Of a stretch of DNA of 64,000 nt, positions 1 to 64,000 are shown in pieces. A program made the position numbers and the translations under genes. Source of the DNA: Methylobacterium sp. (lineage in GTDB: Bacteria; Pseudomonadota; Alphaproteobacteria; Rhizobiales; Beijerinckiaceae). The stretch's first letter is position 1. Each line of letters opens with the position of its first letter. The notes beneath the pieces are model-generated. The model saw only the letters and a program-made list of their open reading frames with translations. It was not told the origin of the DNA and ran no database searches. The stretch covers positions 19,526-83,525 of the forward strand of contig PNLY01000013.1 of NCBI GenBank assembly GCA_013823325.1. Direction: 5' to 3'.

Positions 1-143
1 GCAGCCGGATCGATGCCCTTCAGATGCGCGGCATAGCCCGGTGTCGCCAGCGCGGCGGCGAGCACGGCCGGCAACCGGGCGAAGAGGTCGGCCTCGCGCC
101 GCTCGGACGGCCGGGTCTCGAGATCGTCGAAATGCTCGCTCAT
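1..143 (-). CDS. Phenylacetate-CoA ligase-like AMP-forming ligase, N-terminal fragment
   Basis: Only the first 47 codons are present; the gene runs off the left edge. It starts MSEHFDDLETRPSERREADL and continues into a stretch with FARLPAVLAAAL and GYAAHLKGIDPA. This opening resembles PaaK-type (phenylacetate-CoA ligase family) proteins of alphaproteobacteria that are often found beside Liv-type ABC importers. Those enzymes activate aromatic or other carboxylic acids to CoA thioesters in the cytoplasm. It lies 29 bp after the zinc peptidase gene on the same strand, so it is probably the last visible gene of the liv operon. The catalytic domain is not visible, so the assignment rests on the N-terminus and context. 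Confidence 0.5.
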   Translation of the reverse strand, partial: MSEHFDDLETRPSERREADLFARLPAVLAAALATPGYAAHLKGIDPA

Positions 144-172
144 CGCTCTTGCCCTTGGAAATGGTGCCCGGC

Positions 173-847
173 CTACCGGCGCAGGATGCGAAGGAAATTG
201 AGCAGCCCCATCAGGGAGGCCGCGACATAGGTCATCGCCGCGGCTCTCAGCACCCCGCGCGCCGCCGGCATGTCGTCCGGGTGCAGGTAGCCGTCCTGCT
301 GGAGGATCGGTAGTGCCTTGCCGAAGCTGGCGTCCAACTCGACCGGCAGCGTCACGAGATGGACGACGAGGCCGATGCCGAGCAGCGCCAGCACCGCGGC
401 GAACTGCGCGAAAAGCACGCCCGGCGCCCGCACCAGGATCATCACCAGCGGTGCGGTGACGAGCACCACCATCGCGACCTTGTCGACCTTGCCCAGCAAT
501 CGGGCGAGGCTGGTGCGGATATCGAACAGGCGGCTGCCCTGCGCATGCTGCAGCGCATGGGCGACCTCGTGGGTCGCGACCGCGACGGCGGTGATCGAGC
601 GGCCGTCATGATTGCCGGGCGAGAGCCGCACGGCCCGGGCGTCGGGATCGTAGTGATCTCCGGCAGCGGTGATCTCCACGGGGATCGTCTGCAGGCCGAA
701 ACGATCGAGCAGGTGGCGGGCAAGTTCGCCGCCGGTGCCGGGAAGGTCTGGCCTGTCTGCGGCGTGCCTGTCCATTTCGTAGCGGACCCAGAATTGCGGA
801 CCGTAGATGACGGCGACGAGAAGGAGGGCGAGGACGACATAGAGCAT
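173..847 (-). CDS. Membrane neutral zinc metallopeptidase (YugP/Zn_peptidase_2 family)
   Basis: A 224-residue protein with an N-terminal membrane anchor (about residues 1-18), the zinc-protease motif HEVAH at 93-97 (two His ligands and the catalytic Glu), two hydrophobic segments at about 124-163, and a likely third ligand, Glu170, in LPVELDAS. This layout matches the YugP-like zinc peptidases, whose substrates are mostly unknown. The ATG follows AGGAG at about 7 nt. The gene sits between livF (31 bp gap) and the CoA ligase fragment, so it looks co-transcribed with the importer. A role in that pathway is not evident; it may simply be a passenger. Confidence 0.85.
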   Translation of the reverse strand: MLYVVLALLLVAVIYGPQFWVRYEMDRHAADRPDLPGTGGELARHLLDRFGLQTIPVEITAAGDHYDPDARAVRLSPGNHDGRSITAVAVATHEVAHALQHAQGSRLFDIRTSLARLLGKVDKVAMVVLVTAPLVMILVRAPGVLFAQFAAVLALLGIGLVVHLVTLPVELDASFGKALPILQQDGYLHPDDMPAARGVLRAAAMTYVAASLMGLLNFLRILRR

Positions 848-878
848 GAAGGGCTCCTGCCCGCCGATCCCGGCCGGA

Positions 879-1724
879 CTATGACAGCCAGCGCTTGCGG
901 CGCTTGTAGCTCTTGACCTCGCGGAAGGATTTCTTGTCGCCTTCGGCGACGCCCAGATAGAACTCCTTCACGTCCTCGTTCTCGCGCAGCATGTTCGCTT
1001 CGCCATCCATGACGACGCGGCCGGTCTCCATGATGTAGCCATAGGTGGCGTAGCGCAGAGCCATGTTGGTGTTCTGCTCGGCGACCAGGAAGGAGACGCC
1101 CTCGCTGTCGTTGAGCTGACGGACGATCTCGAAGATCTCCTCGACGATCTGCGGCGCGAGCCCCATGGACGGCTCGTCGAGCAGGATCATCTTGGGCTTG
1201 CTCATCATGGCGCGGCCGATCGCGCACATCTGCTGCTCGCCGCCGGAGGTGTAGCCGGCCTGCGAGTTGCGGCGCTGTTTCAGCCGCGGGAAGAGCTCGT
1301 AGATCTTCTCGAGGTCGCGCTTGATCGCGGCGTTGCCGTCGCGGCGAGTGAAGGCGCCGGTCAGCAGGTTCTCCTCGATCGAGAGATGGCCGAAGCAGTG
1401 CCGGCCTTCCATCACCTGGATGCAGCCGCGGCACACCAGTTCGTTCGGCGACATCTTGTCGACCCGCTCGCCGTCGAAGACGATCGAGCCCTTGGTGACC
1501 TCGCCGCGCTCGGCCTTGAGCAGGTTCGAGATCGCCTTCAGCGTCGTGGTCTTGCCGGCGCCGTTGGCACCGAGGATCGCGACGATGCCCTTGCGCGGGA
1601 CCTGTAGCGAGACGCCCTTCAGCACCAGGATGACGTGATCGTAGATCACCTCGATATTGTTCAGCGACAGGATCGTGTCCGTCGCTGCGGCGGTGGCGGG
1701 CTTCTCGAGGATGGCGGTCGACAT
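879..1724 (-). CDS. livF: LivF-type ABC transporter ATPase
   Basis: A 281-residue cytoplasmic ATPase of the hydrophobic amino acid transporter (HAAT) family. Walker A GANGAGKT is at 52-59, the signature TSGGEQQ at 159-165, and Walker B MILLDEPS at 179-186. The C-terminus is basic (YKRRKRW) and extends beyond the usual LivF of about 235 residues, as does the N-terminal leader of about 17 residues. It would pair with LivG to drive LivHM. A long palindromic repeat separates it from the binding-protein gene upstream. The substrate need not be leucine: the flanking CoA ligases suggest a carboxylic acid. Confidence 0.93.
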   Translation of the reverse strand: MSTAILEKPATAAATDTILSLNNIEVIYDHVILVLKGVSLQVPRKGIVAILGANGAGKTTTLKAISNLLKAERGEVTKGSIVFDGERVDKMSPNELVCRGCIQVMEGRHCFGHLSIEENLLTGAFTRRDGNAAIKRDLEKIYELFPRLKQRRNSQAGYTSGGEQQMCAIGRAMMSKPKMILLDEPSMGLAPQIVEEIFEIVRQLNDSEGVSFLVAEQNTNMALRYATYGYIMETGRVVMDGEANMLRENEDVKEFYLGVAEGDKKSFREVKSYKRRKRWLS

Positions 1725-1733
1725 TGAACCTCC

Positions 1734-1868
1734 AATCCTTCTCCCCTCGAGGGAGAAGGTGGCCCGGCGTCAGCCGGGTCGGATGAGGGACGGACGGATG
1801 AGGTGGTGCAAGACTTCCCTCATCCGTCTGCTTCGCAGATACCTTCTCCCCCCGAGGGGAGAAGGATT
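1734..1868. repeat. Dispersed palindromic repeat, copy 1
   Basis: A long imperfect palindrome. The outer 16-bp arms are perfect (AATCCTTCTCCCCTCG at 1734-1749 and its complement at 1853-1868), and an inner pair CGGATGAGGGA (1780-1790) and TCCCTCATCCG (1816-1826) is also perfect. Smaller hairpins lie at both ends (1737-1759 and 1842-1865). It sits between the binding-protein gene and livF, where folded RNA could reduce read-through or protect the upstream message. A second copy lies at 22783-22900. This type of repeat is common between genes in Hyphomicrobiales. Confidence 0.9.
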
Positions 1869-1881
1869 GGCACTCGTCAGG

Positions 1882-3210
1882 TCAGGACGACTTCTCGCAA
1901 GGCTCGGTGCGCTTGGGCCAATTGCCGGCCTTCTCGACATAGTCCTTGGCGTTGGCCTCGATCAGCGGCCGGACCTCGTCCTTCATCGGCTCGATCCAGT
2001 CGCCCTTCTGGGTCCACTTGGTGCCGTCCCATTCGGCGACATAGGCCTTGTGGTGACCGGAATGGTCGGTGCAGCTGACCTTCACCGGCGAGGCGAAGCC
2101 GGCCATGCCGATCTCCTTGAGGCGGGCCTCGTCGATGTTCAGGTTCTCGAGCCCGCGGCGCATGTCCTCCGGGGTGATCACCTTCTTGCCTGTCAGCTTC
2201 TGGGCGGTGCGGATCGCCTCGACCACGAGCATCGAGTTGTAGACGCCGCGATTATAGAGGTTCTCGCCGACCTTCTCCTTCGGCGTCGTGCTCTTCCCCT
2301 TCTCCACGACATGTTTGAGGATGTCCTGGATCACCGGGAAGTTCTGGCCGGCCGCGTTGAAGTTCAGCGAGCGGTAGCCCTTGGCCTCGGCGCCGCCGGC
2401 GCGGGCATCGTCGTCACCGCCGGCCCACCAGACGCCGACCAGCTTGTTGATCGGGAAGTTGTTCTTGATGGCTTCCTTGACCGCGGTCGGGTTCATCGCG
2501 CCCCAGCCCTGGTTGTAGAGGAAGTCCGGCCGGTCGCGGCGGATCGAGAGCCAGAGCGAGCCCTGGTTCTGCATGTCGGCTGCGGCGACGGGATAGAGCT
2601 TGAGCTCGAAGCCGTATTTCTTGGCGAGGTTCTCGAGCACCGGGATCGGCTCCTTGCCGAAGGGCGCATCGAGATGGATCAGGCCGAGCTTCTTGCCCTT
2701 GAGCTTGTCCATGCCGCCGAGCTCGGCAGCCATGTGCTTCACCATCACCGAGGCGCCGTCCCAATAGGTCAGCGGCGGGATGAAGACCCAGGGGAAGTTG
2801 GTGCCGTCGGCCGAGGCCGAGAGGCCGTAGGCCATCGACAGGATCGGCAGCTTGTCGACATGGGCGCGCGGGATCGCGGCCAAGGTCGCGCCGGTCGACC
2901 ACGGGCTGTAGACGATGGTCTTCGACTTGACCTGCTCGTAGCACTCGATCGACTTCTTGGTGTCGTAGCCGGTCTCGCACTCCTCATAGATGATCTTGAC
3001 GCCGTTCACGCCGCCGTCGCGCTCGTTGATCATCGAGATGTAGTCGCGCATGCCGTCGCCGATCGGGATGCCCGAGCCCGAGAACGGGCCGGTACGATAG
3101 GCGTTGTTGGAGAAGTAGATCGTCTCCTGCGCATTCGCCGGGGCGGAGATCGCACCGGCGGCAAGAAGCGCGCCGACGGCGACGCTCCTGATGATGCTGC
3201 TCGTTTTCAT
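1882..3210 (-). CDS. Liv-type ABC transporter periplasmic binding protein
   Basis: A 442-residue type I periplasmic binding protein (Leu/Ile/Val-binding fold). The ATG at 3210 is chosen because GGAGGAAGG lies 6 nt upstream and the first residues form a clean signal peptide (MKTSSIIRSVAVGALL, cleavage near ANA-QE). The mature protein begins ETIYFSNNAYRTGPFSGSG and contains a Cys pair near the N-terminus (ECETGYDTKKSIEC). It is longer than LivJ/LivK (about 370) and resembles the binding proteins found with CoA ligase genes. It lies between livM and livF. The ligand cannot be read from sequence; an aromatic or short-chain acid is as plausible as a branched amino acid. Confidence 0.9.
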   Translation of the reverse strand: MKTSSIIRSVAVGALLAAGAISAPANAQETIYFSNNAYRTGPFSGSGIPIGDGMRDYISMINERDGGVNGVKIIYEECETGYDTKKSIECYEQVKSKTIVYSPWSTGATLAAIPRAHVDKLPILSMAYGLSASADGTNFPWVFIPPLTYWDGASVMVKHMAAELGGMDKLKGKKLGLIHLDAPFGKEPIPVLENLAKKYGFELKLYPVAAADMQNQGSLWLSIRRDRPDFLYNQGWGAMNPTAVKEAIKNNFPINKLVGVWWAGGDDDARAGGAEAKGYRSLNFNAAGQNFPVIQDILKHVVEKGKSTTPKEKVGENLYNRGVYNSMLVVEAIRTAQKLTGKKVITPEDMRRGLENLNIDEARLKEIGMAGFASPVKVSCTDHSGHHKAYVAEWDGTKWTQKGDWIEPMKDEVRPLIEANAKDYVEKAGNWPKRTEPCEKSS

Positions 3211-3373
3211 AGGCCTTCCTCCGTGGTTGCCGGGTCCGGCCGAGCCGTCCCGTCTTCGCTTGCCCGCCGCTTGAAGGGTCTGCGGCGGGTCGTTGTCCTT
3301 GGGTCTCTCTCCCCTTTGATCTTGCGCGAATTCTTGTCGTTGGCTGGAGCCAGCCAAACGGAAAGCGCGCTGG

Positions 3374-4453
3374 TCAGTAGGGGAAGGGCCACGTCCGCAA
3401 TTTCTGCTTCCCGATCTGCCAGAGGCGCGCCAGCCCGTGCGGCTCGACGATCAGGAAGACGATGATCAGCGCGCCGACCAGCATGAAGGTGACATGCTCG
3501 GCGGTGGCGCCGCCGATCGGCACGCCCAGCGCCGGCAGGCCGAACTTCAGCGCCGTCGGCAGGGCCGACAGGAAGGCGGCGCCGAAGAAGGAGCCGATCA
3601 GCGAGCCGAGGCCGCCGATGATCACCATGAACAGGATGGTGAAGGAGAGGCGGATGGTGAAGACGTCGTTGGCTTCGCCGCCGCCATACCAGAGGAAGAT
3701 CATCATCGCCCCGGCGACGCCGGCGAAATAGGAGGAGACGGCGAAGGCGGTGAGCTTGGCGTTGAGCAGCTTGATGCCCATCAGCTCGGCGGCGATGTCC
3801 ATGTCGCGCACGGCCATCCAGGATCGCCCCAGCTTTCCATGAACCAGGTTGGAGGCGAACCAGGTCAGCACCACGACGAGGCCGAGGCAGACGAAATAGC
3901 GGGTCTCAGGCGTCGCGGACGCGCCGGTGATCGGCAGGCCGAACAGCGTGCGCTGCGGCACCTCGATCGCGCCCGAGGCATTGTAGTTGAACAGCCAGGG
4001 CACGCGCACGAAAGCCCATTGCAGGAAGAACTGCGCGGCGAGCGTGGCGACGGCGAGATAGAAGCCCTTGATCCGCAGCGAGGGCAGGCCGAACAGCACG
4101 CCGATCGCCGCTGAGAACAGCCCGGAGAGCAGGATCAGGACGATGATGTTCACGCCCGGGAAGAAGGTCGTCAGCTTGTAGCAGGAATAGGCGCCGACAC
4201 CCATGAAGGCGGCGGTGCCGAGCGAGATCAGCCCGGTATAGCCGGTCAGGATGTTGAGCCCGATCGCCGCCAGCGAGAGCACCAGGAACGGGATCATCAC
4301 CGAGGCGATGAAGAAGTCGTTGCCGGTCAAGGGGATGACGATGAAGGCGATCGCGAGGATGACGGCGATGCCGATCCGGTCCTGCCGGAGCGGGAACACG
4401 GCCATGTCGGCGGCGTAGGTGGATTTGTATTGGCCGGCTTCGCGGTAGAACAC
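3374..4453 (-). CDS. livM: LivM-type ABC transporter permease
   Basis: A 359-residue inner-membrane permease of the HAAT family with about 9-10 hydrophobic segments and the typical LivM stretch LNILTGYTGLISLGTAAFMG. The start is GTG (FYREAGQYKSTYAAD follows), supported by GAGAGG about 7 nt upstream and by the usual family N-terminus. It lies 11 bp after livH. It would form the translocation channel with LivH, powered by LivG and LivF. Confidence 0.93.
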   Translation of the reverse strand: MFYREAGQYKSTYAADMAVFPLRQDRIGIAVILAIAFIVIPLTGNDFFIASVMIPFLVLSLAAIGLNILTGYTGLISLGTAAFMGVGAYSCYKLTTFFPGVNIIVLILLSGLFSAAIGVLFGLPSLRIKGFYLAVATLAAQFFLQWAFVRVPWLFNYNASGAIEVPQRTLFGLPITGASATPETRYFVCLGLVVVLTWFASNLVHGKLGRSWMAVRDMDIAAELMGIKLLNAKLTAFAVSSYFAGVAGAMMIFLWYGGGEANDVFTIRLSFTILFMVIIGGLGSLIGSFFGAAFLSALPTALKFGLPALGVPIGGATAEHVTFMLVGALIIVFLIVEPHGLARLWQIGKQKLRTWPFPY

Positions 4454-4464
4454 GGGTCAGCCTC

Positions 4465-5538
4465 TCAGATGCGTTCGATGATTTTGTCGCCGAACAGGCC
4501 CTGCGGCCGGAACAGCAGGAAGCCCAGCGCGATGAAATAGGCGAGCCAGCTCTCGATGCCGCCGCCGATCAGCGGGCCCCAGTAGAACTCGCCGAGCTTC
4601 TCGCCGATGCCGATAATCAGCCCGCCGACGATGGCGCCGGGGATCGAGGTGAAGCCGCCGAGGATCAGCACCGGCAGCGCCTTCAGCGCGACGATCTCGA
4701 GCGCGAAGGAGACGTCCGAACGCGCGCCCCACATGATGCCGGTGATCAGCGCGACGATGCCGGCGGTGAACCAGACGATCACCCAGATCTGGTTGAGCGA
4801 GATGCCGACCGAGAGCGCCGCCTTGTGGCTGTCCGCCACCGCCCGCAGGGCTCTTCCGATGCGGGTGTACTGGAAGAACAGCGCCAGCACGGCGATCATC
4901 AGCGAGGCGATGATCGCGGCGGCGATGTCGATCTTCTGCAGCGAGACGATGCCGCCCAGGATCTTCAGGTCGATCGCGCCCTTCGGCAGATAAAGCTGCT
5001 CGGCGATCATCTGCTTGGGGTTGCCGCCGAAGATGGCCTCGCCGAAGCCGATCAGGAAATAGGTGATCCCGAAGGTCGCCATGAACAGGATGATATCGGG
5101 CTGGTTGACCAGCGGGCGCAGCACCACGCGCTCGATCGTCACGGCCAGCGCGAACATCACGCCGAGGGTCAGGATGACGGCGAGGAAGGCCGGCACGCCC
5201 TTCTCGTAGAGGCCGACCAGCGTCAGCGCCGCGAACACCACCATGATGCCCTGGGCGAAGTTGAAGACGCCGGAGGCCTTGAAGATCAGCACGAAGCCGA
5301 GCGCGATCAGCGCATAGAGCACGCCGGAGACGAGGCCTTCCCAGATCGTCTGGGCGAGCAGGTCCGGCGCCTGGACCATCTGGTTGAACGGGTCGACGAA
5401 GATATTGTGGATCGTGCCGGTCGGGTCGATACGAGCGCCGATCAGCGCGGCGGCGACGAGGCCGACGACGATGACGCCAGCCTTGATCCAGCCATTGGCG
5501 AGGAGATTGGGCGCGGGCTGCGCGGCGATGTCGCTCAT
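4465..5538 (-). CDS. livH: LivH-type ABC transporter permease
   Basis: A 357-residue permease with an N-terminal extension of about 60 residues that includes one extra hydrophobic segment (AGVIVVGLVAAALIG), followed by the LivH core GLVSGVLYALIALGFVLIFK and ASGVFNFAQG. E. coli LivH is about 308 residues, so the difference is mainly this extension. It follows livG by 43 bp and precedes livM by 11 bp, and is the membrane partner of LivM. Confidence 0.93.
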   Translation of the reverse strand: MSDIAAQPAPNLLANGWIKAGVIVVGLVAAALIGARIDPTGTIHNIFVDPFNQMVQAPDLLAQTIWEGLVSGVLYALIALGFVLIFKASGVFNFAQGIMVVFAALTLVGLYEKGVPAFLAVILTLGVMFALAVTIERVVLRPLVNQPDIILFMATFGITYFLIGFGEAIFGGNPKQMIAEQLYLPKGAIDLKILGGIVSLQKIDIAAAIIASLMIAVLALFFQYTRIGRALRAVADSHKAALSVGISLNQIWVIVWFTAGIVALITGIMWGARSDVSFALEIVALKALPVLILGGFTSIPGAIVGGLIIGIGEKLGEFYWGPLIGGGIESWLAYFIALGFLLFRPQGLFGDKIIERI

Positions 5539-5581
5539 GCGCTCATGTCCTTTGCGCTCTTGTCCTTGCTTGCGGCGGCCA

Positions 5582-6397
5582 TCAGTGCGCCACTCCGAGA
5601 TAGGCGTCGATCACGCGCTGGTCGGCCTTGACCTCGGCCGGCGTGCCATCGGCGATCTTGCGGCCGTATTCGAGCACGACGACGCGGTCGGAGAGGTCCA
5701 TGACCACCCCCATATCGTGCTCGATCAGGGCGATGGTGGTGCCGAACTGGTTGTTCACGTCGAGGATGAAGCGGCACATGTCCTCCTTCTCCTCGAGGTT
5801 CATGCCGGCCATCGGCTCGTCGAGCAGCAGCAGTTCCGGCTCCATCGCCAGCGCCCGTCCGAGCTCGACGCGCTTCTGCAGGCCATAGGGCAATTTGCCG
5901 ACGGGCAGCTTGCGGATGTGCTGGATCTGCAGGAAGTCGATGATGTCCTCGACCACCTTGCGATGCTCGATCTCCTCGCTCATCGCCGGCCCGTGGCGCA
6001 GCGCCTGCCAGAAGAAGCCCTTGCGCATCTTCAGCGTGCGCCCCGTCATGATGTTGTCGAGCGTCGACATGCCCTTGAACAAAGCGACGTTCTGGAAGGT
6101 GCGGGCGATGCCGGCGGCGGCAGCCTGATGCGGCCTGACCTTGGCGCGGCGCACGCCCTTATAGGTGATGCGGCCTTCCTGCGGGTGGTAGAAGCCGTTG
6201 ATGCAGTTGAGCATCGAGGTCTTGCCGGCGCCGTTCGGACCGATGATGGCGCGGATCTCGCCCTTGCGGATGTCGAAGGAGACGTCGCTGATCGCCTTCA
6301 CGCCGCCGAAGCGCAGTGAGACGTTCTCGACCGAGAGCAGCACCTCGCCCTTGTGCGTGACCGGCGCGCCGGCGACCGCCATGGAATGCGCGTTCAT
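5582..6397 (-). CDS. livG: LivG-type ABC transporter ATPase
   Basis: A 271-residue ATPase with Walker A GPNGAGKT at 53-60, a signature of LPYGLQK form at 169-175, Walker B ELLLLDEP at 188-195 and the H-loop EHDMGVV. The LPYGLQK variant of LSGGQ is typical of LivG. Its ATG overlaps the stop of the acyl-CoA synthetase gene by 4 bp (ATGA), so translation of the two is probably coupled. That ties the CoA ligase to the transporter. Confidence 0.94.
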   Translation of the reverse strand: MNAHSMAVAGAPVTHKGEVLLSVENVSLRFGGVKAISDVSFDIRKGEIRAIIGPNGAGKTSMLNCINGFYHPQEGRITYKGVRRAKVRPHQAAAAGIARTFQNVALFKGMSTLDNIMTGRTLKMRKGFFWQALRHGPAMSEEIEHRKVVEDIIDFLQIQHIRKLPVGKLPYGLQKRVELGRALAMEPELLLLDEPMAGMNLEEKEDMCRFILDVNNQFGTTIALIEHDMGVVMDLSDRVVVLEYGRKIADGTPAEVKADQRVIDAYLGVAH

Positions 6398-8394
6398 GCC
6401 GCCTCCTTCGTCGCAGAGGTCGCTGCTGGCGCCGTGACCGGGTAGACCTTCGCGTCGGCGACCTTGACCGTCGCCGAGATCACGCCCTTGCGGCCGTCCT
6501 CGAAGGTCACTTCCGTCGAGATGTCCGCTTGGGTCGAGCCATTGTACAAAGCCTCGACCAGCGGGGCGTAGCGCTCGGCGATGAAGCCGCGGCGGACCTT
6601 CTGGGTGCGGGTGAGCTCGCCGTCGTCGGCATCGAGCTCCTTGTGCAGGATCAGGAAGCGCTTGATCTGGGCGCCACCCATCATCGGCTCGGCCGCCAGC
6701 GAGCGGTTCACCTCGTCGACATGCTTGGCCATCATCTCGTAGACCTGCGGATGGCCGGCGAGCTCCTGATAGGAAGCGTAGACGACATTGTTGCGCTCGG
6801 CCCAGTTGCCGACGGCGGTCAGGTCGATGTTGAGCGCGACGGTAGCGTAGTCGCGGCCCTGGCCGAAGGCGACAACCTCCTTGATGTTCGGGTAGAACTT
6901 CAGCTTGTTCTCGATGTATTTCGGCGGGAAGAGGTCGCCCGAGTTGAGCTTGCCGACATCCTTGGCACGGTCGATGATCTTGAGGTGGCCGCTCTCGTCG
7001 AAGAAGCCGGCATCGCCCGAGCGGACATAGCCGTCCTCGGTCATCGTCTCGGCGGTCTTCTCCTCATCCTTGTAGTAGCCGCGGAAGATCGAGGGCGAGC
7101 GGTAGAGCACCTCGCCATTGTCGGCGATCTTGATCTCGACCTGCGGCGCCGGCTTGCCGACGGTGTCGGCCTTGATCTCGCCATCCGGCTGCATGGTGAT
7201 GTAGACGCCGGCCTCGGTCTGTCCGTAGAGCTGCTTCAGGTTGACGCCGATCGAGCGGTAGAAGCGGAAGAGCTCGGGGCCGATCGCCTCGCCGGCGGTG
7301 TAGCCGACCTTGATGTTGGTCAGGCCGAAGCGGTTGCGCAGGGGTGCATAGATGATGATGTCGCCGAGCTTGTAGAGCAGGCGGGCGCCGAGCGGCACGG
7401 ATTCGCCGTTCAGGATCTTCTCGCCATGCTGCTTCGCCACCCCGAGGAAGTAGTGGAAGACCTTCCGCATCAGCGGGCCGGCATCCTCCATGCGCACCAT
7501 CGTCAGCGTCAGCATGGTCTCGAAGACGCGCGGCGGCGCGAAGGCGTAGGTGGTGCCGATCTCGCGGCGGTCGTCGACGACGGTCTCGGGCCCTTCCGGG
7601 CAGTTGACGCAGAAGCCGGCGATGATCGCTTGCGCATAGGAGAAGACATGGTCGCCGACCCAGGCGATCGGCAGATAGGCGATGATCTCGTCGTTCTCGT
7701 TCAACCCGTCGAAGCTGCAGCCGATCTCGGCGGCGGTGATGACGTTGAAATGGGTGAGCATGACCCCCTTGGGCCGTCCGGTCGTGCCGGAGGTATAGAG
7801 GATGATGGCGAGGTCGCCGCTCGCGCCCTGTTCCATCTCGCGGTCATGCGCCGCCGAGACGGCGGCGTCCTTGAGCGCGACGCGCCCGGCCTCGATCACG
7901 TCGCCGATGTCGTGCAGCTTGGCGTGGTCATAGTCGCGCAGGCCGCGCGGCTCGTCATAGAACATGTGGCGCAGGTTCGGCAGGCGCTCGACGACCGAGA
8001 GGACCTTGTCGACCTGCTCCTGGTCCTGCACGCAGGCGAAGACCGCGCCGGCATGGTCGAGCACATAGGCCATCTCGTCGGCGACGCTGTCGGCATAGAC
8101 CGGGACGGGAATCGCGCCGAGCCATTGTGCCGCGGCCATCGACCAGTACAGGCGCGGCCGGTTGTAGCCGATGATCGCGACGGTTTCGCCGCGCTTCAGG
8201 CCGAGCTGCTCGAAACCTTTGGCATAGGCGCGGATCTGCTCGGCGACCTCGGCCCAGGTCCAGGACTGCCAGATGCCGAGATCCTTGTGCCGGAACGCGA
8301 CACGCGCGCCGCGCTCCCGCGCATTGCGCAGCACGAGCTTGGGAAAGGTGTCCGCCACATTGGCGGCTGCGCTTGCCACGATCGTCGTCTCCAC
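6394..8394 (-). CDS. AMP-forming long-chain acyl-CoA synthetase (FAA1/FadD15-like)
   Basis: A 666-residue adenylate-forming ligase. The phosphate-binding loop YTSGTTGRPKG is at 200-210, followed by the YGQTEAG motif and the GDAGFFDESGHLKIIDRAKD hinge region. Length and order match the long-chain (FAA1-like) branch, which turns a fatty or bulky acid into its CoA ester using ATP. The start is GTG. It is the first gene of the liv operon and overlaps livG by 4 bp, so the acid it activates may be the transported one. Actual chain-length specificity is not visible. Confidence 0.9.
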   Translation of the reverse strand: METTIVASAAANVADTFPKLVLRNARERGARVAFRHKDLGIWQSWTWAEVAEQIRAYAKGFEQLGLKRGETVAIIGYNRPRLYWSMAAAQWLGAIPVPVYADSVADEMAYVLDHAGAVFACVQDQEQVDKVLSVVERLPNLRHMFYDEPRGLRDYDHAKLHDIGDVIEAGRVALKDAAVSAAHDREMEQGASGDLAIILYTSGTTGRPKGVMLTHFNVITAAEIGCSFDGLNENDEIIAYLPIAWVGDHVFSYAQAIIAGFCVNCPEGPETVVDDRREIGTTYAFAPPRVFETMLTLTMVRMEDAGPLMRKVFHYFLGVAKQHGEKILNGESVPLGARLLYKLGDIIIYAPLRNRFGLTNIKVGYTAGEAIGPELFRFYRSIGVNLKQLYGQTEAGVYITMQPDGEIKADTVGKPAPQVEIKIADNGEVLYRSPSIFRGYYKDEEKTAETMTEDGYVRSGDAGFFDESGHLKIIDRAKDVGKLNSGDLFPPKYIENKLKFYPNIKEVVAFGQGRDYATVALNIDLTAVGNWAERNNVVYASYQELAGHPQVYEMMAKHVDEVNRSLAAEPMMGGAQIKRFLILHKELDADDGELTRTQKVRRGFIAERYAPLVEALYNGSTQADISTEVTFEDGRKGVISATVKVADAKVYPVTAPAATSATKEAA

Positions 8395-8620
8395 CCTGTC
8401 GCCCCGTCTGTCGCGGGTTTGCCGGGGCCCATGGCCCTTGTGCGATCATGCAAGCTTTGCAGGTGCCTCGGCGCTGTGCAAGAAGCCACTTGACAGACAA
8501 GATGGATTTGGGGCGCTATTGTCCCGCCGAGGTTTGCCCGACTGGATCAGCAGCGGCGATCTTCCTGCGATGCTCCAATGTTTGCGGCCTCCCCCGATTG
8601 TGAAGGAGGCCGCCCTGCCG

Positions 8621-9781
8621 TCACGCGAAGCGGACCGGCGCGCTTTCGCTCAAGCGCGAGAAGCGCGGCAGGAACCGTGTTTCGCCGACTCTGATCGGCT
8701 GCGGCCCGCCATCGAGCAGCAAAACGCGCACAGCCTCTTCGGCAATAAGTGAAGCATGCTGCCGGCCGAGGCAGCCATGGCCGCCGATGCCGAAAGCGAG
8801 ATGTCGTTTCGCCGGCCGGGCCGGATCGAATTGCGATGGCCGTTCGAAGGCTCTGCCATCCAGATTGCCCGACGGCCACCACATTGTCAGCGCGGTGCCG
8901 GCGGCGATCGTCTCTCCGCGCCAGGCTAGACCCTCGGCTGCCATCCTGACCGTGAGGGTCGTCGGAGAGGTCAGCCGGAAGGCCTCCTGGACCGCAGCGG
9001 AAAGTGCATAACGCCCCGCCGACAGGTCGAGGCGCAATTGTTCCTGCTTCATCAGGCAGTCGAGCACGCAGAAGACGCCCGAGGTCGTCGTCTCGACGGC
9101 ATCGAAGACGAAGCCAGCCACCAGATCGGCAGCTGTGGCTGGGCTGTCCGTCGGCAGCCGCGCCGCGATATCGCGCATCAGTCCGGATTCGCCATCGGAT
9201 TCGAGCACACGCAGCAGCTCCAGCAGCTCGCGCGCCTCCGGGTTCGCTGCCGTGAGCCTCTCCGGCGCTGGCTCGAACGACAATTGCTCGCCAATGGTGG
9301 CTATCGCAGAGCCGATCCAGCCGGCATGCCGCTGGTCTATTCCGGCGAGCGCACAGAAGGCGCGCGCGGAGAGGGGCGAGGCGAAGTCGCGGATCAAGTC
9401 CGGGCTCGCGGCGTCGAGCAGGTTCTGGCGCGCCATGTCGGCCAAGTCTCGGATCGTCGGCCGCAGCGCCGCTATCCGCTGGGTCGAAAGCCCGGCGACG
9501 AGCGCCTGCCGCAGGCCGCGATGTTCGGGGCCGGCCAGCGCGAACAGGCCCCAGCGCAGCAAGGCGTGCATGTCGGTCTTGTCAGCGCCCAAACCTTCGA
9601 CCGGGAAGGGGTGGCCGTCGATGCGCGGGTCGCGCCCCAGCTCGAAGAGCGCCTCATAGCCCAAGACCGACAGGCCGCCGGTCGAGGCGAAGAGTCCGTT
9701 GCCGGCGGTGAGGGCGGATTGGAAGAAGGGTGCGGGATCCTGCCAGAAGGCAGGGTCTGTCGGCAGATCGAAAGTACGCAT
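8621..9781 (-). CDS. Cytochrome P450
   Basis: A 386-residue bacterial class I-type P450. The heme loop FGIGGHGCLGRQHA carries the cysteine ligand Cys337; the K-helix ExxR is E266-R269; the I-helix has DAVETTTSG, with the acid-alcohol pair E230-T231 but DA in place of the usual AG. The ATG at 9781 has GAGGAAA about 10 nt upstream; a TTG one codon earlier is less likely. No ferredoxin or reductase gene lies next to it, so electrons must come from elsewhere. The substrate is unknown. It stands alone, 226 bp from the start of the liv operon. Confidence 0.92.
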   Translation of the reverse strand: MRTFDLPTDPAFWQDPAPFFQSALTAGNGLFASTGGLSVLGYEALFELGRDPRIDGHPFPVEGLGADKTDMHALLRWGLFALAGPEHRGLRQALVAGLSTQRIAALRPTIRDLADMARQNLLDAASPDLIRDFASPLSARAFCALAGIDQRHAGWIGSAIATIGEQLSFEPAPERLTAANPEARELLELLRVLESDGESGLMRDIAARLPTDSPATAADLVAGFVFDAVETTTSGVFCVLDCLMKQEQLRLDLSAGRYALSAAVQEAFRLTSPTTLTVRMAAEGLAWRGETIAAGTALTMWWPSGNLDGRAFERPSQFDPARPAKRHLAFGIGGHGCLGRQHASLIAEEAVRVLLLDGGPQPIRVGETRFLPRFSRLSESAPVRFA

Positions 9782-10006
9782 CAAGTTTCACTTTCCTCAT
9801 CAAGGCAGAATCGATCGCTCCCGCGCTCGATGAGGCGGGCTGCGGACGTGCTCTCGATGAGGTCAGCGAAGCCGTATGGATGCAGTCATGAGCGCCTAGC
9901 TATCACAATCCGGAACTCGCGGTGAACCCGTCATAGTGTGAACCAAGACAACACGGCCTTCGATCGGCCGCTTTCGGGTCGGAAGCTCGCTGCGAGGGCC
10001 GGCCAA

Positions 10007-10348
10007 ATGCGCGCTTTCGCCTCGGTCACGATCATACTGCTGCTCGTCGCGGGAGCGACGCAAACACGCGCGCATCGGGCGCCCGGCGGCTGGGACTATC
10101 CGTTCGAATGCTGCTCGGAGGCAGATTGTGCGCAGGTCGATGTCAGCGAGGTGCGGGAGACGCCGTCGGGCTTCGTCGTGACGATCATGCCGGGCCGCCA
10201 TCCGATGTGGCCGACCGAGCGCCGTCAGCCGGCCGTGCTCGAGATTCCCTACCAGAAGGCCCGCCTCTCGCCGGACGGCTTCTTCCATCTCTGCATGAAC
10301 GATGCGGGAGAGCTGTTGTGCTTCTTCTCGCCGGGTGGGGGATCGTAG
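10007..10348 (+). CDS. Small secreted Cys-rich protein of unknown function
   Basis: A 113-residue protein with a signal peptide (MRAFASVTIILLLVAGATQ, cleavage near TRA-H). The mature part has paired cysteines, FECCSEADC near the start and HLCMNDAGELLCFF near the end, probably disulfide-bonded in the periplasm. I know similar short proteins with a WxYPxxCCS opening from many Hyphomicrobiales, all without assigned function. The ATG at 10007 is chosen for AGGG 8 nt upstream and the clean signal peptide; an ATG 23 codons upstream would spoil the signal. It is convergent with the RNB gene. Confidence 0.75.
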   Translation: MRAFASVTIILLLVAGATQTRAHRAPGGWDYPFECCSEADCAQVDVSEVRETPSGFVVTIMPGRHPMWPTERRQPAVLEIPYQKARLSPDGFFHLCMNDAGELLCFFSPGGGS

Positions 10349-10420
10349 CGACGATGTCGGCTGCTGGGCGCAGGCGGCTCCTGGCGACGCGGCAGGTCAC
10401 GATGGCCCGGCCTTACAGCG

Positions 10421-11815
10421 TCATGACGCACCGCCCATCAGCTCGAAGCTGATCGTATGCTGCAAGGGGTCGGCGGCTGTAAGGCGGACCCGGATCCTGT
10501 CGCCAGGCTTGCTGCCCTGCCCACGAACGCGCGCGATCACGGGCAAGTCGCAGAGCTGGATCCGCAGAGCGTGATCATCCGTGTCGGTCACGACAGCTTC
10601 GAAAGACTGGCCCTCATGTCCCCGGAGCATCAGGGCTTCGGCGAGGCTGACCACGGCGCGCTCGATCTGCCCGTCGCGGGCATCAGCCCGTCCCATCACG
10701 GCAGGAAGCGTCTCGAAGGCAGCCGTCGCGGTGGCCGGCACCGCCTGCCCGTTCGCGATCGCAAGGGCGGCGCTGATCACATAGCGATCGGCAAGGCGGC
10801 GCAACGGAGCGGTGGCATGCGCATACGTCGCCGCCATCGGTGCGTGCCAGGGCACCATGCCCTCGCGATAGGGGACATAGCTCGCGCCGCCGCTGGCCCG
10901 GCGTACCGCCAGCATGAAGGCAGCATGGCTGCTGTCGGCAGGGTCGAGCGTCTTTTCGAATTCGGCGAGCGTCGCCTCGTCTCGCCAATCCAGCCCCAGG
11001 GCTCGTGCGCTTTGACGCAAGAGCATGACGGCCTTTTGATCCGGCTCGGGCATGACCCGAAACAGTCCCGTGCGGGCCGCCAGAAGCGCGTTCGCGATGG
11101 CGACATTGCTGGCCAGGGACAAGGCTGCGTTCTGGTTCTCGGCGAGCAGGCGCGGGCGGAAGAGCAGTTGGAAGCCGCCGCCTTCCGCAGGAGCGACTTC
11201 CTGCTCGGGCGGATCCACGCGTGCGGCGCCCCGCCGGTTCTCGGCGGCTTCGATGCGGCGTGCCAGCTCAGCGAAATCGGGTGGTAGATCCATCTCGCCC
11301 ACCGTCTCATAGGCGAGCTTGGCGGTGTTGCGAACGATGGCGCGCTCGGCACCGGCGAGACGGACATTCCCGTCGGGGTCGATCCTGGTCGTGAAGATCA
11401 CTGCCGGCCTGGGACCGGTGGGCAGCAGGCTGGCGGCTCCCTCGGCGAGGGCGGGCGGATAGAGCCCGGCCTTGCCGTCGGGCAAATAGAGCGTGGTGCC
11501 GCGCCGCCAGGCTTCCTGATCGACGGCGTCGCCGTCGTCGACGAACCAGGCGATATCGGCGATGGCGTAATGGAGCAGCAGGTCAGCGCCGCTGCGCTCG
11601 ATGGTGAAGGCCTGGTCGAGATCCGTCGACGTCGCAGGATCGAGCGTGACGAAGCGCAGATCGGTCCGATCGACATGCTTGGTCGGCACTCGCCGCGCGG
11701 CGGCCTCCGCGGCGGCAAGAACGTCTGGCGGAAAATGCTCGGGCACGCCGTATTGCCGGCGTATCGCCGCGAGCCCGTCGATCAGCGCATTGGTGGAGTC
11801 GATGAGCGTCTTCAT
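10421..11815 (-). CDS. RNB-domain exoribonuclease (short RNase II/R relative)
   Basis: A 464-residue protein that is essentially one RNB catalytic domain. The metal-binding cluster is LDPATSTDLDQAF (D59, D65, D67), and the later RNB block YAHATAPLRRLADRYV is present. Compared with RNase II (about 640) or RNase R (about 800) it lacks N-terminal cold-shock domains; the last 60 residues may be a small OB/S1-like domain. The position of the fourth aspartate of RNase II (D210) is Gln68. It presumably degrades RNA 3' to 5' in the cytoplasm. It is flanked by unrelated genes. Confidence 0.85.
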   Translation of the reverse strand: MKTLIDSTNALIDGLAAIRRQYGVPEHFPPDVLAAAEAAARRVPTKHVDRTDLRFVTLDPATSTDLDQAFTIERSGADLLLHYAIADIAWFVDDGDAVDQEAWRRGTTLYLPDGKAGLYPPALAEGAASLLPTGPRPAVIFTTRIDPDGNVRLAGAERAIVRNTAKLAYETVGEMDLPPDFAELARRIEAAENRRGAARVDPPEQEVAPAEGGGFQLLFRPRLLAENQNAALSLASNVAIANALLAARTGLFRVMPEPDQKAVMLLRQSARALGLDWRDEATLAEFEKTLDPADSSHAAFMLAVRRASGGASYVPYREGMVPWHAPMAATYAHATAPLRRLADRYVISAALAIANGQAVPATATAAFETLPAVMGRADARDGQIERAVVSLAEALMLRGHEGQSFEAVVTDTDDHALRIQLCDLPVIARVRGQGSKPGDRIRVRLTAADPLQHTISFELMGGAS

Positions 11816-11934
11816 TGTTGGCTATCGTGCCTCGCTGCCAGGGCCGCGTCGACCATGATTGCAGCGGCTGCCTCGGCCGAGCCGATGCGCCGGCCGGAAG
11901 CAGAGAGAGATCGGCTTGAACAATCGGGCACCGC

Positions 11935-12474
11935 CTACCCGATCGGCTGCGTCGCACCCGCTCCGAGCGATCTCTGCACCATGACGCTGTCCGACCATTT
12001 GCCGTAGCGATAGGCGACGCCGGGCAGCAGGCCGACCCGGGCGAAGCCGAAGCGCTCGTGCAGGACCAGCGAGGCGCTGTTCTCGGCGTCGATATAGCCG
12101 ATCATCTGGCGAAAGCCGGCAGCGGCGCAGGCGTCGATCAGCGCCTGCATCAGGAGCCGTCCGATGCCGCGGCCGAGATGCTCGTGGTGGACATAGATCG
12201 AGTGCTTCACCGTGAAGCGATAGGCCGGCCGCTTGCGGAACAGCACGACATAGGCATAGCCGACGACCGCGCCGCCGCTGGTCGCGACCAGATGCGGCAG
12301 CTTGCGGCTGCGCAGGTTCTTACGCCGGTCCTTCAGATCGTCGGGCTGCGGCGTGCCGGTGTCCTCGACGCCGGCCTCGATGCCATGGCGGATATGCCGG
12401 CGATAGATCGCCAGCATCGGCTCGACATCGTCGTCACGGGAGGGGCGGATGATGATCGGTCGCTCGGTCTCCAT
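11935..12474 (-). CDS. GNAT-family N-acetyltransferase (PAT/bar-like)
   Basis: A 179-residue cytoplasmic acetyltransferase. The acetyl-CoA loop lies in HEHLGRGIGRLLMQALI, preceded by a beta strand with KHSIYVH, and followed by GYIDAENSASLVLHERFGF, which is characteristic of the phosphinothricin N-acetyltransferase-like branch. It would transfer acetyl groups to a small amine or amino acid analogue. It lies 15 bp after the decarboxylase gene on the same strand, so the two are probably co-transcribed; acetylation of a polyamine product is possible but unproven. Confidence 0.88.
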   Translation of the reverse strand: METERPIIIRPSRDDDVEPMLAIYRRHIRHGIEAGVEDTGTPQPDDLKDRRKNLRSRKLPHLVATSGGAVVGYAYVVLFRKRPAYRFTVKHSIYVHHEHLGRGIGRLLMQALIDACAAAGFRQMIGYIDAENSASLVLHERFGFARVGLLPGVAYRYGKWSDSVMVQRSLGAGATQPIG

Positions 12475-12489
12475 GCCTCGTCGCGATCC

Positions 12490-14859
12490 TCAGTTCTGCG
12501 CCTGCTCGCTGACGACATAGGTGTGGAGCCGCACCCGCCCTTCGGCATCGGTCTCGCGATAGACGCCCTGGATCTCGACCTCGAAGCCGGGAAAGGCATT
12601 GAAGCAGGCCTCGAACATCTTGAGATAGTCGATCATCGGCTTGGCCCGCTCTGTCAGCCGCTCGCCGGGAACGATGGTGGCGATGCCCGGCGGGTAGACG
12701 ACGAAGGGCGTCGTCGCGATCCGCCCGGCGATGGCGTCGATCGGCAGATAATCGACATCATTGCGCGTCAGGCAGCGCGCCGCATCGTGCGGCGACATCG
12801 CCATCTCCGGCAGATGCTCGGGCGAGAACTGCCGGGCCTGCAGGCTGCTGACGTCGTGGTCGCGGAAGAAGCGATGCATCTGCCCGCAGAGATCGCGCAG
12901 GCGCACGCCGCCATACCGGCCTGGCCGGCGTCGGTAGAATTCCGGGATCGCCTCTTCCAGCAGGGCGTTGTCGTCGTGCAGCTTCTTGAAGGCGACGAGC
13001 CCGCTGATCAGCGTGCCGGCCTTGCTGGCCTCGACGCCCGGCGTCAGCAGGAAGAGCAGCGAGTTGAGGTCGTTCTTCTCGGCGACGATCCGGTTCTCGC
13101 GCAGGAATTGCGCGACGATCGGCGCGGGGATGCCGTGCTCGGCATAGGCCCCGGTCTCGCGATCGAAGCCAGGCGTCAGCAGGGTCAGCTTGTTCGGGTC
13201 GGTCATGGCGAAACCCGGCTCCATGCCGGTGAAACCATGCCAGTTCGCATCGGGCGCGAGCTGCCAATAGCCGGGGTTGCCGGCGAGCTGGTCGGTCGCG
13301 ACCATCTCCCAGGCGACGTCGTGGACCGCACCCTCGCGTGCGGCGTCCGCGATGGCGACACGATCCGGCACGAAGGGCTCGAAGAACCAGCGCCGCTCAG
13401 GCCTGGTCTCCTTCTCCTCGAACTCGCGGCGCACGGCCCGGATCTTCTTGCGCAATTCGATGCCGAGCCGGATCGTATCGTCCCAGAGCACCTCGCCGGA
13501 GCGGCCCTTCATCATCTGCGCGCCGACGTCGAGCGAGGCGAACAGCGGATAGAACGGCGAGGTCGAGGCATACTGCATGAAGCTCTCGTTGAAGCGCCGG
13601 TGTTCGACCCGCCGCTTCTGGCCCTTGATGTGCCGGTCCCTGATATGGATCTGCGAGGCCTGGCTGAAGCTCGCGAGCTGCTTGTGCGTCGACTGCGTCG
13701 CGATGATGCCGGGCGAGTCCGGCCCCAAGCCCGTCAGCCCCATGGCGAAGCGCCCGGCATAGAGCGGGTGGAATTTCATGAAGCCGGCCCAGGCCTCGTC
13801 GAAGAGGATGTACTCGCAGAGGTGGCCGATCTTATCGAGGATCATCTGCGCCGAGTGGATCGTGCCGTCATAGGTGCACTGCTCGACCACGGCGACGCGG
13901 AACGGGCGCGGCTTTGTCCAGGCCTCGGGATCCTTGACCAGCGGATTCAAGCGGATGCGCTCGCGCAGCGCCTCCTCGTCGAAGGCATCCCAGCGCATCG
14001 GGCCGATCAGGCCCCAGGCATTGCGCACGGTCGGAATGTAGACGGGTATGCCGCCGGCGATCAGCAGCGCGCCGTGATGGGCCGCCTTGTGATTGTTGCG
14101 GTCGAACAGGACGAGGTCGCCATCGGTGACCAGCGCCGCCAGTGCGACCTTGTTCGAGGTCGAGGTGCCGTTCAGGACGAAATAGGTCTTCTCGGCCCCG
14201 AAGATCTGCGCCGCTTCCTTCTGCGCCTTTAGGGCCGGGCCCTCATGGGTCAGGAGGTCGCCGAGATCGAGCACGGAATTGTCGAGATCGTCGCGGAAGA
14301 CCGCTTCGCCGAGATGCTCCATGAAGACACGGCCGATCGGGCTGCGGCTGTAGAACACGCCGCCGTTGTGGCCCGGGCAGGTCCAGAGATGGTTGCCTTC
14401 CTCGGCATAGTCGACGAGCGCGCCGAAGAACGGCGTCTTCAGCGTCTCGGCATATTGCTTGAGACGGCTGATCAGGCTCTTGGCGATGAAGGGCGGGGTC
14501 TCTTCCGAGAGGAAGATGTAGCCGTCGATGAAGTCGAGCACCTCGACCGGTACGTCCTCGAAACGCTTGCGGCGGATCAAGAGGATGATCGGGAAATCGA
14601 GGCCGCGCCGGCGCATCAGGTTGATCAGCGCCGCGGTCTTGCCTTCCAGGCCCTTCTTGCCCCAGTCGACCACCATGCAGCCGATGGCGGCATCGGTCTG
14701 GACCGCGATCTCGGCATCCTCGAGCTTGCGCGCCTTGACCACCTCGAAGCCCGAGCGCTCGATCTCCTCGATGATCTGGTTGAAACGGATGCCTTCGAGA
14801 TCCTCGGCATCGAAGTTCGGCGTCGCGAACAGGAAGGTGAAGCGCCTGAAATAGTCCAT
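12490..14859 (-). CDS. Orn/Lys/Arg decarboxylase class I (PLP-dependent)
   Basis: A 789-residue fold-type I PLP decarboxylase. Residues about 1-130 form the receiver-like wing domain; the core has the pyridoxal lysine K393 in STHKQLASFSQAS, the aspartate of LFDEAWAG at 353-359 and HNGGVFYSRSP at 164-174; a C-terminal domain follows. Length and order fit ornithine, lysine or arginine decarboxylases, which make putrescine, cadaverine or agmatine. The substrate cannot be decided by eye; ornithine decarboxylase is the usual annotation of close relatives. No adjacent antiporter gene is present, unlike classical acid-resistance systems. Confidence 0.9.
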   Translation of the reverse strand: MDYFRRFTFLFATPNFDAEDLEGIRFNQIIEEIERSGFEVVKARKLEDAEIAVQTDAAIGCMVVDWGKKGLEGKTAALINLMRRRGLDFPIILLIRRKRFEDVPVEVLDFIDGYIFLSEETPPFIAKSLISRLKQYAETLKTPFFGALVDYAEEGNHLWTCPGHNGGVFYSRSPIGRVFMEHLGEAVFRDDLDNSVLDLGDLLTHEGPALKAQKEAAQIFGAEKTYFVLNGTSTSNKVALAALVTDGDLVLFDRNNHKAAHHGALLIAGGIPVYIPTVRNAWGLIGPMRWDAFDEEALRERIRLNPLVKDPEAWTKPRPFRVAVVEQCTYDGTIHSAQMILDKIGHLCEYILFDEAWAGFMKFHPLYAGRFAMGLTGLGPDSPGIIATQSTHKQLASFSQASQIHIRDRHIKGQKRRVEHRRFNESFMQYASTSPFYPLFASLDVGAQMMKGRSGEVLWDDTIRLGIELRKKIRAVRREFEEKETRPERRWFFEPFVPDRVAIADAAREGAVHDVAWEMVATDQLAGNPGYWQLAPDANWHGFTGMEPGFAMTDPNKLTLLTPGFDRETGAYAEHGIPAPIVAQFLRENRIVAEKNDLNSLLFLLTPGVEASKAGTLISGLVAFKKLHDDNALLEEAIPEFYRRRPGRYGGVRLRDLCGQMHRFFRDHDVSSLQARQFSPEHLPEMAMSPHDAARCLTRNDVDYLPIDAIAGRIATTPFVVYPPGIATIVPGERLTERAKPMIDYLKMFEACFNAFPGFEVEIQGVYRETDAEGRVRLHTYVVSEQAQN

Positions 14860-14972
14860 GCCGGCTCCGCTGGGCGTGAACCTGCAGCATTGGGCGATTT
14901 ATGCGACAATTCGGCGACCATCGAGCCGGCTAGGTTCGGTCAGCATGGCCGTTCGATCTGCGGCCGCTGCCG

Positions 14973-15009
14973 GCGCGACCTCCACCTCCTGTCGAGGAGG
15001 AGGTCGCGC
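14973..15009. terminator. GC-rich stem-loop downstream of the lipoprotein gene
   Basis: Perfect 11-bp arms GCGCGACCTCC (14973-14983) and GGAGGTCGCGC (14999-15009), with a competing inner hairpin CCTCCT-GTCG-AGGAGG (14985-15000). It lies 38 bp beyond the stop of the lipoprotein gene on the minus strand, before the decarboxylase promoter. There is no T-tract, so it is a probable rather than certain terminator. Confidence 0.5.
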
Positions 15010-15046
15010 TGGCCTGTTCGTCCCAAAGGGCCGTTTGTGGACGCGA

Positions 15047-15622
15047 TCAGATCTTCTGGAGCAGGAAGGCTTCGGCGAAGCTCAGCTCGACCATGTCGCC
15101 GCGCTTCAAGCGACCTAGCTGGCTCTGGATGTCGGGATCGGCCACGACATGAGTCCGCGGCCCGGCCGGGCCGACATAGCTGACGATGTTCGTCGCCGGA
15201 TCGAAACTCTCGAACCTCGCCGTCACAGTCAGCGCCCGCACGACGAAGCGTTCCGGCAGGTTCTGGAAGGAGGAGTCGGCGGAGGCCTCGGTGTAGATGA
15301 TCGCCGGCTTGGCGCCTTTGCGGGCGCGCTTGACGTCGAGGATCACGCCCTCGACACGGCGAACCTCGACCCGGTCTCCCGGGCGAAGATTCTCCAGGCT
15401 TCCGAAAACCTCCGGCACTGCGACAGGCCATGTCTGGCGGCCCTGCTTGACGACGACGCGGCGCCTGGCGGCATCGACGGAGGCGACCTCTACCTCCAAC
15501 CGCTCGATCTCGACCGGCCCGACGCCGGCGACGATGACCGTCTGGCTGGTCACCGTCGGAGTGGTCGCGCAGCCTGCCAGAGCGAATGAAACTGCGGCGA
15601 TTGCACTGATTTTCTTCAACAT
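15047..15622 (-). CDS. Putative lipoprotein of unknown function
   Basis: A 191-residue protein with a lipobox (MLKKISAIAAVSFALAGC, Cys18 lipidated), so it is exported and anchored in a membrane. The mature region looks all-beta, with repeated short motifs such as EVASVDAARRRVVVKQG and DRVEVRRVEGVILDVKRA, suggestive of an OB-like or barrel fold. The ATG at 15622 is chosen for the lipoprotein signal and GGGAGA 9 nt upstream. It stands alone between the decarboxylase and the Crp/Fnr gene. No function can be assigned. Confidence 0.75.
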   Translation of the reverse strand: MLKKISAIAAVSFALAGCATTPTVTSQTVIVAGVGPVEIERLEVEVASVDAARRRVVVKQGRQTWPVAVPEVFGSLENLRPGDRVEVRRVEGVILDVKRARKGAKPAIIYTEASADSSFQNLPERFVVRALTVTARFESFDPATNIVSYVGPAGPRTHVVADPDIQSQLGRLKRGDMVELSFAEAFLLQKI

Positions 15623-15810
15623 TGGACGTCTCCCTTTCGAACGCTGTCCGGTCTGAGATCGACTGCCGGTTTTCGGGATTAGGTCTGAAGATCGAGAAAA
15701 TTGCGAATGGATGACTTCGCGGGTCCAAGAATAAAGGCCAACTTCCGCCACACGACAATAGGTCGTCGGCAGACGAATTCGGGTGAGTGCTGCTCTCTAA
15801 CTGTTTGGCC

Positions 15811-16485
15811 TTAGCCTTCGTAGCGCGCCAGCCGCTCCAGATCGAGGATCGTCACCTCGTTATGGCCGACCTTGATGAAGCCGAGTTCGGCCAGCCTGGC
15901 GAGGCTCTGATTGGCCATCTGCCGGGAGATGCCGGCGAGCAGGCCGAGCTCCTCCTGCGAGATCGTCAGGGTCCGGTCGTTGTTCGGATAGAGGATCGGG
16001 TTGAACAGCCAGGCGAGATTGCGGGCGAGGCGGCCGGTCGCCCCCAGCATGCGGTCATATTCCGCGAGGCCGATGAACTGGGCGAGGCGCTCATTGAACT
16101 GGTGCACCAGGAAACGGTTGAAGGCGGCCGAGTGCTCGAACAGCCAGAGGAAGGTCTGGCGCCGCATCAGCGCGACCTTGCTCTCGCGCAGAGCGACGAG
16201 ATCGTAGCGCCGCGCCTCGTTCTTGATGATCGTGCCCTCGCCGAACCAGGCACCGCCGCGCAGGCCGGCGAGCGTCGCCGATTTGCCGCTGCGCGAGGTC
16301 GTGCTCATCTTGAGCAGGCCGTCGGCGACGCCGGTCCAGGATTCCAGCCGGTCGCCGACATGGCAGACATAGGCGCCCTTGCCATAGGTCTTGGTCGTGA
16401 TGCCGCGACGTGCCTCCTCGAACTCCTCCGGCGTGAGGTCGTTCGACCAGGCGGCGATGCGGCGCAGCTCGTCCTCGGAAATCAA
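15811..16485 (-). CDS. Crp/Fnr-family transcriptional regulator
   Basis: A 224-residue regulator with a cyclic-nucleotide-type sensor barrel at about 20-115 and a C-terminal winged helix (TISQEELGLLAGISRQMANQ, then SLARLAELGFIKV). There is no N-terminal Cys cluster, so it is not an oxygen-sensing Fnr; a small ligand is more likely. The start is TTG, with GAGGGG about 10 nt upstream and no in-frame ATG nearby. Targets are unknown; it is flanked by the lipoprotein and LysE genes on the same strand. Confidence 0.88.
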   Translation of the reverse strand: MISEDELRRIAAWSNDLTPEEFEEARRGITTKTYGKGAYVCHVGDRLESWTGVADGLLKMSTTSRSGKSATLAGLRGGAWFGEGTIIKNEARRYDLVALRESKVALMRRQTFLWLFEHSAAFNRFLVHQFNERLAQFIGLAEYDRMLGATGRLARNLAWLFNPILYPNNDRTLTISQEELGLLAGISRQMANQSLARLAELGFIKVGHNEVTILDLERLARYEG

Positions 16486-16619
16486 GATTCGCCGGCCCCT
16501 CGCATGCGCTCGTCGCGCACTATGCGGCCCGGTTCATCGCAAACTCAAGTCAGACGGGCTGTCGTGCGGCCTGCGCCGATCCCCAGGTGCATCGTGCGTC
16601 GCTTCCACGGAATGGCCGC

Positions 16620-17213
16620 TCAGAACCTGATCGCGGCGGCGGGCGAGACGAGCAGCAGCGCCGCGAAGATCAGGTTGACGATGCGGTTGCTCCAGGGATC
16701 ACGGAACAGGCCGGTCAGACCCGAGCCGGCCAGAAGCCAGCCGAGGTTGACCGTGGCGATCACCAGCAGCAGGAGGCCGATCTTGAGGATCGCATCGATT
16801 GCCGGCTGCTGTGGCAAGAGCGCGAAGCCGGAGAACAGCGCGGCCATCGCCGCATAGCCCTTGGGATTGACCAGCGAGAGCGCGAAGCCGGCGGCGAAGG
16901 AGGGCGCGGCGGCATCGCCATTCGCCTCGCCGAGCGGCGGCGCCGTCGCGATGCGGAAGGCGAGATAGAGGAAATACAGTGCCGCCAGAATCGTGACGAT
17001 CGGCGCGAGACCGGGCAGCGCCAGGATGACGGCGATGACGCCGCTGGCCGTCAAGGCCATCACCGCGAGCATGCCGAGCGTGATGCCGGCGCCATAGCCG
17101 AGGCCGCGGCGGATACCAAAGGCGGCGCCCGTCGCCGTCAGGCTCAAGGTCGCGGGACCGGGGCTGCCGGTCAGAGCGATGCCGGCGAGAAGGAAGCCGG
17201 TCAGTCCGTCCAT
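16620..17213 (-). CDS. LysE/RhtB-family exporter
   Basis: A 197-residue inner-membrane protein with about six hydrophobic segments and the family signature near the start (GIALTGSPGPATLSLTATGA) followed by GLGYGAGITLG. LysE/RhtB proteins export amino acids or similar metabolites using the proton gradient. GGAGGA lies 5 nt before the ATG. It sits between the Crp/Fnr gene and the indolepyruvate oxidoreductase gene, 74 bp from the latter, on the same strand; export of an amino acid related to that enzyme is possible but speculative. Confidence 0.9.
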   Translation of the reverse strand: MDGLTGFLLAGIALTGSPGPATLSLTATGAAFGIRRGLGYGAGITLGMLAVMALTASGVIAVILALPGLAPIVTILAALYFLYLAFRIATAPPLGEANGDAAAPSFAAGFALSLVNPKGYAAMAALFSGFALLPQQPAIDAILKIGLLLLVIATVNLGWLLAGSGLTGLFRDPWSNRIVNLIFAALLLVSPAAAIRF

Positions 17214-17287
17214 GATGTCCTCCGCGCCCCTGAATGAGCGCTGAGGAAAGCAGGGCAGCTACCCGCCCGTCTTGAACGTTCGTGCGG

Positions 17288-20200
17288 CTATTCCGCCGCC
17301 CGTGGCATCGCCAATGCCTCGGCCGAGCCGTCGCGCAGGCGCTTGAGCAACTCCGCCTCCTCGGCCTTGGCGGCGGTGAGGTGGCGGTCCTTGACATGGC
17401 CGAAGCCGCGGATCTTTTCGGGGATCGCGGCCAGCGCGACACAGAGCGAATGGTTCTGCGGCGAGAGCTTGCCGAGGATCTCGGCGACCAGCGCCTCGTA
17501 ATCGGCTATCAGCTTGCGCTCGGTCTTGCGCTCCTGGGTGTAGCCGAACACATCGAAGGCGGTGCCGCGCAGGCCCTTAAACTTGGCTAGCAGGCCGAAG
17601 GCGCCAAGCATCCACGGCCCGAAGCTCATCTTGCGCGGCAGGTCGGTATTGGGATCGCGCTTGGCCAGCAGCGGCGGGGCGAGATGGAATTCGAGGCGCA
17701 GGGGCTGGCCGGAGGCGCTGTCCTGTTCGAAGGTCGCGGCGAGCTGCTTGCGGAAGGCGCCGTCGCTGTAGAGCCGGGCGACCTCGTACTCGTCCTTGTA
17801 GGCCATCAGCTTGAAGAGATAGCGCGCGACGGCCTCGGCCAGCGCGCTCTGGCCGGGAAGGATGCTCGCTTCCCTGGCGCGGACCTTCTCGACGAGATCG
17901 CGATAGCGCGCCGCATAGGCGGCGTTCTGGTAGCCGGTGAGGAACTCGACGCGGCGGGCAATGATCTCGTCGAGGCTCTGGGAAAGGTGGCGCGCTTGCG
18001 TCGGCGCCTTGGCCTCGGCGAGGGCGGAGGCGAGCGCGGCCGGATCATGCGCGGCGCGGCGGCCGAGCTCGAAGGCCTGCTTGTTCATCGCGACCGCCTC
18101 GCCGTTGAGCTCGATCGCCCGCAGCAGCGAGGCGCGCGCGAGCGGAACCGCGCCGAACTGCCAAGCGTAGCCGAGCATGAACATGTTGGCGGCGATAGCA
18201 TTGCCGAGGAAGGTGGTGGCTGCCGCCGTCGCATCGACGAGATGGGTGTTGTCGCGCCCGGCCGTGGAGACGATCGAGCGTTTCAGCCGCTCGGTCGGCA
18301 GCGAGAAATCGGCGTTGCGGGTGAAGTCGCCGGGCATGGATTCGGCGGTGTTGACGACCACGGCCGAGCGGCCCTGGCGGATGGCGCCCAGCACCTTCTT
18401 CGAGCCGGTGACGGTGAGGTCGCAGCCGAGCACGAGATCGGCCTGGCCGGCGGCGACGCGGATGGCGTGAATCTCCTCCGGCGTCGGTGCGAGGCGGACA
18501 TGGCTGAAGACCGCGCCGCCCTTCTGGGCGAGGCCGGCCATGTCGATCATGCCGCAGCCCTTGCCTTCGAGATGCGCGGCCATGCCGAGCATCGCGCCGA
18601 TGGTGACGACGCCGGTGCCGCCGACGCCGGTGACGACGACAGCGAAATTGCGGTCGAGCGCCGGCACCTTGGGCTCGGGCAGCTCGCTTGCGCCGAGCGC
18701 CGAGGCGTCCATCGTGCGCGGCTCCGCCTTCTTCGGCCGCGCGCCATGCACGGTGACGAAGGAGGGGCAGAAGCCCTTCACGCAGGAAAAGTCCTTGTTG
18801 CAGTTCGACTGGTCGATCTGGCGCTTGCGGCCGAACTCGGTCTCGAGCGGCTGGACCGAGACGCAGTTCGACTTCACCCCGCAATCGCCGCAGCCCTCGC
18901 AGACCAGCTCGTTGACGATGACGCGCTTGTCCGGATCGGGATAGGCGCCGCGCTTGCGCCGGCGGCGCTTCTCGGTGGCGCAGGTCTGGTCATAGAGCAG
19001 CAGCGAGACGCCGGATACGGTCGCAAGCTCGCGCTGGACGGCATCGAGATCATCGCGATGGTGCAGGGTGGTGCCGGGCGGCCATAGCGTGCCGGCCGGA
19101 TATTTGTCGGGATCATCCGAGACCACCGCGATGCGGGAGACGCCCTCGGCCGCAACCTGGCGCGCCATCTGGTCGGGCGACAGGTGCCCTTCCGCCTGCT
19201 GGCCGCCGGTCATCGCGACGGCGTCGTTGTAGAGCAGCTTGTAGGTGATGTTGACGCCGCTCGCGACGGCCCAGCGGATCGCGAGCGAGCCGGAATGGGT
19301 ATAGGTGCCGTCGCCGAGATTCTGGAAGACGTGGCCGCGTTTCGAGAACGGCGCTTCGCCGACCCAGTTGGCGCCTTCGCCACCCATCTGCGTGAAGCCG
19401 GCGGTGTCCCGATCCATCCACTGCACCATGTAGTGGCAGCCGATGCCGGCATAGGCGCGCGAGCCCTCGGGCACGACGGTCGAGGAATTGTGCGGGCAGC
19501 CCGAGCAGAAATAGGGGGTGCGCTTGGCGACTTCCTGCGCCTCGGCGAGGCGGCCCTGCGCCGCCGCGATCTCTTCAAGGCGAGTGCGGAGTGCCGGATC
19601 GTCGCGGTACTGCAGCAGCCGGGCGCCGAGCGCGATGGCGATGTCGTTCGGATCGAGCGCGCCATGGACCGGGAAGAGCCACTCGCCCTGCTCGTCCTTC
19701 TTGCCGATCACCATGGGTTGGTGCTGCGTTCCGTAAAGCTCTTCGCGCAGCTGGACTTCGATCAGCGAGCGCTTCTCCTCGACGACCATGACCAGGTCGA
19801 GTCCTCGAGCGAAATCCTTCAGCTCCTGCGGATCGAGCGGCCAGGGGCAGGCGATCTTGAACAGGCGGATGCCGAGATCATTGGCGCGGACCTCGTCGAG
19901 GCCGAGCTCCTCCAGCGCCTGGCGCACGTCGAGATAGGATTTGCCGACGGTGATGATGCCGATGCGCGGCGCCTGACCGCCGGAGAGGATGGTCTGGTTG
20001 AGCTTGTTGGCACGGAGATAGGCGAGGATCGCGGCGCGCTTGTGCAGGTGCAGCCGCTTTTCCTGGTCGAGGAAGTCGAGCTCGCGGCGGATGTTGAGCC
20101 CGCCCGGCGGCATGACGAAATCCTCGGGGATCGCGATGCTGACCCGGTCGATCGAGCCGTCGACCGAGGCGGTCGATTCGATGTTGTCCTTGACGCATTT

Positions 20201-20842
20201 GAGGCCGACCCAGACGCCGGCGAAGCGCGAGAGCGCAAAGCCGTGCAGGGAATAGTCCATGATCTCCTGGACGCCGGCCGGGTTGAGAATCGGCATCATC
20301 CGGTCGACCAGCACGAACTCGGTCTGGTGGGCGTTGGTCGAGGATTCGGCGGTGTGGTCGTCGCCCATCAGGCAGAGCACACCGCCATGGCGCGAGGTGC
20401 CGGCCATGTTGCCGTGGCGGAAGACGTCGCCGGTGCGGTCGACGCCGGGGCCCTTGCCGTACCAGAGCGCGAAGACACCGTCGTACTTGCCTTCGCCGGA
20501 GAGCTCGGCCTGCTGCGTGCCCCAGATCGCGGTGGCGGCGAGGTCCTCGTTCAGCCCGGGCTGGAAGACGATGTTGGCGGGCTTGAGCTGCTTGCCGGCG
20601 CGGGCGAGCTGCTGGTCGAGGCCGCCGAGCGGCGAGCCGCGATAGCCGGAGACGAAGCCGGCGGTGTTGAGGCCGTCGCGCCGGTCGCGCTCGCGCTGCA
20701 CCAGCAGCATGCGGGCGATGGCCTGCGTGCCGGTCAGGAAGATCTTCTGCTTGGAGAGGTCGTATTTGTCGTCGAGCGCCACGGCTCTGAGCTCCGGCTC
20801 GGTCGCCGCTGCGCCCTGCGAAGTCTGCTGCGTACCGGCCAT
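17288..20842 (-). CDS. Fused indolepyruvate:ferredoxin oxidoreductase-type enzyme
   Basis: A 1184-residue single-chain 2-oxoacid:ferredoxin oxidoreductase. In order: a pyrimidine-binding domain (GYRGSPLGGLDQQL near residue 65), a transketolase-C-like region, the TPP site (GDGTYTHSG, then YNDAVAMTGGQ), a Cys-rich iron-sulfur segment (CEGCGDCGVKSNC, then CNKDFSCVKGFC) and the gamma domain (VTGVGGTGVVTIGAML). It corresponds to IorA plus IorB in one chain and would decarboxylate aryl pyruvates to aryl-acetyl-CoA. The ATG at 20842 is preferred because GGGAGG lies 6 nt upstream; an ATG nine codons earlier lacks such a site. Confidence 0.92.
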   Translation of the reverse strand: MAGTQQTSQGAAATEPELRAVALDDKYDLSKQKIFLTGTQAIARMLLVQRERDRRDGLNTAGFVSGYRGSPLGGLDQQLARAGKQLKPANIVFQPGLNEDLAATAIWGTQQAELSGEGKYDGVFALWYGKGPGVDRTGDVFRHGNMAGTSRHGGVLCLMGDDHTAESSTNAHQTEFVLVDRMMPILNPAGVQEIMDYSLHGFALSRFAGVWVGLKCVKDNIESTASVDGSIDRVSIAIPEDFVMPPGGLNIRRELDFLDQEKRLHLHKRAAILAYLRANKLNQTILSGGQAPRIGIITVGKSYLDVRQALEELGLDEVRANDLGIRLFKIACPWPLDPQELKDFARGLDLVMVVEEKRSLIEVQLREELYGTQHQPMVIGKKDEQGEWLFPVHGALDPNDIAIALGARLLQYRDDPALRTRLEEIAAAQGRLAEAQEVAKRTPYFCSGCPHNSSTVVPEGSRAYAGIGCHYMVQWMDRDTAGFTQMGGEGANWVGEAPFSKRGHVFQNLGDGTYTHSGSLAIRWAVASGVNITYKLLYNDAVAMTGGQQAEGHLSPDQMARQVAAEGVSRIAVVSDDPDKYPAGTLWPPGTTLHHRDDLDAVQRELATVSGVSLLLYDQTCATEKRRRRKRGAYPDPDKRVIVNELVCEGCGDCGVKSNCVSVQPLETEFGRKRQIDQSNCNKDFSCVKGFCPSFVTVHGARPKKAEPRTMDASALGASELPEPKVPALDRNFAVVVTGVGGTGVVTIGAMLGMAAHLEGKGCGMIDMAGLAQKGGAVFSHVRLAPTPEEIHAIRVAAGQADLVLGCDLTVTGSKKVLGAIRQGRSAVVVNTAESMPGDFTRNADFSLPTERLKRSIVSTAGRDNTHLVDATAAATTFLGNAIAANMFMLGYAWQFGAVPLARASLLRAIELNGEAVAMNKQAFELGRRAAHDPAALASALAEAKAPTQARHLSQSLDEIIARRVEFLTGYQNAAYAARYRDLVEKVRAREASILPGQSALAEAVARYLFKLMAYKDEYEVARLYSDGAFRKQLAATFEQDSASGQPLRLEFHLAPPLLAKRDPNTDLPRKMSFGPWMLGAFGLLAKFKGLRGTAFDVFGYTQERKTERKLIADYEALVAEILGKLSPQNHSLCVALAAIPEKIRGFGHVKDRHLTAAKAEEAELLKRLRDGSAEALAMPRAAE

Positions 20843-20910
20843 GGCCGACCTCCCGACGATCGCACTCAAATCGACTATAGGGACCGGTAACGCCGGTCTC
20901 CAATTCGTTA

Positions 20911-20933
20911 TTATGTCAGCAAGGCTGTCATAA
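20911..20933. promoter_or_regulatory. Candidate operator upstream of the oxidoreductase gene
   Basis: An interrupted dyad TTATGTCAG-CAAGG-CTGTCATAA with 8 of 9 pairs matching, 69 bp before the oxidoreductase ATG in the divergent gap shared with the DUF1007 gene. The size and AT-rich ends are typical of a regulator dimer site. The cognate regulator is not in the window. Confidence 0.4.
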
Positions 20934-20953
20934 CTGACGTGATATCGTCAAAT

Positions 20954-20976
20954 CACTCTGGGCTGATTCCAGAGTG
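20954..20976. promoter_or_regulatory. Perfect 8-bp inverted repeat in the same divergent gap
   Basis: CACTCTGG and CCAGAGTG flank a 7-bp spacer (GCTGATT). It could be a second operator or a hairpin in a leader transcript of the metal-transport pair. Its centre is 43 bp from that of the other dyad, about four helical turns. Confidence 0.35.
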
Positions 20977-21121
20977 GCGAGGCCGCCTGCGCCGCGATTT
21001 GGCCGCCTTTGCGAGCGATGCCGGCAAGGCTCACGGCACGGGATTGCAAGGGTAGGCGCGCTGGGCGCGCTTTTGTATGAAGGCTCGGCCGGATTCGCCG
21101 CAGATTCGAGGAAATTGCCGC

Positions 21122-21772
21122 GTGCCGCGATACTCGACGCTCCTGACGCTGCTTGCCGCTGCCGTGAGCTTGCTCGGCCTGGCTTTGCCGGCGCTGGCGC
21201 ATCCGCACGTCTTCGTGACCTCGCGCACCGAGATACTCTATGACGCCCGCGGCGCGGTGAAGGCGCTGCGCCATCGCTGGAGCTTCGACGAGGCCTATTC
21301 GGCCTATATGGTCCAGGGCCTCGACAAGAACGGCGACGGCAAGATCACCTCCGACGAACTGACCGAGCTCGCCAAGGTCAATATGGAATCGCTGCCGGAT
21401 GTCGGCTTCTTCACCATCGCCAAGGCGAACGGCAAGGTGCAGGAGTTCGGCACGCCGAGCGAGGCCTCGCTCGCCTACGAGAACAAGATCCTGACGCTGA
21501 CCTACACGCTGCCGCTGAAGACGCCGGCGACGGCCAACCGCTCCTTCGGCATCGAGGTCGGAGACCCCACCTATTTCGTCGCCTTCGAGATCGGCGAGGA
21601 GGCTGATGCGGTGGCGACGCGCGACGCGCCCAAGGGCTGCATCGTCCGGATCATGCGCCCGCCCAAGCTCGATACGGCGACGCAGCAGCGCCTGGCGCAG
21701 GAGGACATCACCGCGACCCCTGACATGAGCGCCTATCAGGTTACCACAAGGGCGCTGGTGGCATGTCCCTGA
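21122..21772 (+). CDS. DUF1007 periplasmic protein, partner of NicO transporter
   Basis: A 216-residue secreted protein. The GTG at 21122 is chosen because GAGGAAA lies 7 nt upstream; it opens a signal peptide (STLLTLLAAAVSLLGLAL) ending LALPALA-HPHVF. HPHVF at the mature N-terminus is the DUF1007 hallmark and a likely metal site. There is also an EF-hand-like loop DKNGDGKIT. DUF1007 proteins occur beside NicO nickel/cobalt transporters, for example in Haemophilus. Its end overlaps the NicO gene by 10 bp, so the two are translationally coupled. It probably delivers or senses the metal in the periplasm. Confidence 0.88.
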   Translation: MPRYSTLLTLLAAAVSLLGLALPALAHPHVFVTSRTEILYDARGAVKALRHRWSFDEAYSAYMVQGLDKNGDGKITSDELTELAKVNMESLPDVGFFTIAKANGKVQEFGTPSEASLAYENKILTLTYTLPLKTPATANRSFGIEVGDPTYFVAFEIGEEADAVATRDAPKGCIVRIMRPPKLDTATQQRLAQEDITATPDMSAYQVTTRALVACP

Positions 21773-22779
21773 GCGCTCCCGCCGCACCGGGCCTGCCGCT
21801 CTGGCCGCGCCGGCTGCTGGTCGCGCTGCTGGCGCTCGCTCTCGTCGCCGGCGCGCTCGGATTGATCGCCTGGCTCGCCAGCCTGTACTTCCCGCCGCCG
21901 CCCCCGCCGCCGCGCAACCCGTTCGGCACGGCGCTGCCGCGCGAGGCATTGCCGGCGACGACAGGTATCGGCGCGGTGATCCTCGCCTGGCAATCGAGCT
22001 TCTATCGCGAGCTGACGGCGACGCTGAAAGGGATCGCGCAATCGCCCGCGGCGCTGCCAGGCCTGCTCGGGCTCGCCTTCGCCTACGGCGTCTTCCATGC
22101 CGCCGGACCCGGCCACGGCAAGGCGGTGATCTCCGGCTATATCGTCGCCGACAACCGCAGCCTGAAGCGCGGGCTCGCTCTGAGCTTCGCGGCGGCGCTG
22201 GTGCAGGCGCTGGTGGCGATCGGACTGGTCGGCGCGCTGACGCTGGCGCTGAACGCGACAGCCAAGACCATGGCCTCGACCACCTGGGTGATCGAGCAGG
22301 GCAGCTTCGCGCTGGTCGCGCTGGTCGGGTGCTATGTGCTCTGGCGCAAGGCGGGCAACCTCGTCGCGCTCGGCGGCAGCGCGGCGCATGACGCCGCAAC
22401 CTGCGACCATGTCCATATGCCCGGAGCCGAGGAGGTCTCGCGCCTGCGTTCGGTCCGCGAGATCGCCGGCGTCGTGCTGGCAGCGGGTTTGCGCCCCTGT
22501 GCGGGTGCGCTGATCATCCTCGTCTTCGCCAATGCGCAGGGCCTGCTCTGGGCCGGCATCGCCGCGACCTTCGCCATGGCGCTCGGCACGGCGCTGACCA
22601 CTGGTGCGCTGGCGGCGCTGGCGGTGTTCTTCAAGTTCGCCGCCTTGCGCTTGGCCGGCGGCGGTTCGATGAAGGGAGCCCGGATCATCGCCGGGCTGGA
22701 GGTGCTTGCAGCCGCCTTCGTCGCGGTGCTTGGCGCGGCGCTGTTCTTCGGGCTATGGGCGGCCGGGCAGGGGAGTTAG
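21763..22779 (+). CDS. NicO/RcnA-family nickel/cobalt transporter
   Basis: A 338-residue inner-membrane protein. An N-terminal anchor is followed by a run of seven prolines (FPPPPPPPRNPF), then the family motif FHAAGPGHGKAVISGY and a second block GLRPCAGALIILVFA, with a short His-containing loop (CDHVHM) between the halves. NicO proteins move Ni2+ or Co2+; direction differs between members. It is coupled to the DUF1007 gene. Its neighbour across a palindromic repeat is an operon for cobalt-type nitrile hydratase, so cobalt is a reasonable guess for the substrate. Confidence 0.88.
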   Translation: MSLSAPAAPGLPLWPRRLLVALLALALVAGALGLIAWLASLYFPPPPPPPRNPFGTALPREALPATTGIGAVILAWQSSFYRELTATLKGIAQSPAALPGLLGLAFAYGVFHAAGPGHGKAVISGYIVADNRSLKRGLALSFAAALVQALVAIGLVGALTLALNATAKTMASTTWVIEQGSFALVALVGCYVLWRKAGNLVALGGSAAHDAATCDHVHMPGAEEVSRLRSVREIAGVVLAAGLRPCAGALIILVFANAQGLLWAGIAATFAMALGTALTTGALAALAVFFKFAALRLAGGGSMKGARIIAGLEVLAAAFVAVLGAALFFGLWAAGQGS

Positions 22780-22782
22780 CCT

Positions 22783-22900
22783 CCTTCTCCCCTCGGGGGA
22801 GAAGGTCCGGCAGGGGATGAGGGCGGTTCGACCAGGTGAGCCACTCTTCCCTCATCCGTCAGCGCTTCGCGCTGCCACCTTCTCCCCCGAGGGGAGAAGG
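22783..22900. repeat. Dispersed palindromic repeat, copy 2
   Basis: The same element as at 1734-1868. Perfect outer 13-bp arms CCTTCTCCCCTCG (22783-22795) and complement (22888-22900), and inner GGATGAGGG (22815-22823) with CCCTCATCC (22849-22857). It fills the gap between the convergent NicO and DUF6454 genes, so it may end transcription from both sides. Confidence 0.9.
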
Positions 22901-22909
22901 GAAGCTCTC

Positions 22910-23836
22910 TTACTTTGCCTCGTAGACGAACAGCGTCGATTTGTCGTCATCGGGCATGAAATAGGCGCGCACGCCGTCGCCTGACGGCTCGACCCAGAAC
23001 GGGTTCTGCGTCATCGGCAGGCCCGAGGGCGACCAGAGCTCGACCGGCAGCTGGAAGACCGGGCGGTTGTCCTTGAGATCGACGATCTCGAAGCCGCCGA
23101 GGCGGAAGACCGGGCCGTCCTTGCTGGCGCGGTAGTTGTTGAGGCCGGAGCAGAGCATCCGGCTCATGCCGATGAAGTGGCAGTCCTGATAGTCGATATA
23201 GAGCGCCGGATTGGCGACGCGCAGGCTCTCCGGCGCGGCATCGGCATTGGTGACCTTGCCGTCGGCGCCGAGCGGCCAGGCGTAGAAGCGGCGCGAGCCC
23301 CAGCTGACGCCGTGCAGCGACTTGCCGTCGGTGTTGTGGACGATGCCGCCGACATGGTCCTTGAAGCGGAAGACCTCTGTCGCCTTCAGCGTCTGCGGAT
23401 CGACCTTGTAGATGATCGACTGGCTGTTCGGCCGGTATTCGGCGACGGGGACCCAAAGGTCTTTGCCATCGAAATCGATGCCGCCGGGGTGGTAGACGGA
23501 GCCCTCGCCGAGCGTGACGCTGCCGATGAGCTTGCCTTGGGCATCGACCTTGAAGAGATGGCCGGCGCCCTCGCCGGTGTCGCGGTCATAGCCGTCCTTC
23601 GGCTCGGTGTAGCGCGTCGTCGGCTTCCGGATCTCGACCGAGGAGATGAAGAAGGCATCGCCGATCTTGACCATGCCTTGCGGATGATGCGTCGGGAACT
23701 GCAGCGCGATCGCGGCAACTTGCGTCCACTGCGTCGACCGCGTCAGCTTCGGGAGCAGCGTGTTGAGCGCGGGGTCGGCGGCCTGTGCCGTCGTCGCCAG
23801 CGCTGCGGCTGCGAGCGCCATCATTGCGGTCTTCAT
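22910..23836 (-). CDS. Secreted DUF6454 beta-propeller-like protein
   Basis: A 308-residue exported protein (signal MKTAMMALAAAALATTAQA, cleavage before AD). The mature chain has repeated strands of the kind KVDAQGKLIGSVTLGEG and VYHPGGIDFDGKDLWVPV, which suggest a beta-propeller related to SMP-30/strictosidine-synthase-like proteins; I recognise the family as DUF6454. No enzyme activity is established. It follows the nitrile hydratase accessory gene by 78 bp on the same strand and is likely the last gene of that operon, though its role there is unknown. Confidence 0.75.
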   Translation of the reverse strand: MKTAMMALAAAALATTAQAADPALNTLLPKLTRSTQWTQVAAIALQFPTHHPQGMVKIGDAFFISSVEIRKPTTRYTEPKDGYDRDTGEGAGHLFKVDAQGKLIGSVTLGEGSVYHPGGIDFDGKDLWVPVAEYRPNSQSIIYKVDPQTLKATEVFRFKDHVGGIVHNTDGKSLHGVSWGSRRFYAWPLGADGKVTNADAAPESLRVANPALYIDYQDCHFIGMSRMLCSGLNNYRASKDGPVFRLGGFEIVDLKDNRPVFQLPVELWSPSGLPMTQNPFWVEPSGDGVRAYFMPDDDKSTLFVYEAK

Positions 23837-23914
23837 CGCGATCCTCCTCCGGCTGCCCCGTTATCGGGCGTTGCCGGCATAGTTGCGCTTCGTGACGAGG
23901 ATGCAAAGCCGCGT

Positions 23915-24298
23915 TCAGCGCAGCGGGTCGTTCTCCAGGAGGATCGGCTTGCCATGCGGCGTCGCTTCGGCGGCGCGTCCCCAGGCGGCGGCTCGGGCGT
24001 CGACGCTCGTCTGCGAGGCGAGACCCTTCTCGATCAGGAGGTGCTCGAGCGCCTCGCACCAGCGCTCGTAATAATCGGAACCGTCGCGGCAACCGCCATT
24101 GGCCAGCGCCTCGCGGATCTCGCCGCCGAGCGCCTGCGCCCATTCGTCGGCGCTGAAGACGCCACGGTTCTGCAGGGCGACGACCAACGCGAAGGCCTGC
24201 GCCTGCCAGGGCTCGGCGAAGACCGGCCCCTCGGCGTCGCGCGGAATCGGCGTGCCGGCGGCGAGCGCCTCCGCGAGGGCAGCGTCAGGCCGGCTCAA
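23915..24298 (-). CDS. Nitrile hydratase accessory protein
   Basis: A 127-residue protein resembling the N-terminal part of nitrile hydratase beta (FAEPWQAQAFALVVALQNRG, then YYERWCEALEHLLIEKGL). Such accessory proteins help load the metal into the alpha subunit. The start is a TTG at 24298 that overlaps the beta-subunit stop by 14 bp; GGGAGAG lies 5 nt upstream, and no ATG fits. Translation should therefore be coupled to nthB. A longer reading into the beta gene would have no family similarity. Confidence 0.85.
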   Translation of the reverse strand: MSRPDAALAEALAAGTPIPRDAEGPVFAEPWQAQAFALVVALQNRGVFSADEWAQALGGEIREALANGGCRDGSDYYERWCEALEHLLIEKGLASQTSVDARAAAWGRAAEATPHGKPILLENDPLR

Positions 24299-24944
24299 GA
24301 TAGCTCTCCCAGGCCTCGATGCTGACGGTCGAGGTCGGATCGGCGTCGCGACCCCAGAGTTCCGGGCCGCTGAAGACGACGGTGTAGAGCCATTGCGCCG
24401 TCTCGGGCGCGCCATGCGCGCCAGTGTCGGGAAAGACATGGCAGCCGGTGACGCGCTCGATCACGCCCTGCTTGCCGCGGGCATAGCGCGGCAGGCGGGT
24501 ATGATGATGCGGATGCATCACGATGGTGCGGACCTTGTCTCCGACCTTGAAGCGTGCCGGCGCAGCCGCCTCGCGCTCATAGGGGAAGCCGCGGCGCAGG
24601 ACAGCGGGAACCTCCTCGCCCTTCAAGACACGCTTGGGCTCCCGGCGCGCGGTCCCGGCGACGCCTGAGGCCAGTTCCTCCTTGCTCAGGAAGCCGTGCT
24701 CGACCAGCACCTTGTCGAGCGCCGCCAGCCAGATCTGGTAATAGCTTGACGACAGGTACTGCGCCGGCGGCAGGCTCTCGCGCGCATGGCGGATACCGTC
24801 GATCGTCCAGGCGCCCATGGCGCCGGCGGCGACGTTGATCGCCAGCACCTTCTTCTCCCAGTCGGCATGGAAGATCGGTTCGTCCTTCTCCGGCACGACA
24901 GGGCCAAAACCCATCTGGCCGCCGAGGTCGTGGGCGCTGTTCAT
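24285..24944 (-). CDS. nthB: Nitrile hydratase beta subunit
   Basis: A 219-residue structural subunit starting [16 protein letters not shown], the classical beta opening. The middle has [20 protein letters not shown] and the C-terminal SH3-like domain has [27 protein letters not shown] and [11 protein letters not shown]. With alpha it hydrates nitriles to amides. The ATG at 24944 overlaps the alpha stop by 4 bp (ATGA) and has GGAGGA 6 nt upstream. Confidence 0.95.
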
Positions 24945-25573
24945 GGCCGGTCCTCCGGGGAGGGCAGGCCGACGCCGATCATCGAGTCCCGGCTGACGAT
25001 CGACGCCAGCTCGTCCTCGCTCCAGCCTTCGGTGCCCGCAGGCCGCATGGGGATGACGATGAAGCGCGTCTCGGCGGTCGAATCCCAGACGCGGATGCGC
25101 TGGCCCTCGGGCAGGGTCACCCCGAAGTCGGCGAGGGTGCCGCGCGGGTCGATCACCGCCTTGGCGCGATAGGGCGGCGATTTGTACCAGACCGGCGGCA
25201 GGCCCAGCACCGGCCATGGATAGCAGGAGCACAGGGTGCAGACGATGAGGTTGTGCTCCTCGGGCGTGTTGAAGCAGGCGACGATGTGCTCGCCGCCACG
25301 CCCGCCATAGCCGAGCTCGGCGACGGCGGCGGTGCCGTCGGCCTTCAGGCGCTGCGCATAGGCCGGGTCGCTCCAGGCCTTGGCGACGACGCGGGCGCCG
25401 TTGCGCGGGCCGATCTTGGTCTCATAGGTGTCGATGATCGCGTCGAGCGCGGCGGGGTCGACATAGCCTTTCTCGACCATCAGCGATTCCAGCGCCTTCA
25501 CCCGCGCTTCGATCGGGGTGAAATGATTGTCGTGCTCGTGGTCATGATGATGGTGGTGGTCGTGGCCGCTCAT
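24941..25573 (-). CDS. nthA: Nitrile hydratase alpha subunit, cobalt type
   Basis: A 210-residue catalytic subunit. The metal claw is [10 protein letters not shown] with CTLCSC at 112-117; Thr in the second place is the mark of cobalt enzymes (iron enzymes have CSLCSC). The cysteines are normally oxidised to sulfinate and sulfenate and, with backbone amides, hold non-corrin Co3+. The N-terminus is unusually His-rich ([17 protein letters not shown]) and may collect metal. AAGGAGA precedes the ATG at 25573. It follows the amidase gene by 25 bp and is coupled to nthB. Confidence 0.96.
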
Positions 25574-25598
25574 GGCAGTCTCCTTGGCGCCCTCTCGG

Positions 25599-26795
25599 TC
25601 ATGCCAGCCTGATCCGCGCCGCCCGCTCGAACCGTACCGCAAAGGCGACGAGCGACTTGTCCGAGCCCTTGGGCCCGATCACAGACAAGCCCAGCGGGGC
25701 ATCGTCGCGATGGGCGACCGGGATCGAAATCTGCGGGAAGCCGGAGAGCCCGGCAAGGCAGAGCAGGCGCAGGGCACGGTTGCGGAAATCCTCGAGCTCC
25801 GGCTCGCCAGCGCTGACCAGCGGCGCTACGTCGGGGACGGTTGGCAGCATCAGCACGCCATCCTTGCCGAGCAGCTTGGCGAGCTTCGCGCGGAAAGTCT
25901 TTCGCACGCTGTCGCCGCGCGCGACCTCCGCATCGCTCACCGCCTTGCCGAAGGCGAAGCGCTCGGCGACCCCCGGCCCGAGCGGCATGGCGTAGCGCTC
26001 GATCATCGCGCCGTCGGCTTCCCAGGCTTCGCGGCCCTGGATCCAGCGGAAGGCCCAGTAGAGTGCATCCATGTCGCTGACGGCGCGCACGGTCTCGGGC
26101 TGGCCGAGGATCGGCACGATCCGCTGCACGACATTGCGCAGGACGCGCTCGGCCTCAGGCACGGCCTGGGCGAAGAGGTCGTCGGCGAGCAGGAGGCGCG
26201 GCGTCTCCGGCAGGCTCAGCCGGTCCTTGCCGAGCACGGCATTGGCGGCCCGGGCGAAGACCTCGCCATCCCGGGCGAAGAAGCCGGCGGTGTCCAGGCT
26301 CTCCGCCAGCGGCCAGGCGCGCTTCAGCGGAAGCCGGCCATGCGTCGGGCGGATGCCGAACAGCCCGCCATAGCTCGCTGGCGCCCGGACCGAGCCGCCG
26401 GTGTCGGAGCCCAGCCCGATATCGGCGAGCCGCCCGGCGACCGCCGCCATCGAGCCGGACGAGGAGCCGCCGGTGATGCGGTTGGGCGCGGCGGGATTCA
26501 CGGGCGAGCCGAAATGGGCGTTCTTGCCGTTGAGCGAGAAGGCGAGCTCGTCGGTATGGGTCTTGCCGACGAAGCGGGCGCCGGCCTCCAGGAACGCCTT
26601 CACGATCGGCGCCGTCTTGGTCTTGATCCCCGACAGCGCCAGCATGGTCGGCGAGCCCGCGCCGGTCGGATAGCCCTTGACGTCAAACAGGTCCTTGACC
26701 GCCAGCGTCAACCCGGCGAGCGGGCCTGAGGAGGCATGTTTCACCGCTGCTTCGGGGTAGGGCACGAAGCAGCGGAACGGATCGTTCTCGATCAT
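25599..26795 (-). CDS. Amidase signature-family amidase
   Basis: A 398-residue serine amidase. The triad is visible as K34 in [11 protein letters not shown], the cis-Ser in GGSSSGS (about S112) and the nucleophile S135 in [15 protein letters not shown]. It would hydrolyse the amide made by nitrile hydratase to the carboxylic acid and ammonia. The ATG at 26795 is preferred over a TTG directly after the preceding stop; GGGGGAGA lies 12 nt upstream of it, a rather long spacing. Order GGT-like, amidase, nthA, nthB, accessory suggests one operon. Confidence 0.92.
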
Positions 26796-26825
26796 GGTCG
26801 TCTCAGATCTCCCCCAATATCCCAA

Positions 26826-28415
26826 TCAGATGCCGCGGGCGTCGCCGTCCGAGCGCGGATCATGCGTTGCCTCGACATGACCCTTCTGGTGCTTGACCAG
26901 CATGCCGGCATGGCCGAACTGGTCGGAATAGGTCTCGCTGTATTCCTCGACGGGGTGGCCGGCCGCAGTGAGGCGCGCCAGCAGCATCGGGTCGAAGCGG
27001 TTCTCCAGCTTGAGCGAGATCGAGCCGGCGCCCCAGGTCCGGCCGAAGAGCCAGCGCGGCGCATCGACCGCATCGGCGACGCCCTGGCCGAAGCGATAGC
27101 GCGACAGGATCTGCGCCTGGAATTGCGGCTGGCCGTCGCCGCCCATCGCGCCATAGCTCAGGATCCGGCCGTCGTCGAAGCGGGCGAGCGGCGGGTTCAG
27201 CGTATGGAACGGCTTGCGGCCGGGCGTCAGCGGGTTGAGCGCCTTCGCATCCAGTGAGAACGAGACGCCGCGGTTCTGCCAGTTGACGCCGGTCTTTGGC
27301 AGGATGCAGCCGGAGCCGTATTCCCAGTAGAGCGACTGGATATAGGACACCGCGAGGCTGGAGCCGTCGATCGCGCCCATCCAGATCGTGTCGCCTTCCC
27401 CGGGCCGGAACGGCCAGCCCGCGGCGCGCTTGCGGTCGATTCTGGCGGCTTCGCGTTCCAGGGCGGTGTCTGTGAGCAGGCTCGCCGGGTCGATTGTCAT
27501 GAAGGCGGGGTCGGTGATGACCTTGTCGCGGATGGCAAGGGCCCGCTTCACCGCCTCGACCAGCCCGTGATGGTGGTCGAAGCTCTCCGGCCGGGTGACG
27601 CCGAGCTTCTCGAAGATGCCGAGGATCATCAGGGCGGTCAGCCCCTGCGTCGGCGGTGGGAAATTGTAGACGATGAGCCCCGGCAGCTTCAGCGACAGCG
27701 CCTGGACGGTCCGGGCGCGGAAGGCTTCGAGGTCGGCCCGGGTGACGGGAGTGCCGAGACGGCCGAGATCCTCGGCGAGCTCGCGGCCGATGTCGCCGCG
27801 ATAGAAATCGTCGAGCCCGGCATGGGAAAGCTGCTCCAGCGACGCGCCGAGCGCCGCAGGCTTGCGGCGGTCGCCCGCCTTGGGGCGTTCGCCGCCCGGC
27901 CAGAAGAACTCGCTGAAGCCGGGCGCTGCCTTCACCGCATCGACTTCCTGCGGCCAGGTGCGCAGCTCCGATTCGGAGATGTCGTAACCCTCGGTGCAAT
28001 GGCGGATGGCGTCGGCCAGCAGATCCTTCAGCGGCAGCCTGCCGCCGAGGCTGCTCGACAGGCTAAGCGCCGCCTGCCAGCCGCCGATCGCGCCGGCGAC
28101 GGTGATCGCCGCATCCGGGCCGCGCGCCGGCAGCGTGTCATGGCCCTTCTCGCGATAGCGCTCGATCGTGGCGAGGCTGCCGGCCGGACCACAGGCCTCG
28201 ATCGCATGGACCTTGCCGCCGGGCTCGTGCACCAGCCAGAAGCCGTCGCCGCCGATCGCGTTCATATGGGGATAGACGACCGCGATGGTCGCGGCCATGG
28301 CGATCATCGCCTCGATCGCGTTGCCGCCCTCGGCGAGGATGGCGCGCCCCGCTTCTGAGGCGAGACGGTGGGGCGCCGCGACCGCGGCAGAGGCGAAAAC
28401 CGGAGAATCGGGCAT
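26826..28415 (-). CDS. Gamma-glutamyltransferase-family Ntn hydrolase
   Basis: A 529-residue protein of the GGT family, normally cleaved by itself into two chains at a threonine. The probable nucleophile is T343 in GDTIWMGAIDGSSLAVS, aligned with TTHYSVVD of E. coli GGT: the first Thr is kept, but the next two residues are Ile-Trp instead of Thr-His. No signal peptide is visible, unlike periplasmic GGT. The C-terminal half has YGAMGGDGQPQFQAQ. It is the first gene of the nitrile operon, 30 bp before the amidase, so it may act on a nitrogenous intermediate rather than glutathione. Confidence 0.85.
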   Translation of the reverse strand: MPDSPVFASAAVAAPHRLASEAGRAILAEGGNAIEAMIAMAATIAVVYPHMNAIGGDGFWLVHEPGGKVHAIEACGPAGSLATIERYREKGHDTLPARGPDAAITVAGAIGGWQAALSLSSSLGGRLPLKDLLADAIRHCTEGYDISESELRTWPQEVDAVKAAPGFSEFFWPGGERPKAGDRRKPAALGASLEQLSHAGLDDFYRGDIGRELAEDLGRLGTPVTRADLEAFRARTVQALSLKLPGLIVYNFPPPTQGLTALMILGIFEKLGVTRPESFDHHHGLVEAVKRALAIRDKVITDPAFMTIDPASLLTDTALEREAARIDRKRAAGWPFRPGEGDTIWMGAIDGSSLAVSYIQSLYWEYGSGCILPKTGVNWQNRGVSFSLDAKALNPLTPGRKPFHTLNPPLARFDDGRILSYGAMGGDGQPQFQAQILSRYRFGQGVADAVDAPRWLFGRTWGAGSISLKLENRFDPMLLARLTAAGHPVEEYSETYSDQFGHAGMLVKHQKGHVEATHDPRSDGDARGI

Positions 28416-28526
28416 CAGGTTCTTTTCATTCAGGCAGGCGGGACCATATGCCGGTAGGCGCGATTTTGTTGCATGCCGCCGCCGGCTAGGCTAGGCGGTC
28501 CGTGCATGGGTTCCGAGGGTAAAAGC

Positions 28527-28766
28527 ATGGCGGCTGGCCGCACCAACTGGCGCAACGTGATCATGGTGGTCTCGCTCGCCATCCTGATCGCGGTCGAGAT
28601 ATTCGGCGTCGCGCTGGCGTCCGGCTGGGCGCTGGCTGGCCTGTTCGAACTCGGACATGGCGTCGCCTATGTGCTGATGGGGTTGTTCTCGGTGCTCGCC
28701 GCCTATGGGCTGGTGAATTTCATGCGCCGGGTCGTGAAGGTCGAGCGCCTGACCCACCGCGGCTGA
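28527..28766 (+). CDS. Small two-TM membrane protein, unknown
   Basis: A 79-residue protein with two hydrophobic helices (VIMVVSLAILIAVEIFGVAL and VAYVLMGLFSVLAAYGLVNF) and a basic C-terminus (MRRVVKVERLTHRG). The ATG at 28527 has GAGGG 7 nt upstream; earlier in-frame ATGs at 28473 and 28506 lack one. It ends 2 bp from the end of the convergent DUF1850 gene. I do not recognise a family. Confidence 0.65.
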   Translation: MAAGRTNWRNVIMVVSLAILIAVEIFGVALASGWALAGLFELGHGVAYVLMGLFSVLAAYGLVNFMRRVVKVERLTHRG

Positions 28767-28768
28767 GG

Positions 28769-29131
28769 TCAGCCGCAAGGCTTCATCACGACCGGATCGG
28801 CTTCTGCCGGCAGCACTTCGTCGAGCGCCCGGCAGCGGCCCTCCACGCAGATTCGCCAGTCGGCGGTCGCGCCCGAGCGGCGCATCACCACTTCGCGCAA
28901 CGGCGTTAGATCCGGCTTCCAGCGCCAGAACCCCCCGACCAGTTTCGCGCCATCGGGCGGGTCCATGCCGGCGCCAGAGCCCTGGATCCGCGCCTCCGCA
29001 ATGACGAGGCCTTCACGCGTCTCCTGCCAGACCTCTTCCCACAACGATTTCTGCACCGAATGCCGCCAGGACAGCGTGATCTCGCTCGCACCGAGCGGGA
29101 TCAGCAATGCGCCAGCGGCGAGGCAGATCAT
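28769..29131 (-). CDS. DUF1850 protein of the TAXI-TRAP transporter
   Basis: A 120-residue protein with a single N-terminal hydrophobic segment or signal (MICLAAGALLIPLGA), followed by ITLSWRHSVQKSLWEEVW, the DUF1850 core with its conserved HSV...W pattern, and a C-terminal Cys pair RICVEGRC. DUF1850 proteins almost always follow fused TRAP permeases. The ATG overlaps the permease stop by 4 bp. Its exact role in transport is unknown. Confidence 0.88.
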   Translation of the reverse strand: MICLAAGALLIPLGASEITLSWRHSVQKSLWEEVWQETREGLVIAEARIQGSGAGMDPPDGAKLVGGFWRWKPDLTPLREVVMRRSGATADWRICVEGRCRALDEVLPAEADPVVMKPCG

Positions 29132-31437
29132 GTCGCCGGACGTGTGTCGGTCCGAGCCCGCCAGAGATGCTGGCCGAGCATCGCGGCGGCCAGCGCGAAG
29201 CCGATCTCGTCGGTGAGCGGGACCGCCGCGACGAGGAAGGCCGCTGCGATCGCCGCCAGCGCCCGTTCCCACAATGCGAGCCGGCGCGTGAGGTAGCCGA
29301 CGAAGGCCGCGCCCCAGAGCACCATGGCGAGCGTCGCCTTGACCACGATATAGGCGACGGCGAGCCAGTAGGGCGCGCCGGAGAGGCCGGCGACCGGCTG
29401 CAGCATGAGGGTCGGATCGTAGACCGCCATATAGGGCACGACGAAGCCGGGCAGCGCGATCTTTACCGCTTGCACGCCGATCTTCATGCCGGAGACCTTC
29501 GCCATCGGCGCTGCCGCGAAGGCAGCGAGCGCGACCGGCGGGGTCAGGTCCGCCATGATTCCGAAATAGAAGACGAACATGTGGCTGACGATCAGCGGCA
29601 CGTCGAGCTGCAGCAGGATCGGCGCGGCGAGCGAGGAGGTGATGATGTAGTTCGGGATGGTCGGGATGCCCATGCCGAGGATCAGGCTGAACACCATGGT
29701 CAGGATCAGCGCCAGGAACATCGAGTTCTTGCCGATGCCGATCAGCCAGGAGCCGAAGATGGTGCCGAGGCCCGTCAGGGTCATCGTGCCGATGACGATG
29801 CCGACCAGCGCGCAGGCGAGGCCAACCGGCAGGGCCTGCCGGGCGCCGTCCGCGAGCGCCCCGACACAGCTCTGCAGGACCTCGCGGCCGCTGCGGCCGC
29901 GCAGCACGTTCCAGAGTACGAGCGCGAGCACGACCATCAGCACGGTCGCCATGCTGATCGTCATCGACGCCGCCGAGATCAGGGCGAAGCCGACCCAGAA
30001 GACGATGCGCAATGCCGGCGTGCCGAGGCCGGCGGAGATCGCCAATGCGAGAATGAGCGCGACCGTGAGGGCAAGCCCGATCGCCCCGGCGAAGAGCGGG
30101 GTGAAGCCGGCGAAGAGCAGGTAGACCAGCACCAGCAGCGGCGCGATCAGGTACCAGTGCTTGCGCAGTTCAGCCCGGGCGCTGGGCAGCTGTGACTTGG
30201 GCAGGCCGTGCAGGCCGAGCTTGCCGGCCTCCAGATGCACTGCCCAGTAACAGGCTGCGAAGTAGAGCAGTGCCGGGATGATCGCCGCCTCGACGATCTT
30301 GGAATAGGGCACGTCGATGGTCTCGGCCATGATGAAGGCGACGGCGCCCATCACCGGCGGCATGATCTGTCCGCCCATGGACGAGGTCGCTTCGACACCG
30401 CCGGCGAAGGCGCCATTGAAGCCGGAGCGTTTCATCAGGGGAATGGTGAACTGGCCGGAGGCGACGACATTGGCGACGCCCGAGCCGGAGACCGTACCCA
30501 TCAGCGCGGAAGAGGCGACGCAGACCTTGCCCGGCCCGCCCTGCTTGCCGCCGAACAGCGCCATCGACAGGTCGTTGAAGAAGTCGATGACGCCGGCGCG
30601 TTCCATGAAGGCGCCGAACAGGATGAACAGGAAGATGAAGGTGGCGGAGACGGCGGTCGGGGTCGAGTAGAGCCCCTCAGTGCCGAAGGCCATCTGCTCG
30701 ATCACCTGCTCCAGGCTGTAGCCGCGATGATCGTAGGGGGCGGGCAGGTAGTTGCCGAACAGGCAGTAGGCGAGAAAGGTGCCGGCGACGAGCGGCAGCG
30801 CAATGCCCATGGCGCGCCAGACCAGGAGGAACAGCACGATCAGCGCCGCGATGCCGACGGCCATGTCGGCATGGGTCAGCTCGCCCGCCCGGTTCACCAG
30901 CTCGTTGTAGTTCCACCAGTGATAGAGGCCGAGCGAAAAGCCGATAATGCCGACCGCCCACCAGAAGATCCGCATCGGCGGCGAGGTCTCGTCGGCATTG
31001 GCGAGCAAACCGCAGGCGGTCAGGCAGAGGAAGCCGACATGGAGGGTGCGCAGCACCTGATTGGGCAGGGTGCCGGTATAGAGCGAGACCAGCTCGAAGG
31101 CGCCGAACAGGGTGAGAAAAGCGAGGACCGCCTCGATGTTCGTCCGCCCGCGCGCAGCACCGAGCAGAATCCAGACCAGCCAGATCGTGAAGGCGATGCG
31201 GATCAGCAGGATCGGCGTCAGCCAGGAGATCGATGGCACGATGCGAAAGTCGAGCGGGATGCCGAAGGCGGTGACGATCTGGAAGGCGGAGAAGGCGACG
31301 GCGATCCAGAACAGCAGGCGGCCCTTCCAGCCTTCGCCGAAGGTCGCCGGCAGGCCATGCTCAGGATCGTACGGGGCGGCGGGTGCGGTGCCGGCAGTGT
31401 CCGGCACGGCCAGAGGCCTGCTCGTATCGTTGCTCAT
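29128..31437 (-). CDS. TRAP transporter fused permease (DctQ-DctM, TAXI type)
   Basis: A 769-residue inner-membrane protein of about 18-20 hydrophobic helices. The first third corresponds to the small DctQ subunit and the rest to DctM, including FEATSS-type stretches such as GSGVANVVASGQFTIPLMK and GVEATSSMGGQIMPPVMGA and the late block GMGIPTIPNYIITSSLA. It uses an ion gradient to import a ligand delivered by the TAXI protein. It lies between the TAXI and DUF1850 genes. The ligand (often a dicarboxylate or other organic acid) is not evident. Confidence 0.93.
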   Translation of the reverse strand: MSNDTSRPLAVPDTAGTAPAAPYDPEHGLPATFGEGWKGRLLFWIAVAFSAFQIVTAFGIPLDFRIVPSISWLTPILLIRIAFTIWLVWILLGAARGRTNIEAVLAFLTLFGAFELVSLYTGTLPNQVLRTLHVGFLCLTACGLLANADETSPPMRIFWWAVGIIGFSLGLYHWWNYNELVNRAGELTHADMAVGIAALIVLFLLVWRAMGIALPLVAGTFLAYCLFGNYLPAPYDHRGYSLEQVIEQMAFGTEGLYSTPTAVSATFIFLFILFGAFMERAGVIDFFNDLSMALFGGKQGGPGKVCVASSALMGTVSGSGVANVVASGQFTIPLMKRSGFNGAFAGGVEATSSMGGQIMPPVMGAVAFIMAETIDVPYSKIVEAAIIPALLYFAACYWAVHLEAGKLGLHGLPKSQLPSARAELRKHWYLIAPLLVLVYLLFAGFTPLFAGAIGLALTVALILALAISAGLGTPALRIVFWVGFALISAASMTISMATVLMVVLALVLWNVLRGRSGREVLQSCVGALADGARQALPVGLACALVGIVIGTMTLTGLGTIFGSWLIGIGKNSMFLALILTMVFSLILGMGIPTIPNYIITSSLAAPILLQLDVPLIVSHMFVFYFGIMADLTPPVALAAFAAAPMAKVSGMKIGVQAVKIALPGFVVPYMAVYDPTLMLQPVAGLSGAPYWLAVAYIVVKATLAMVLWGAAFVGYLTRRLALWERALAAIAAAFLVAAVPLTDEIGFALAAAMLGQHLWRARTDTRPAT

Positions 31438-31494
31438 GCTCGTTCCCCATCCCCGTCGCGCTTGTGCGCGATCATTCGCTCATCCGATAACGAA

Positions 31495-31520
31495 AGCGGG
31501 GCCGGTCATCCGGCCCCGCT
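31495..31520. terminator. Stem-loop between TAXI gene and TRAP permease gene
   Basis: A perfect 11-bp stem AGCGGGGCCGG (31495-31505) and CCGGCCCCGCT (31510-31520) with a TCAT loop. It lies 22 bp after the stop of the binding-protein gene and 57 bp before the permease ATG. On the minus strand only TTTCGTTAT follows, so it is likely a partial terminator or mRNA-protecting hairpin that gives more binding protein than permease. Confidence 0.75.
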
Positions 31521-31542
31521 CATGATGGATTGCCGGCGCGGC

Positions 31543-32508
31543 TCAGGAGCCGACTTTCAGGCCCTTCTCCTTGAAATAGCGCGCCGCGCCCGGATGCAGC
31601 GGCACCGGCATGCCCTCCAGCGCGCTTTCCAGCTTGATCGAGCGCGCGGCGGCATGGGCGGCTGCGAGGTCGGGCAGGTTCTCGAACACGGCCCTGGTCA
31701 TCTGGTAGACCGTCTCCTCCTTCATCCCTTCATGGGTGACGAGATAGTTGACGACGGCAGCGGCCGGGACCGCCGCAGTCTGGCCGGTATAGGTATTGGC
31801 CGGGATCGAGACCTTGACGAAGGGCGGGCCGGCCTTGTCGACGACGGCAGCCGGTACCTCGACGACGGTGATTTCGACCGAGGTGGCGAGGTCGCGCAGC
31901 GAGGCGACGCCGAGGCCGGCCGATTGCAGGGTGGCGTCGAGCTGGCGGTTCTTCATCAGCTCGACCGACTCGGCAAAGGGCAGGTACTCGATCTTGCCGA
32001 GATCCTTGTAGGTCATGCCGGCGGCGGCGAGGATGGCGCGGGCGTTGAGTTCGGTTCCCGATTTCGGTGCGCCGACCGAGAGGCGCTTGCCCTTGAGATC
32101 GGCCAGCGTCTTGATGCCGCTATCCTTCGAGGCGACGATCTGGACATAGTTCGGATAGATCGCGGTGATGCCGCGCAGCTTCTTCAGCGGGCTCTTGAAG
32201 CCGGCCTCCTCGTCGCCCTTCCAGGCGGCGTCGAGGGAATCGCCGAGCGTGAAGGCGATCTCGCCCTTGCCCTGTTGCAGCAATTGCAGGTTCTCGACCG
32301 AGGCCTTGGTCGCCTGAACGGTCGGGCGGACGTTGGCGATCTTCTCGCCATAGATCTTCGAGAGCGCGACGCCGAGCGGGTAGTAGACGCCCGAGGTGCC
32401 GCCGGTCAGCACGTTGATGAAATCCTGCGCACGCGCCGTCATCGGCGTGGCGGCGAGGGCGAGCACGGCAATGCCGGCCAGGGCCCGGCGATGAAGCGAA
32501 ACAGACAT
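31543..32508 (-). CDS. TAXI-family TRAP solute-binding protein
   Basis: A 321-residue periplasmic protein with a signal peptide (LHRRALAGIAVLALAATP, cleavage near ARA-QD) and the TAXI opening FINVLTGGTSGVYYPLGVAL. It captures the ligand in the periplasm and hands it to the fused permease. GGGAGGA precedes the ATG. First gene of the TAXI, permease, DUF1850 operon and divergent from the opgG-like gene. The ligand is unknown. Confidence 0.93.
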   Translation of the reverse strand: MSVSLHRRALAGIAVLALAATPMTARAQDFINVLTGGTSGVYYPLGVALSKIYGEKIANVRPTVQATKASVENLQLLQQGKGEIAFTLGDSLDAAWKGDEEAGFKSPLKKLRGITAIYPNYVQIVASKDSGIKTLADLKGKRLSVGAPKSGTELNARAILAAAGMTYKDLGKIEYLPFAESVELMKNRQLDATLQSAGLGVASLRDLATSVEITVVEVPAAVVDKAGPPFVKVSIPANTYTGQTAAVPAAAVVNYLVTHEGMKEETVYQMTRAVFENLPDLAAAHAAARSIKLESALEGMPVPLHPGAARYFKEKGLKVGS

Positions 32509-32746
32509 GAATCCTCCCGAGAGACGAAAGACCGCATCCCGGCTCTCAAGGCCGGCTGCCGCTGTTGTAGGACGCTTGCGGGCAAAAAGGGAACCCGCGC
32601 CAATGGGCTAAGAAGCCGGCGCGTCGCCTTTCCGCGCGATTTCCGCCCTGCTGCGGCCAGGAAGCTGATGAGATTGCCCTCGCCGGCTAGACAGGCTAGC
32701 CGGAAACACCATCTTCCGATCTTTCCCCGATGGAGCGCCCCGCCCG

Positions 32747-34369
32747 ATGCAGCCGCGACAGCCGACCAAGCCCCTGATCGACCGCCGCACCTTGCTTGCG
32801 GGAGCCGCCGGCACGGCTGCCCTCGCCGCGGCGGGCTTCTCCGGCCCGGCCCTGGCGCAGCAGGGGTTGAAGCTCGGCACGGCCGAGGCCTTCTCCTTCG
32901 AGGGGCTGAAGGCGCGCGCCCGCGATCTCGCCGGCAAGCCCTATGAGCCGCCGCCGAATCCCAAGCCCGACGTGCTCGAGACCATCGACTACGATGCCCA
33001 TGGCAAGATCAAGTTCAAGCCGGAGCTGGCGCTCTGGGCCAATGGCCCGTCGCCCTGGCCGGTGACCTTTTTCCATCTCGGCCGCTACTTCCAGAAGCCG
33101 GTGCGCATGTTCGTGCTCGACGACGGCAAGGCGCGCGAGATCGTCTACGATGAAAGCTATTTCGAGATGCCGGCCGATTCCCCGGCAAAGCAGTTGCCGC
33201 CGGGCGCAGGCTTTGCCGGCTTCCGCTTCCAGGAGAGCCGCTCCGGCCATCCCGGCCGCAAGGGCGAGAAGCTCGACTGGCAGAAGAACGACTGGGTCGC
33301 CTTCCTCGGCGCCTCCTATTTCCGGGCGATCGGCGAGCTCTACCAGTACGGACTCTCGGCCCGCGGCCTCGCCGTCAACCCCGCCGTCGCCGACCAGCCG
33401 GAGGAGTTCCCCGACTTCACCCATGTCTGGCTGGAGACGCCGGGCGAGGCGGCCGAGCATGTCGTCGTCTACGCCCTGCTCTCGGGGCCGAGCGTCGCCG
33501 GCGCCTTCCGCTTCCGCATGCATCGCGGCAAGGGCGTCGACATGGAGATCGAGAAGGAGCTCCACCTACGCAAGGATGTCGCCCGCCTCGGCATCGCGCC
33601 GCTGACCTCGATGTACTGGTATTCCGAGACCGGCAAAGCGACCATGGTCGACTGGCGGCCGGAGGTGCATGATTCCGACGGGCTCGCGCTCTGGACCGGC
33701 AGCGGCGAGCGGGCCTGGCGCCCGCTCAACAATCCCCGCCGCACGGTCGCCTCGTCCTTCGTCGACGAGAACCCGCGCGGCTTCGGCCTGATGCAGCGCG
33801 ACCGTGCCTTCGACCACTATATGGACGGCGTCTACTATGAGCGCCGGCCAAGCCTCTGGATCGAGACGCTCGGTCAATGGGGCAAGGGCGCAGTCCAGCT
33901 GATCGAGATCCCGACCGACGACGAGATCCACGACAACATCGTCGCGATGTGGGTGCCCGAGGCGCCGGCCAAGGCCGGCAACTCCTATAATTTCCGCTAT
34001 CGCCTGCATTGGCTGGCGGATGAGCCGTTCCCGCCGGCGCTGGGCCGCGTCGTCGCGACGAGGCTCGGCAATGGCGGCCAGCCCGGCACGGTCCGGCCGA
34101 AGGGCGTGCGCAAGTTCATGCTCGAGTTCCGGGGGCCGGCGCTCGAGGACATCCCGTTCGGGGTCAAGCCCGAGGTCGTGCTCTCGGCCTCGCGCGGCAC
34201 GTTCTCCTACATTTTCGCCGAGGCGGTGCCGAACGATGTCCCTGGCCATTGGCGGGCGCAGTTCGACCTCACCGTCGATGGCACCGACCCGGTCGAGATG
34301 CGCTGCTTCCTGCGCGGCGGCGACAAGGTGTTGACCGAGACCTGGCTCTACCAGTACTGGCCGGGCTGA
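32747..34369 (+). CDS. Periplasmic glucan biosynthesis protein (OpgG/OpgD family)
   Basis: A 540-residue exported protein. The N-terminus is a Tat signal (DRRTLLAGAAG with Arg13-Arg14, hydrophobic core, cleavage near ALA-QQ). The mature chain has the OpgG beta-sandwich features FEGLKARARDLAGKPYEPP, the mid block FGLMQRDRAFDHYMDG and WIPEAPAKAG-like segments. OpgG and OpgD shape the backbone of osmoregulated periplasmic glucans. A Tat signal is typical of OpgD, whereas OpgG uses Sec, so D-type is possible. No glucosyltransferase (opgH) or ndvB gene is next to it. Confidence 0.9.
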   Translation: MQPRQPTKPLIDRRTLLAGAAGTAALAAAGFSGPALAQQGLKLGTAEAFSFEGLKARARDLAGKPYEPPPNPKPDVLETIDYDAHGKIKFKPELALWANGPSPWPVTFFHLGRYFQKPVRMFVLDDGKAREIVYDESYFEMPADSPAKQLPPGAGFAGFRFQESRSGHPGRKGEKLDWQKNDWVAFLGASYFRAIGELYQYGLSARGLAVNPAVADQPEEFPDFTHVWLETPGEAAEHVVVYALLSGPSVAGAFRFRMHRGKGVDMEIEKELHLRKDVARLGIAPLTSMYWYSETGKATMVDWRPEVHDSDGLALWTGSGERAWRPLNNPRRTVASSFVDENPRGFGLMQRDRAFDHYMDGVYYERRPSLWIETLGQWGKGAVQLIEIPTDDEIHDNIVAMWVPEAPAKAGNSYNFRYRLHWLADEPFPPALGRVVATRLGNGGQPGTVRPKGVRKFMLEFRGPALEDIPFGVKPEVVLSASRGTFSYIFAEAVPNDVPGHWRAQFDLTVDGTDPVEMRCFLRGGDKVLTETWLYQYWPG

Positions 34370-34521
34370 ACCCGCCTGGAAACTCTACTGCAGCGGCCAT
34401 CCAGCGGCGCATTCTGCGCTTCCGGTGCTCACGGACCAATGTCCGCTGCGCTCCGGTTCTCGAAAACACCGCCATCTGGCGCGCCGCAGCGAGTTTCGAG
34501 ACGGGTTCCGGGCCGAGGTGC

Positions 34522-34785
34522 CTACCCCTCGATCTGGCGCTTCTGAGCCCGGTCGACCGAGACGAACAGGGTGTTGGCTGCGCCGGGCTCGATGCAGAAC
34601 ACGTCGAAGCTCGGTGCCTGCGGATCATCGGCTGGCATGTGCAGTGTCGCCGAGCCCCTGCGGCCGGCGAAGGCCATGATCCGGAAGCTCAGCCCATCGG
34701 GCAGGCAGATCTCGATCGCATCGGCCTTGATCTCGGTCGCGACGCCATTGCGTATCGCTTTGAAGGTCACTCGCTCGGCGCTCAC
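34522..34785 (-). CDS. Hypothetical 87-residue protein
   Basis: A small soluble protein starting at GTG 34785 with GGGAG 7 nt upstream. It begins SAERVTFKAIRNGVATEI and contains IEICLPDGLSFRIMAFAGRR, then SFDVFCIEPGAANTLFVSVD, a strand-rich pattern. It is divergent from the DUF2161 gene and convergent with the opgG-like gene. The longer reading through the DUF2161 gene is an antisense artefact. I do not recognise the family; the good start site and strand pattern make it likely real. Confidence 0.55.
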   Translation of the reverse strand: MSAERVTFKAIRNGVATEIKADAIEICLPDGLSFRIMAFAGRRGSATLHMPADDPQAPSFDVFCIEPGAANTLFVSVDRAQKRQIEG

Positions 34786-34986
34786 CGACCTACTCCCGCC
34801 TGATTGCAATCGAAACAGACGATAACGCCGATACCGAGCGGGTGTGGCAAGCGCGATTGTGCCCAGCACAAACAGCGACCGGCCGTGCTTGTCGACTGAG
34901 TTGACGCAGGGCTCGTCCTCACCGCTGTTTTCCTCCCAGAAACCACTCGCGCGGCATAAGGAACGATCGACTGCCCAGGGTGCCGC

Positions 34987-35685
34987 ATGGAAACCTCGCT
35001 CTACCTCCCGGTCAAACGCTTCCTCGAGGGGCTGGGCTATACTGTGAAGGGCGAGATCGGGCATTGCGACCTCGTCGCGCTCCGGGACGACGATCCGGCC
35101 GTGGTGGTGATCGGCGAGCTGAAGCTGAGCTTCAACCTCGAACTCATCCTGCAGGGCGTCGACCGGATGAGTGTCGGCGACGAGATCTGGCTCGCCGCAC
35201 AGCTCTCGGCCAGGGGCAAGGGACGCGAGGGCGACCCCAGATATCGCAATCTCTGTCGGCGGCTCGGCTTCGGGCTGCTTGGGGTCGGCAAAGCAGGTGA
35301 GGTCGAGGTCCTGGTCTCTCCGACTGCGCCGACGCCTCGGAAGGACCCGCGCCGGCGCTCGCGGCTGGTCGACGAGCACCGGCGGCGGCGCGGCGACCCC
35401 GCCGCGGGCGGAAGCACGCGCAAGCCGATCATGACCGCCTACCGCCAACAGGCGCTGGCCTGCGCCGCCGCCATGGCGACCGCGCCGCAGCGGCCGCGCG
35501 ATCTCAAGCCGACCTGTCCCGATGCCCAGAAGATCCTGCATCGCAACGTCTATGGCTGGTTCGAGCGGTCCGAGCGCGGGGTCTATACGCTCACCGCGAC
35601 AGGGCGCAGCGCCGTGGCGGCGTGGGGTCCGTCGCCGCTTTCCGGCACTGCGGAGCACGATCGGCCACCCGCGGCCTTGCGATAG
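34987..35685 (+). CDS. DUF2161 protein, PD-(D/E)XK nuclease-like
   Basis: A 232-residue protein. The nuclease-like core is E23, D28 in GHCDLVAL, and E44-L-K46 in VVVIGELKLSF, the E-D-ExK pattern of PD-(D/E)XK enzymes; the C-terminal part (TCPDAQKILHRNVYGWFERSE) looks like a winged helix. DUF2161 is annotated as a putative phosphodiesterase of unknown target. No methylase or second subunit is adjacent, so it is not obviously a restriction enzyme. It lies 64 bp before the zinc-uptake promoter. Confidence 0.85.
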   Translation: METSLYLPVKRFLEGLGYTVKGEIGHCDLVALRDDDPAVVVIGELKLSFNLELILQGVDRMSVGDEIWLAAQLSARGKGREGDPRYRNLCRRLGFGLLGVGKAGEVEVLVSPTAPTPRKDPRRRSRLVDEHRRRRGDPAAGGSTRKPIMTAYRQQALACAAAMATAPQRPRDLKPTCPDAQKILHRNVYGWFERSERGVYTLTATGRSAVAAWGPSPLSGTAEHDRPPAALR

Positions 35686-35713
35686 GCTTGCACATAAGGG
35701 AATGACGGGCTGC

Positions 35714-35745
35714 TTGCCTTCAAATGACCGTAACATTATATCGTT
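35714..35745 (+). promoter_or_regulatory. Candidate zinc-operon promoter with Zur-like box
   Basis: A -35-like TTGCCT (35714-35719), 17-bp spacer and -10-like TATATC (35737-35742). The dyad AACATTATATCGTT (35732-35745) overlaps the -10 and shares the core TTATANNGTT with a site before znuA. Zinc uptake operons of alphaproteobacteria are repressed by Zur at AT-rich dyads near here. The predicted start falls at the ATG of the mini-protein gene, so the mRNA may be leaderless. Confidence 0.4.
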
Positions 35746-35749
35746 CGGT

Positions 35750-35896
35750 ATGGTTCATGATCACGCCCACCATCGCCAGCCGGCCGCCGAGGCTCCCGGG
35801 TGGTCGCTGCTGCGGCTGTCGGCCGGGCAAAGGCTCGGTCTGGCACTCGGGGTGATCCTGGTGCTGTGGGCGGCGACCTTCGCCGTCATTGCGTGA
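35750..35896 (+). CDS. 48-residue His-rich single-TM peptide upstream of znuC
   Basis: Starts MVHDHAHHRQPAAEAPG and ends in one hydrophobic helix (RLGLALGVILVLWAATFAVI). The N-terminus holds four histidines, suited to weak zinc binding. The stop TGA overlaps the GTG start of znuC (GTGA), so translation is probably coupled, which is the best evidence that it is a real gene. There is no clear ribosome site; it may be leaderless. I know no named family, though the short TM plus His layout recalls CbtB-type metal transporter peptides. Confidence 0.6.
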   Translation: MVHDHAHHRQPAAEAPGWSLLRLSAGQRLGLALGVILVLWAATFAVIA

Positions 35897-36639
35897 ACAA
35901 GAGTATCGCCCCCGTGCCAGCCATCCGCTTCAGCGACCTGACCCTCGGCTATGATCGCCACCCGGCGGTGCATCATCTCTGCGGCGAGATCGCGCCCGGC
36001 AGCCTGACCGCGATCGTCGGGCCGAACGGTGCCGGCAAATCGACCCTGCTCAAGGCCATCGCCGGCGCGCTCTCGCCGCTCGACGGCACGGTGACGCTCG
36101 CCAGGGGCAAGCGGCTGGCCTATCTCCCGCAATCGGCCGAGCTCGACCGTTCCTTCCCGATCCATGTCTACGATCTCGTCGCCATGGGTCTGTGGGGCGC
36201 GGCCGGCATCTTCGGCAAGATCGGCTTAGGCCAGCGCAGCAAGATCGAGGCGGCGATCGCCGCAGTCGGGCTCACCGGCTTCGAGAGCCGCAGCATCGGC
36301 ACGCTCTCGGGCGGCCAGATGCAGCGCGCGCTGTTCGCCCGGCTCCTGCTGCAGGACGCCGACATCATCCTGCTCGACGAGCCCTTCACCGCGATCGATG
36401 CGCGCACCAGCGCCGATCTGCTGGCGCTGGTCCAGCGCTGGCATGGCGAGAACCGCACCGTCGTCGCCGTTCTGCACGATATCGAAACGGTGAAGCGCGC
36501 CTTCCCGCAGACGTTGCTGCTGGCGCGCGAGGCGATCGCCTGGGGCGAGACCGGCGAGGTGCTGACGGCGAACAACCTGCTCAAGGCGCGCCGCATGGTC
36601 GAGGCCTTCGACAGCCACGCCGCACCCTGCGCCGCCTGA
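35893..36639 (+). CDS. znuC: Zinc ABC transporter ATPase ZnuC
   Basis: A 248-residue ATPase. Walker A GPNGAGKS, signature LSGGQMQRALFARLLL and Walker B DIILLDEPFTAID are all present, in the manganese/zinc/iron chelate subfamily. The start is taken as the GTG overlapping the upstream peptide stop; another GTG seven codons later is possible. Followed after 26 bp by znuB. With ZnuB and ZnuA it imports Zn2+ across the inner membrane. Confidence 0.92.
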   Translation: MNKSIAPVPAIRFSDLTLGYDRHPAVHHLCGEIAPGSLTAIVGPNGAGKSTLLKAIAGALSPLDGTVTLARGKRLAYLPQSAELDRSFPIHVYDLVAMGLWGAAGIFGKIGLGQRSKIEAAIAAVGLTGFESRSIGTLSGGQMQRALFARLLLQDADIILLDEPFTAIDARTSADLLALVQRWHGENRTVVAVLHDIETVKRAFPQTLLLAREAIAWGETGEVLTANNLLKARRMVEAFDSHAAPCAA

Positions 36640-36665
36640 TCGCGACCCGACCCAAGACAAGGCCG

Positions 36666-37541
36666 ATGTTCCACGACCTGCTGATCGGCCCCTTCGCCGA
36701 ATTCGACTTCATGCGCCGGGCGCTGGTCGGCGTGATCGCGCTCTCGATCTCCGGTGCACCGGTCGGCGTCTTCCTGATGCTGCGGCGGATGAGCCTGACC
36801 GGCGACGCGATGGCGCATGCGATCCTGCCCGGCGCGGCGCTCGGCTACCTCGTCGCCGGCTTCTCGCTGCCCGCGATGACCTTGGGTGGGCTCGTCGCGG
36901 GCTTCACCGTGGCGCTGGCGGCCGGCGCTGTGGCGCGCCTGACCGTGCTCAAGGAAGACGCCTCACTCGCCGCCTTCTACCTGATCTCGCTGGCGCTCGG
37001 CGTCACCCTGGTCTCGATGCGCGGCTCGGCGGTCGACCTCTTCCACGTTCTGTTCGGTAATGTGCTGGCGCTCGACGACGACGTGCTGGTGCTGCTCTCC
37101 GGCGTCGCCAGCCTGACGCTCGGCGTGCTCGCGCTGGCCTATCGGCCGCTGGTGCTTGAATGCGTCGATCCCGGCTTCCTGCGCTCGGTCAGCCGCTCCG
37201 GCGGTGTCGTGCACCTGACCTTCCTCGGCCTTGTGGTCATCAATCTTGTCGCCGGTTTCCACGCGCTCGGCACGCTGCTCGCTGTCGGTCTGATGATGCT
37301 GCCGGCCGCCGCTGCCCGCTTCTGGACCGCCGACATCACCCGGCTTATCCTGCTGGCAAGCGGATTCGGCATGGCGTCCGGATATATCGGGCTCGTCGCT
37401 TCATACGCCGCCGGCAGCAATCTCCCGGCCGGACCGGCGATCATCCTTGCGGCCGGTGCGCTCTATCTCGGCTCGCTTCTGCTGGGCTCGCAGGGCGGGC
37501 TTGCGCGACGCCTCTTGCCGAGGGCCCATCTCCAGCGCTAG
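36666..37541 (+). CDS. znuB: Zinc ABC transporter permease ZnuB
   Basis: A 291-residue membrane protein with about eight hydrophobic helices and the family signature SLTGDAMAHAILPGAALGYL near residue 42; the later block LLAVGLMMLPAAAARFW is also typical of the ABC-3 metal permeases. Only a weak AAGG precedes the ATG at 36666, consistent with coupling to znuC. Its stop codon adjoins the Zur-like site of znuA. Confidence 0.93.
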   Translation: MFHDLLIGPFAEFDFMRRALVGVIALSISGAPVGVFLMLRRMSLTGDAMAHAILPGAALGYLVAGFSLPAMTLGGLVAGFTVALAAGAVARLTVLKEDASLAAFYLISLALGVTLVSMRGSAVDLFHVLFGNVLALDDDVLVLLSGVASLTLGVLALAYRPLVLECVDPGFLRSVSRSGGVVHLTFLGLVVINLVAGFHALGTLLAVGLMMLPAAAARFWTADITRLILLASGFGMASGYIGLVASYAAGSNLPAGPAIILAAGALYLGSLLLGSQGGLARRLLPRAHLQR

Positions 37542-37561
37542 TTATGTTATAGTGTTTCATA
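37541..37561 (+). promoter_or_regulatory. Candidate Zur-like site upstream of znuA
   Basis: The 36-bp znuB-znuA gap is AT-rich, unlike its surroundings, and holds GTTATGTTATAGTGTTTCAT. One half matches the ATGTTATA half-site known for alphaproteobacterial Zur; the other half is degenerate. The core TTATANNGTT is shared with the site at 35732. It suggests a second regulated start for znuA. Confidence 0.4.
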
Positions 37562-37577
37562 TAGCGCGAGAGATGCC

Positions 37578-38504
37578 ATGCTGAACCGTCGCTCCGTCCT
37601 CCTCGGGCTTGCCGCCGGCGTCGCCCTGCCGCTGCCGGCATTCGCCCAGGAGAAGCTGCCCGTCGTCGCCAGCTTCTCGATCCTCGGCGATTTCGTGCGC
37701 GAGATCGGCGGCGACCGGGTCGCGGTGAGCACGCTGGTCGGGCCCGACGGCGATGCCCATGTCTATTCGCCGACCCCGGCCGACGCCAAGACGGTCGCGG
37801 GCGCGAAGCTCGTCGTTGTCAACGGGCTGAAATTCGAGGGTTGGCTGACGCGACTGATCAAGTCGTCGGGCACCAAGGCGACCGTGGCGACGGCGACCAA
37901 GGGCATCAAGCCGCTCGAGCTGGACGATGATCACGACCACGGTCATGGGCACGGTCATGGCCATGGCGGCGAAGATCCCCATGCCTGGCAGAGCATCGCC
38001 AATGCCAAGATCTATGTCGGCAATATCCGCGACGCACTGATCGCGGCTGATCCTGCCGGCAAGGCGGTCTATGAGGCCAACGCAGCCGCTTATCAGACGA
38101 AGCTCGATGCGCTCGAAGCCGAGGTCAAGGCCGCGGTCGCGCGCATCCCCGTCGACCGGCGCAAGGCGATCACGTCGCACGATGCTTTCGGCTATTTCGT
38201 CAAGGCCTATGGCATCGCCTTCATTGCGCCGCAGGGCGTCTCGACCGAGGCCGAGGCTTCGGCCAAGGACGTCGCTCGCATCATTCGCCAGATCAAGGCG
38301 GAAAAGGTGCCGGCGGTCTTCCTCGAGAACATCACCAATCCGCGCCTGGCCGAGCAGATCGCCAGGGAGAGCGGCGCGAAGATCGGCGGACGGCTCTATT
38401 CGGATGCGCTTTCGGCAGCCGATGGTCCGGCCGGGACTTACATCGCGATGATGAAACACAATATAAGCCAGATCGAGAAGGCGCTCGTCGGCGGCCCGGC
38501 CTGA
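37578..38504 (+). CDS. znuA: Zinc ABC transporter binding protein ZnuA
   Basis: A 308-residue periplasmic protein (signal LNRRSVLLGLAAGVALPLPA, cleavage after FAQ). Metal ligands are visible: H61 in GDAHVYSP, H135 in DPHAWQS, H201 in TSHDAFGYF and an Asp near residue 276 (YSDAL). Between the first two lies an Asp/His loop, DDDHDHGHGHGHGHGGED, at 116-133, the zinc-specific loop of ZnuA proteins. GAGAG precedes the ATG. Confidence 0.95.
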   Translation: MLNRRSVLLGLAAGVALPLPAFAQEKLPVVASFSILGDFVREIGGDRVAVSTLVGPDGDAHVYSPTPADAKTVAGAKLVVVNGLKFEGWLTRLIKSSGTKATVATATKGIKPLELDDDHDHGHGHGHGHGGEDPHAWQSIANAKIYVGNIRDALIAADPAGKAVYEANAAAYQTKLDALEAEVKAAVARIPVDRRKAITSHDAFGYFVKAYGIAFIAPQGVSTEAEASAKDVARIIRQIKAEKVPAVFLENITNPRLAEQIARESGAKIGGRLYSDALSAADGPAGTYIAMMKHNISQIEKALVGGPA

Positions 38505-38547
38505 CCGGTCCGCGATCGCAGCAGCGTCGCCAACCAGGTCGTTTCCC

Positions 38548-39510
38548 ATGTCCGAGAAGATTCCCGTCACGGTGCTCACCGGCTATCTGGGCGCCGGCAA
38601 GACCACGCTCCTCAACCGCATCCTCACCGAGGATCACGGCAAGAAATTCGCCGTGATCGTCAACGAGTTCGGCGAGACCGGCATCGATGGCGACCTCGTC
38701 GTCGGCGCCGACGAGGAAGTGTTCGAGATGAACAATGGCTGCATCTGCTGCACGGTGCGCGGCGATCTCATCCGCATCCTCGATGGCCTGATGAAGCGCA
38801 AGGGCAAGTTCGACGCGATCATCGTCGAGACCACCGGCCTCGCCGATCCCGCGCCGGTCGCACAGACCTTCTTCGTCGACCAGGATGTCGGCGACGCCAC
38901 CAAGCTCGACGCGGTCGTGACCGTGACCGATGCCAAGTGGCTGAAGGACCGGCTCAAGGATGCGCCGGAAGCCAAGAACCAGATCGCCTTCGCCGACGTG
39001 ATCATCCTGAACAAGACCGATCTTGTGACGCCGGAGGAACTCGCGGAGGTCGAGACGACGATCCGCGCGATCAACCCTTACGCCAAGCTGCACAAGACGA
39101 CGCGCTGCGACCTGCCGATCGCCGATCTGCTGGACCGCAACGCCTTCGATCTCGACCGCATCCTCGACATCGAGCCCGACTTCCTCGAGGCCGGCCACCA
39201 TCACCATCACTCGGAGGACGTCCGCTCGATGTCCTTCACGATTCCCGGCGATGTCGATCCTGAGAAGTTCATGCCCTGGATCAACGACATCAGCCAGGCG
39301 CAGGGGCCGAACATCTTGCGCTCCAAGGGCATCCTCGCCTTCAAGGACGAACCGCGCCGCTTCGTATTCCAGGGCGTGCACATGATCCTGGACGGCGATC
39401 TGCAGCGCGACTGGAAGTCCGGCGAGAAGCGGGAATCGCGTCTCGTCTTCATCGGCCGCGATCTCGACGAGGCGGCGTTGCGCAAGGGGTTCATGGCCTG
39501 CGCGGCTTGA
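38548..39510 (+). CDS. COG0523 zinc metallochaperone-type GTPase
   Basis: A 320-residue G3E GTPase. Walker A GYLGAGKT (12-19), the metal motif CICC (65-68), Mg motif ETTG near 94 and NKTD (155-158) are in order; a run of five His (217-221) precedes the CobW C-terminal domain. Zur-controlled members such as ZagA/ZigA deliver zinc to client proteins when zinc is scarce. It follows znuA by 43 bp, which supports a zinc role over cobalamin synthesis. Confidence 0.92.
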   Translation: MSEKIPVTVLTGYLGAGKTTLLNRILTEDHGKKFAVIVNEFGETGIDGDLVVGADEEVFEMNNGCICCTVRGDLIRILDGLMKRKGKFDAIIVETTGLADPAPVAQTFFVDQDVGDATKLDAVVTVTDAKWLKDRLKDAPEAKNQIAFADVIILNKTDLVTPEELAEVETTIRAINPYAKLHKTTRCDLPIADLLDRNAFDLDRILDIEPDFLEAGHHHHHSEDVRSMSFTIPGDVDPEKFMPWINDISQAQGPNILRSKGILAFKDEPRRFVFQGVHMILDGDLQRDWKSGEKRESRLVFIGRDLDEAALRKGFMACAA

Positions 39511-39717
39511 GCGTCTGGGCAGTCCCGAGCAGGCCGAAGGCATAGGCCGGGCTCCGGCAGTACCAATGAAGTGCCCGGGGCGGGGCCCGGCTGGGGGACT
39601 GGCCGCTCGCCCCCGGTGTTCAGGATCCGTTCAAGTCGGCAGGCGCGGAATCGCGCCGTCCGACAGTCGGCCCGGAGTCTGCCGAATCCAATCATCCGGG
39701 CCAATTAGGGGTCCAGC

Positions 39718-39993
39718 ATGACCCTTTCGCGCGTCCTGTTACCCTTTGCTGCGTTGGCACTATTGAGCGGGCAGGTCTTTGCCCAGACCGCAGCGCAGCC
39801 GGCAGCCACCGCCAAACCGGCGTCTCCGGTTACGGCCCCGGCCGCCAAGCCGGCCTCACCGGCGGCGCAGCCGACCAAGATGACCGCGGAAGCCAAGGCG
39901 GCGAAGTCGAAAGCCTGTTCGACCGAGGCCGACAAGCAAGGCCTCCATGGCAAGGCCCGCAAGACATTTCGCAGCGATTGCAAGCGGCGTTGA
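39718..39993 (+). CDS. PsiF-repeat secreted protein
   Basis: A 91-residue exported protein: signal peptide (RVLLPFAALALLSGQVFA-Q), an Ala/Pro-rich linker at about 24-53 and a C-terminal PsiF repeat, KSKACSTEADKQGLHGKAR followed by FRSDC, with two cysteines. PsiF proteins are phosphate-starvation-inducible in E. coli, function unknown. It lies alone between the COG0523 and radical SAM genes. Confidence 0.85.
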   Translation: MTLSRVLLPFAALALLSGQVFAQTAAQPAATAKPASPVTAPAAKPASPAAQPTKMTAEAKAAKSKACSTEADKQGLHGKARKTFRSDCKRR

Positions 39994-40415
39994 CCGTTTG
40001 AAACGCCTGTAGAGCGGCGGGCGAAGAGCGCTCGCTCGCGCCGCCTGCGCCTGGCAAGCGGTCGAGCCCGGGCCAGGTATCGCATGCTCGCGAACCGGCC
40101 CGGAGCTGCTGCGCCAGGGTGGGAGAAACCTGCCCCGAGGGAACGGAACGCTGCTCCAGTTTCTGGAGGGACCCCCGCATTTTCGTGCAATGTTCGCGTT
40201 GTATCGCGGCTGCGCAGCGGCATCGAGCCCGCCCAGCCCGTGCCTCGTGAGGTCCTGCTGTTCTGGCACGGCCCTTGCCAAGCACGTCGCCTGACGGGCC
40301 GAAGAGCTGCCTCATCGGCTTCCGCACTTCGCGTTCTTCGATGCGTCGGAGCGCCCTCGTTCCGGATGTCACCGGCCACGCGCACGGTCTTGCGCGGCAC
40401 AGAGAAGGAGCCGGC
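39994..40415. other. Non-coding gap before the radical SAM gene
   Basis: A 422-bp stretch without a supportable gene. Readings in several frames continue through it but lack start sites and family features. It contains one small hairpin, CTCCAG-TTT-CTGGAG (40154-40168). A promoter for the downstream gene presumably lies here, but I could not identify it. Confidence 0.5.
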
Positions 40416-42044
40416 ATGCAGACCGCCCACAATCGGGTCTTGATGATCTATCCGGCCTTCAACGCCAACTCCTTCTGGAACTACAAGGCGACATGCGCGC
40501 TCGCTGGGGCCCGCCATCCTGCCGCTCCGCTGGGATTGATCACCGTCGCGGCCCTGCTCCCGACGACATGGGAGATCCGCCTCGTCGACCTGAACACCGA
40601 GGAGCTGGGCGCAGGGGATCTCGACTGGGCCGATCTCGTCATGACGGGAGGCATGCTGCCCCAGCAGGACGGCGCGCTCGCGGTGATCGAGATGTGCCGA
40701 TCGCGCGGCAAGCCTGTCGTGGTCGGAGGCCCCGACGCGACCTCCACGCCGGATATCTACGCCGCCGCGGATTTTCAGGTGCTCGGGGAGGCGGAGGAGA
40801 TCATGGCCGATTTCGTCGCCGCCTGGACGGGCGGTGCGACGAGCGGCGTCTTTCGCGCCGAAATGGGCAAGACCGACGTCACCAGGAGCCCGACGCCGCG
40901 CTTCGACCTTCTGACCTTCAAGAACTATCTGCATGTCGGCGTGCAGTTTTCGCGTGGCTGCCCGTTCAATTGCGAGTTTTGCGACATCATCGAGCTCTAC
41001 GGACGCGTGCCGCGCACCAAGACCAATGCGCAGGTGATGGCCGAGCTCGATGCCCTGCACGCGCTCGGCTATCGCGGCCATGTCGATTTCGTCGACGACA
41101 ACCTGATCGGCAACAAGAAGGCGCTCAGGCAGTTTCTGCCGGCTCTCACGGATTGGATGAAGGAGAAAAACTCCCCGTTCGAATTCTCGACCGAGGCCTC
41201 GATCAACCTCGCCGACGACCCCGCCTTGATGCAGGCGATGAGCGAGGCCAATTTCTTCACGATCTTCGTCGGGATCGAGAGCCCGGACGCCGATACGCTG
41301 ATCTCGACGCAGAAGAAGCAGAACACCCGCCGCAGCCTGGCGGAGAGCGTTCACAAGATCTACCAGGCGGGGCTGTTCGTGAACGCCGGCTTCATCCTCG
41401 GCTTCGACAGCGAAAAAGGCAGCGTCGCCCGCGGCATGATCGACTGCATTGAGGATACGGCGATCCCGATCTGCATGGTCGGCCTGCTCTATGCGCTGCC
41501 GAATACGCAGCTGACGCGGCGCCTGGAGCGCGAAGGCCGCCTCACGCTTCCCGATGATGCCGACCGTTCGCAAGGGCTGGGCGACCAATGCACCGCTGGC
41601 CTCAACTTCGTGACCAGCCGTCCGCGCCGCGCCATCGTGTCGGACTACAAAACCGTCCTGGAGGCCGTGTATGCGCCCAGCGCCTTCTTCGGCCGCGTTC
41701 GGCGGGTCGGGCGGATGCTCGACTGCACCCATCGCCGGCTGGAGCTACCCCGGTCGATGGAATGGCAGGAGCTGAAATCGTCCTGGCGCCTGTTCTGGCA
41801 GATGACGGTCGCGAAGGGGGGCGTTCGGCGCGAGTTCTGGAAGACCGTGCTCGACTGTCTCGTCCATAATCGTCAGGCACTGCCCTATGTGCTGATGATG
41901 ATGGCGCTCTATCTGCATCTCGGGCCGTTTTCCCGGCATGTCATCGCCCAGCTGCAGCGGCAGATCGACAATCTGGCTGACATTCAACCCTTAGCCTTTC
42001 CGGTGCGGCTGGATCGACCGAAGGCGGCCGCGGTTGCAGTGTGA
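40416..42044 (+). CDS. B12-binding radical SAM protein (DUF4070 type)
   Basis: A 542-residue enzyme. The N-terminal 150 residues form a cobalamin-binding-like domain (MIYPAFNANSFWNYK, LVDLNTEEL, VVVGGPDATSTPDIY); the radical SAM cluster is C182-x3-C186-x2-C189 in SRGCPFNCEFCDI; a DUF4070-like C-terminal region follows. Typical members methylate unreactive carbons or rearrange lipids and cofactors. The ATG at 40416 has AGAAGGAG about 6 nt upstream. No biosynthetic partner is adjacent, so the substrate is unknown. Its GC is similar to neighbours. Confidence 0.88.
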   Translation: MQTAHNRVLMIYPAFNANSFWNYKATCALAGARHPAAPLGLITVAALLPTTWEIRLVDLNTEELGAGDLDWADLVMTGGMLPQQDGALAVIEMCRSRGKPVVVGGPDATSTPDIYAAADFQVLGEAEEIMADFVAAWTGGATSGVFRAEMGKTDVTRSPTPRFDLLTFKNYLHVGVQFSRGCPFNCEFCDIIELYGRVPRTKTNAQVMAELDALHALGYRGHVDFVDDNLIGNKKALRQFLPALTDWMKEKNSPFEFSTEASINLADDPALMQAMSEANFFTIFVGIESPDADTLISTQKKQNTRRSLAESVHKIYQAGLFVNAGFILGFDSEKGSVARGMIDCIEDTAIPICMVGLLYALPNTQLTRRLEREGRLTLPDDADRSQGLGDQCTAGLNFVTSRPRRAIVSDYKTVLEAVYAPSAFFGRVRRVGRMLDCTHRRLELPRSMEWQELKSSWRLFWQMTVAKGGVRREFWKTVLDCLVHNRQALPYVLMMMALYLHLGPFSRHVIAQLQRQIDNLADIQPLAFPVRLDRPKAAAVAV

Positions 42045-42168
42045 AAACGGCATCGTTTATGACGGCGCCGCACGGGCGCGGCCTGTCGCTTGACGCACGG
42101 TCGGCTGGGCTGGAATCAGCTCAACGGAACGTGCACAAGATCCGATAGTTGAGCATGTCTCGGTCGCG

Positions 42169-42185
42169 AAAGTGGGTCCCACTTT
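42169..42185. repeat. 17-bp perfect palindrome
   Basis: AAAGTGGG-T-CCCACTTT in the gap between the radical SAM and WD40 genes, within an AT-rich tail (GCCCAATATGCTCTAG). This kind of AAAGTGGG palindrome is a frequent dispersed motif in Hyphomicrobiales. It may act as a terminator for the radical SAM gene; no second copy was noticed here. Confidence 0.6.
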
Positions 42186-42212
42186 TGCCCAATATGCTCT
42201 AGACCGACAGCC

Positions 42213-43223
42213 ATGGATTCGATCGCCAAACCGGTCTCGCTGCGCGAGCATGTCGTTCCCGTCGAAGCCGGCGAGCATGTCGTCGGCGCCGTCTGGCTGA
42301 AGCAGACGCTGGTGCTCGCCCTCGCCGATGGCCGGGTGCTGCGCTGGCGCGATGCTGAGACCGAGAGTGTCGAGGCGCATGGCGGCGGCCTGCTCAGCAT
42401 CGCCTCGGATGGCGCGCGCCTGATCAGCGGCGGCGATGACGGCCGCGTCGTCGCGACTTCGGCCGAAGGCGCGCCGGAAGAGCTGGCTCGCGATCAAAAA
42501 CGGCGCTGGATCGATGCCGTCACCATGTCGCCCTCCGGCAGCATCGCCTGGAACAGCGGCCGCGATGTCCATGCCCGCGACGACAAGGGCAAGCTCAGGT
42601 CGATCGACGTCGCTTCGACGCCGCAGGGCCTCGCCTTCGCACCGAAGGGCTATCGCCTCGCCATCGCCCAGATGAACGGCGTGCTGCTCTGGTATCCGAA
42701 CACCGAGGCCAGGCCCGATTTCCTGGAATGGAAGGGCTCGCATCTCGACGTGACCTGGTCGCCGGACGGACGTTTCATCGTCACCGCGATGCAGGAGAAC
42801 GCGCTGCATGGCTGGCGTCTCGGCGAGAAGCCGAGCCATATGCGGATGACCGGCTATCCGGCCAAGCCGCGCTCGCTATCCTGGTCGCATGACGGGCTCT
42901 GGCTCGCCTCCAGCGGCGCGGACGCGGCGATCGTCTGGCCCTTCCAGGGCGAGGGGCCGACCGGCAAGGCGCCGCGCGAATGCGGCGCGCGCCACGCGAA
43001 GGTCACCCGCGTCGCTTTCCATCCCAAGGCGCTGGTGCTGGCGATCGGCTACGACGATGGCTGCATCCTGCTGGTCCGCCTGACCGACGCCTCTGAGCTC
43101 TTGGTACGGCCGGCGCAGCGCGGCAGCGGCATCACCGCTTTCGCCTGGGACAAGCTCGGCAAGCGCCTCGCCTTCGGCGCCGAGGATGGTGCGGCCGGCG
43201 TGCTGACCCTGCCGGGCGGGTGA
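42213..43223 (+). CDS. WD40-repeat protein near zinc genes
   Basis: A 336-residue cytoplasmic protein, no signal peptide, built of about seven WD40-like blades; clear ones include VTWSPDGRFIVTAMQENALHGW, LSWSHDGLWLASSGADAAIV and VAFHPKALVLAIGYDDGCIL (quoted in part). Similar proteins sit beside COG0523 GTPase and zinc transporter genes in many Hyphomicrobiales, so a link to zinc handling is plausible. It lies 6 bp before the small CPG protein gene. Confidence 0.82.
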   Translation: MDSIAKPVSLREHVVPVEAGEHVVGAVWLKQTLVLALADGRVLRWRDAETESVEAHGGGLLSIASDGARLISGGDDGRVVATSAEGAPEELARDQKRRWIDAVTMSPSGSIAWNSGRDVHARDDKGKLRSIDVASTPQGLAFAPKGYRLAIAQMNGVLLWYPNTEARPDFLEWKGSHLDVTWSPDGRFIVTAMQENALHGWRLGEKPSHMRMTGYPAKPRSLSWSHDGLWLASSGADAAIVWPFQGEGPTGKAPRECGARHAKVTRVAFHPKALVLAIGYDDGCILLVRLTDASELLVRPAQRGSGITAFAWDKLGKRLAFGAEDGAAGVLTLPGG

Positions 43224-43229
43224 GCGGCG

Positions 43230-43505
43230 ATGCGCTTCGGCCTGTTCGGTAGGGACAAGCGCGAGGCCGCCGGGGCCGATGCCTCGGCGCGGATCAAGCA
43301 ACAGGTGCGCGAGCTGCTCGGCCTGCCCGAGAGCGCCGTGATCGCCGTCAACGAGATCCTCTGCGCCGATCCCGCCTGCCCGGGTACCGAGACGGTGATC
43401 CTGGTGATGAAGCCCGGCGAGAAGACCCGGGCGTTCAAGGTGCAGATGGGGCTGGCGGAGCTGACGCCGGAGGCGCTGGCGGCGGCGTTGTCCGAGGCAA
43501 GCTAG
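43230..43505 (+). CDS. Small Cys-containing protein (CxxxxCPG), unknown
   Basis: A 91-residue soluble protein with two cysteines in EILCADPACPGTETVI (C45 and C50), followed by a strand-rich segment and a C-terminal helix. The gene follows the WD40 gene by 6 bp, so the two form an operon. The CxxxxCPG element looks like a metal or redox site. I know homologues only as hypothetical proteins next to WD40 genes. Confidence 0.7.
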   Translation: MRFGLFGRDKREAAGADASARIKQQVRELLGLPESAVIAVNEILCADPACPGTETVILVMKPGEKTRAFKVQMGLAELTPEALAAALSEAS

Positions 43506-43590
43506 CCGCGACGAAGCCACCGCCATGATGTGTCAGCAGATGGCGGCGAGGCGCCTTAACCTTTGGCGATGCCATCGCTAGCTTACCCTC

Positions 43591-44745
43591 ATGGCGACGC
43601 GACCGCGAAAAACCCTGACCCTCGACAAGGCGGAGGCGCGCCGGATCTGGCTCAAGGCCCAGAGGCTCGACACGCGTGAGCCCTTCGGCTCCGGCCCGGA
43701 GGCGACGGCCGCCGCCGTCGCTCATCTCGGCTATGTCCAGATCGACACGATCAACGTGGTCGAGCGCTGCCACCACCACATCCTCTACAGCCGGATTCCC
43801 GCTTATCGCCGCGACGACCTCGCGCAGGCGCAGTCGCTCGATAAATCGGTGTTCGAGTACTGGACGCATGCGCTGTCCTATGTGCCGACCGCGGACCTGC
43901 GCTATTTCCTGCCGGCGATGAAGGCGCACCGCGCCGAGCCCAAGCGCTGGGCCTCGGTCGGCAGCCGCGAGGAGACGCGCAAGCTGCTGCGCCGCATCCG
44001 CAAGGATGGCGCCCTGACCATCCGCGACATCGATACCGACGTGCTGGTCGAGAAGACGCATCTCTGGGCCAGCAAGAAGCCGTCCAAGGGCCTGCTCGAG
44101 CGCGCCTTCTACGATGGCGAGCTTACGATCTCCGCCCGCTCCGGCATGCTCAAGACCTATGAGCTGATCGACCGGCATTTCGGCTGGGAGAAGCAGCCGG
44201 CGCCGGCCTCCGAGCGTCAGGTCGCGGCCTATAAGCTCGACCGCGCGCTGCGGGCTCAAGGGCTCGTCAGCCTCGATTCGATCTGCCATCTCGATGCGCC
44301 CAGCAAGAAGGCGGTCGCCGAGCTGATCGCCGGGCGGGTCAGGCGCAAGGAGCTGGTGCCGGTCGCGATCGAGGGCGCGGACAGGACGCCGCACTGGGCG
44401 ATTCCGGAGGTGCTGGAGCCATCCGAACCGGCAGACGGCAGCCTGATCCACATCCTCTCGCCTTTCGATCCGCTGATCATCCAGCGCAAGCGGCTGAAGC
44501 TGTTTTTTGGCTATGACCACGTCTTCGAGGCCTATCTGCCCAAGGAGAAGCGCGTCTTCGGCTATTTCGGCCTGCCGGTGCTGGCGGGGGACCGCATCGT
44601 CGCCGTCGCCGATCTCAAGACCGACCGGGCGGCGCGCAAGCTCCTGGTGCAGCAATGGACCTGGCTGGATGCAGAGCCCTCGCCGGAGCTGAAGAGGCGG
44701 GTCGACGATGAGATGCAGCGCTTCGAGCGGTTTCAGCTGGCCTGA
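43591..44745 (+). CDS. YcaQ-type winged-helix DNA glycosylase (AlkX-like)
   Basis: A 384-residue protein of the COG3214 family, three winged-helix domains plus a barrel. The catalytic QxD motif is Q50-I-D52 in GYVQIDTINVVERCHHHILYSR (quoted in part). E. coli YcaQ unhooks interstrand DNA crosslinks and removes bulky N7 alkylguanines. Length matches (about 400). No repair genes are adjacent. It is convergent with the SGNH gene, 7 bp away. Confidence 0.88.
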   Translation: MATRPRKTLTLDKAEARRIWLKAQRLDTREPFGSGPEATAAAVAHLGYVQIDTINVVERCHHHILYSRIPAYRRDDLAQAQSLDKSVFEYWTHALSYVPTADLRYFLPAMKAHRAEPKRWASVGSREETRKLLRRIRKDGALTIRDIDTDVLVEKTHLWASKKPSKGLLERAFYDGELTISARSGMLKTYELIDRHFGWEKQPAPASERQVAAYKLDRALRAQGLVSLDSICHLDAPSKKAVAELIAGRVRRKELVPVAIEGADRTPHWAIPEVLEPSEPADGSLIHILSPFDPLIIQRKRLKLFFGYDHVFEAYLPKEKRVFGYFGLPVLAGDRIVAVADLKTDRAARKLLVQQWTWLDAEPSPELKRRVDDEMQRFERFQLA

Positions 44746-44752
44746 GCCAATC

Positions 44753-46003
44753 TCAGTTCGGGCGCGGCCAACGGAAATCGTCGGCGCGGCCGGGGCGCGG
44801 CTCGGGTGCGATGCCCTGGCCGAAGACGCGGTCGAGCCCGGCTGCGACATCGCCGCGGCCGCGCGCCTCCTGGATCGATGCGATCAGCGCCGTGTCGCCG
44901 CCCGGGGAAACCGCACCGGTCAGGGGCAGGATCGGGCCGGCGAGCGGTCGCGGCGGGACCACCGGTAGGAGAGGAAGGTCGGTCGGTATGCCGCTGACCA
45001 TGCGGTCGATCATGCGCTCGACACCCATGGGCTGCTGCGGCGAGGCGGGCGTGCCCTCTGCCTCCGGAGGAACCGGCAGGGCGATGACATTCTGCGTCGG
45101 CGTCTTCTCCAGGATACGGCGGATGACGACGTCGACGAAGTGGGCTGCCTTGCGGGCGCCGGCCTTGGTGAAGTGCACGCCGTCGCCGAGCCGCAGGCGG
45201 GAGATCTGGCCATTCACGTCCGGTCCCATGGCGGCGTAGCGGTTTTCCGTGTCGACATAGGCGCCCCAGAGATCGACGAACTCGCCGCCGGCCGCCTCGG
45301 AGCCCTTGCGGAACAGGTCGTTCAGCGTGGTCAGGTCGGCCGAGAGGCGGGCGTTCTGCATCGGCGGCGCGCCGACCCAGATCAGCGGCACGCGCTTGGC
45401 ACTGAAGGCTGAGGCGACGGCCTCGATCCGTGCCTTGTAGAGCTGGAGCCAGCGTTCGCTCAGCGGTTCATGGGCGATCTCGCCCTCGCGGATCACCTGG
45501 CGGTCGTTCGGCCCGAGCACGACGACGCCGACCATCACCTTGGCATCCGCCGCGAGGAGCTCGCCGGCGGCCTTCGGCCAGTCGTAGAAATCGGTGCGGA
45601 CCAAACCGCTATCGGCCTTGGCTTTGTTCTCGACGGCGACGTCGGCCCGGTCCTGCAGGCTGTCCTCCAGCCCTTCGGCGATCTGCCCGGCGAGCGTGTC
45701 GCCGATGACCAGGACGTGGTGATTGACGTCGACCTTGGGGATGATCGGATCGTCGCGGACGACGACCCGCGTCGGTGCCCGGCGCTGCTGGACCGGCGCG
45801 ACACGCTGGCGCTGCGGGCGCGGCTGCGCCACAGGCCGCTCCGGGATCTGCCAGAACATGTTGAACAGGCTGCGCCCCTGCGGCGGCGCCTGTGGTATCC
45901 GGCCGGGTGGCACCGGATTCTGGGCGATCGAGACCGGTCCGCCGGTGACGAGCACGAGCAGGGCAGCCGCCAGGACCATGAAGAGCGAACGCAGGCGCAT
46001 CAT
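44753..46003 (-). CDS. DUF459 SGNH-hydrolase-like exported protein
   Basis: A 416-residue exported protein: signal peptide to about SIA-QN, a Pro/Arg/Gln-rich linker (30-90), an SGNH domain at about 95-300 and a Pro-rich tail. Block I reads VIGDTLAGQ with Thr103 where the nucleophilic Ser of GDSL is expected; block III VLGPNDRQ and the DxxH-type GDGVHFTKAG are kept. DUF459 proteins may deacylate cell-envelope glycans. The gene follows a lytic transglycosylase on the same strand (64 bp), which fits an envelope role. Confidence 0.82.
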   Translation of the reverse strand: MMRLRSLFMVLAAALLVLVTGGPVSIAQNPVPPGRIPQAPPQGRSLFNMFWQIPERPVAQPRPQRQRVAPVQQRRAPTRVVVRDDPIIPKVDVNHHVLVIGDTLAGQIAEGLEDSLQDRADVAVENKAKADSGLVRTDFYDWPKAAGELLAADAKVMVGVVVLGPNDRQVIREGEIAHEPLSERWLQLYKARIEAVASAFSAKRVPLIWVGAPPMQNARLSADLTTLNDLFRKGSEAAGGEFVDLWGAYVDTENRYAAMGPDVNGQISRLRLGDGVHFTKAGARKAAHFVDVVIRRILEKTPTQNVIALPVPPEAEGTPASPQQPMGVERMIDRMVSGIPTDLPLLPVVPPRPLAGPILPLTGAVSPGGDTALIASIQEARGRGDVAAGLDRVFGQGIAPEPRPGRADDFRWPRPN

Positions 46004-46067
46004 GCTCTCGATCGGCGCCGGTCGGATGTGGGCGCCGGGAGCAATATAGTGGCGATCGCCCGCTTCG

Positions 46068-47303
46068 TCAGCGGGGCGCCTTCATCCGCGTGAGCAGCGC
46101 CGGGGTCGGATAGCCGTCGGCGAGCATGCCGACGCGCAGCTGATACTGCCTGACCGCCTCGCGCGTGCCGGTGCCGATGCGTCCGTCGGCGTCGTGATTG
46201 TAGAGGCCGAGGCCCTTCAGCCGGCGCTGCACGTCGGTGATCCCCGCCTTGTCGAGGCGCGGCGCCTTGACCGGCCAGTCGCCCTGCAGGGCAGGGCGGC
46301 CCATGATCCGGTCGCCGAGATGGCCGACGGCCAGCGCATAGGCGTCGGAAGAGTTGTATTTCTTGATGACGTCGAAATTCGCGGTCAGCAGCAGGGCAGG
46401 GCCGGTATGGCCGGCCGGATAGAACAGCCTGGCTTCGCCAGAGGAGGGGAGTGAACCGCCGTCGGCGCGGCGCACCCCGGCGGAACGGAAGGAAGAGAAG
46501 CTGGCGCGGTAGAGATTGTGGTCGAAGCCCTCCGGCACCACAACCTCGATGCCCCAGGGCAGGCCGGGGGTCCAGCCATAGCCCTTGAGGTAGTTGGCGG
46601 TCGAGGCGATGGCGTCGCTGGTCGAGGTCCAGATGTCGGCATGGCCGTCGCCGGTCTGGTCGACCGCATATTTCATGTAGCTCGACGGCATGAACTGGGT
46701 GTGGCCCATCGCGCCAGCCCAGGAGCCGCGCAGCTCGTTGCGCTCGACATAGCCCTTCTCGATCAGCTCCAGCGCGGTCAAAAGCTCGTCGCGGAAGAAG
46801 TCGCCGCGATAGCGGATGTTCGCCAGCGTCGCGAGCGAGCGGATCACGTCTTTGTCGCCCTTGAACGAGCCGTAATTGGTTTCCATCCCCCAGATGCCGA
46901 GAATGATCTCCTTGGGCACGCCATAGCGGGACTCGACCTGCGCGAGCACGCTGGCATGGGCCTCCAGCATCTCGCGGCCGCGCGAGATGCGGCCGCCGCC
47001 GACCGCGCTGTTGAGATAGCTCCAGATCGGCGCGGTGAATTCCGATTGCTTGCGGGTCAGCGCGACGATCGAGGGGTCGGGCGTCACGCCCTGGAAGGCA
47101 AGGTCGAAGGTCTTGCGCGAGATGCCGCGCGCCTGCGCCATCGGCCAGAGCGTCTTCAGGAAGCTGTCGAGCCCCGGTGCGGCCGGCCGTGCCTCGGGCT
47201 TGGGAACTTGCGCCCGCGCCGGATTGATCGAACCCGTCGTCTGCGCGAGCGCCGGCCCGAGGCCGAGCGCCACGGCGAAGGCGAGAACGGTGACGGGGCG
47301 CAT
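46068..47303 (-). CDS. MltB-type lytic murein transglycosylase
   Basis: A 411-residue exported protein: signal peptide (VTVLAFAVALGLGPALA), a catalytic SLT/MltB domain with the acid Glu141 in GIWGMETNYGSF, and a C-terminal peptidoglycan-binding domain (VQRRLKGLGLYNHDADGRIG). It cuts the glycan backbone to give 1,6-anhydromuramic ends. The ATG at 47303 has GAGGAG 6 nt upstream. It probably shares a transcript with the SGNH gene. Confidence 0.93.
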   Translation of the reverse strand: MRPVTVLAFAVALGLGPALAQTTGSINPARAQVPKPEARPAAPGLDSFLKTLWPMAQARGISRKTFDLAFQGVTPDPSIVALTRKQSEFTAPIWSYLNSAVGGGRISRGREMLEAHASVLAQVESRYGVPKEIILGIWGMETNYGSFKGDKDVIRSLATLANIRYRGDFFRDELLTALELIEKGYVERNELRGSWAGAMGHTQFMPSSYMKYAVDQTGDGHADIWTSTSDAIASTANYLKGYGWTPGLPWGIEVVVPEGFDHNLYRASFSSFRSAGVRRADGGSLPSSGEARLFYPAGHTGPALLLTANFDVIKKYNSSDAYALAVGHLGDRIMGRPALQGDWPVKAPRLDKAGITDVQRRLKGLGLYNHDADGRIGTGTREAVRQYQLRVGMLADGYPTPALLTRMKAPR

Positions 47304-47393
47304 GGTTGCTCCTCTGGCTCGGTCGCAGCGTCTTTCCACCACAGCGCCCGATCGAGGTTAACCATGGGTTAACGCTGCGCCAAATCCTGTTGT

Positions 47394-48383
47394 TCAGCTC
47401 GCATTGCGCTTGCGCAGGCTTTCTTCCCAGGCCAGCGCCTGGGTGACGATCTCGGTGAGGTCGTCATGCTCCGGCTGCCAGCCGAGCTCGGCGCGGATGC
47501 GGTCGGCCTTGGCGACGAGCGCAGCCGGATCGCCCGGGCGGCGCGGCGAGAGCCGAACGGGGAAATCGACGCCCGAGACCTGCTTCACCACCTCGACGAC
47601 TTCCTTGACCGAATAGCCGCGGCCATAGCCGCAGTTCAGGGTCAGGTTCTCGCCGCCAGCGCGCAAGTGGTCGAGCGCGGCCAGGTGGGCGCGGGCGAGG
47701 TCGGTGACGTGGATATAGTCGCGGATGCAGGTGCCGTCCGGCGTCGCATAGTCGGTGCCGAAGATGTCGAGGCCGGCGCGCTGGCCGAGCGCCGCCTGGC
47801 TGGCGACCTTGATCAGATGGGTGGCGTTGGCGCTGGACTGGCCGGAACGCCCCCTAGGGTCGGCGCCGGCGACGTTGAAATAGCGCAGCGCGACATAGGT
47901 GAGGCCATGGGCGCGGGCGACGTCGCCGAGCATCCACTCGCTCATCAGCTTGGAGCGGCCATAGGGATTGATCGGATTGAGCGCGATCTCCTCCGGCACC
48001 GGCGAGACCGGTGGCTCGCCATAGACGGCGGCCGTCGACGAGAAGATCACGTGCTTCACGCCGCCACGCACGGCGCTTTCCAAGAGGGCACGCGTCTTGA
48101 CGGTGTTGTTCTGGTAGTAGCCGAGCGGATCGGAGACGGAATCCGGTACCACGATCTTTGCGGCGAAATGCGCGATCTCGCTGATGCCGTGCTCGGCGAT
48201 GGTGCGCTCGACCAGGGCCTGGTCGCCCATGTCACCGCGCACCAGGATTGCCTCCTGCGGCACCGCCCACCAGAAGCCGGTGGAGAGATCGTCGAGTACG
48301 ACGACTTTCTCGCCACGGTCCAGCAGCTCGAGGACCATGTGGCTGCCGATATAGCCGGCGCCGCCTGAAACCAGAATAGCCAT
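47394..48383 (-). CDS. galE: UDP-glucose 4-epimerase
   Basis: A 329-residue short-chain dehydrogenase-type epimerase. NAD-binding VSGGAGYIGSH (5-15), catalytic Ser115/116 in IFSSTAAVYGEP and Y141-xxx-K145 in NPYGRSK, with the GalE-specific stretch TPDGTCIRDYIHVTDLA. It interconverts UDP-glucose and UDP-galactose for surface polysaccharide. GAGGAGA precedes the ATG at 48383. It is divergent from galU, which makes UDP-glucose. Confidence 0.94.
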   Translation of the reverse strand: MAILVSGGAGYIGSHMVLELLDRGEKVVVLDDLSTGFWWAVPQEAILVRGDMGDQALVERTIAEHGISEIAHFAAKIVVPDSVSDPLGYYQNNTVKTRALLESAVRGGVKHVIFSSTAAVYGEPPVSPVPEEIALNPINPYGRSKLMSEWMLGDVARAHGLTYVALRYFNVAGADPRGRSGQSSANATHLIKVASQAALGQRAGLDIFGTDYATPDGTCIRDYIHVTDLARAHLAALDHLRAGGENLTLNCGYGRGYSVKEVVEVVKQVSGVDFPVRLSPRRPGDPAALVAKADRIRAELGWQPEHDDLTEIVTQALAWEESLRKRNAS

Positions 48384-48704
48384 CTTCGTCTCCTCGTCAC
48401 GTGACCGGCATAAACCGGAATCACGACAGTTCGAACCAGCCTGTCGGCGCGAGATGGCTAATCTCGGGCGCCGCTCGGGGGAACCCATGCAAGAATGGAG
48501 GCCAGGGCAGCAAATCCGGCAAGATACAGCGGGACTATTGACGTATCGGCAAGGCCCGGCTGGTATTCGAAGACGAGGCCGGCCCGGCTTTCGCCAGATT
48601 CACGGGCCAGCCTCAGATGGCCGGCATGAATCGGGCGAAGCCGGCTCTCCCGAAGCCCTCCGACCTCAGCAGGCGCGCGCCGAAGGCGCGCGAGATGGAC
48701 GCGC
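48384..48704. other. Divergent galE-galU promoter gap
   Basis: A 321-bp gap between the two sugar-nucleotide genes. No further gene is supportable. Apart from the hairpin just before galU (48674-48692) I see no clear operator; both promoters should lie here. Confidence 0.5.
48674..48692. promoter_or_regulatory. Hairpin just upstream of galU start
   Basis: A perfect 8-bp GC stem CGCGCGCC-GAA-GGCGCGCG ending 12 bp before the galU ATG, over the place where the ribosome site should be. No strong ribosome-binding site is visible, so the stem may lower or regulate initiation. Confidence 0.45.
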
Positions 48705-49583
48705 ATGATCAAGAAAATCCGCAAGGCGGTCTTTCCCGTCGCTGGTCTCGGCACCCGCTTCCTGCCTGCCACCAAGGCAATCCCGAAGGAGATGCTGACC
48801 ATCGTCGACCGGCCGGTGGTCCAGCATGTGGTCGACGAGGCGCGCGCCGCCGGGATCGAGCATTTCGTCTTCGTCACCGGCCGCAACAAGGCCGTGATCG
48901 AGGACCATTTCGACATGGCCTACGAGCTCGACGACACGCTGGCCAAGCGCGGCAAGACCAAGGAGCTGGACGCACTCAAGCACGATCTGCCGGCCGCCGG
49001 CGCTGCGAGCTTCACCCGCCAGCAGGCGCCGCTCGGCCTCGGCCACGCCGTCTGGTGCGCCCGCGAGATCGTCGGCGACGAGCCGTTCGCGCTGCTGCTG
49101 CCGGACATGCTGCACCATACCAGCGGCAAGGGCTGCCTGGCCGAGATGATCGCGGCCTATGAGGAGCATGGCGGCAACCACATCGCGGTGGCGCCGGTGC
49201 CGGAAGACCAGACCCATCAATACGGCATCGTCGGCGTCGCCGACGCCAAGGCCAAGGTCTCGCAGATCAGCAAGATGGTCGAGAAGCCGCCGAAAGGCAC
49301 GGCGCCGTCGAACCTGCACATCACCGGCCGCTACATCCTGCAGCCGACGATCTTCGAGCTGCTCGCCAAGCAGGAGAAGGGCGCCGGCAACGAGATCCAG
49401 CTGACGGATTCGATGATCGCGCTGGCGCAGAAGGAGAGGTTCTTCGCCGTGCGCTTCGACGGGGACATCTACGACACCGGCTCGAAGATCGGCTTCCTCA
49501 GCGCCAATGTCGCCTATGCGCTGGAGCGCGGCGACCTCGGCCCGCAACTGCGGGCCGAGGTCGAGCGGCTGCTGAAGAAATAG
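48705..49583 (+). CDS. galU: UTP-glucose-1-phosphate uridylyltransferase
   Basis: A 292-residue nucleotidyltransferase with the signature FPVAGLGTRFLPATKAIPKE near the start, the active-site region QQAPLGLGHAVWCA and the metal motif LLLPDML. It makes UDP-glucose, the precursor for glycans such as those handled by OpgG/D. It ends 12 bp before a strong hairpin and is convergent with ppa. Confidence 0.95.
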   Translation: MIKKIRKAVFPVAGLGTRFLPATKAIPKEMLTIVDRPVVQHVVDEARAAGIEHFVFVTGRNKAVIEDHFDMAYELDDTLAKRGKTKELDALKHDLPAAGAASFTRQQAPLGLGHAVWCAREIVGDEPFALLLPDMLHHTSGKGCLAEMIAAYEEHGGNHIAVAPVPEDQTHQYGIVGVADAKAKVSQISKMVEKPPKGTAPSNLHITGRYILQPTIFELLAKQEKGAGNEIQLTDSMIALAQKERFFAVRFDGDIYDTGSKIGFLSANVAYALERGDLGPQLRAEVERLLKK

Positions 49584-49594
49584 CAAACGCCGAA

Positions 49595-49625
49595 CGCCAT
49601 GGTCGGGGCGAGCCCGGCCATGGCG
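49595..49625. terminator. Bidirectional terminator between galU and ppa
   Basis: A 13-bp stem CGCCATGGTCGGG (49595-49607) and CCCGGCCATGGCG (49613-49625) with one G-T pair and a 5-nt loop (GCGAG), set in the 61-bp gap between two convergent genes. No long T-run, but position and strength make termination from both sides likely. Confidence 0.8.
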
Positions 49626-49644
49626 GATTCTCAACGAGAGGGGA

Positions 49645-50184
49645 TCAGCCCTTCTTGGCCTCCTTGGCCCGCTCGATCGCCTCGACGATCAGCTGCTTGG
49701 CCTTGGCGGCGTCGCCCCAGCCGGTGAGCTTCACCCACTTGCCGGGTTCCAGGTCCTTGTAGTGCTCGAAGAAGTGCTGGATCTGGTCGAGCGTGATCTG
49801 CGGCAGATCGGTGTAGTTCGTCACGTTCTCGTAGCGCTTGGTCAGCTTGGGGACCGGCACGGCGATGATCTTCTCGTCGCCGCCGCCCTCGTCCTCCATC
49901 ATCATCACGCCGATCGGGCGGACCGCGATATAGGAGCCCGGCACCAGCGGGCGCGTATTGGCGACGAGGACGTCGCAGGGGTCGCCGTCTTCAGACAGCG
50001 TATGCGGGATGAAGCCGTAATTTCCGGGATAGCGCATCGGCGTATAAAGGAAGCGATCGACGAAGAGCGTGCCGGCTTCCTTGTCCATCTCATACTTGAT
50101 CGGTTCGCCGCCGATGGCGACCTCGATCACGACGTTGACCTCTTCGGGGGGATTCTTGCCGATGGCGATGGCGTCGAGCCGCAT
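49645..50184 (-). CDS. ppa: Inorganic pyrophosphatase
   Basis: A 179-residue soluble family I pyrophosphatase. The signature D66-G-D68-P-C-D71-V carries the metal-binding aspartates; [14 protein letters not shown] precedes it. It hydrolyses PPi to phosphate and pulls biosynthetic reactions forward, including the GalU reaction encoded next door. The ATG at 50184 gives the standard family N-terminus ([20 protein letters not shown]). Confidence 0.96.
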
Positions 50185-50326
50185 GTACCTGACCTGTCGA
50201 TGACAAAACTTCCGCGGCGTTATGCGCGGTTGCGGCGCAAAGGCCAAGCCCGGCTTTTAGTCGGAGTTACCGATTTGCGCAGCAGGGCTCCCGCTGCTAT
50301 CGGGCCGGCATGACAGGTGCGATCCC

Positions 50327-51049
50327 ATGCTGAACCGCTGGCGGCGGCCGGAAGACCGTTATGCGAGGCGCATGGCGCGGATTGCACGCTGGGACCGCCC
50401 CTTGCGCGGCCGGCTAGACCGCGCGCGCGCCTGGGCCAACATGCTCTTGGCCGATCACGGCATCTTCCGGCTCGCCTATCTCAACGCCCATCGCGTCACG
50501 CCGCAGCTCTGGCGTGCCGCCCAGCCCGCCCCGACCGACATTGCCTGGTTTGCGCGCCAGGGCGTGAAGACCATCGTCAACCTGCGCGGCGGCCGCGAGC
50601 ACGGCGCCTGGCCGCTGCAGAAGGAGGCCTGCGAGCGCCATGGCATCGCGCTGGTCGAGTTCATCCTGCGCTCGCGCGGCGCGCCCGACCGCGACACCCT
50701 CCTCGCCGCGCCGGCTTTCTTCGCCGGGCTCGAGACTCCTGCGCTGGTGCACTGCAAATCCGGCGCCGACCGGGCCGGCTTCTTCGCCGCGCTCTATCTG
50801 CTGGTCCACGAGAAGCGGCCTCTGGCCGAGGCGATGGCCGAACTCTCGCTGCGCTATGGCCATTTCCGCTTCGCCAAGACCGGCATTCTCGATGCCTTCT
50901 TCGAGGCCTATGCCCACGAGGGTGCCAGCAAGGGCACGCCGTTCCTCGACTGGGTGGCGAAGGACTACGATCCAGAGCGCCTCGAGCGCGAGTTCAAGCC
51001 CGGCTTCTTCTCGTCGCTGCTCGCCGACCGGCTGATCCGGCGAGAATAG
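50327..51049 (+). CDS. Dual-specificity/tyrosine phosphatase-like protein
   Basis: A 240-residue cytoplasmic protein. The phosphatase loop is HC143-KSGAD-R149 (CX5R), followed by AGFFAALYLLVHEKRPL; an upstream IVNLRGGRE strand is also typical of bacterial DSP-like enzymes. The general acid Asp is probably D121 or D123 of RGAPDRD. Targets are unknown; the neighbouring flippase and sugar-nucleotide genes hint at polysaccharide control. It is convergent with the flippase gene (6 bp). Confidence 0.87.
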   Translation: MLNRWRRPEDRYARRMARIARWDRPLRGRLDRARAWANMLLADHGIFRLAYLNAHRVTPQLWRAAQPAPTDIAWFARQGVKTIVNLRGGREHGAWPLQKEACERHGIALVEFILRSRGAPDRDTLLAAPAFFAGLETPALVHCKSGADRAGFFAALYLLVHEKRPLAEAMAELSLRYGHFRFAKTGILDAFFEAYAHEGASKGTPFLDWVAKDYDPERLEREFKPGFFSSLLADRLIRRE

Positions 51050-51055
51050 CCGGGT

Positions 51056-52501
51056 TTAGGCGACGCCTACTGCCCGCTGCTCGCCGATCGCGGTCCATGT
51101 CAGGCGCAGGTGCAACAGGAGCCGCCCGAGCGAGATCAGGCCGATCGCCGCGAGCACCGCCGGGGACAAGCTGCCGAAGCCCCAGATCACGATCGCCGCG
51201 GCGGCCAGCGCGATCGCGTTGGCCGTCATCTGGCTCTGCGGGCGCGACGAGAAGGCGCCCATCTCCTGCAAGGGGCCGACCAACGCGCCGCAGCCATAGA
51301 ACAGCGCCATGATCGCCATCACTTCGCCGATGCCGCCCCATTTGGTGCCGCTCAGGAGGAATTCGTCGGTGCCGACGGCGACGAAGGCGATCGTGGTGAA
51401 GAGTGCTCCCACGATCGCCACCATGCCCAGGGTGAGCAGGCGAGCCCGCTTCTGCTGATCGAGGCCGCGATGCTTGCGCAGGTCGCTCATCACCAGCGGA
51501 GTCGTCACGGCGCCGAACATCTGCGCCGGCATATCGAGCAGACGCGTCGCCAGTGCGACATGGGCGGCCAAGACCGGATTGCTCGAGAGCGGCAGGGCCA
51601 GCAGCGGCGCAGCCGAGAAGCCGAAGGAGAGCAGCGCGGACGGAAGCAGGAAGGTTGGCGAGCTGCGCCATTGCCATCCCGCTGCGGCCAATTCGGTCAG
51701 CGACCAGCGCGCTGGGTGCATCAGGCGCAGCAGCGAGCCGCGCCGCCGCCAGGCGAGATAGCAGGCGGTCGCGGCATGGCCGAAGGCGTCCGCCGCGAAC
51801 AGGGCCAGCGCGGTCGGTCCGAGCGGCCAGATCAGCAGGATCATCATCCCCGGCTGGAGCAGCGCCTGGACGATGTTGCTGTTGCCGATCGTGGCGAAAT
51901 CGCCCTCCGCCGTGGCTTCCGCCAGCAGCAGCCGGATCGCCGCCCGACTCGCCAGCGAGATCAGGAAGAGCGCGCCGAAGCCGCGCAGGACCCAGCCCTG
52001 CGCGGCCGCGAACAGGGTCGTGATCGCGGCGACGGCGAGAAAGACGACGCCGGTGGCCACCGCCAGGCGGAAGGCCCTACCCAGGCGCAGCCGGTCGTTG
52101 TTCTGGAAGAACACCGCCTCGAACCGCAGCAGCACGGCGATCGACATGAAATTGGCCAGAGCCGCGAAGATCGCGAAGTCGGCGAAGACCTTGGGCGGAC
52201 AAAGGGCGGCCGCCAGCAGCAGCCCCCACACCGACAGCAGGCGCGCCTGCACGAAGCGCAGCGCCAGCATGGCGCCGTCGCGGAAGCCGGTCTTCTGGGT
52301 GAGTGACGACAGCGCGGCCCTGGGAGTGGGCGCGGTCGATGCCGGTCCGATCAGGTCCTTGACGAGACTGACCCGGGTCAGGGCGAGCTGTGCCGCCATC
52401 TCAGCGTCCTCAGCCGGGGCCGTGGGCAGGTCGTCGTCGCCGGCCGGCTGGCCATGGCGCTTGCCTGTCGGAGCCCGCACGCGATCAATGGGATCGATCA
52501 C
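51056..52501 (-). CDS. Polysaccharide/lipopolysaccharide flippase-like membrane protein
   Basis: A 481-residue protein with about 11-12 hydrophobic helices in the pattern of the MATE-like oligosaccharide flippases (Wzx/RfbX group), preceded by a soluble N-terminus of about 75 residues. It would move lipid-linked sugar units across the inner membrane. The start is GTG 52501; an ATG 34 codons later (MAAQLALTRV) is an alternative. No glycosyltransferases are adjacent, so the glycan is unknown. Confidence 0.8.
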   Translation of the reverse strand: MIDPIDRVRAPTGKRHGQPAGDDDLPTAPAEDAEMAAQLALTRVSLVKDLIGPASTAPTPRAALSSLTQKTGFRDGAMLALRFVQARLLSVWGLLLAAALCPPKVFADFAIFAALANFMSIAVLLRFEAVFFQNNDRLRLGRAFRLAVATGVVFLAVAAITTLFAAAQGWVLRGFGALFLISLASRAAIRLLLAEATAEGDFATIGNSNIVQALLQPGMMILLIWPLGPTALALFAADAFGHAATACYLAWRRRGSLLRLMHPARWSLTELAAAGWQWRSSPTFLLPSALLSFGFSAAPLLALPLSSNPVLAAHVALATRLLDMPAQMFGAVTTPLVMSDLRKHRGLDQQKRARLLTLGMVAIVGALFTTIAFVAVGTDEFLLSGTKWGGIGEVMAIMALFYGCGALVGPLQEMGAFSSRPQSQMTANAIALAAAAIVIWGFGSLSPAVLAAIGLISLGRLLLHLRLTWTAIGEQRAVGVA

Positions 52502-52683
52502 GTCGCTTCGCTCCGCGGGCAGAAGGCTGCGCCTCTATGGTTAACGCTCGGTAAATTCTCGGTCTTTCGCGATGTCGCTGCAGTTGCTCGATCGGTATGA
52601 TGGTGCGTATGGCGGAAAAGTGGCGATTGACGTCATTTGTCAGTGATCCACCTGCGGCCATGCGCCATAAGCCTGACAATCAT

Positions 52684-52708
52684 GCCTCCGCCGGCGGACG
52701 GCGGAGGC
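52684..52708. terminator. Terminator-like hairpin after hutX
   Basis: A perfect 9-bp stem GCCTCCGCC (52684-52692) and GGCGGAGGC (52700-52708), 7-nt loop, 37 bp beyond the hutX stop on the minus strand. No T-run on that side. It probably ends the hmuQ-hutX transcript. Confidence 0.65.
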
Positions 52709-52745
52709 TTCGATCGATGTGTCCGCCAGCCGGAGCGGATCGGTC

Positions 52746-53276
52746 TCAGGCGAAGTCGCGCTTCAGCGCCTCGAAGCGGGCGACCTGGTCGGGCAGCAAT
52801 TCGCGCGCCGCGTCGCGGCGGACGAAGACCTTGAACATCGCCTCGCCGGCGCCATTGAAGAACTGCACCGAGCAGGAGCGGCGGCCATGGAAGGCACGGT
52901 CGACCAGATAGATCGCCTTGCAGTTGCCTGCCTTGATGTGGCCGCCGATCGGGCTGTCGCCATGGATATTGTAGTAGCCATGGCCGAAGGAGCCGACCGG
53001 CAGCGAGCCTTCGCATTCGAGCACGATGTCGGGGGTGTGCACGATGAACAGCACCTTGCCCCAGGTCGCAAGCTCCTGCCAGAGCGCCTCGAAGCGCTCC
53101 GCTGCGATGAAGCGGCGCTGGTCCTCCGGGGTCGCCTCCAGTACGGCGAGCGTCGAGACGCCGTGCTCGCGCGCGACCGCCTCGATCACCCCGTCGGGCT
53201 TGGCGGCGAGCGCCGCCCGGACCTTCTCCATCGCCTCGGCAGGGGCGGGCGGGGCCAATGTCTCGGCAAGCGACAT
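52746..53276 (-). CDS. hutX: Cytosolic heme carrier HutX
   Basis: A 176-residue cytoplasmic protein of the HutX/HugX family (related to the HemS/ChuX fold). Typical blocks are FEALWQELATWGKVLFIVHT, LPVGSFGHGYYNIHGDSPIGG and GRRSCSVQFFNGAGEAMFKVF. HutX passes imported heme to a degrading enzyme. It follows the HmuQ gene by 13 bp and its ATG has GAGAGG about 10 nt upstream. Confidence 0.93.
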   Translation of the reverse strand: MSLAETLAPPAPAEAMEKVRAALAAKPDGVIEAVAREHGVSTLAVLEATPEDQRRFIAAERFEALWQELATWGKVLFIVHTPDIVLECEGSLPVGSFGHGYYNIHGDSPIGGHIKAGNCKAIYLVDRAFHGRRSCSVQFFNGAGEAMFKVFVRRDAARELLPDQVARFEALKRDFA

Positions 53277-53289
53277 CGTGATCAGCCTC

Positions 53290-53637
53290 TCACTCGGCCG
53301 CCTGGCGCGGCAGATGCGGGTTGTGCTCGGTCAGGATCGTCTCGAAGCCCTCGAATTCGGGGTGGCCGAGATAGAGCGGCGCCGGCCGCGGCTGGCCGGC
53401 ATTGCGGTGCGACTCGCGGAACTGGTCGGACTTGGTCCAGGCGGTGAAATCGTCCTTCGAGGCCCAGGTCGTGTGCGAGGAATAAAGGGTATGGTCCTCC
53501 TTCTCCGGGCCCTTGAGCAGATGGAAGGCGATGAAGCCCTTCATCTCGTCGAGGCGGGTCTTGCGCGAGGACCAGACCGTCTCGAAGGCCTCCTCCTCCC
53601 CCTTGACGACCTTGAAGCGGTTCATGGCGATGAACAT
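53290..53637 (-). CDS. hmuQ: IsdG/HmuQ-type heme-degrading monooxygenase
   Basis: A 115-residue ABM-fold protein. The IsdG catalytic triad is visible as N6 (FIAMNRF), W66 (FTAWTKS) and H77 (RESHRNAG), at the same spacing as N7/W67/H77 of IsdG. It would open the heme ring and free iron. It is the first gene of the hmuQ-hutX pair, divergent from hmuTUV. In Bradyrhizobium the equivalents are HmuQ/HmuD. Confidence 0.92.
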   Translation of the reverse strand: MFIAMNRFKVVKGEEEAFETVWSSRKTRLDEMKGFIAFHLLKGPEKEDHTLYSSHTTWASKDDFTAWTKSDQFRESHRNAGQPRPAPLYLGHPEFEGFETILTEHNPHLPRQAAE

Positions 53638-53749
53638 CGGGAAATCCTCGGCGGTTTGGAAAAACGTGATGGTCCGGCAGCTTGCGCCGCTCTTGACCCT
53701 CCTTAGTAAAGCTGCCTATCACCGTCAATAACGGCTCCAATAATCGTTG

Positions 53750-53766
53750 TTTTGAACGGTTATAAA
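53750..53766. promoter_or_regulatory. Candidate iron-control (Irr/ICE-like) box
   Basis: TTTTGAAC-G-GTTATAAA, an imperfect dyad (6 of 8 pairs) resembling the TTTAGAAC/GTTCTAAA iron control element bound by Irr in rhizobia. It lies in the AT-rich 213-bp gap between hmuQ and hmuT, where it could control both. Fit to the consensus is moderate. Confidence 0.4.
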
Positions 53767-53850
53767 AGAGCTATTACTTTGTAATGACTTCAGTGTAGCT
53801 GAGCGTCGCAGGCGCTTCTGCTGCACGCGGTCGCATGCACGAGATCGATC

Positions 53851-54822
53851 ATGGGTACGCTGCAAGCGCCTTCATCCGCTCCGCTCGCAGGCCTCAGGGC
53901 CAAGCGCCTCGGCCGTGAGATCGTGGCCGCTGCCGTCATCTCGCTGTTGGCGATGGGCGGCCTTGCCGGGTCGCTCGAACGGCTGACCGTCGTCGCGCCT
54001 GCCCAGGCGCAGACCGCCGAGCGCATCGTCGCGGCTGGGGGCGTCGTCACCGAGGTGCTCTACGCGCTCGGCCAGCAGGACAAGGTCGTCGGGGTCGACA
54101 CCACCAGCCAGTGGCCGCCGGAAGCGCTGAAGGACAAGAAGAGCGTCGGCTATGTCCGGGCGCTCTCGGCCGAGGGCGTGCTCTCGCTCAAACCCTCGCA
54201 GGTCATCGCGGTGGAAGGCGCCGGCCCGCCTGATGCACTCGCTCTGCTCAAGGAATCCGGCACGCCGATCACCATGATCCCGGAAGCGTTGTCGCCGGAG
54301 GCCGTGGTTTCGAAGATTGCAGCCATCGGCAAGGCCGCCGGCGTCGCCGAGCCGGCGCAGCAGCTTGCCGCCGCGGTGAAGCGGCGCTTCGACGAACTCG
54401 ACAAGCTGCGCTCCGGCCTGCCCCGGCAGAAGCGCGTCCTGTTCGTGCTCTCCCTGCAGAATGGGCGCACCCTGGTCGGTGGCCGGGCCACCACCGCCGA
54501 CGCGATCATCGCGCTCGCCGGCGGCATCAACGCTGCCGGCGCGGTCGAGGGCTTCAAGCCGATGACCGACGAGGCGATCATCACCGCGGCGCCCGATGTC
54601 GTGCTGATGATGAGTCATTCCAGCGCCCACAACGCCGGTCCCGACGAGCTCTTCGCCATGCCGGCCTTCTCGGAGACGCCGGCGGCGAAGCAGAAATCGC
54701 TGATCCGGATGGACGGGCTCTATCTGCTCGGCTTCGGCCCGCGCACCCCGAACGCGGCGCGGGACCTGATGGCTGAGCTCTATCCCGAGGCCAAGATCGC
54801 CCAGCTCTCCGCTGCCAAATGA
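53851..54822 (+). CDS. hmuT: Hemin ABC transporter binding protein HmuT
   Basis: A 323-residue periplasmic protein with a long N-terminal region before the hydrophobic signal core (AAAVISLLAMGGLAGSL; cleavage near AQA-QT). The mature chain begins AERIVAAGGVVTEVLYALG and has GVDTTSQWPPEAL and LLGFGPRTPNAARDL, typical of heme-binding HmuT. The start ATG has only a weak ribosome site. First gene of hmuTUV. Confidence 0.93.
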   Translation: MGTLQAPSSAPLAGLRAKRLGREIVAAAVISLLAMGGLAGSLERLTVVAPAQAQTAERIVAAGGVVTEVLYALGQQDKVVGVDTTSQWPPEALKDKKSVGYVRALSAEGVLSLKPSQVIAVEGAGPPDALALLKESGTPITMIPEALSPEAVVSKIAAIGKAAGVAEPAQQLAAAVKRRFDELDKLRSGLPRQKRVLFVLSLQNGRTLVGGRATTADAIIALAGGINAAGAVEGFKPMTDEAIITAAPDVVLMMSHSSAHNAGPDELFAMPAFSETPAAKQKSLIRMDGLYLLGFGPRTPNAARDLMAELYPEAKIAQLSAAK

Positions 54823-55931
54823 CGCTCGCCATGAAGCAGGCCCCGAATGCGAGTGCCGCGGCGCTGGCCGTGCTCACCGCTGGCCATCGTCGCAAGGGCA
54901 TGATCGCCATCGCGGCGCTGGTCGGGATCTGCGTGCTGCTGATGCTGCTCTCGCTCGGGGCGGGGGCCTTCGCCATCGCGCCCGGCCGCGTCGCCGACAT
55001 CCTGCTGGCGAAGCTCGGTCTGGGCCCTGCCGGTCTGCTCGACAGCCGCGAGGCGCTGGTCGTGCTCAACATCCGCATGCCGCGCCTGCTGCTAGGGGCG
55101 CTGGTCGGGGCCGCTCTCGCCATTTCCGGCGCGCTGATGCAGGGCCTGTTCCGCAACCCGCTCGCCGATCCCGGCCTGGTCGGCGTCTCCGCCGGCGCCG
55201 GCCTCGCTGCCGCTGCGACCATCGTGCTCGGCGACCGCTTCCTCTCGGCCTTCGCAATGAAGCTGCCCTTCGCGGTGCTGCCTTTCGGCGCCTTCTTCGG
55301 CGGCCTCGTCTCGACGCTGGCGCTCTACCTGATCGCGACGCGCCAGGGCCGCACCTCGGTCGCGACCATGCTGCTCGCCGGCGTCGCCCTCGGCGCGCTG
55401 GCCGGCTCGCTCACCGGCCTGCTCGCCTTCGTCTCCGACGACCGGCAATTGCGCGACCTGACCTTCTGGTCGCTCGGCAGCCTCGGCGGCGCCAGCTGGA
55501 CCAAGCTCTCGGCGGTGGCGCCGATCGTGCTGCCGCTGCTCTTCGCCGTGCCGCTGCTGGCGCGCGGGCTCAATGCGCTGATGCTGGGCGAGGCCGAGGC
55601 GTTTCATCTCGGCATCCCCGTCCAGCGCATCAAGGCGCTCGCGATCCTGCTGGTCGCGCTCGCGGTCGGCGCCAGCGTCGCCGCAGCCGGCGTGATCGGC
55701 TTCGTCGGCATCGTCGTGCCGCATCTGATCCGGCTCTCGATCGGCCCCGACCACCGCCTGCTGCTGCCGCTGTCGGCTGTCGGCGGCGCAGCGCTGCTGG
55801 TCGGCGCCGACATCATCGCCCGCCTCGTCGTCGTGCCGGCGGAACTGCCGATCGGCATCGTCACCGCCTTCATCGGCGCGCCCTTCTTCCTCTGGCTGCT
55901 GCTGCGCCGCGGCCGGATCGCGGAGCTCTGA
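54819..55931 (+). CDS. hmuU: Hemin ABC transporter permease HmuU
   Basis: A 370-residue FecCD-family permease with about ten helices; landmarks are NIRMPRLLLGALVGAALAIS, GALMQGLFRNPLADPGLVG and GFVGIVVPHLIRLSIGPDH. The ATG overlaps the hmuT stop by 4 bp. It forms the heme channel through the inner membrane. Confidence 0.95.
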   Translation: MTLAMKQAPNASAAALAVLTAGHRRKGMIAIAALVGICVLLMLLSLGAGAFAIAPGRVADILLAKLGLGPAGLLDSREALVVLNIRMPRLLLGALVGAALAISGALMQGLFRNPLADPGLVGVSAGAGLAAAATIVLGDRFLSAFAMKLPFAVLPFGAFFGGLVSTLALYLIATRQGRTSVATMLLAGVALGALAGSLTGLLAFVSDDRQLRDLTFWSLGSLGGASWTKLSAVAPIVLPLLFAVPLLARGLNALMLGEAEAFHLGIPVQRIKALAILLVALAVGASVAAAGVIGFVGIVVPHLIRLSIGPDHRLLLPLSAVGGAALLVGADIIARLVVVPAELPIGIVTAFIGAPFFLWLLLRRGRIAEL

Positions 55932-55933
55932 GC

Positions 55934-56779
55934 ATGGCGATCCTCGAAGCGGATGAGCTGTCTTTTGCTGTGCGCGGCAGCACTCTGGTACGCGGTGCCT
56001 CGCTTGCGCTCGAAGAAGGTGCCACCACGATCGTCGTCGGCCCCAACGGCGCCGGCAAGTCGACCCTGCTCAAGCTTCTCACCGGCGAGCTGTCGCCATC
56101 GCAGGGCACGGTCCGCATGGATGGCGCGACCCTCCCGCAGATCCCGGCCTGGGAACTGGCCTGTCGCCGCGCCGTGATGGTGCAGAACCAGCGTCTCGCC
56201 TTCCCGTTCAGCGTCTACGAGGTCGCACGGCTGGGGTTGGAAGGCGTCGGCCGGGCGCAGTCGCGTACCCGCAAGAGCGAGATCATCGCCCAGGCGCTCG
56301 AGACTGCCGGCGTCGTCGGTCTTGCTGGCCGGCACTACCAGACCCTCTCCGGCGGCGAGCAGCAGCGCGTCCAGTTCGCCAGGGCGCTCTGCCAGTTGGA
56401 AGCCGGCCGCAGCGTGGCCAAGCGCCAGATCCTGTTCCTGGACGAGCCGATCGCCAGCCTCGATCTCTGCCACCAGCTCTCGCTGCTCGATGCCGCCCGC
56501 AGCATCGCAGCGCAGGGCGCGGCGGTTCTGGTCGTGCTGCACGACCTCAACCTCGCCGTGACCTATGCCGACCGGCTGGTGGTGATGCATGAGGGCGCGA
56601 TCGTCGCGCAGGGCGAGCCGGCGACGATCCTCGACGACAATCTGTTGCGCGGTGTTTTCCGCGTGTCGCTCTCGTTCAGCCGCTTGCCGCCGGCCGGTCA
56701 GCCCTTCCTCCTGCCGCAGCAGCACCTCAAACCCGCTTCGCCAGGCGGAGTTGTGCCGCTGCGCGCGGCGAGCGCCTAG
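55934..56779 (+). CDS. hmuV: Hemin ABC transporter ATPase HmuV
   Basis: A 281-residue ATPase with Walker A GPNGAGKS (36-43), the signature LSGGEQQRVQFARAL and Walker B ILFLDEPIASLD. It begins 2 bp after hmuU and powers heme import. The TonB-dependent outer-membrane receptor and TonB/ExbBD are not encoded in the window. Confidence 0.95.
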   Translation: MAILEADELSFAVRGSTLVRGASLALEEGATTIVVGPNGAGKSTLLKLLTGELSPSQGTVRMDGATLPQIPAWELACRRAVMVQNQRLAFPFSVYEVARLGLEGVGRAQSRTRKSEIIAQALETAGVVGLAGRHYQTLSGGEQQRVQFARALCQLEAGRSVAKRQILFLDEPIASLDLCHQLSLLDAARSIAAQGAAVLVVLHDLNLAVTYADRLVVMHEGAIVAQGEPATILDDNLLRGVFRVSLSFSRLPPAGQPFLLPQQHLKPASPGGVVPLRAASA

Positions 56780-56899
56780 CGGGAGGCGGCCGCGACAACT
56801 TTGCGGTTGTGCGCTGCGACAACAGGTCTATAGCGGGCGCTCCGGCGCCTTCCGCCCGACCGGGCGAGCGGGCGCATCGCTGGACCACCTGAGCGCGCC

Positions 56900-58156
56900 A
56901 TGAACCTCCCCACCGACCGGCTTTCCTTCCCGAAGGACCGCCTCCGCGTTCTCCTGCTCGAGGGGATCAACGATTCCGCCGTCGCCGCGCTGCAGCAGGC
57001 CGGCTACACCAACCTGACCCGCCTGCCGAAGGCGCTCGACGAGGCCCAGCTGGTCGAGGCGATCGAGAAGACGCATATCCTCGGCATCCGCTCGCGCACC
57101 CAGCTCACCGAGCCGGTCTTCGCCGCCGCCAAGCGCCTCTTCGCCGTCGGCTGCTTCTCGGTTGGCACCAATCAGGTCGATCTCGACGCCGCCCGCCTGC
57201 GCGGCATACCCGTCTTCAACGCGCCCTTCTCCAACACCCGCAGCGTCGCCGAACTGACCATCGGCGAGATCGTCATGCTGCTGCGCCGGATCCCCGACCG
57301 TTCGCGCTCGGCGCATGAGGGCGGCTGGGACAAGTCGGCAAACGGCTCCTTCGAGGTGCGCGGCAAGGTGCTCGGCATCGTCGGCTACGGCAATATCGGC
57401 AGCCAGCTCTCCAACATCGCCGAGGCGATGGGCATGCGCGTGATCTATTACGATCACACCGACCGCCTGCGCCATGGCAACACCGAGCCGGTCGAGAGCC
57501 TGAAGGCCCTGCTCGCCAACAGCGACGTCGTCTCGCTGCACGTGCCGGAGACGCCCGCCACGCACAACATGATCGGCAAGGCCGAGATTGCGGCGATGAA
57601 GCAGGGCGCCTATCTCATCAACAATTCGCGCGGCACGGTCGTCGACCTCGACGCCCTTGCCGAGGCGCTGCGTAGCGGCGCGCTCGCCGGCGCGGCGGTC
57701 GACGTCTTCCCGAAGGAGCCGGCCTCGAACAGCGAACGCTTCGTCACACCCATCCAGGGCCTGCCCAACGTCATCCTGACCCCGCATATCGGCGGCTCGA
57801 CGGAAGAAGCGCAGGAGCGCATCGGCGCCGAGGTGGCGCGCAAGCTGGTCGACTATTCCGATGTCGGCTCGACCGTCGGCGCGGTCAATTTCCCGCAGGT
57901 GCAGTTGCCGGCGCGCCCGGCCGGCACGCGCTTCATCCAGGTCCAGCGCAATGCGCCGGGCATGCTGCGCCGCCTCAACGACGTCTTCGCCAGCCGCAAC
58001 ATCAACATCGCCGCCCAGAATTTCCAGACCGACGGCGAGATCGGCTATGTCGTGATGGAGGCCGATCCGGTCGGCGAGGTCGCGCGCGAGATCATCGAGG
58101 AGATCCGTGCCCTCGACGGCACGATCCGCGCCCGCCTGCTCTACGAGCGTGGCTGA
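56900..58156 (+). CDS. serA: D-3-phosphoglycerate dehydrogenase
   Basis: A 418-residue enzyme: split substrate domain, Rossmann domain with GYGNIG (162-167), catalytic Arg in NNSRGTVVDL, Glu in FPKEPASNS and His in PHIGGSTEEAQ, and a C-terminal ACT domain (RNAPGMLRRLNDVFASRNIN). The size matches the E. coli-type SerA (410), which is inhibited by serine through ACT. It starts the serine pathway. Unrelated to the flanking heme and phosphonate genes. Confidence 0.94.
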   Translation: MNLPTDRLSFPKDRLRVLLLEGINDSAVAALQQAGYTNLTRLPKALDEAQLVEAIEKTHILGIRSRTQLTEPVFAAAKRLFAVGCFSVGTNQVDLDAARLRGIPVFNAPFSNTRSVAELTIGEIVMLLRRIPDRSRSAHEGGWDKSANGSFEVRGKVLGIVGYGNIGSQLSNIAEAMGMRVIYYDHTDRLRHGNTEPVESLKALLANSDVVSLHVPETPATHNMIGKAEIAAMKQGAYLINNSRGTVVDLDALAEALRSGALAGAAVDVFPKEPASNSERFVTPIQGLPNVILTPHIGGSTEEAQERIGAEVARKLVDYSDVGSTVGAVNFPQVQLPARPAGTRFIQVQRNAPGMLRRLNDVFASRNINIAAQNFQTDGEIGYVVMEADPVGEVAREIIEEIRALDGTIRARLLYERG

Positions 58157-58177
58157 GCCTCGTGTGGTGGAGGGGCG

Positions 58178-58924
58178 TTAGTCCCCGAAGGGCTCGACCA
58201 CCATCTCCATCCGCTCGCCGGCGAAGACGCTGTTGACGATGTGGATCGGCGTCAGATCGGGCAGCGCGTCGAGCGCGTCCGAGGTCAGCACCGCCGCGCC
58301 CGGCTCGATCTTGAGCAGCGCCGCCTCGCGCTCGCTGGCGAGCCGTGCCGCCAGACGGGTCGAGCGCCGGACATAATCGGGAATGCCGCAGGCCTTGAAG
58401 GCGGCGGTGATCGACGAGCCCGCTTCGGTCAGGATCTCGTCGAAGCGCGGAAAGCGCTCGACGCTGAGATAATGGATGCCGGTGCCGACCGGCGTGCCGC
58501 CCGCCCGGCTCAGGGTCTCGATCGCCCACAGAGGCGTGCCCTCGGGAACCCCAAGCACAGCACAATGCTCTGCCGCGCCGACAACGACCTCCGACGCGAG
58601 CACCGCGCCGGACACGGCGATACCCGCAGCGCCGAAATTGGTGCGCATGCTGACGCGGCGGCCGAGCTTGTAGGGGAAGCGCGGCGCCGTCACCTGCGTG
58701 CCCCGGCCGCGTGAGACCGTCACCAGCCCGCGCTCGGCCAGATGTCGAAAGGCCTGGCGTACCGTGTGCCGGTGCACGCCATAGCGCTCGGCCAGCGCGA
58801 CCGAGGCCGGCAGCGTGTCGCCGGGCTCGTATTCACCCTGCTCGATCGAGGCCGCCAGCGCGTCGGCGATCCGCCGCCAGGCCGTGCCGCCATCACCGCC
58901 CTGATGCGGCAAGCCCGGCGTCAT
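58178..58924 (-). CDS. phnF: GntR/HutC-type repressor PhnF
   Basis: A 248-residue regulator. The N-terminal winged helix has PGDTLPASVALAERYGVHRH and TVRQAFRHLAERGLV; the C-terminal UTRA ligand domain has GIHYLSVERFPRF. PhnF controls phosphonate genes in response to phosphonate or phosphate status. The ATG at 58924 is preferred over a TTG five codons earlier, which would lie inside the first operator. Divergent from phnG. Confidence 0.93.
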   Translation of the reverse strand: MTPGLPHQGGDGGTAWRRIADALAASIEQGEYEPGDTLPASVALAERYGVHRHTVRQAFRHLAERGLVTVSRGRGTQVTAPRFPYKLGRRVSMRTNFGAAGIAVSGAVLASEVVVGAAEHCAVLGVPEGTPLWAIETLSRAGGTPVGTGIHYLSVERFPRFDEILTEAGSSITAAFKACGIPDYVRRSTRLAARLASEREAALLKIEPGAAVLTSDALDALPDLTPIHIVNSVFAGERMEMVVEPFGD

Positions 58925-58940
58925 CAAAGTTTCATCCAAA

Positions 58941-58952
58941 ATGTATAGACCT
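58941..58952. promoter_or_regulatory. PhnF operator 1
   Basis: ATGTATAGACCT in the phnF-phnG gap. Its core GTATAGACC matches the TGGTATAGACCA sites I know for mycobacterial PhnF. It lies 16 bp before the phnF ATG, suited to autorepression. Confidence 0.7.
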
Positions 58953-58972
58953 TTTCCGGTGACAGGCTTATT

Positions 58973-58986
58973 ATAGTCTAGACATT
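58973..58986. promoter_or_regulatory. PhnF operator 2
   Basis: ATAGTCTAGACATT, with the perfect palindrome GTCTAGAC. Read on the minus strand it is AATGTCTAGAC, one base different from operator 1 (AATGTATAGAC). The centres are 33 bp apart, about three helical turns, so two dimers could sit on the same DNA face and cover both promoters. Confidence 0.7.
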
Positions 58987-59013
58987 AGCGCTTGGCGAGA
59001 GGCCGACAGGGGC

Positions 59014-59454
59014 ATGACCGATACCGCGACACGCCAGCAATGGATGGCAGTGCTGGCCCGTGCGACCCGAGGCGAGATCGACGCCTTGCTACAGCAGGCG
59101 GGACCGCTTCCGACGCATGAAGTGCTGAAGGCGCCCGAGACCGGCACCGTCATGGTCGAGGGCCGCGCTGGCGGCGCCGGCCGCCGCTTCAATCTCGGCG
59201 AGGCCACGGTGACGCGCTGCGTCGTCCGCCTCGACAGCGGCGCGATGGGCTTCTCCTACGCACTCGGTCGCGACGGCCGCAAGGCGAGGTTGGCAGCGAT
59301 CACCGACGCGCTTCTCCAAAGCGAGATCGAGACCGGTCCGCTGCGGCGCGGCGTCTTCGCCCTGGCGCAGCAGCAGCAGGCCGCCCGCGAACTCGCCTCG
59401 CGCAAGGCGGCTGCCACCAAAGTCGATTTCTTCACGCTGGTCAGGGGCGGCTGA
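59014..59454 (+). CDS. phnG: C-P lyase complex subunit PhnG
   Basis: A 146-residue subunit of the carbon-phosphorus lyase core complex. Recognised by TRQQWMAVLARATRGEI at the start, TGTVMVEGRAGGAGRRFNLGE in the middle (quoted in part) and a C-terminal helix rich in Gln/Ala. With PhnH, PhnI and PhnL it couples phosphonate to ATP in place of adenine. First gene after the PhnF operators; its stop overlaps phnH. Confidence 0.94.
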   Translation: MTDTATRQQWMAVLARATRGEIDALLQQAGPLPTHEVLKAPETGTVMVEGRAGGAGRRFNLGEATVTRCVVRLDSGAMGFSYALGRDGRKARLAAITDALLQSEIETGPLRRGVFALAQQQQAARELASRKAAATKVDFFTLVRGG

Positions 59455-60059
59455 TGACTCCCAACGACACCCTCATCGGCGCCGGCTTCGCCGACCCGGT
59501 CTTCCAGTCGCAAGGTGCGTTTCGCGCCCTGCTGGCGGCGCTATCCGAGCCGGGCCTCGCTTACGACATCAGCGTTTCGGTCGAGACGCCTGTCGGACTT
59601 GAACCCGCGACTGCCGTCGCGCTGCTGACGCTTGCCGACTACGAAACGCCGATCTGGCTGCCGGCTGCCCTCCGCGACGGCCCGGCCGGTGCCTGGCTGC
59701 GCTTCCATTGCGGCGCCACCCTCGTCGAGTATCCCGCCCGCGCCGCCTTCGCGGTGATCGATGGTGCTGGGACCGAGCCGAAGCTCGCCGCCTTCAACGC
59801 CGGCGACGACCAGTTCCCGGATCGCTCGACCACGGTGCTGGTCCAGTGTGCCGGGCTCGAAGGTGGCGCGACCGTTACGCTCGAAGGTCCCGGCATTCCC
59901 GGCCAGCGCGCCGTCGCTCCAGCCGGCTTGCGTCCGGAATTCTGGGCCGAGGTCGAGGACAACGCCGCGCTCTACCCGCTCGGTGTCGATCTCCTGCTGG
60001 TCCATGGCGCGCAGGTGCTCGGCCTGCCGCGCTCGACGCAAATCGTGGAGGCCCGCTGA
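59454..60059 (+). CDS. phnH: C-P lyase complex subunit PhnH
   Basis: A 201-residue subunit with the usual opening (GFADPVFQSQGAFRALLAAL) and the block LTLADYETPIWL; the C-terminal half has ERVG-like strands ending VDLLLVHGAQVLGLPRST. It joins the PhnG/I/J core and is related to PLP-transferase folds without the lysine. The ATG shares one base with the phnG stop. Confidence 0.94.
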   Translation: MTPNDTLIGAGFADPVFQSQGAFRALLAALSEPGLAYDISVSVETPVGLEPATAVALLTLADYETPIWLPAALRDGPAGAWLRFHCGATLVEYPARAAFAVIDGAGTEPKLAAFNAGDDQFPDRSTTVLVQCAGLEGGATVTLEGPGIPGQRAVAPAGLRPEFWAEVEDNAALYPLGVDLLLVHGAQVLGLPRSTQIVEAR

Positions 60060-60082
60060 ATGCCCCGCCGGGAGCTTTACTG

Positions 60083-61267
60083 ATGTATGTCGCGGTCAAG
60101 GGCGGCGAAGCCGCCATTCTCGCCACACATGATCTCGTCGCCGAGGCAAGGCGCGGCGATGAGAGCGTGCCGGAGCTCGCCGTCGCGCAGATTCGCGAGC
60201 AGATGGGCCTCGCCTGCGGGCGCGTGATGAACGAAGGCTCGCTCTACGATCCCGATCTCGCCGCGCTGGCGCTGAAGCAAGCGCAGGGCGATGCGATCGA
60301 GGCCGCCTTCCTGATGCGGGCCTATCGCACGACGCTGCCGCGCTTCGGCTCCTCCGAGCCGCTCGATACCGCGACAATGGCAATCCGCCGCCGCGTCTCC
60401 GCCACCTACAAGGACCTGCCGGGCGGCCAGGTGCTCGGCCCGACCTATGACTACACGCACCGCCTCTTCGACTTTTCGCTGATGGATTCCCCGGACGTCA
60501 TGGTCGGGCTTGACCCGACCATCTCGGGACAAGAAGGCGCCTCCCGCGCAACCGCGGCAGGCGATGCTCGGGTCAAGCCCGAGCATGACGTGAAACCCCT
60601 CGACTCCCACATGCCGCGCGTGCCCGATATCCTCGGCGCCGAAGGGCTGATGGAAGAGGAAGCCCCGCCCGAAGGCGATCCGCGTCCCTTCGATCTCACC
60701 CGCGAGCCCGTCACCTTCCCCGCCGATCGCGATGTCCGCCTGCAGGCGATGGCGCGCGGCGACGAGGGCTTCATGCTCGGCCTCGGCTATTCCGTGCAGC
60801 GCGGCTACGGCAACAGCCATCCCTTCGTTGGCGAGATCCGGGTCGGCGAGGTCGCGGTCGAATTCGTGCCGGAGGAGCTCGGCTTCGCCGTCGATCTCGG
60901 CGACATCACTTTGACCGAATGCCAGATGGTCAACCAGTTCGCCGGCTCCAAGGAGGTCCCGCCGCAGTTCACCCGCGGCTACGGGCTCTCCTTCGGCCAT
61001 AGCGAGCGCAAGGCGATGTCGATGTCGCTGGTCGATAGGGCGCTTAAATGCCGCGAACTCGGCGAAGCGGCGACCTATCCGGCGCAGCAGGACGAGTTCG
61101 TCCTCTACCACTCCGACAATGTCGAGGCGGCCGGCTTCGTCGAGCACCTGAAGCTGCCGCACTATGTCGATTTCCAGGGCGAGCTCGAACTGATCCGCCG
61201 CATCCGCAAGGAGCGCGAGAAGCGCCTTGCCGAGCAACAGGAAGCCCTGCCGGAGGCCGCGGAATGA
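60083..61267 (+). CDS. phnI: C-P lyase complex subunit PhnI with in-frame repeat
   Basis: A 394-residue nucleosidase-type subunit that swaps adenine of ATP for phosphonate. It matches E. coli PhnI (about 354 residues) from MYVAVKGGEAAILATHDL through LGPTYDYTHRLFDFSL, and from MARGDEGFMLGLGYSVQRGYG to the end. Between them, residues about 138-170 (VMVGLDPTISGQEG to RVKPEHDV) are encoded by a 97-bp palindromic repeat absent from the E. coli protein. The reading frame is kept on both sides and other motifs (PEELGFAVDLGD, FTRGYGLSFGHSERKAM) are intact, so the protein is probably functional. The ATG starts 23 bp after phnH. Confidence 0.93.
   Translation: MYVAVKGGEAAILATHDLVAEARRGDESVPELAVAQIREQMGLACGRVMNEGSLYDPDLAALALKQAQGDAIEAAFLMRAYRTTLPRFGSSEPLDTATMAIRRRVSATYKDLPGGQVLGPTYDYTHRLFDFSLMDSPDVMVGLDPTISGQEGASRATAAGDARVKPEHDVKPLDSHMPRVPDILGAEGLMEEEAPPEGDPRPFDLTREPVTFPADRDVRLQAMARGDEGFMLGLGYSVQRGYGNSHPFVGEIRVGEVAVEFVPEELGFAVDLGDITLTECQMVNQFAGSKEVPPQFTRGYGLSFGHSERKAMSMSLVDRALKCRELGEAATYPAQQDEFVLYHSDNVEAAGFVEHLKLPHYVDFQGELELIRRIRKEREKRLAEQQEALPEAAE
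60495..60591. repeat. Palindromic repeat inside phnI
   Basis: A 97-bp element with perfect ACGTCATG/CATGACGT ends. Each arm is itself a hairpin: GGTCGGG-CTTGA-CCCGACC (60502-60520) and GCTCGGG-TCAAG-CCCGAGC, and the two loops are complementary. This is a widespread intergenic repeat type of Hyphomicrobiales; here it is read through as protein. Confidence 0.9.
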
Positions 61268-62190
61268 CCGTGCACCAGAGCATCACCGACGAGACCAGGC
61301 CGGCCTACAACTACGCCTATCTCGACGAGCAGACCAAGCGGATGATCCGCCGCGCTCTGCTCAAGGCGGTCGCGATCCCGGGCTACCAGGTGCCGTTCGG
61401 CTCGCGCGAGATGCCGCTCGCCCGCGGCTGGGGCACCGGCGGCATCCAGGTCACCGCCGCGATCATCGGGCCCGACGATACGCTGAAAGTGATCGACCAG
61501 GGCGCCGACGACACCACCAACGCCGTCTCGATCCGCCGCTTCTTCGAGCGCACCGCCGATGCCCGGACGACCGAGGCGACCGACGAGGCGACGATCATCC
61601 AGACCCGCCACCGCATCCCCGAGGCGCCGCTGAAGGCCGGCCAGATCATGGTCTACCAGGTGCCGCAGCCCGAGCCGCTCAGGAAGCTCGAGCCGCGCGA
61701 GGCCGAGACGCGCAAGATGCACGCCTGGGCCGAATACGGGCTGATGCAGGTCAAGCTCTACGAGAACATCGCCCGCTTCGGCGAGGTGACGACGACCTAT
61801 GACTACCCGGTCATGGTCAATGGCCGCTATGTGATGGCGCCGTCGCCGATCCCTAAATTCGACAATCCGAAGATGCAGATGTCGCCGGCGCTGCAGCTCT
61901 TCGGCGCCGGCCGCGAGAAGCGCATTTATGCGGTGCCGCCGCACACCAGCGTGCGCAGCCTCGATTTCGACGACCATCCCTTCCGCATCCAGAGCTGGGA
62001 GCAGCCCTGTGCGCTCTGCGGCGCCGCCGATTCCTATCTCGACGAGGTGGTGATCGACGACCAGGGCGGGCGGATGTTCGTCTGCTCCGACAGCCATCAC
62101 TGCGAGACGCGGCGGGCCGACGGCCATCGCGGCGCCATGCTCGCCGATGCCTCGGCGCTGCATCTGGTCGAAGACGAGGCCAAGCCATGA
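61264..62190 (+). CDS. phnJ: C-P lyase catalytic subunit PhnJ (radical SAM)
   Basis: A 308-residue enzyme that breaks the carbon-phosphorus bond of ribosyl phosphonate phosphate. The unusual cluster motif C249-x2-C252-x21-C274-x5-C280 is intact; three Cys bind 4Fe-4S and one makes the thiyl radical step, with a conserved Gly (of the GWGTGG region) nearby. The ATG overlaps the phnI stop by 4 bp, and the stop overlaps phnK. Confidence 0.96.
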   Translation: MTVHQSITDETRPAYNYAYLDEQTKRMIRRALLKAVAIPGYQVPFGSREMPLARGWGTGGIQVTAAIIGPDDTLKVIDQGADDTTNAVSIRRFFERTADARTTEATDEATIIQTRHRIPEAPLKAGQIMVYQVPQPEPLRKLEPREAETRKMHAWAEYGLMQVKLYENIARFGEVTTTYDYPVMVNGRYVMAPSPIPKFDNPKMQMSPALQLFGAGREKRIYAVPPHTSVRSLDFDDHPFRIQSWEQPCALCGAADSYLDEVVIDDQGGRMFVCSDSHHCETRRADGHRGAMLADASALHLVEDEAKP

Positions 62191-62993
62191 ACATGCAGGT
62201 CAATCCGCAGGAGCTGACGCTCGATCCTGCCCCGCTGCTCTCGGTCGCCGGCGTCAGCCGCTTCTATGGCGAGCGCATCGGCTGCGCCGAGGTCTCCTTC
62301 GAGCTCTGGCCGGGCGAGGTTCTCGGCATCGTCGGCGAATCCGGCTCGGGCAAATCGACCCTGCTGCGCTGCCTTGCCGGCATCGACAAGCCCGACGAGG
62401 GGCAGGTGCTGTTTCGGGGCGGAATCGAACCGCTCGACATCTACTCGGTCGCCGAGCAGGAGCGTCGGCGGCTAATGCGCACGGCCTGGGGCATCGTCCA
62501 CCAGAATCCGCGCGACGGGCTGCGCATGGACGTCTCGGCCGGCGGCAATGTCGGCGAGCGGCTGATGGACAATGGCGCGCGGCATTATGGCAGAATCCGC
62601 GAGACCGCGCTCGACTGGCTGCAGCGCGTCGAGATCGCCGGAACCCGCATCGACGACCGGCCGCGCCAGTTCTCCGGCGGCATGCAGCAGCGCCTGCAGA
62701 TCGCCCGCGTGCTGGTCTCCGAGCCGAAGCTCGTTTTCATGGACGAGCCGACCGGCGGCCTCGACGTCTCCGTCCAGGCCCGCCTGCTTGACCTCTTGCG
62801 CGTGCTGGTGCGCGATCTCGGCCTCGCCGCGATCATCGTCACCCACGACCTCGCTGTCGCCCGCCTGCTCACCGACCGTTTGATGGTGATGAAGGATGGC
62901 CGCGTCGTCGAGCAGGGCCTGACCGACCAGGTCCTCGACGATCCCCAGCACGCCTACACGCAATTGCTGACCTCGGCGGTGCTCACCGTATGA
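62187..62993 (+). CDS. phnK: C-P lyase ATP-binding subunit PhnK
   Basis: A 268-residue ABC-type ATPase: Walker A GESGSGKS (50-57), signature FSGGMQQRLQIARVL, Walker B LVFMDEPTGGLDVS. PhnK binds the PhnGHIJ core through PhnJ and is not a transporter subunit. The ATG overlaps the phnJ stop by 4 bp. Confidence 0.95.
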   Translation: MNMQVNPQELTLDPAPLLSVAGVSRFYGERIGCAEVSFELWPGEVLGIVGESGSGKSTLLRCLAGIDKPDEGQVLFRGGIEPLDIYSVAEQERRRLMRTAWGIVHQNPRDGLRMDVSAGGNVGERLMDNGARHYGRIRETALDWLQRVEIAGTRIDDRPRQFSGGMQQRLQIARVLVSEPKLVFMDEPTGGLDVSVQARLLDLLRVLVRDLGLAAIIVTHDLAVARLLTDRLMVMKDGRVVEQGLTDQVLDDPQHAYTQLLTSAVLTV

Positions 62994-63039
62994 GCGCCGT
63001 CACAACCGCGTCACCCCGAACCCGCAAGGCATCTCGATC

Positions 63040-63738
63040 ATGACCACGATGATTCACGTCGAGAACGTCGCCAAGGAATTCACCCTGCACAATCAGGGCG
63101 GCGTGCGCCTGCCGGTGTTCGACAATGTCAACTTCTCGGTCGCTGCCGGCGAGGCGCTGGTACTGGCGGGGGCCTCGGGCGCCGGCAAGTCGAGCCTGCT
63201 GCGCATCCTCTACGGCAATTACCGGCCGACCTCCGGCACCATCGCCATCACCCATTGCGGCCGCCCTATCGACATCGTCTCGGCCGTGCCGCGGACCGTG
63301 CTCGACATCCGCCGCCGCACGCTCGGCTTCGTCTCGCAGTTCCTGCGCGTCATCCCGCGCGTCACGGCGCTCGACATCGTTCGCGACCCGCTGCTCGCCC
63401 GCGGCGCTTCCCCTGAGGAGGCGAGCGAGCGCGCGAAATCCATGCTGGCGCGTCTCAACCTGCCGCAGCGTCTCTGGGATCTGGCGCCTGCGACCTTCTC
63501 CGGCGGCGAGCAGCAGCGGGTCAACATCGCCCGCTCCTTCGTCGATCCCTCGCCGATCATGCTGATCGACGAGCCGACCGCCTCGCTCGACGCCAACAAC
63601 CGCAACGTCGTGGTCAAGCTGATCGCCGAGGCGCGCGAGCAGGGCTCAGCCATCGTCGGTATCTTCCATGACGAAGCCGTGCGAGAGGCTGTCGCGACCC
63701 GCTATCTCGACATCACCGATTTCCGGAAGGCCGCCTGA
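63040..63738 (+). CDS. phnL: C-P lyase ATP-binding subunit PhnL
   Basis: A 232-residue ABC-type ATPase: Walker A GASGAGKS (44-51), signature FSGGEQQRVNIARSF, Walker B PIMLIDEPTASLD. PhnL stacks on PhnK in the core complex and is needed with PhnGHI for the first step. It starts 46 bp after phnK and its stop shares a base with the phnM ATG. Confidence 0.95.
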   Translation: MTTMIHVENVAKEFTLHNQGGVRLPVFDNVNFSVAAGEALVLAGASGAGKSSLLRILYGNYRPTSGTIAITHCGRPIDIVSAVPRTVLDIRRRTLGFVSQFLRVIPRVTALDIVRDPLLARGASPEEASERAKSMLARLNLPQRLWDLAPATFSGGEQQRVNIARSFVDPSPIMLIDEPTASLDANNRNVVVKLIAEAREQGSAIVGIFHDEAVREAVATRYLDITDFRKAA

Positions 63739-64000
63739 TGTCCACCATCCTGACCAATGCCCGCCTGATCCTCGAGGACGAGGTCGTTACCGGGACCATC
63801 GCCTTCGACGAGAACGGCATCCGCTCGGTCGACCAGGGCCGCTCCTCCCTGCCGGAGGCGATCGATGTGCAGGGCGACTATGTCGCGCCCGGCCTCGTCG
63901 AGATGCACACCGACAACATGGAAAAGCACTTCATGCCGCGCCCCAAGGTCTTCTGGCCGAACGGGCTTGCGGCGGCGCTTGTCCATGACGCGCAGATGGC
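63738..64000 (+). CDS. phnM: Triphosphate diphosphohydrolase PhnM, N-terminal fragment
   Basis: The first 87 codons of PhnM; the gene runs off the right edge. It begins STILTNARLILEDEVVTG and has GDYVAPGLVEMHTDNMEKHF, the first metal-binding strand (HTD) of this amidohydrolase-fold enzyme. PhnM removes pyrophosphate from ribosyl phosphonate triphosphate before PhnJ acts. The ATG overlaps the phnL stop (TGATG). Confidence 0.94.
   Translation, partial: MSTILTNARLILEDEVVTGTIAFDENGIRSVDQGRSSLPEAIDVQGDYVAPGLVEMHTDNMEKHFMPRPKVFWPNGLAAALVHDAQM

Follow-up and report, generated by a model that had tools for sequence, protein, structure and literature searches.

How does a palindromic repeat that mostly lies between genes come to be carried, in frame, inside an intact operon gene, and what becomes of it there? 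The question is raised by phnI in the window, by which we mean the whole 64,000-nt stretch of DNA analysed here, which belongs to a Bosea genome (G000; 6.03 Mb, 234 contigs, 95.5% complete). An earlier note on this DNA had described such a repeat at a variable linker of PhnI with the frame kept on both sides, had likened it to the palindromic elements of Rickettsia, and had asked whether its RNA hairpins slow translation or the encoded loop projects from the C-P lyase core.

The phnI element (window 60496-60590) consists of two CGTC-type REP hairpins placed head to head and codes for about 32 PhnI residues in frame (Table 1). Its arms are 29 nt each (60495-60523 and 60563-60591), are 93% complementary and are separated by 39 nt. 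Each arm forms a perfect 9-bp hairpin on its own, and the two stems are different, making the pair a heterodimer with CGTC outermost on both sides. The left arm is followed by CTC; a CCA tail was seen by eye in one genomic subset. The arm pattern (≤3 mismatches) matched twice in the window as compared to a mean of 0.00 in 100 shuffles, and the reversed pattern matched nowhere in the genome, which ruled out a chance palindrome. A spurious ORF was ruled out by the full profile match to Pfam PhnI, in which residues 1-377 cover profile positions 1-347 of 348. E. coli PhnI (7z15, 4xb6) is alignable on both sides of the insert and is shorter at the linker.

Table 1. Positions of phnI, the parts of its insert and the neighbouring genes in the window.
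Feature	Position	Strand	Description
Presumably phnG (from gene order)	59014..59454	+	Upstream gene of the operon
Presumably phnH (from gene order)	59454..60059	+	Ends shortly before phnI
phnI	60083..61267	+	394 aa, with in-frame insert at ~residues 138-169; ORF open; Pfam and E. coli alignment
Left CGTC REP arm	60496..60523	+	CGTC; 9-bp stem ATGGTCGGG/CCCGACCAT; loop CTTGA; coding VMVGLDPTI
Spacer separating the arms	60524..60562	+	~13 residues; variable part among Bosea species
Right CGTC REP arm, inverted	60563..60590	-	Stem ATGCTCGGG/CCCGAGCAT; coding DARVKPEHD on +
Presumably phnJ (from gene order)	61264..62190	+	Start overlaps the phnI stop

Across G000 the same pattern identified 133 arms (61 forward, 72 reverse). 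CGTC stands at the start of 107 of the 109 arms that were collected, and stem positions are Watson-Crick in 964 of 981 cases, with stems of 9 bp and loops of 5 nt. Seven different stem types are fully paired among these arms; stem differences are thus compensated. According to passages of Di Nocera et al. 2013 (PMC3733652), REPs of the CGTC class have a CGTC end, a stem of 8-9 bp beginning with AT pairs, a loop of 4-5 nt and a 3-nt tail, most often CCA; they form head-to-head dimers, often heterodimers, and are mostly intergenic, some being intragenic and adding 20-30 residues. The phnI element shares the CGTC end, a 9-bp stem, a 5-nt loop, the head-to-head heterodimer and a dispersal mostly outside genes, and is, judged by its sequence and by what these passages give of the 2013 classification, a CGTC REP head-to-head heterodimer.

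How often such elements lie inside genes was assessed on 97 distinct clusters gathered from the first 100 of the 133 arms listed and from BLAST loci (94 testable). A cluster passed when both flanks were coding in the same best-scoring frame and no stop occurred through the element; the underlying codon score was trained on 34 window ORFs and recovered nine of the 11 known in-frame copies of a second repeat family, B (6 in phnI, 5 in midA; see below). Among the arms listed, phnI alone passed (1/94), and 93 clusters did not. Not counted were L026 and L223, where the flanks are in a common frame but are separated by two stops and belong to neighbouring genes; L022, L219 and L223, in which a shared frame appeared among lower-ranked frames, in two of the three without a stop; and L015, L020, L021, L195, L229 and L251, whose two flanks code on the same strand but not in the same frame.

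PhnI was matched in 63 of 67 Bosea genomes, the linker was read in all 63, and occupant types were assigned by eye. The REP pair (family A) occupies 16 linkers and decayed remnants of it two more (L053 and L078, frame intact), while families B, C and D occupy 11, 4 and 1, respectively, and 29 linkers carry no insert, six of these forming the deepest clade. Within one genus, 34 occupied linkers (two of them by remnants) thus stand against 29 empty ones, and the reading frame of PhnI is open in 63 of 63. The B occupant of L049 is half an element only, and the B copy of L077 has a fifth palindrome (E) nested in its hairpin loop. B and D are similar in layout and may be distantly related. Outside Bosea (n = 64; lengths only), the linker comprises 22-26 residues in 55 PhnI sequences and 28-52 in nine. 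The insert-free alleles ruled out that the segment is common to all relatives. In these respects the earlier note held: a mostly intergenic palindromic repeat, abundant elsewhere in G000 by the genome-wide arm search it had proposed, is carried in frame at a variable linker, with the ORF open and the Pfam match running across both sides. Its interpretation was right in part, for the in-frame REP; it missed the other families at the same site, as well as midA.

All occupant families are also dispersed repeats. Since both readings of a palindrome were counted and some searches covered the best 40 candidates per genome, the following are match numbers and not copy numbers: A, 34-60 in each of 8 further genomes; B, 9-59 in each of the seven genomes searched (7/7); C, 16-51 in each of five genomes (four carriers, one close relative) and 0 in G000; D, 26 in G014, 13 in G000 and 0 in G028; E, 23 in G049, one in G054 (the midA copy) and one weak partial match in G000. 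The B hairpin pattern gave 100 matches in G000 (50 per strand; reversed control 0), corresponding to about half as many places because the hairpin is near-identical when read on either strand. Other in-gene copies were scarce among the copies examined. One of 19 B loci in G000 is in-gene and in frame, in midA. Among 96 entries of full-length B copies (two copies in both orientations), 10 passed the in-gene test, all in phnI or midA; the ORFs of two further midA entries (L358, L364) show these to be in frame although the codon score missed them, and the other 84 did not pass. Of 62 loci from families A, B and C, 14 belong to phnI and 2 to midA, of which the score missed one; the remaining 46 did not pass, several of them sitting directly after a stop codon. 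The window itself holds two more type B inverted-repeat elements by hairpin sequence (1732-1870 and 22783-22900; L329 and L330), which failed the in-gene test. In G039 a type B copy (L265, G039:C3:397647-397790) lies between phnJ and the next operon gene and groups with the B copy in phnI of the same genome, and in G008 (C59:45332-46217) four type B matches lie close together as an array-like cluster.

The second host gene encodes a MidA-type methyltransferase (PF02636), within which G000 carries a B copy in frame (C65:15094-15238; L262, L357). An insert occupies the same loop in 6 of the 66 Bosea genomes with a match: B in G000, G039, G032, G028 and G054, the last with E nested in its B copy, and D in G014. 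Of 30 fetched loci, 27 had their loop sequence read; elsewhere absence is judged from a gap of at most about 30 nt between two BLAST pieces. All six carriers also have a phnI insert, with hypergeometric p values, kinship ignored, of 0.02 over 63 genomes and 0.04 over the 57 genomes outside the deepest clade. One midA match (G063:C22:467813-468310) contains one in-frame TAG.

Several known systems resemble the phnI element. Palindromic elements of Rickettsia, reportedly described by Ogata in 2000 and 2002, lie in frame in ordinary genes, just as the palindromic phnI element is carried in frame by a gene that is intact. REPINs, which are dispersed and mobilised by RAYT, pair two REP hairpins in inverted orientation across a spacer. 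The phnI element has the same build and dispersal; unlike for REPINs, no cognate RAYT was found, with 0 matches to PF01797 in G000 (95.5% complete). Six of 67 Bosea genomes have a match. RIME1 and Bru-RS of Rhizobium and Brucella are intergenic double palindromes of Rhizobiales, to which the element is likened by description only.

The in-frame REP in phnI is a further case of a known kind. Passages of PMC3733652 place RPE-4 and RPE-6 of Rickettsia in the CGTC class, in keeping with the likeness drawn by the earlier note, and report different REPs at approximately the same recB site in Xanthomonas (X. campestris and X. oryzae); the relation of the phnI element to RPE rests on this classification, not on a comparison with RPE sequences. 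Rickettsia palindromic elements are found in many genes according to passages of PMC10969869 and PMC3733652, whereas in Bosea two host genes were found and nearly all other copies examined are not in-gene. Compared with the cases in those passages of PMC3733652, Bosea differs in having four families and a nested fifth at one linker in one genus, many state changes over the 63 genomes, as well as the use of another host gene by the same families. PMC3733652 was the closest source found in open-licence literature on Bosea palindromes, in-frame or same-site palindromes, REPINs and PhnI, and the literature so found does not extend to a linker reused by several families of repeats, alongside another gene that behaves in the same way. 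In-frame REPs have so far been mostly scattered cases, while the phnI linker offers 34 occupied and 29 empty natural alleles. It is a natural test bed for repeat DNA turning into protein, on which one could test how repeats enter proteins, whether they carry a cost, by what route exchange takes place, and which agent mobilises CGTC REPs; the passages of PMC3733652 state that a dedicated transposase was not found for these.

We consider it probable that dispensable flexible linkers are repeatedly colonised by resident repeats, selection acting on the frame, and that the PhnI linker and the MidA loop are recurrent landing sites. The PhnI linker that holds the CGTC REP heterodimer would then be dispensable and is probably unstructured. 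Resident palindromic repeat families would enter this linker or the MidA loop, be kept if open and in frame, and later decay, vanish or give way to another family, the occupants changing by fresh insertion, interspecies allele exchange, or both. PhnI presumably tolerates the insert without gaining function, and the site is presumably reused because tolerant loops are few. Against this reading, other tolerant loops would be expected, yet only one other host gene was found.

On a tree of the 63 phnI genes (linker removed, flanks included, 1970 columns), occupant states require 25 changes as compared to a mean of 30.4 for shuffled labels. None of 200 shuffles was as low, and the states are therefore partly clustered on the tree, which weighs against repeated colonisation. 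By family, there are 10 changes for 16 sequences with A, 11 for 11 with B and 4 for 4 with C; within one clade of four close relatives (support 100/100), two linkers hold C, one holds B and one is empty. The phnI linker must have been entered independently at least four times (by A, B, C and D), and five times if E entered there outside a composite. It is a real possibility, though we would not quite call it probable, that each family entered phnI just once or twice, and that short-tract homologous recombination subsequently reshuffled the linker alleles among Bosea species while conversion with dispersed copies homogenised the arms; such a history is compatible with repeated colonisation of tolerant linkers. 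All A copies but the mixed L031 (15 of 16) have the same arm combination when single changes are tolerated, with a left arm of GGTC/GGCC type and a right arm of GCTC type; among dispersed dimers about 6 of 21, counted by eye, have it. A second spacer type is common to L035 and L043 from different, distant clades. The uniform combination and the shared spacer both favour common origin or allele transfer over many insertions. B edges and C edges are similar across clades by eye. Four phnI B copies form one group in the element tree and the other seven fall together but mixed with genomic copies; these element trees are poorly resolved, and phnI copies cluster more than shuffled labels do, not as one clade. 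A signal of short-tract recombination was sought in the 30-120 nt beside the linker, where same-type pairs were not clearly more alike than the remainder of the gene would predict (15 tests of limited power, permutation p 0.048-0.834), which speaks against few insertions followed by exchange.

The right arm is without four-fold differences among the 16 A copies (0/465 pairwise), as opposed to 2800/9062 (31%) in the core before the linker and 3308/12482 (27%) after it (gap-free comparison), and its same-residue codons differ at 2.9% as opposed to a minimum of 7.9% in 312 ten-codon core windows. The left arm is less conserved (18% four-fold, 16% codon difference). Plain neutral decay is thus no explanation for the right arm, and something keeps or renews its DNA sequence; any one of selection, a recent arrival, or conversion by dispersed copies could account for this. 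This constancy counts against repeated colonisation and in favour of few insertions. It also counts for a reading that we regard as unlikely, in which a strong hairpin is selected in the phn mRNA, where it would stabilise the upstream part or pause the ribosome, the operon leaving hardly any room between genes. The 97-nt element window of G000 phnI folds at -65.4 kcal/mol, more stably than all 62 other windows of the gene (minimum -48.5, median -35.5). Occupied linkers also fold more stably than empty ones, both in mean MFE (A -70.8, B -97.2, C -58.4 and D -112.4 vs none -26.8 kcal/mol) and per nt (A -0.51, B -0.54, C -0.56 and D -0.62 vs none -0.40). An RNA role of the insert is possible. However, the hairpin is not required in the genus, given the 29 insert-free and two decayed linkers, the latter with an MFE (-29.2) near that of the class without insert; 6 of the 16 A copies have a left arm that falls short of 9 Watson-Crick pairs; and the presence of the same families in MidA makes a phn-specific role less likely. 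That the hairpins slow translation, a question raised by the earlier note, was not established, strong as the mRNA hairpin is.

The occurrence of different families at the same site, and of E nested in the B hairpin loop both in phnI (L077) and in midA (L364), could also point to a mobilising enzyme that prefers the linker sequence or an existing palindrome. We doubt such targeting. PF01797, the Y1 transposase profile, is unmatched in a genome that is 95.5% complete and seldom matched elsewhere in Bosea; the dispersed A copies of G000 have no common flanking motif visible by eye; and B plus E may have moved as one composite, since G054 has no E match besides its midA copy. RAYT mobilisation was rejected on the missing match in G000 together with the loci around Y1 genes elsewhere, since no A-D pattern (≤2 mismatches) was found in the 3.3-kb loci around those of G052 and G064. 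Among crown Bosea, Y1-type transposase genes were found only in the small clade of G052, G064, G006 and G049 (L447, L448). Type C repeats occur in G052, G064 and G006, and in the two Y1 loci examined no C repeat flanks the gene. A bolder reading makes the PhnI and MidA linkers true landing pads, at which active palindrome-directed insertion or cassette-like exchange would swap repeats without changing the codon position they occupy, and what is kept would be the hairpin rather than the peptide, as an mRNA element for a phn operon without intergenic room; this we find rather improbable.

A function of the added peptide in the C-P lyase complex appears highly improbable to us. The presence of family A in several clades speaks for it, but four different peptides of different lengths, or none, are found at the same place, and no structure was predicted for the insert. 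Two AlphaFold models (mean pLDDT 57 and 64) were too weak for mapping on the complex. In the PhnI model from 76 sequences (mean pLDDT 64.3), residues 138-168 have pLDDT <50 and no secondary structure, other stretches (e.g., 114-130) likewise being <50; weak as it is, the model agrees with a flexible insert. The projection of the loop from the C-P lyase core, also raised by the earlier note, was not established by this model, and the available passages of the C-P lyase cryo-EM paper (PMC9947105) do not discuss the PhnI linker. Among the PhnI sequences compared, one from a record titled Mycobacterium sp. (L117, NZ_VCCH02000045.1) is of the alphaproteobacterial type, with 67-69% identity to the query, and is possibly misnamed.
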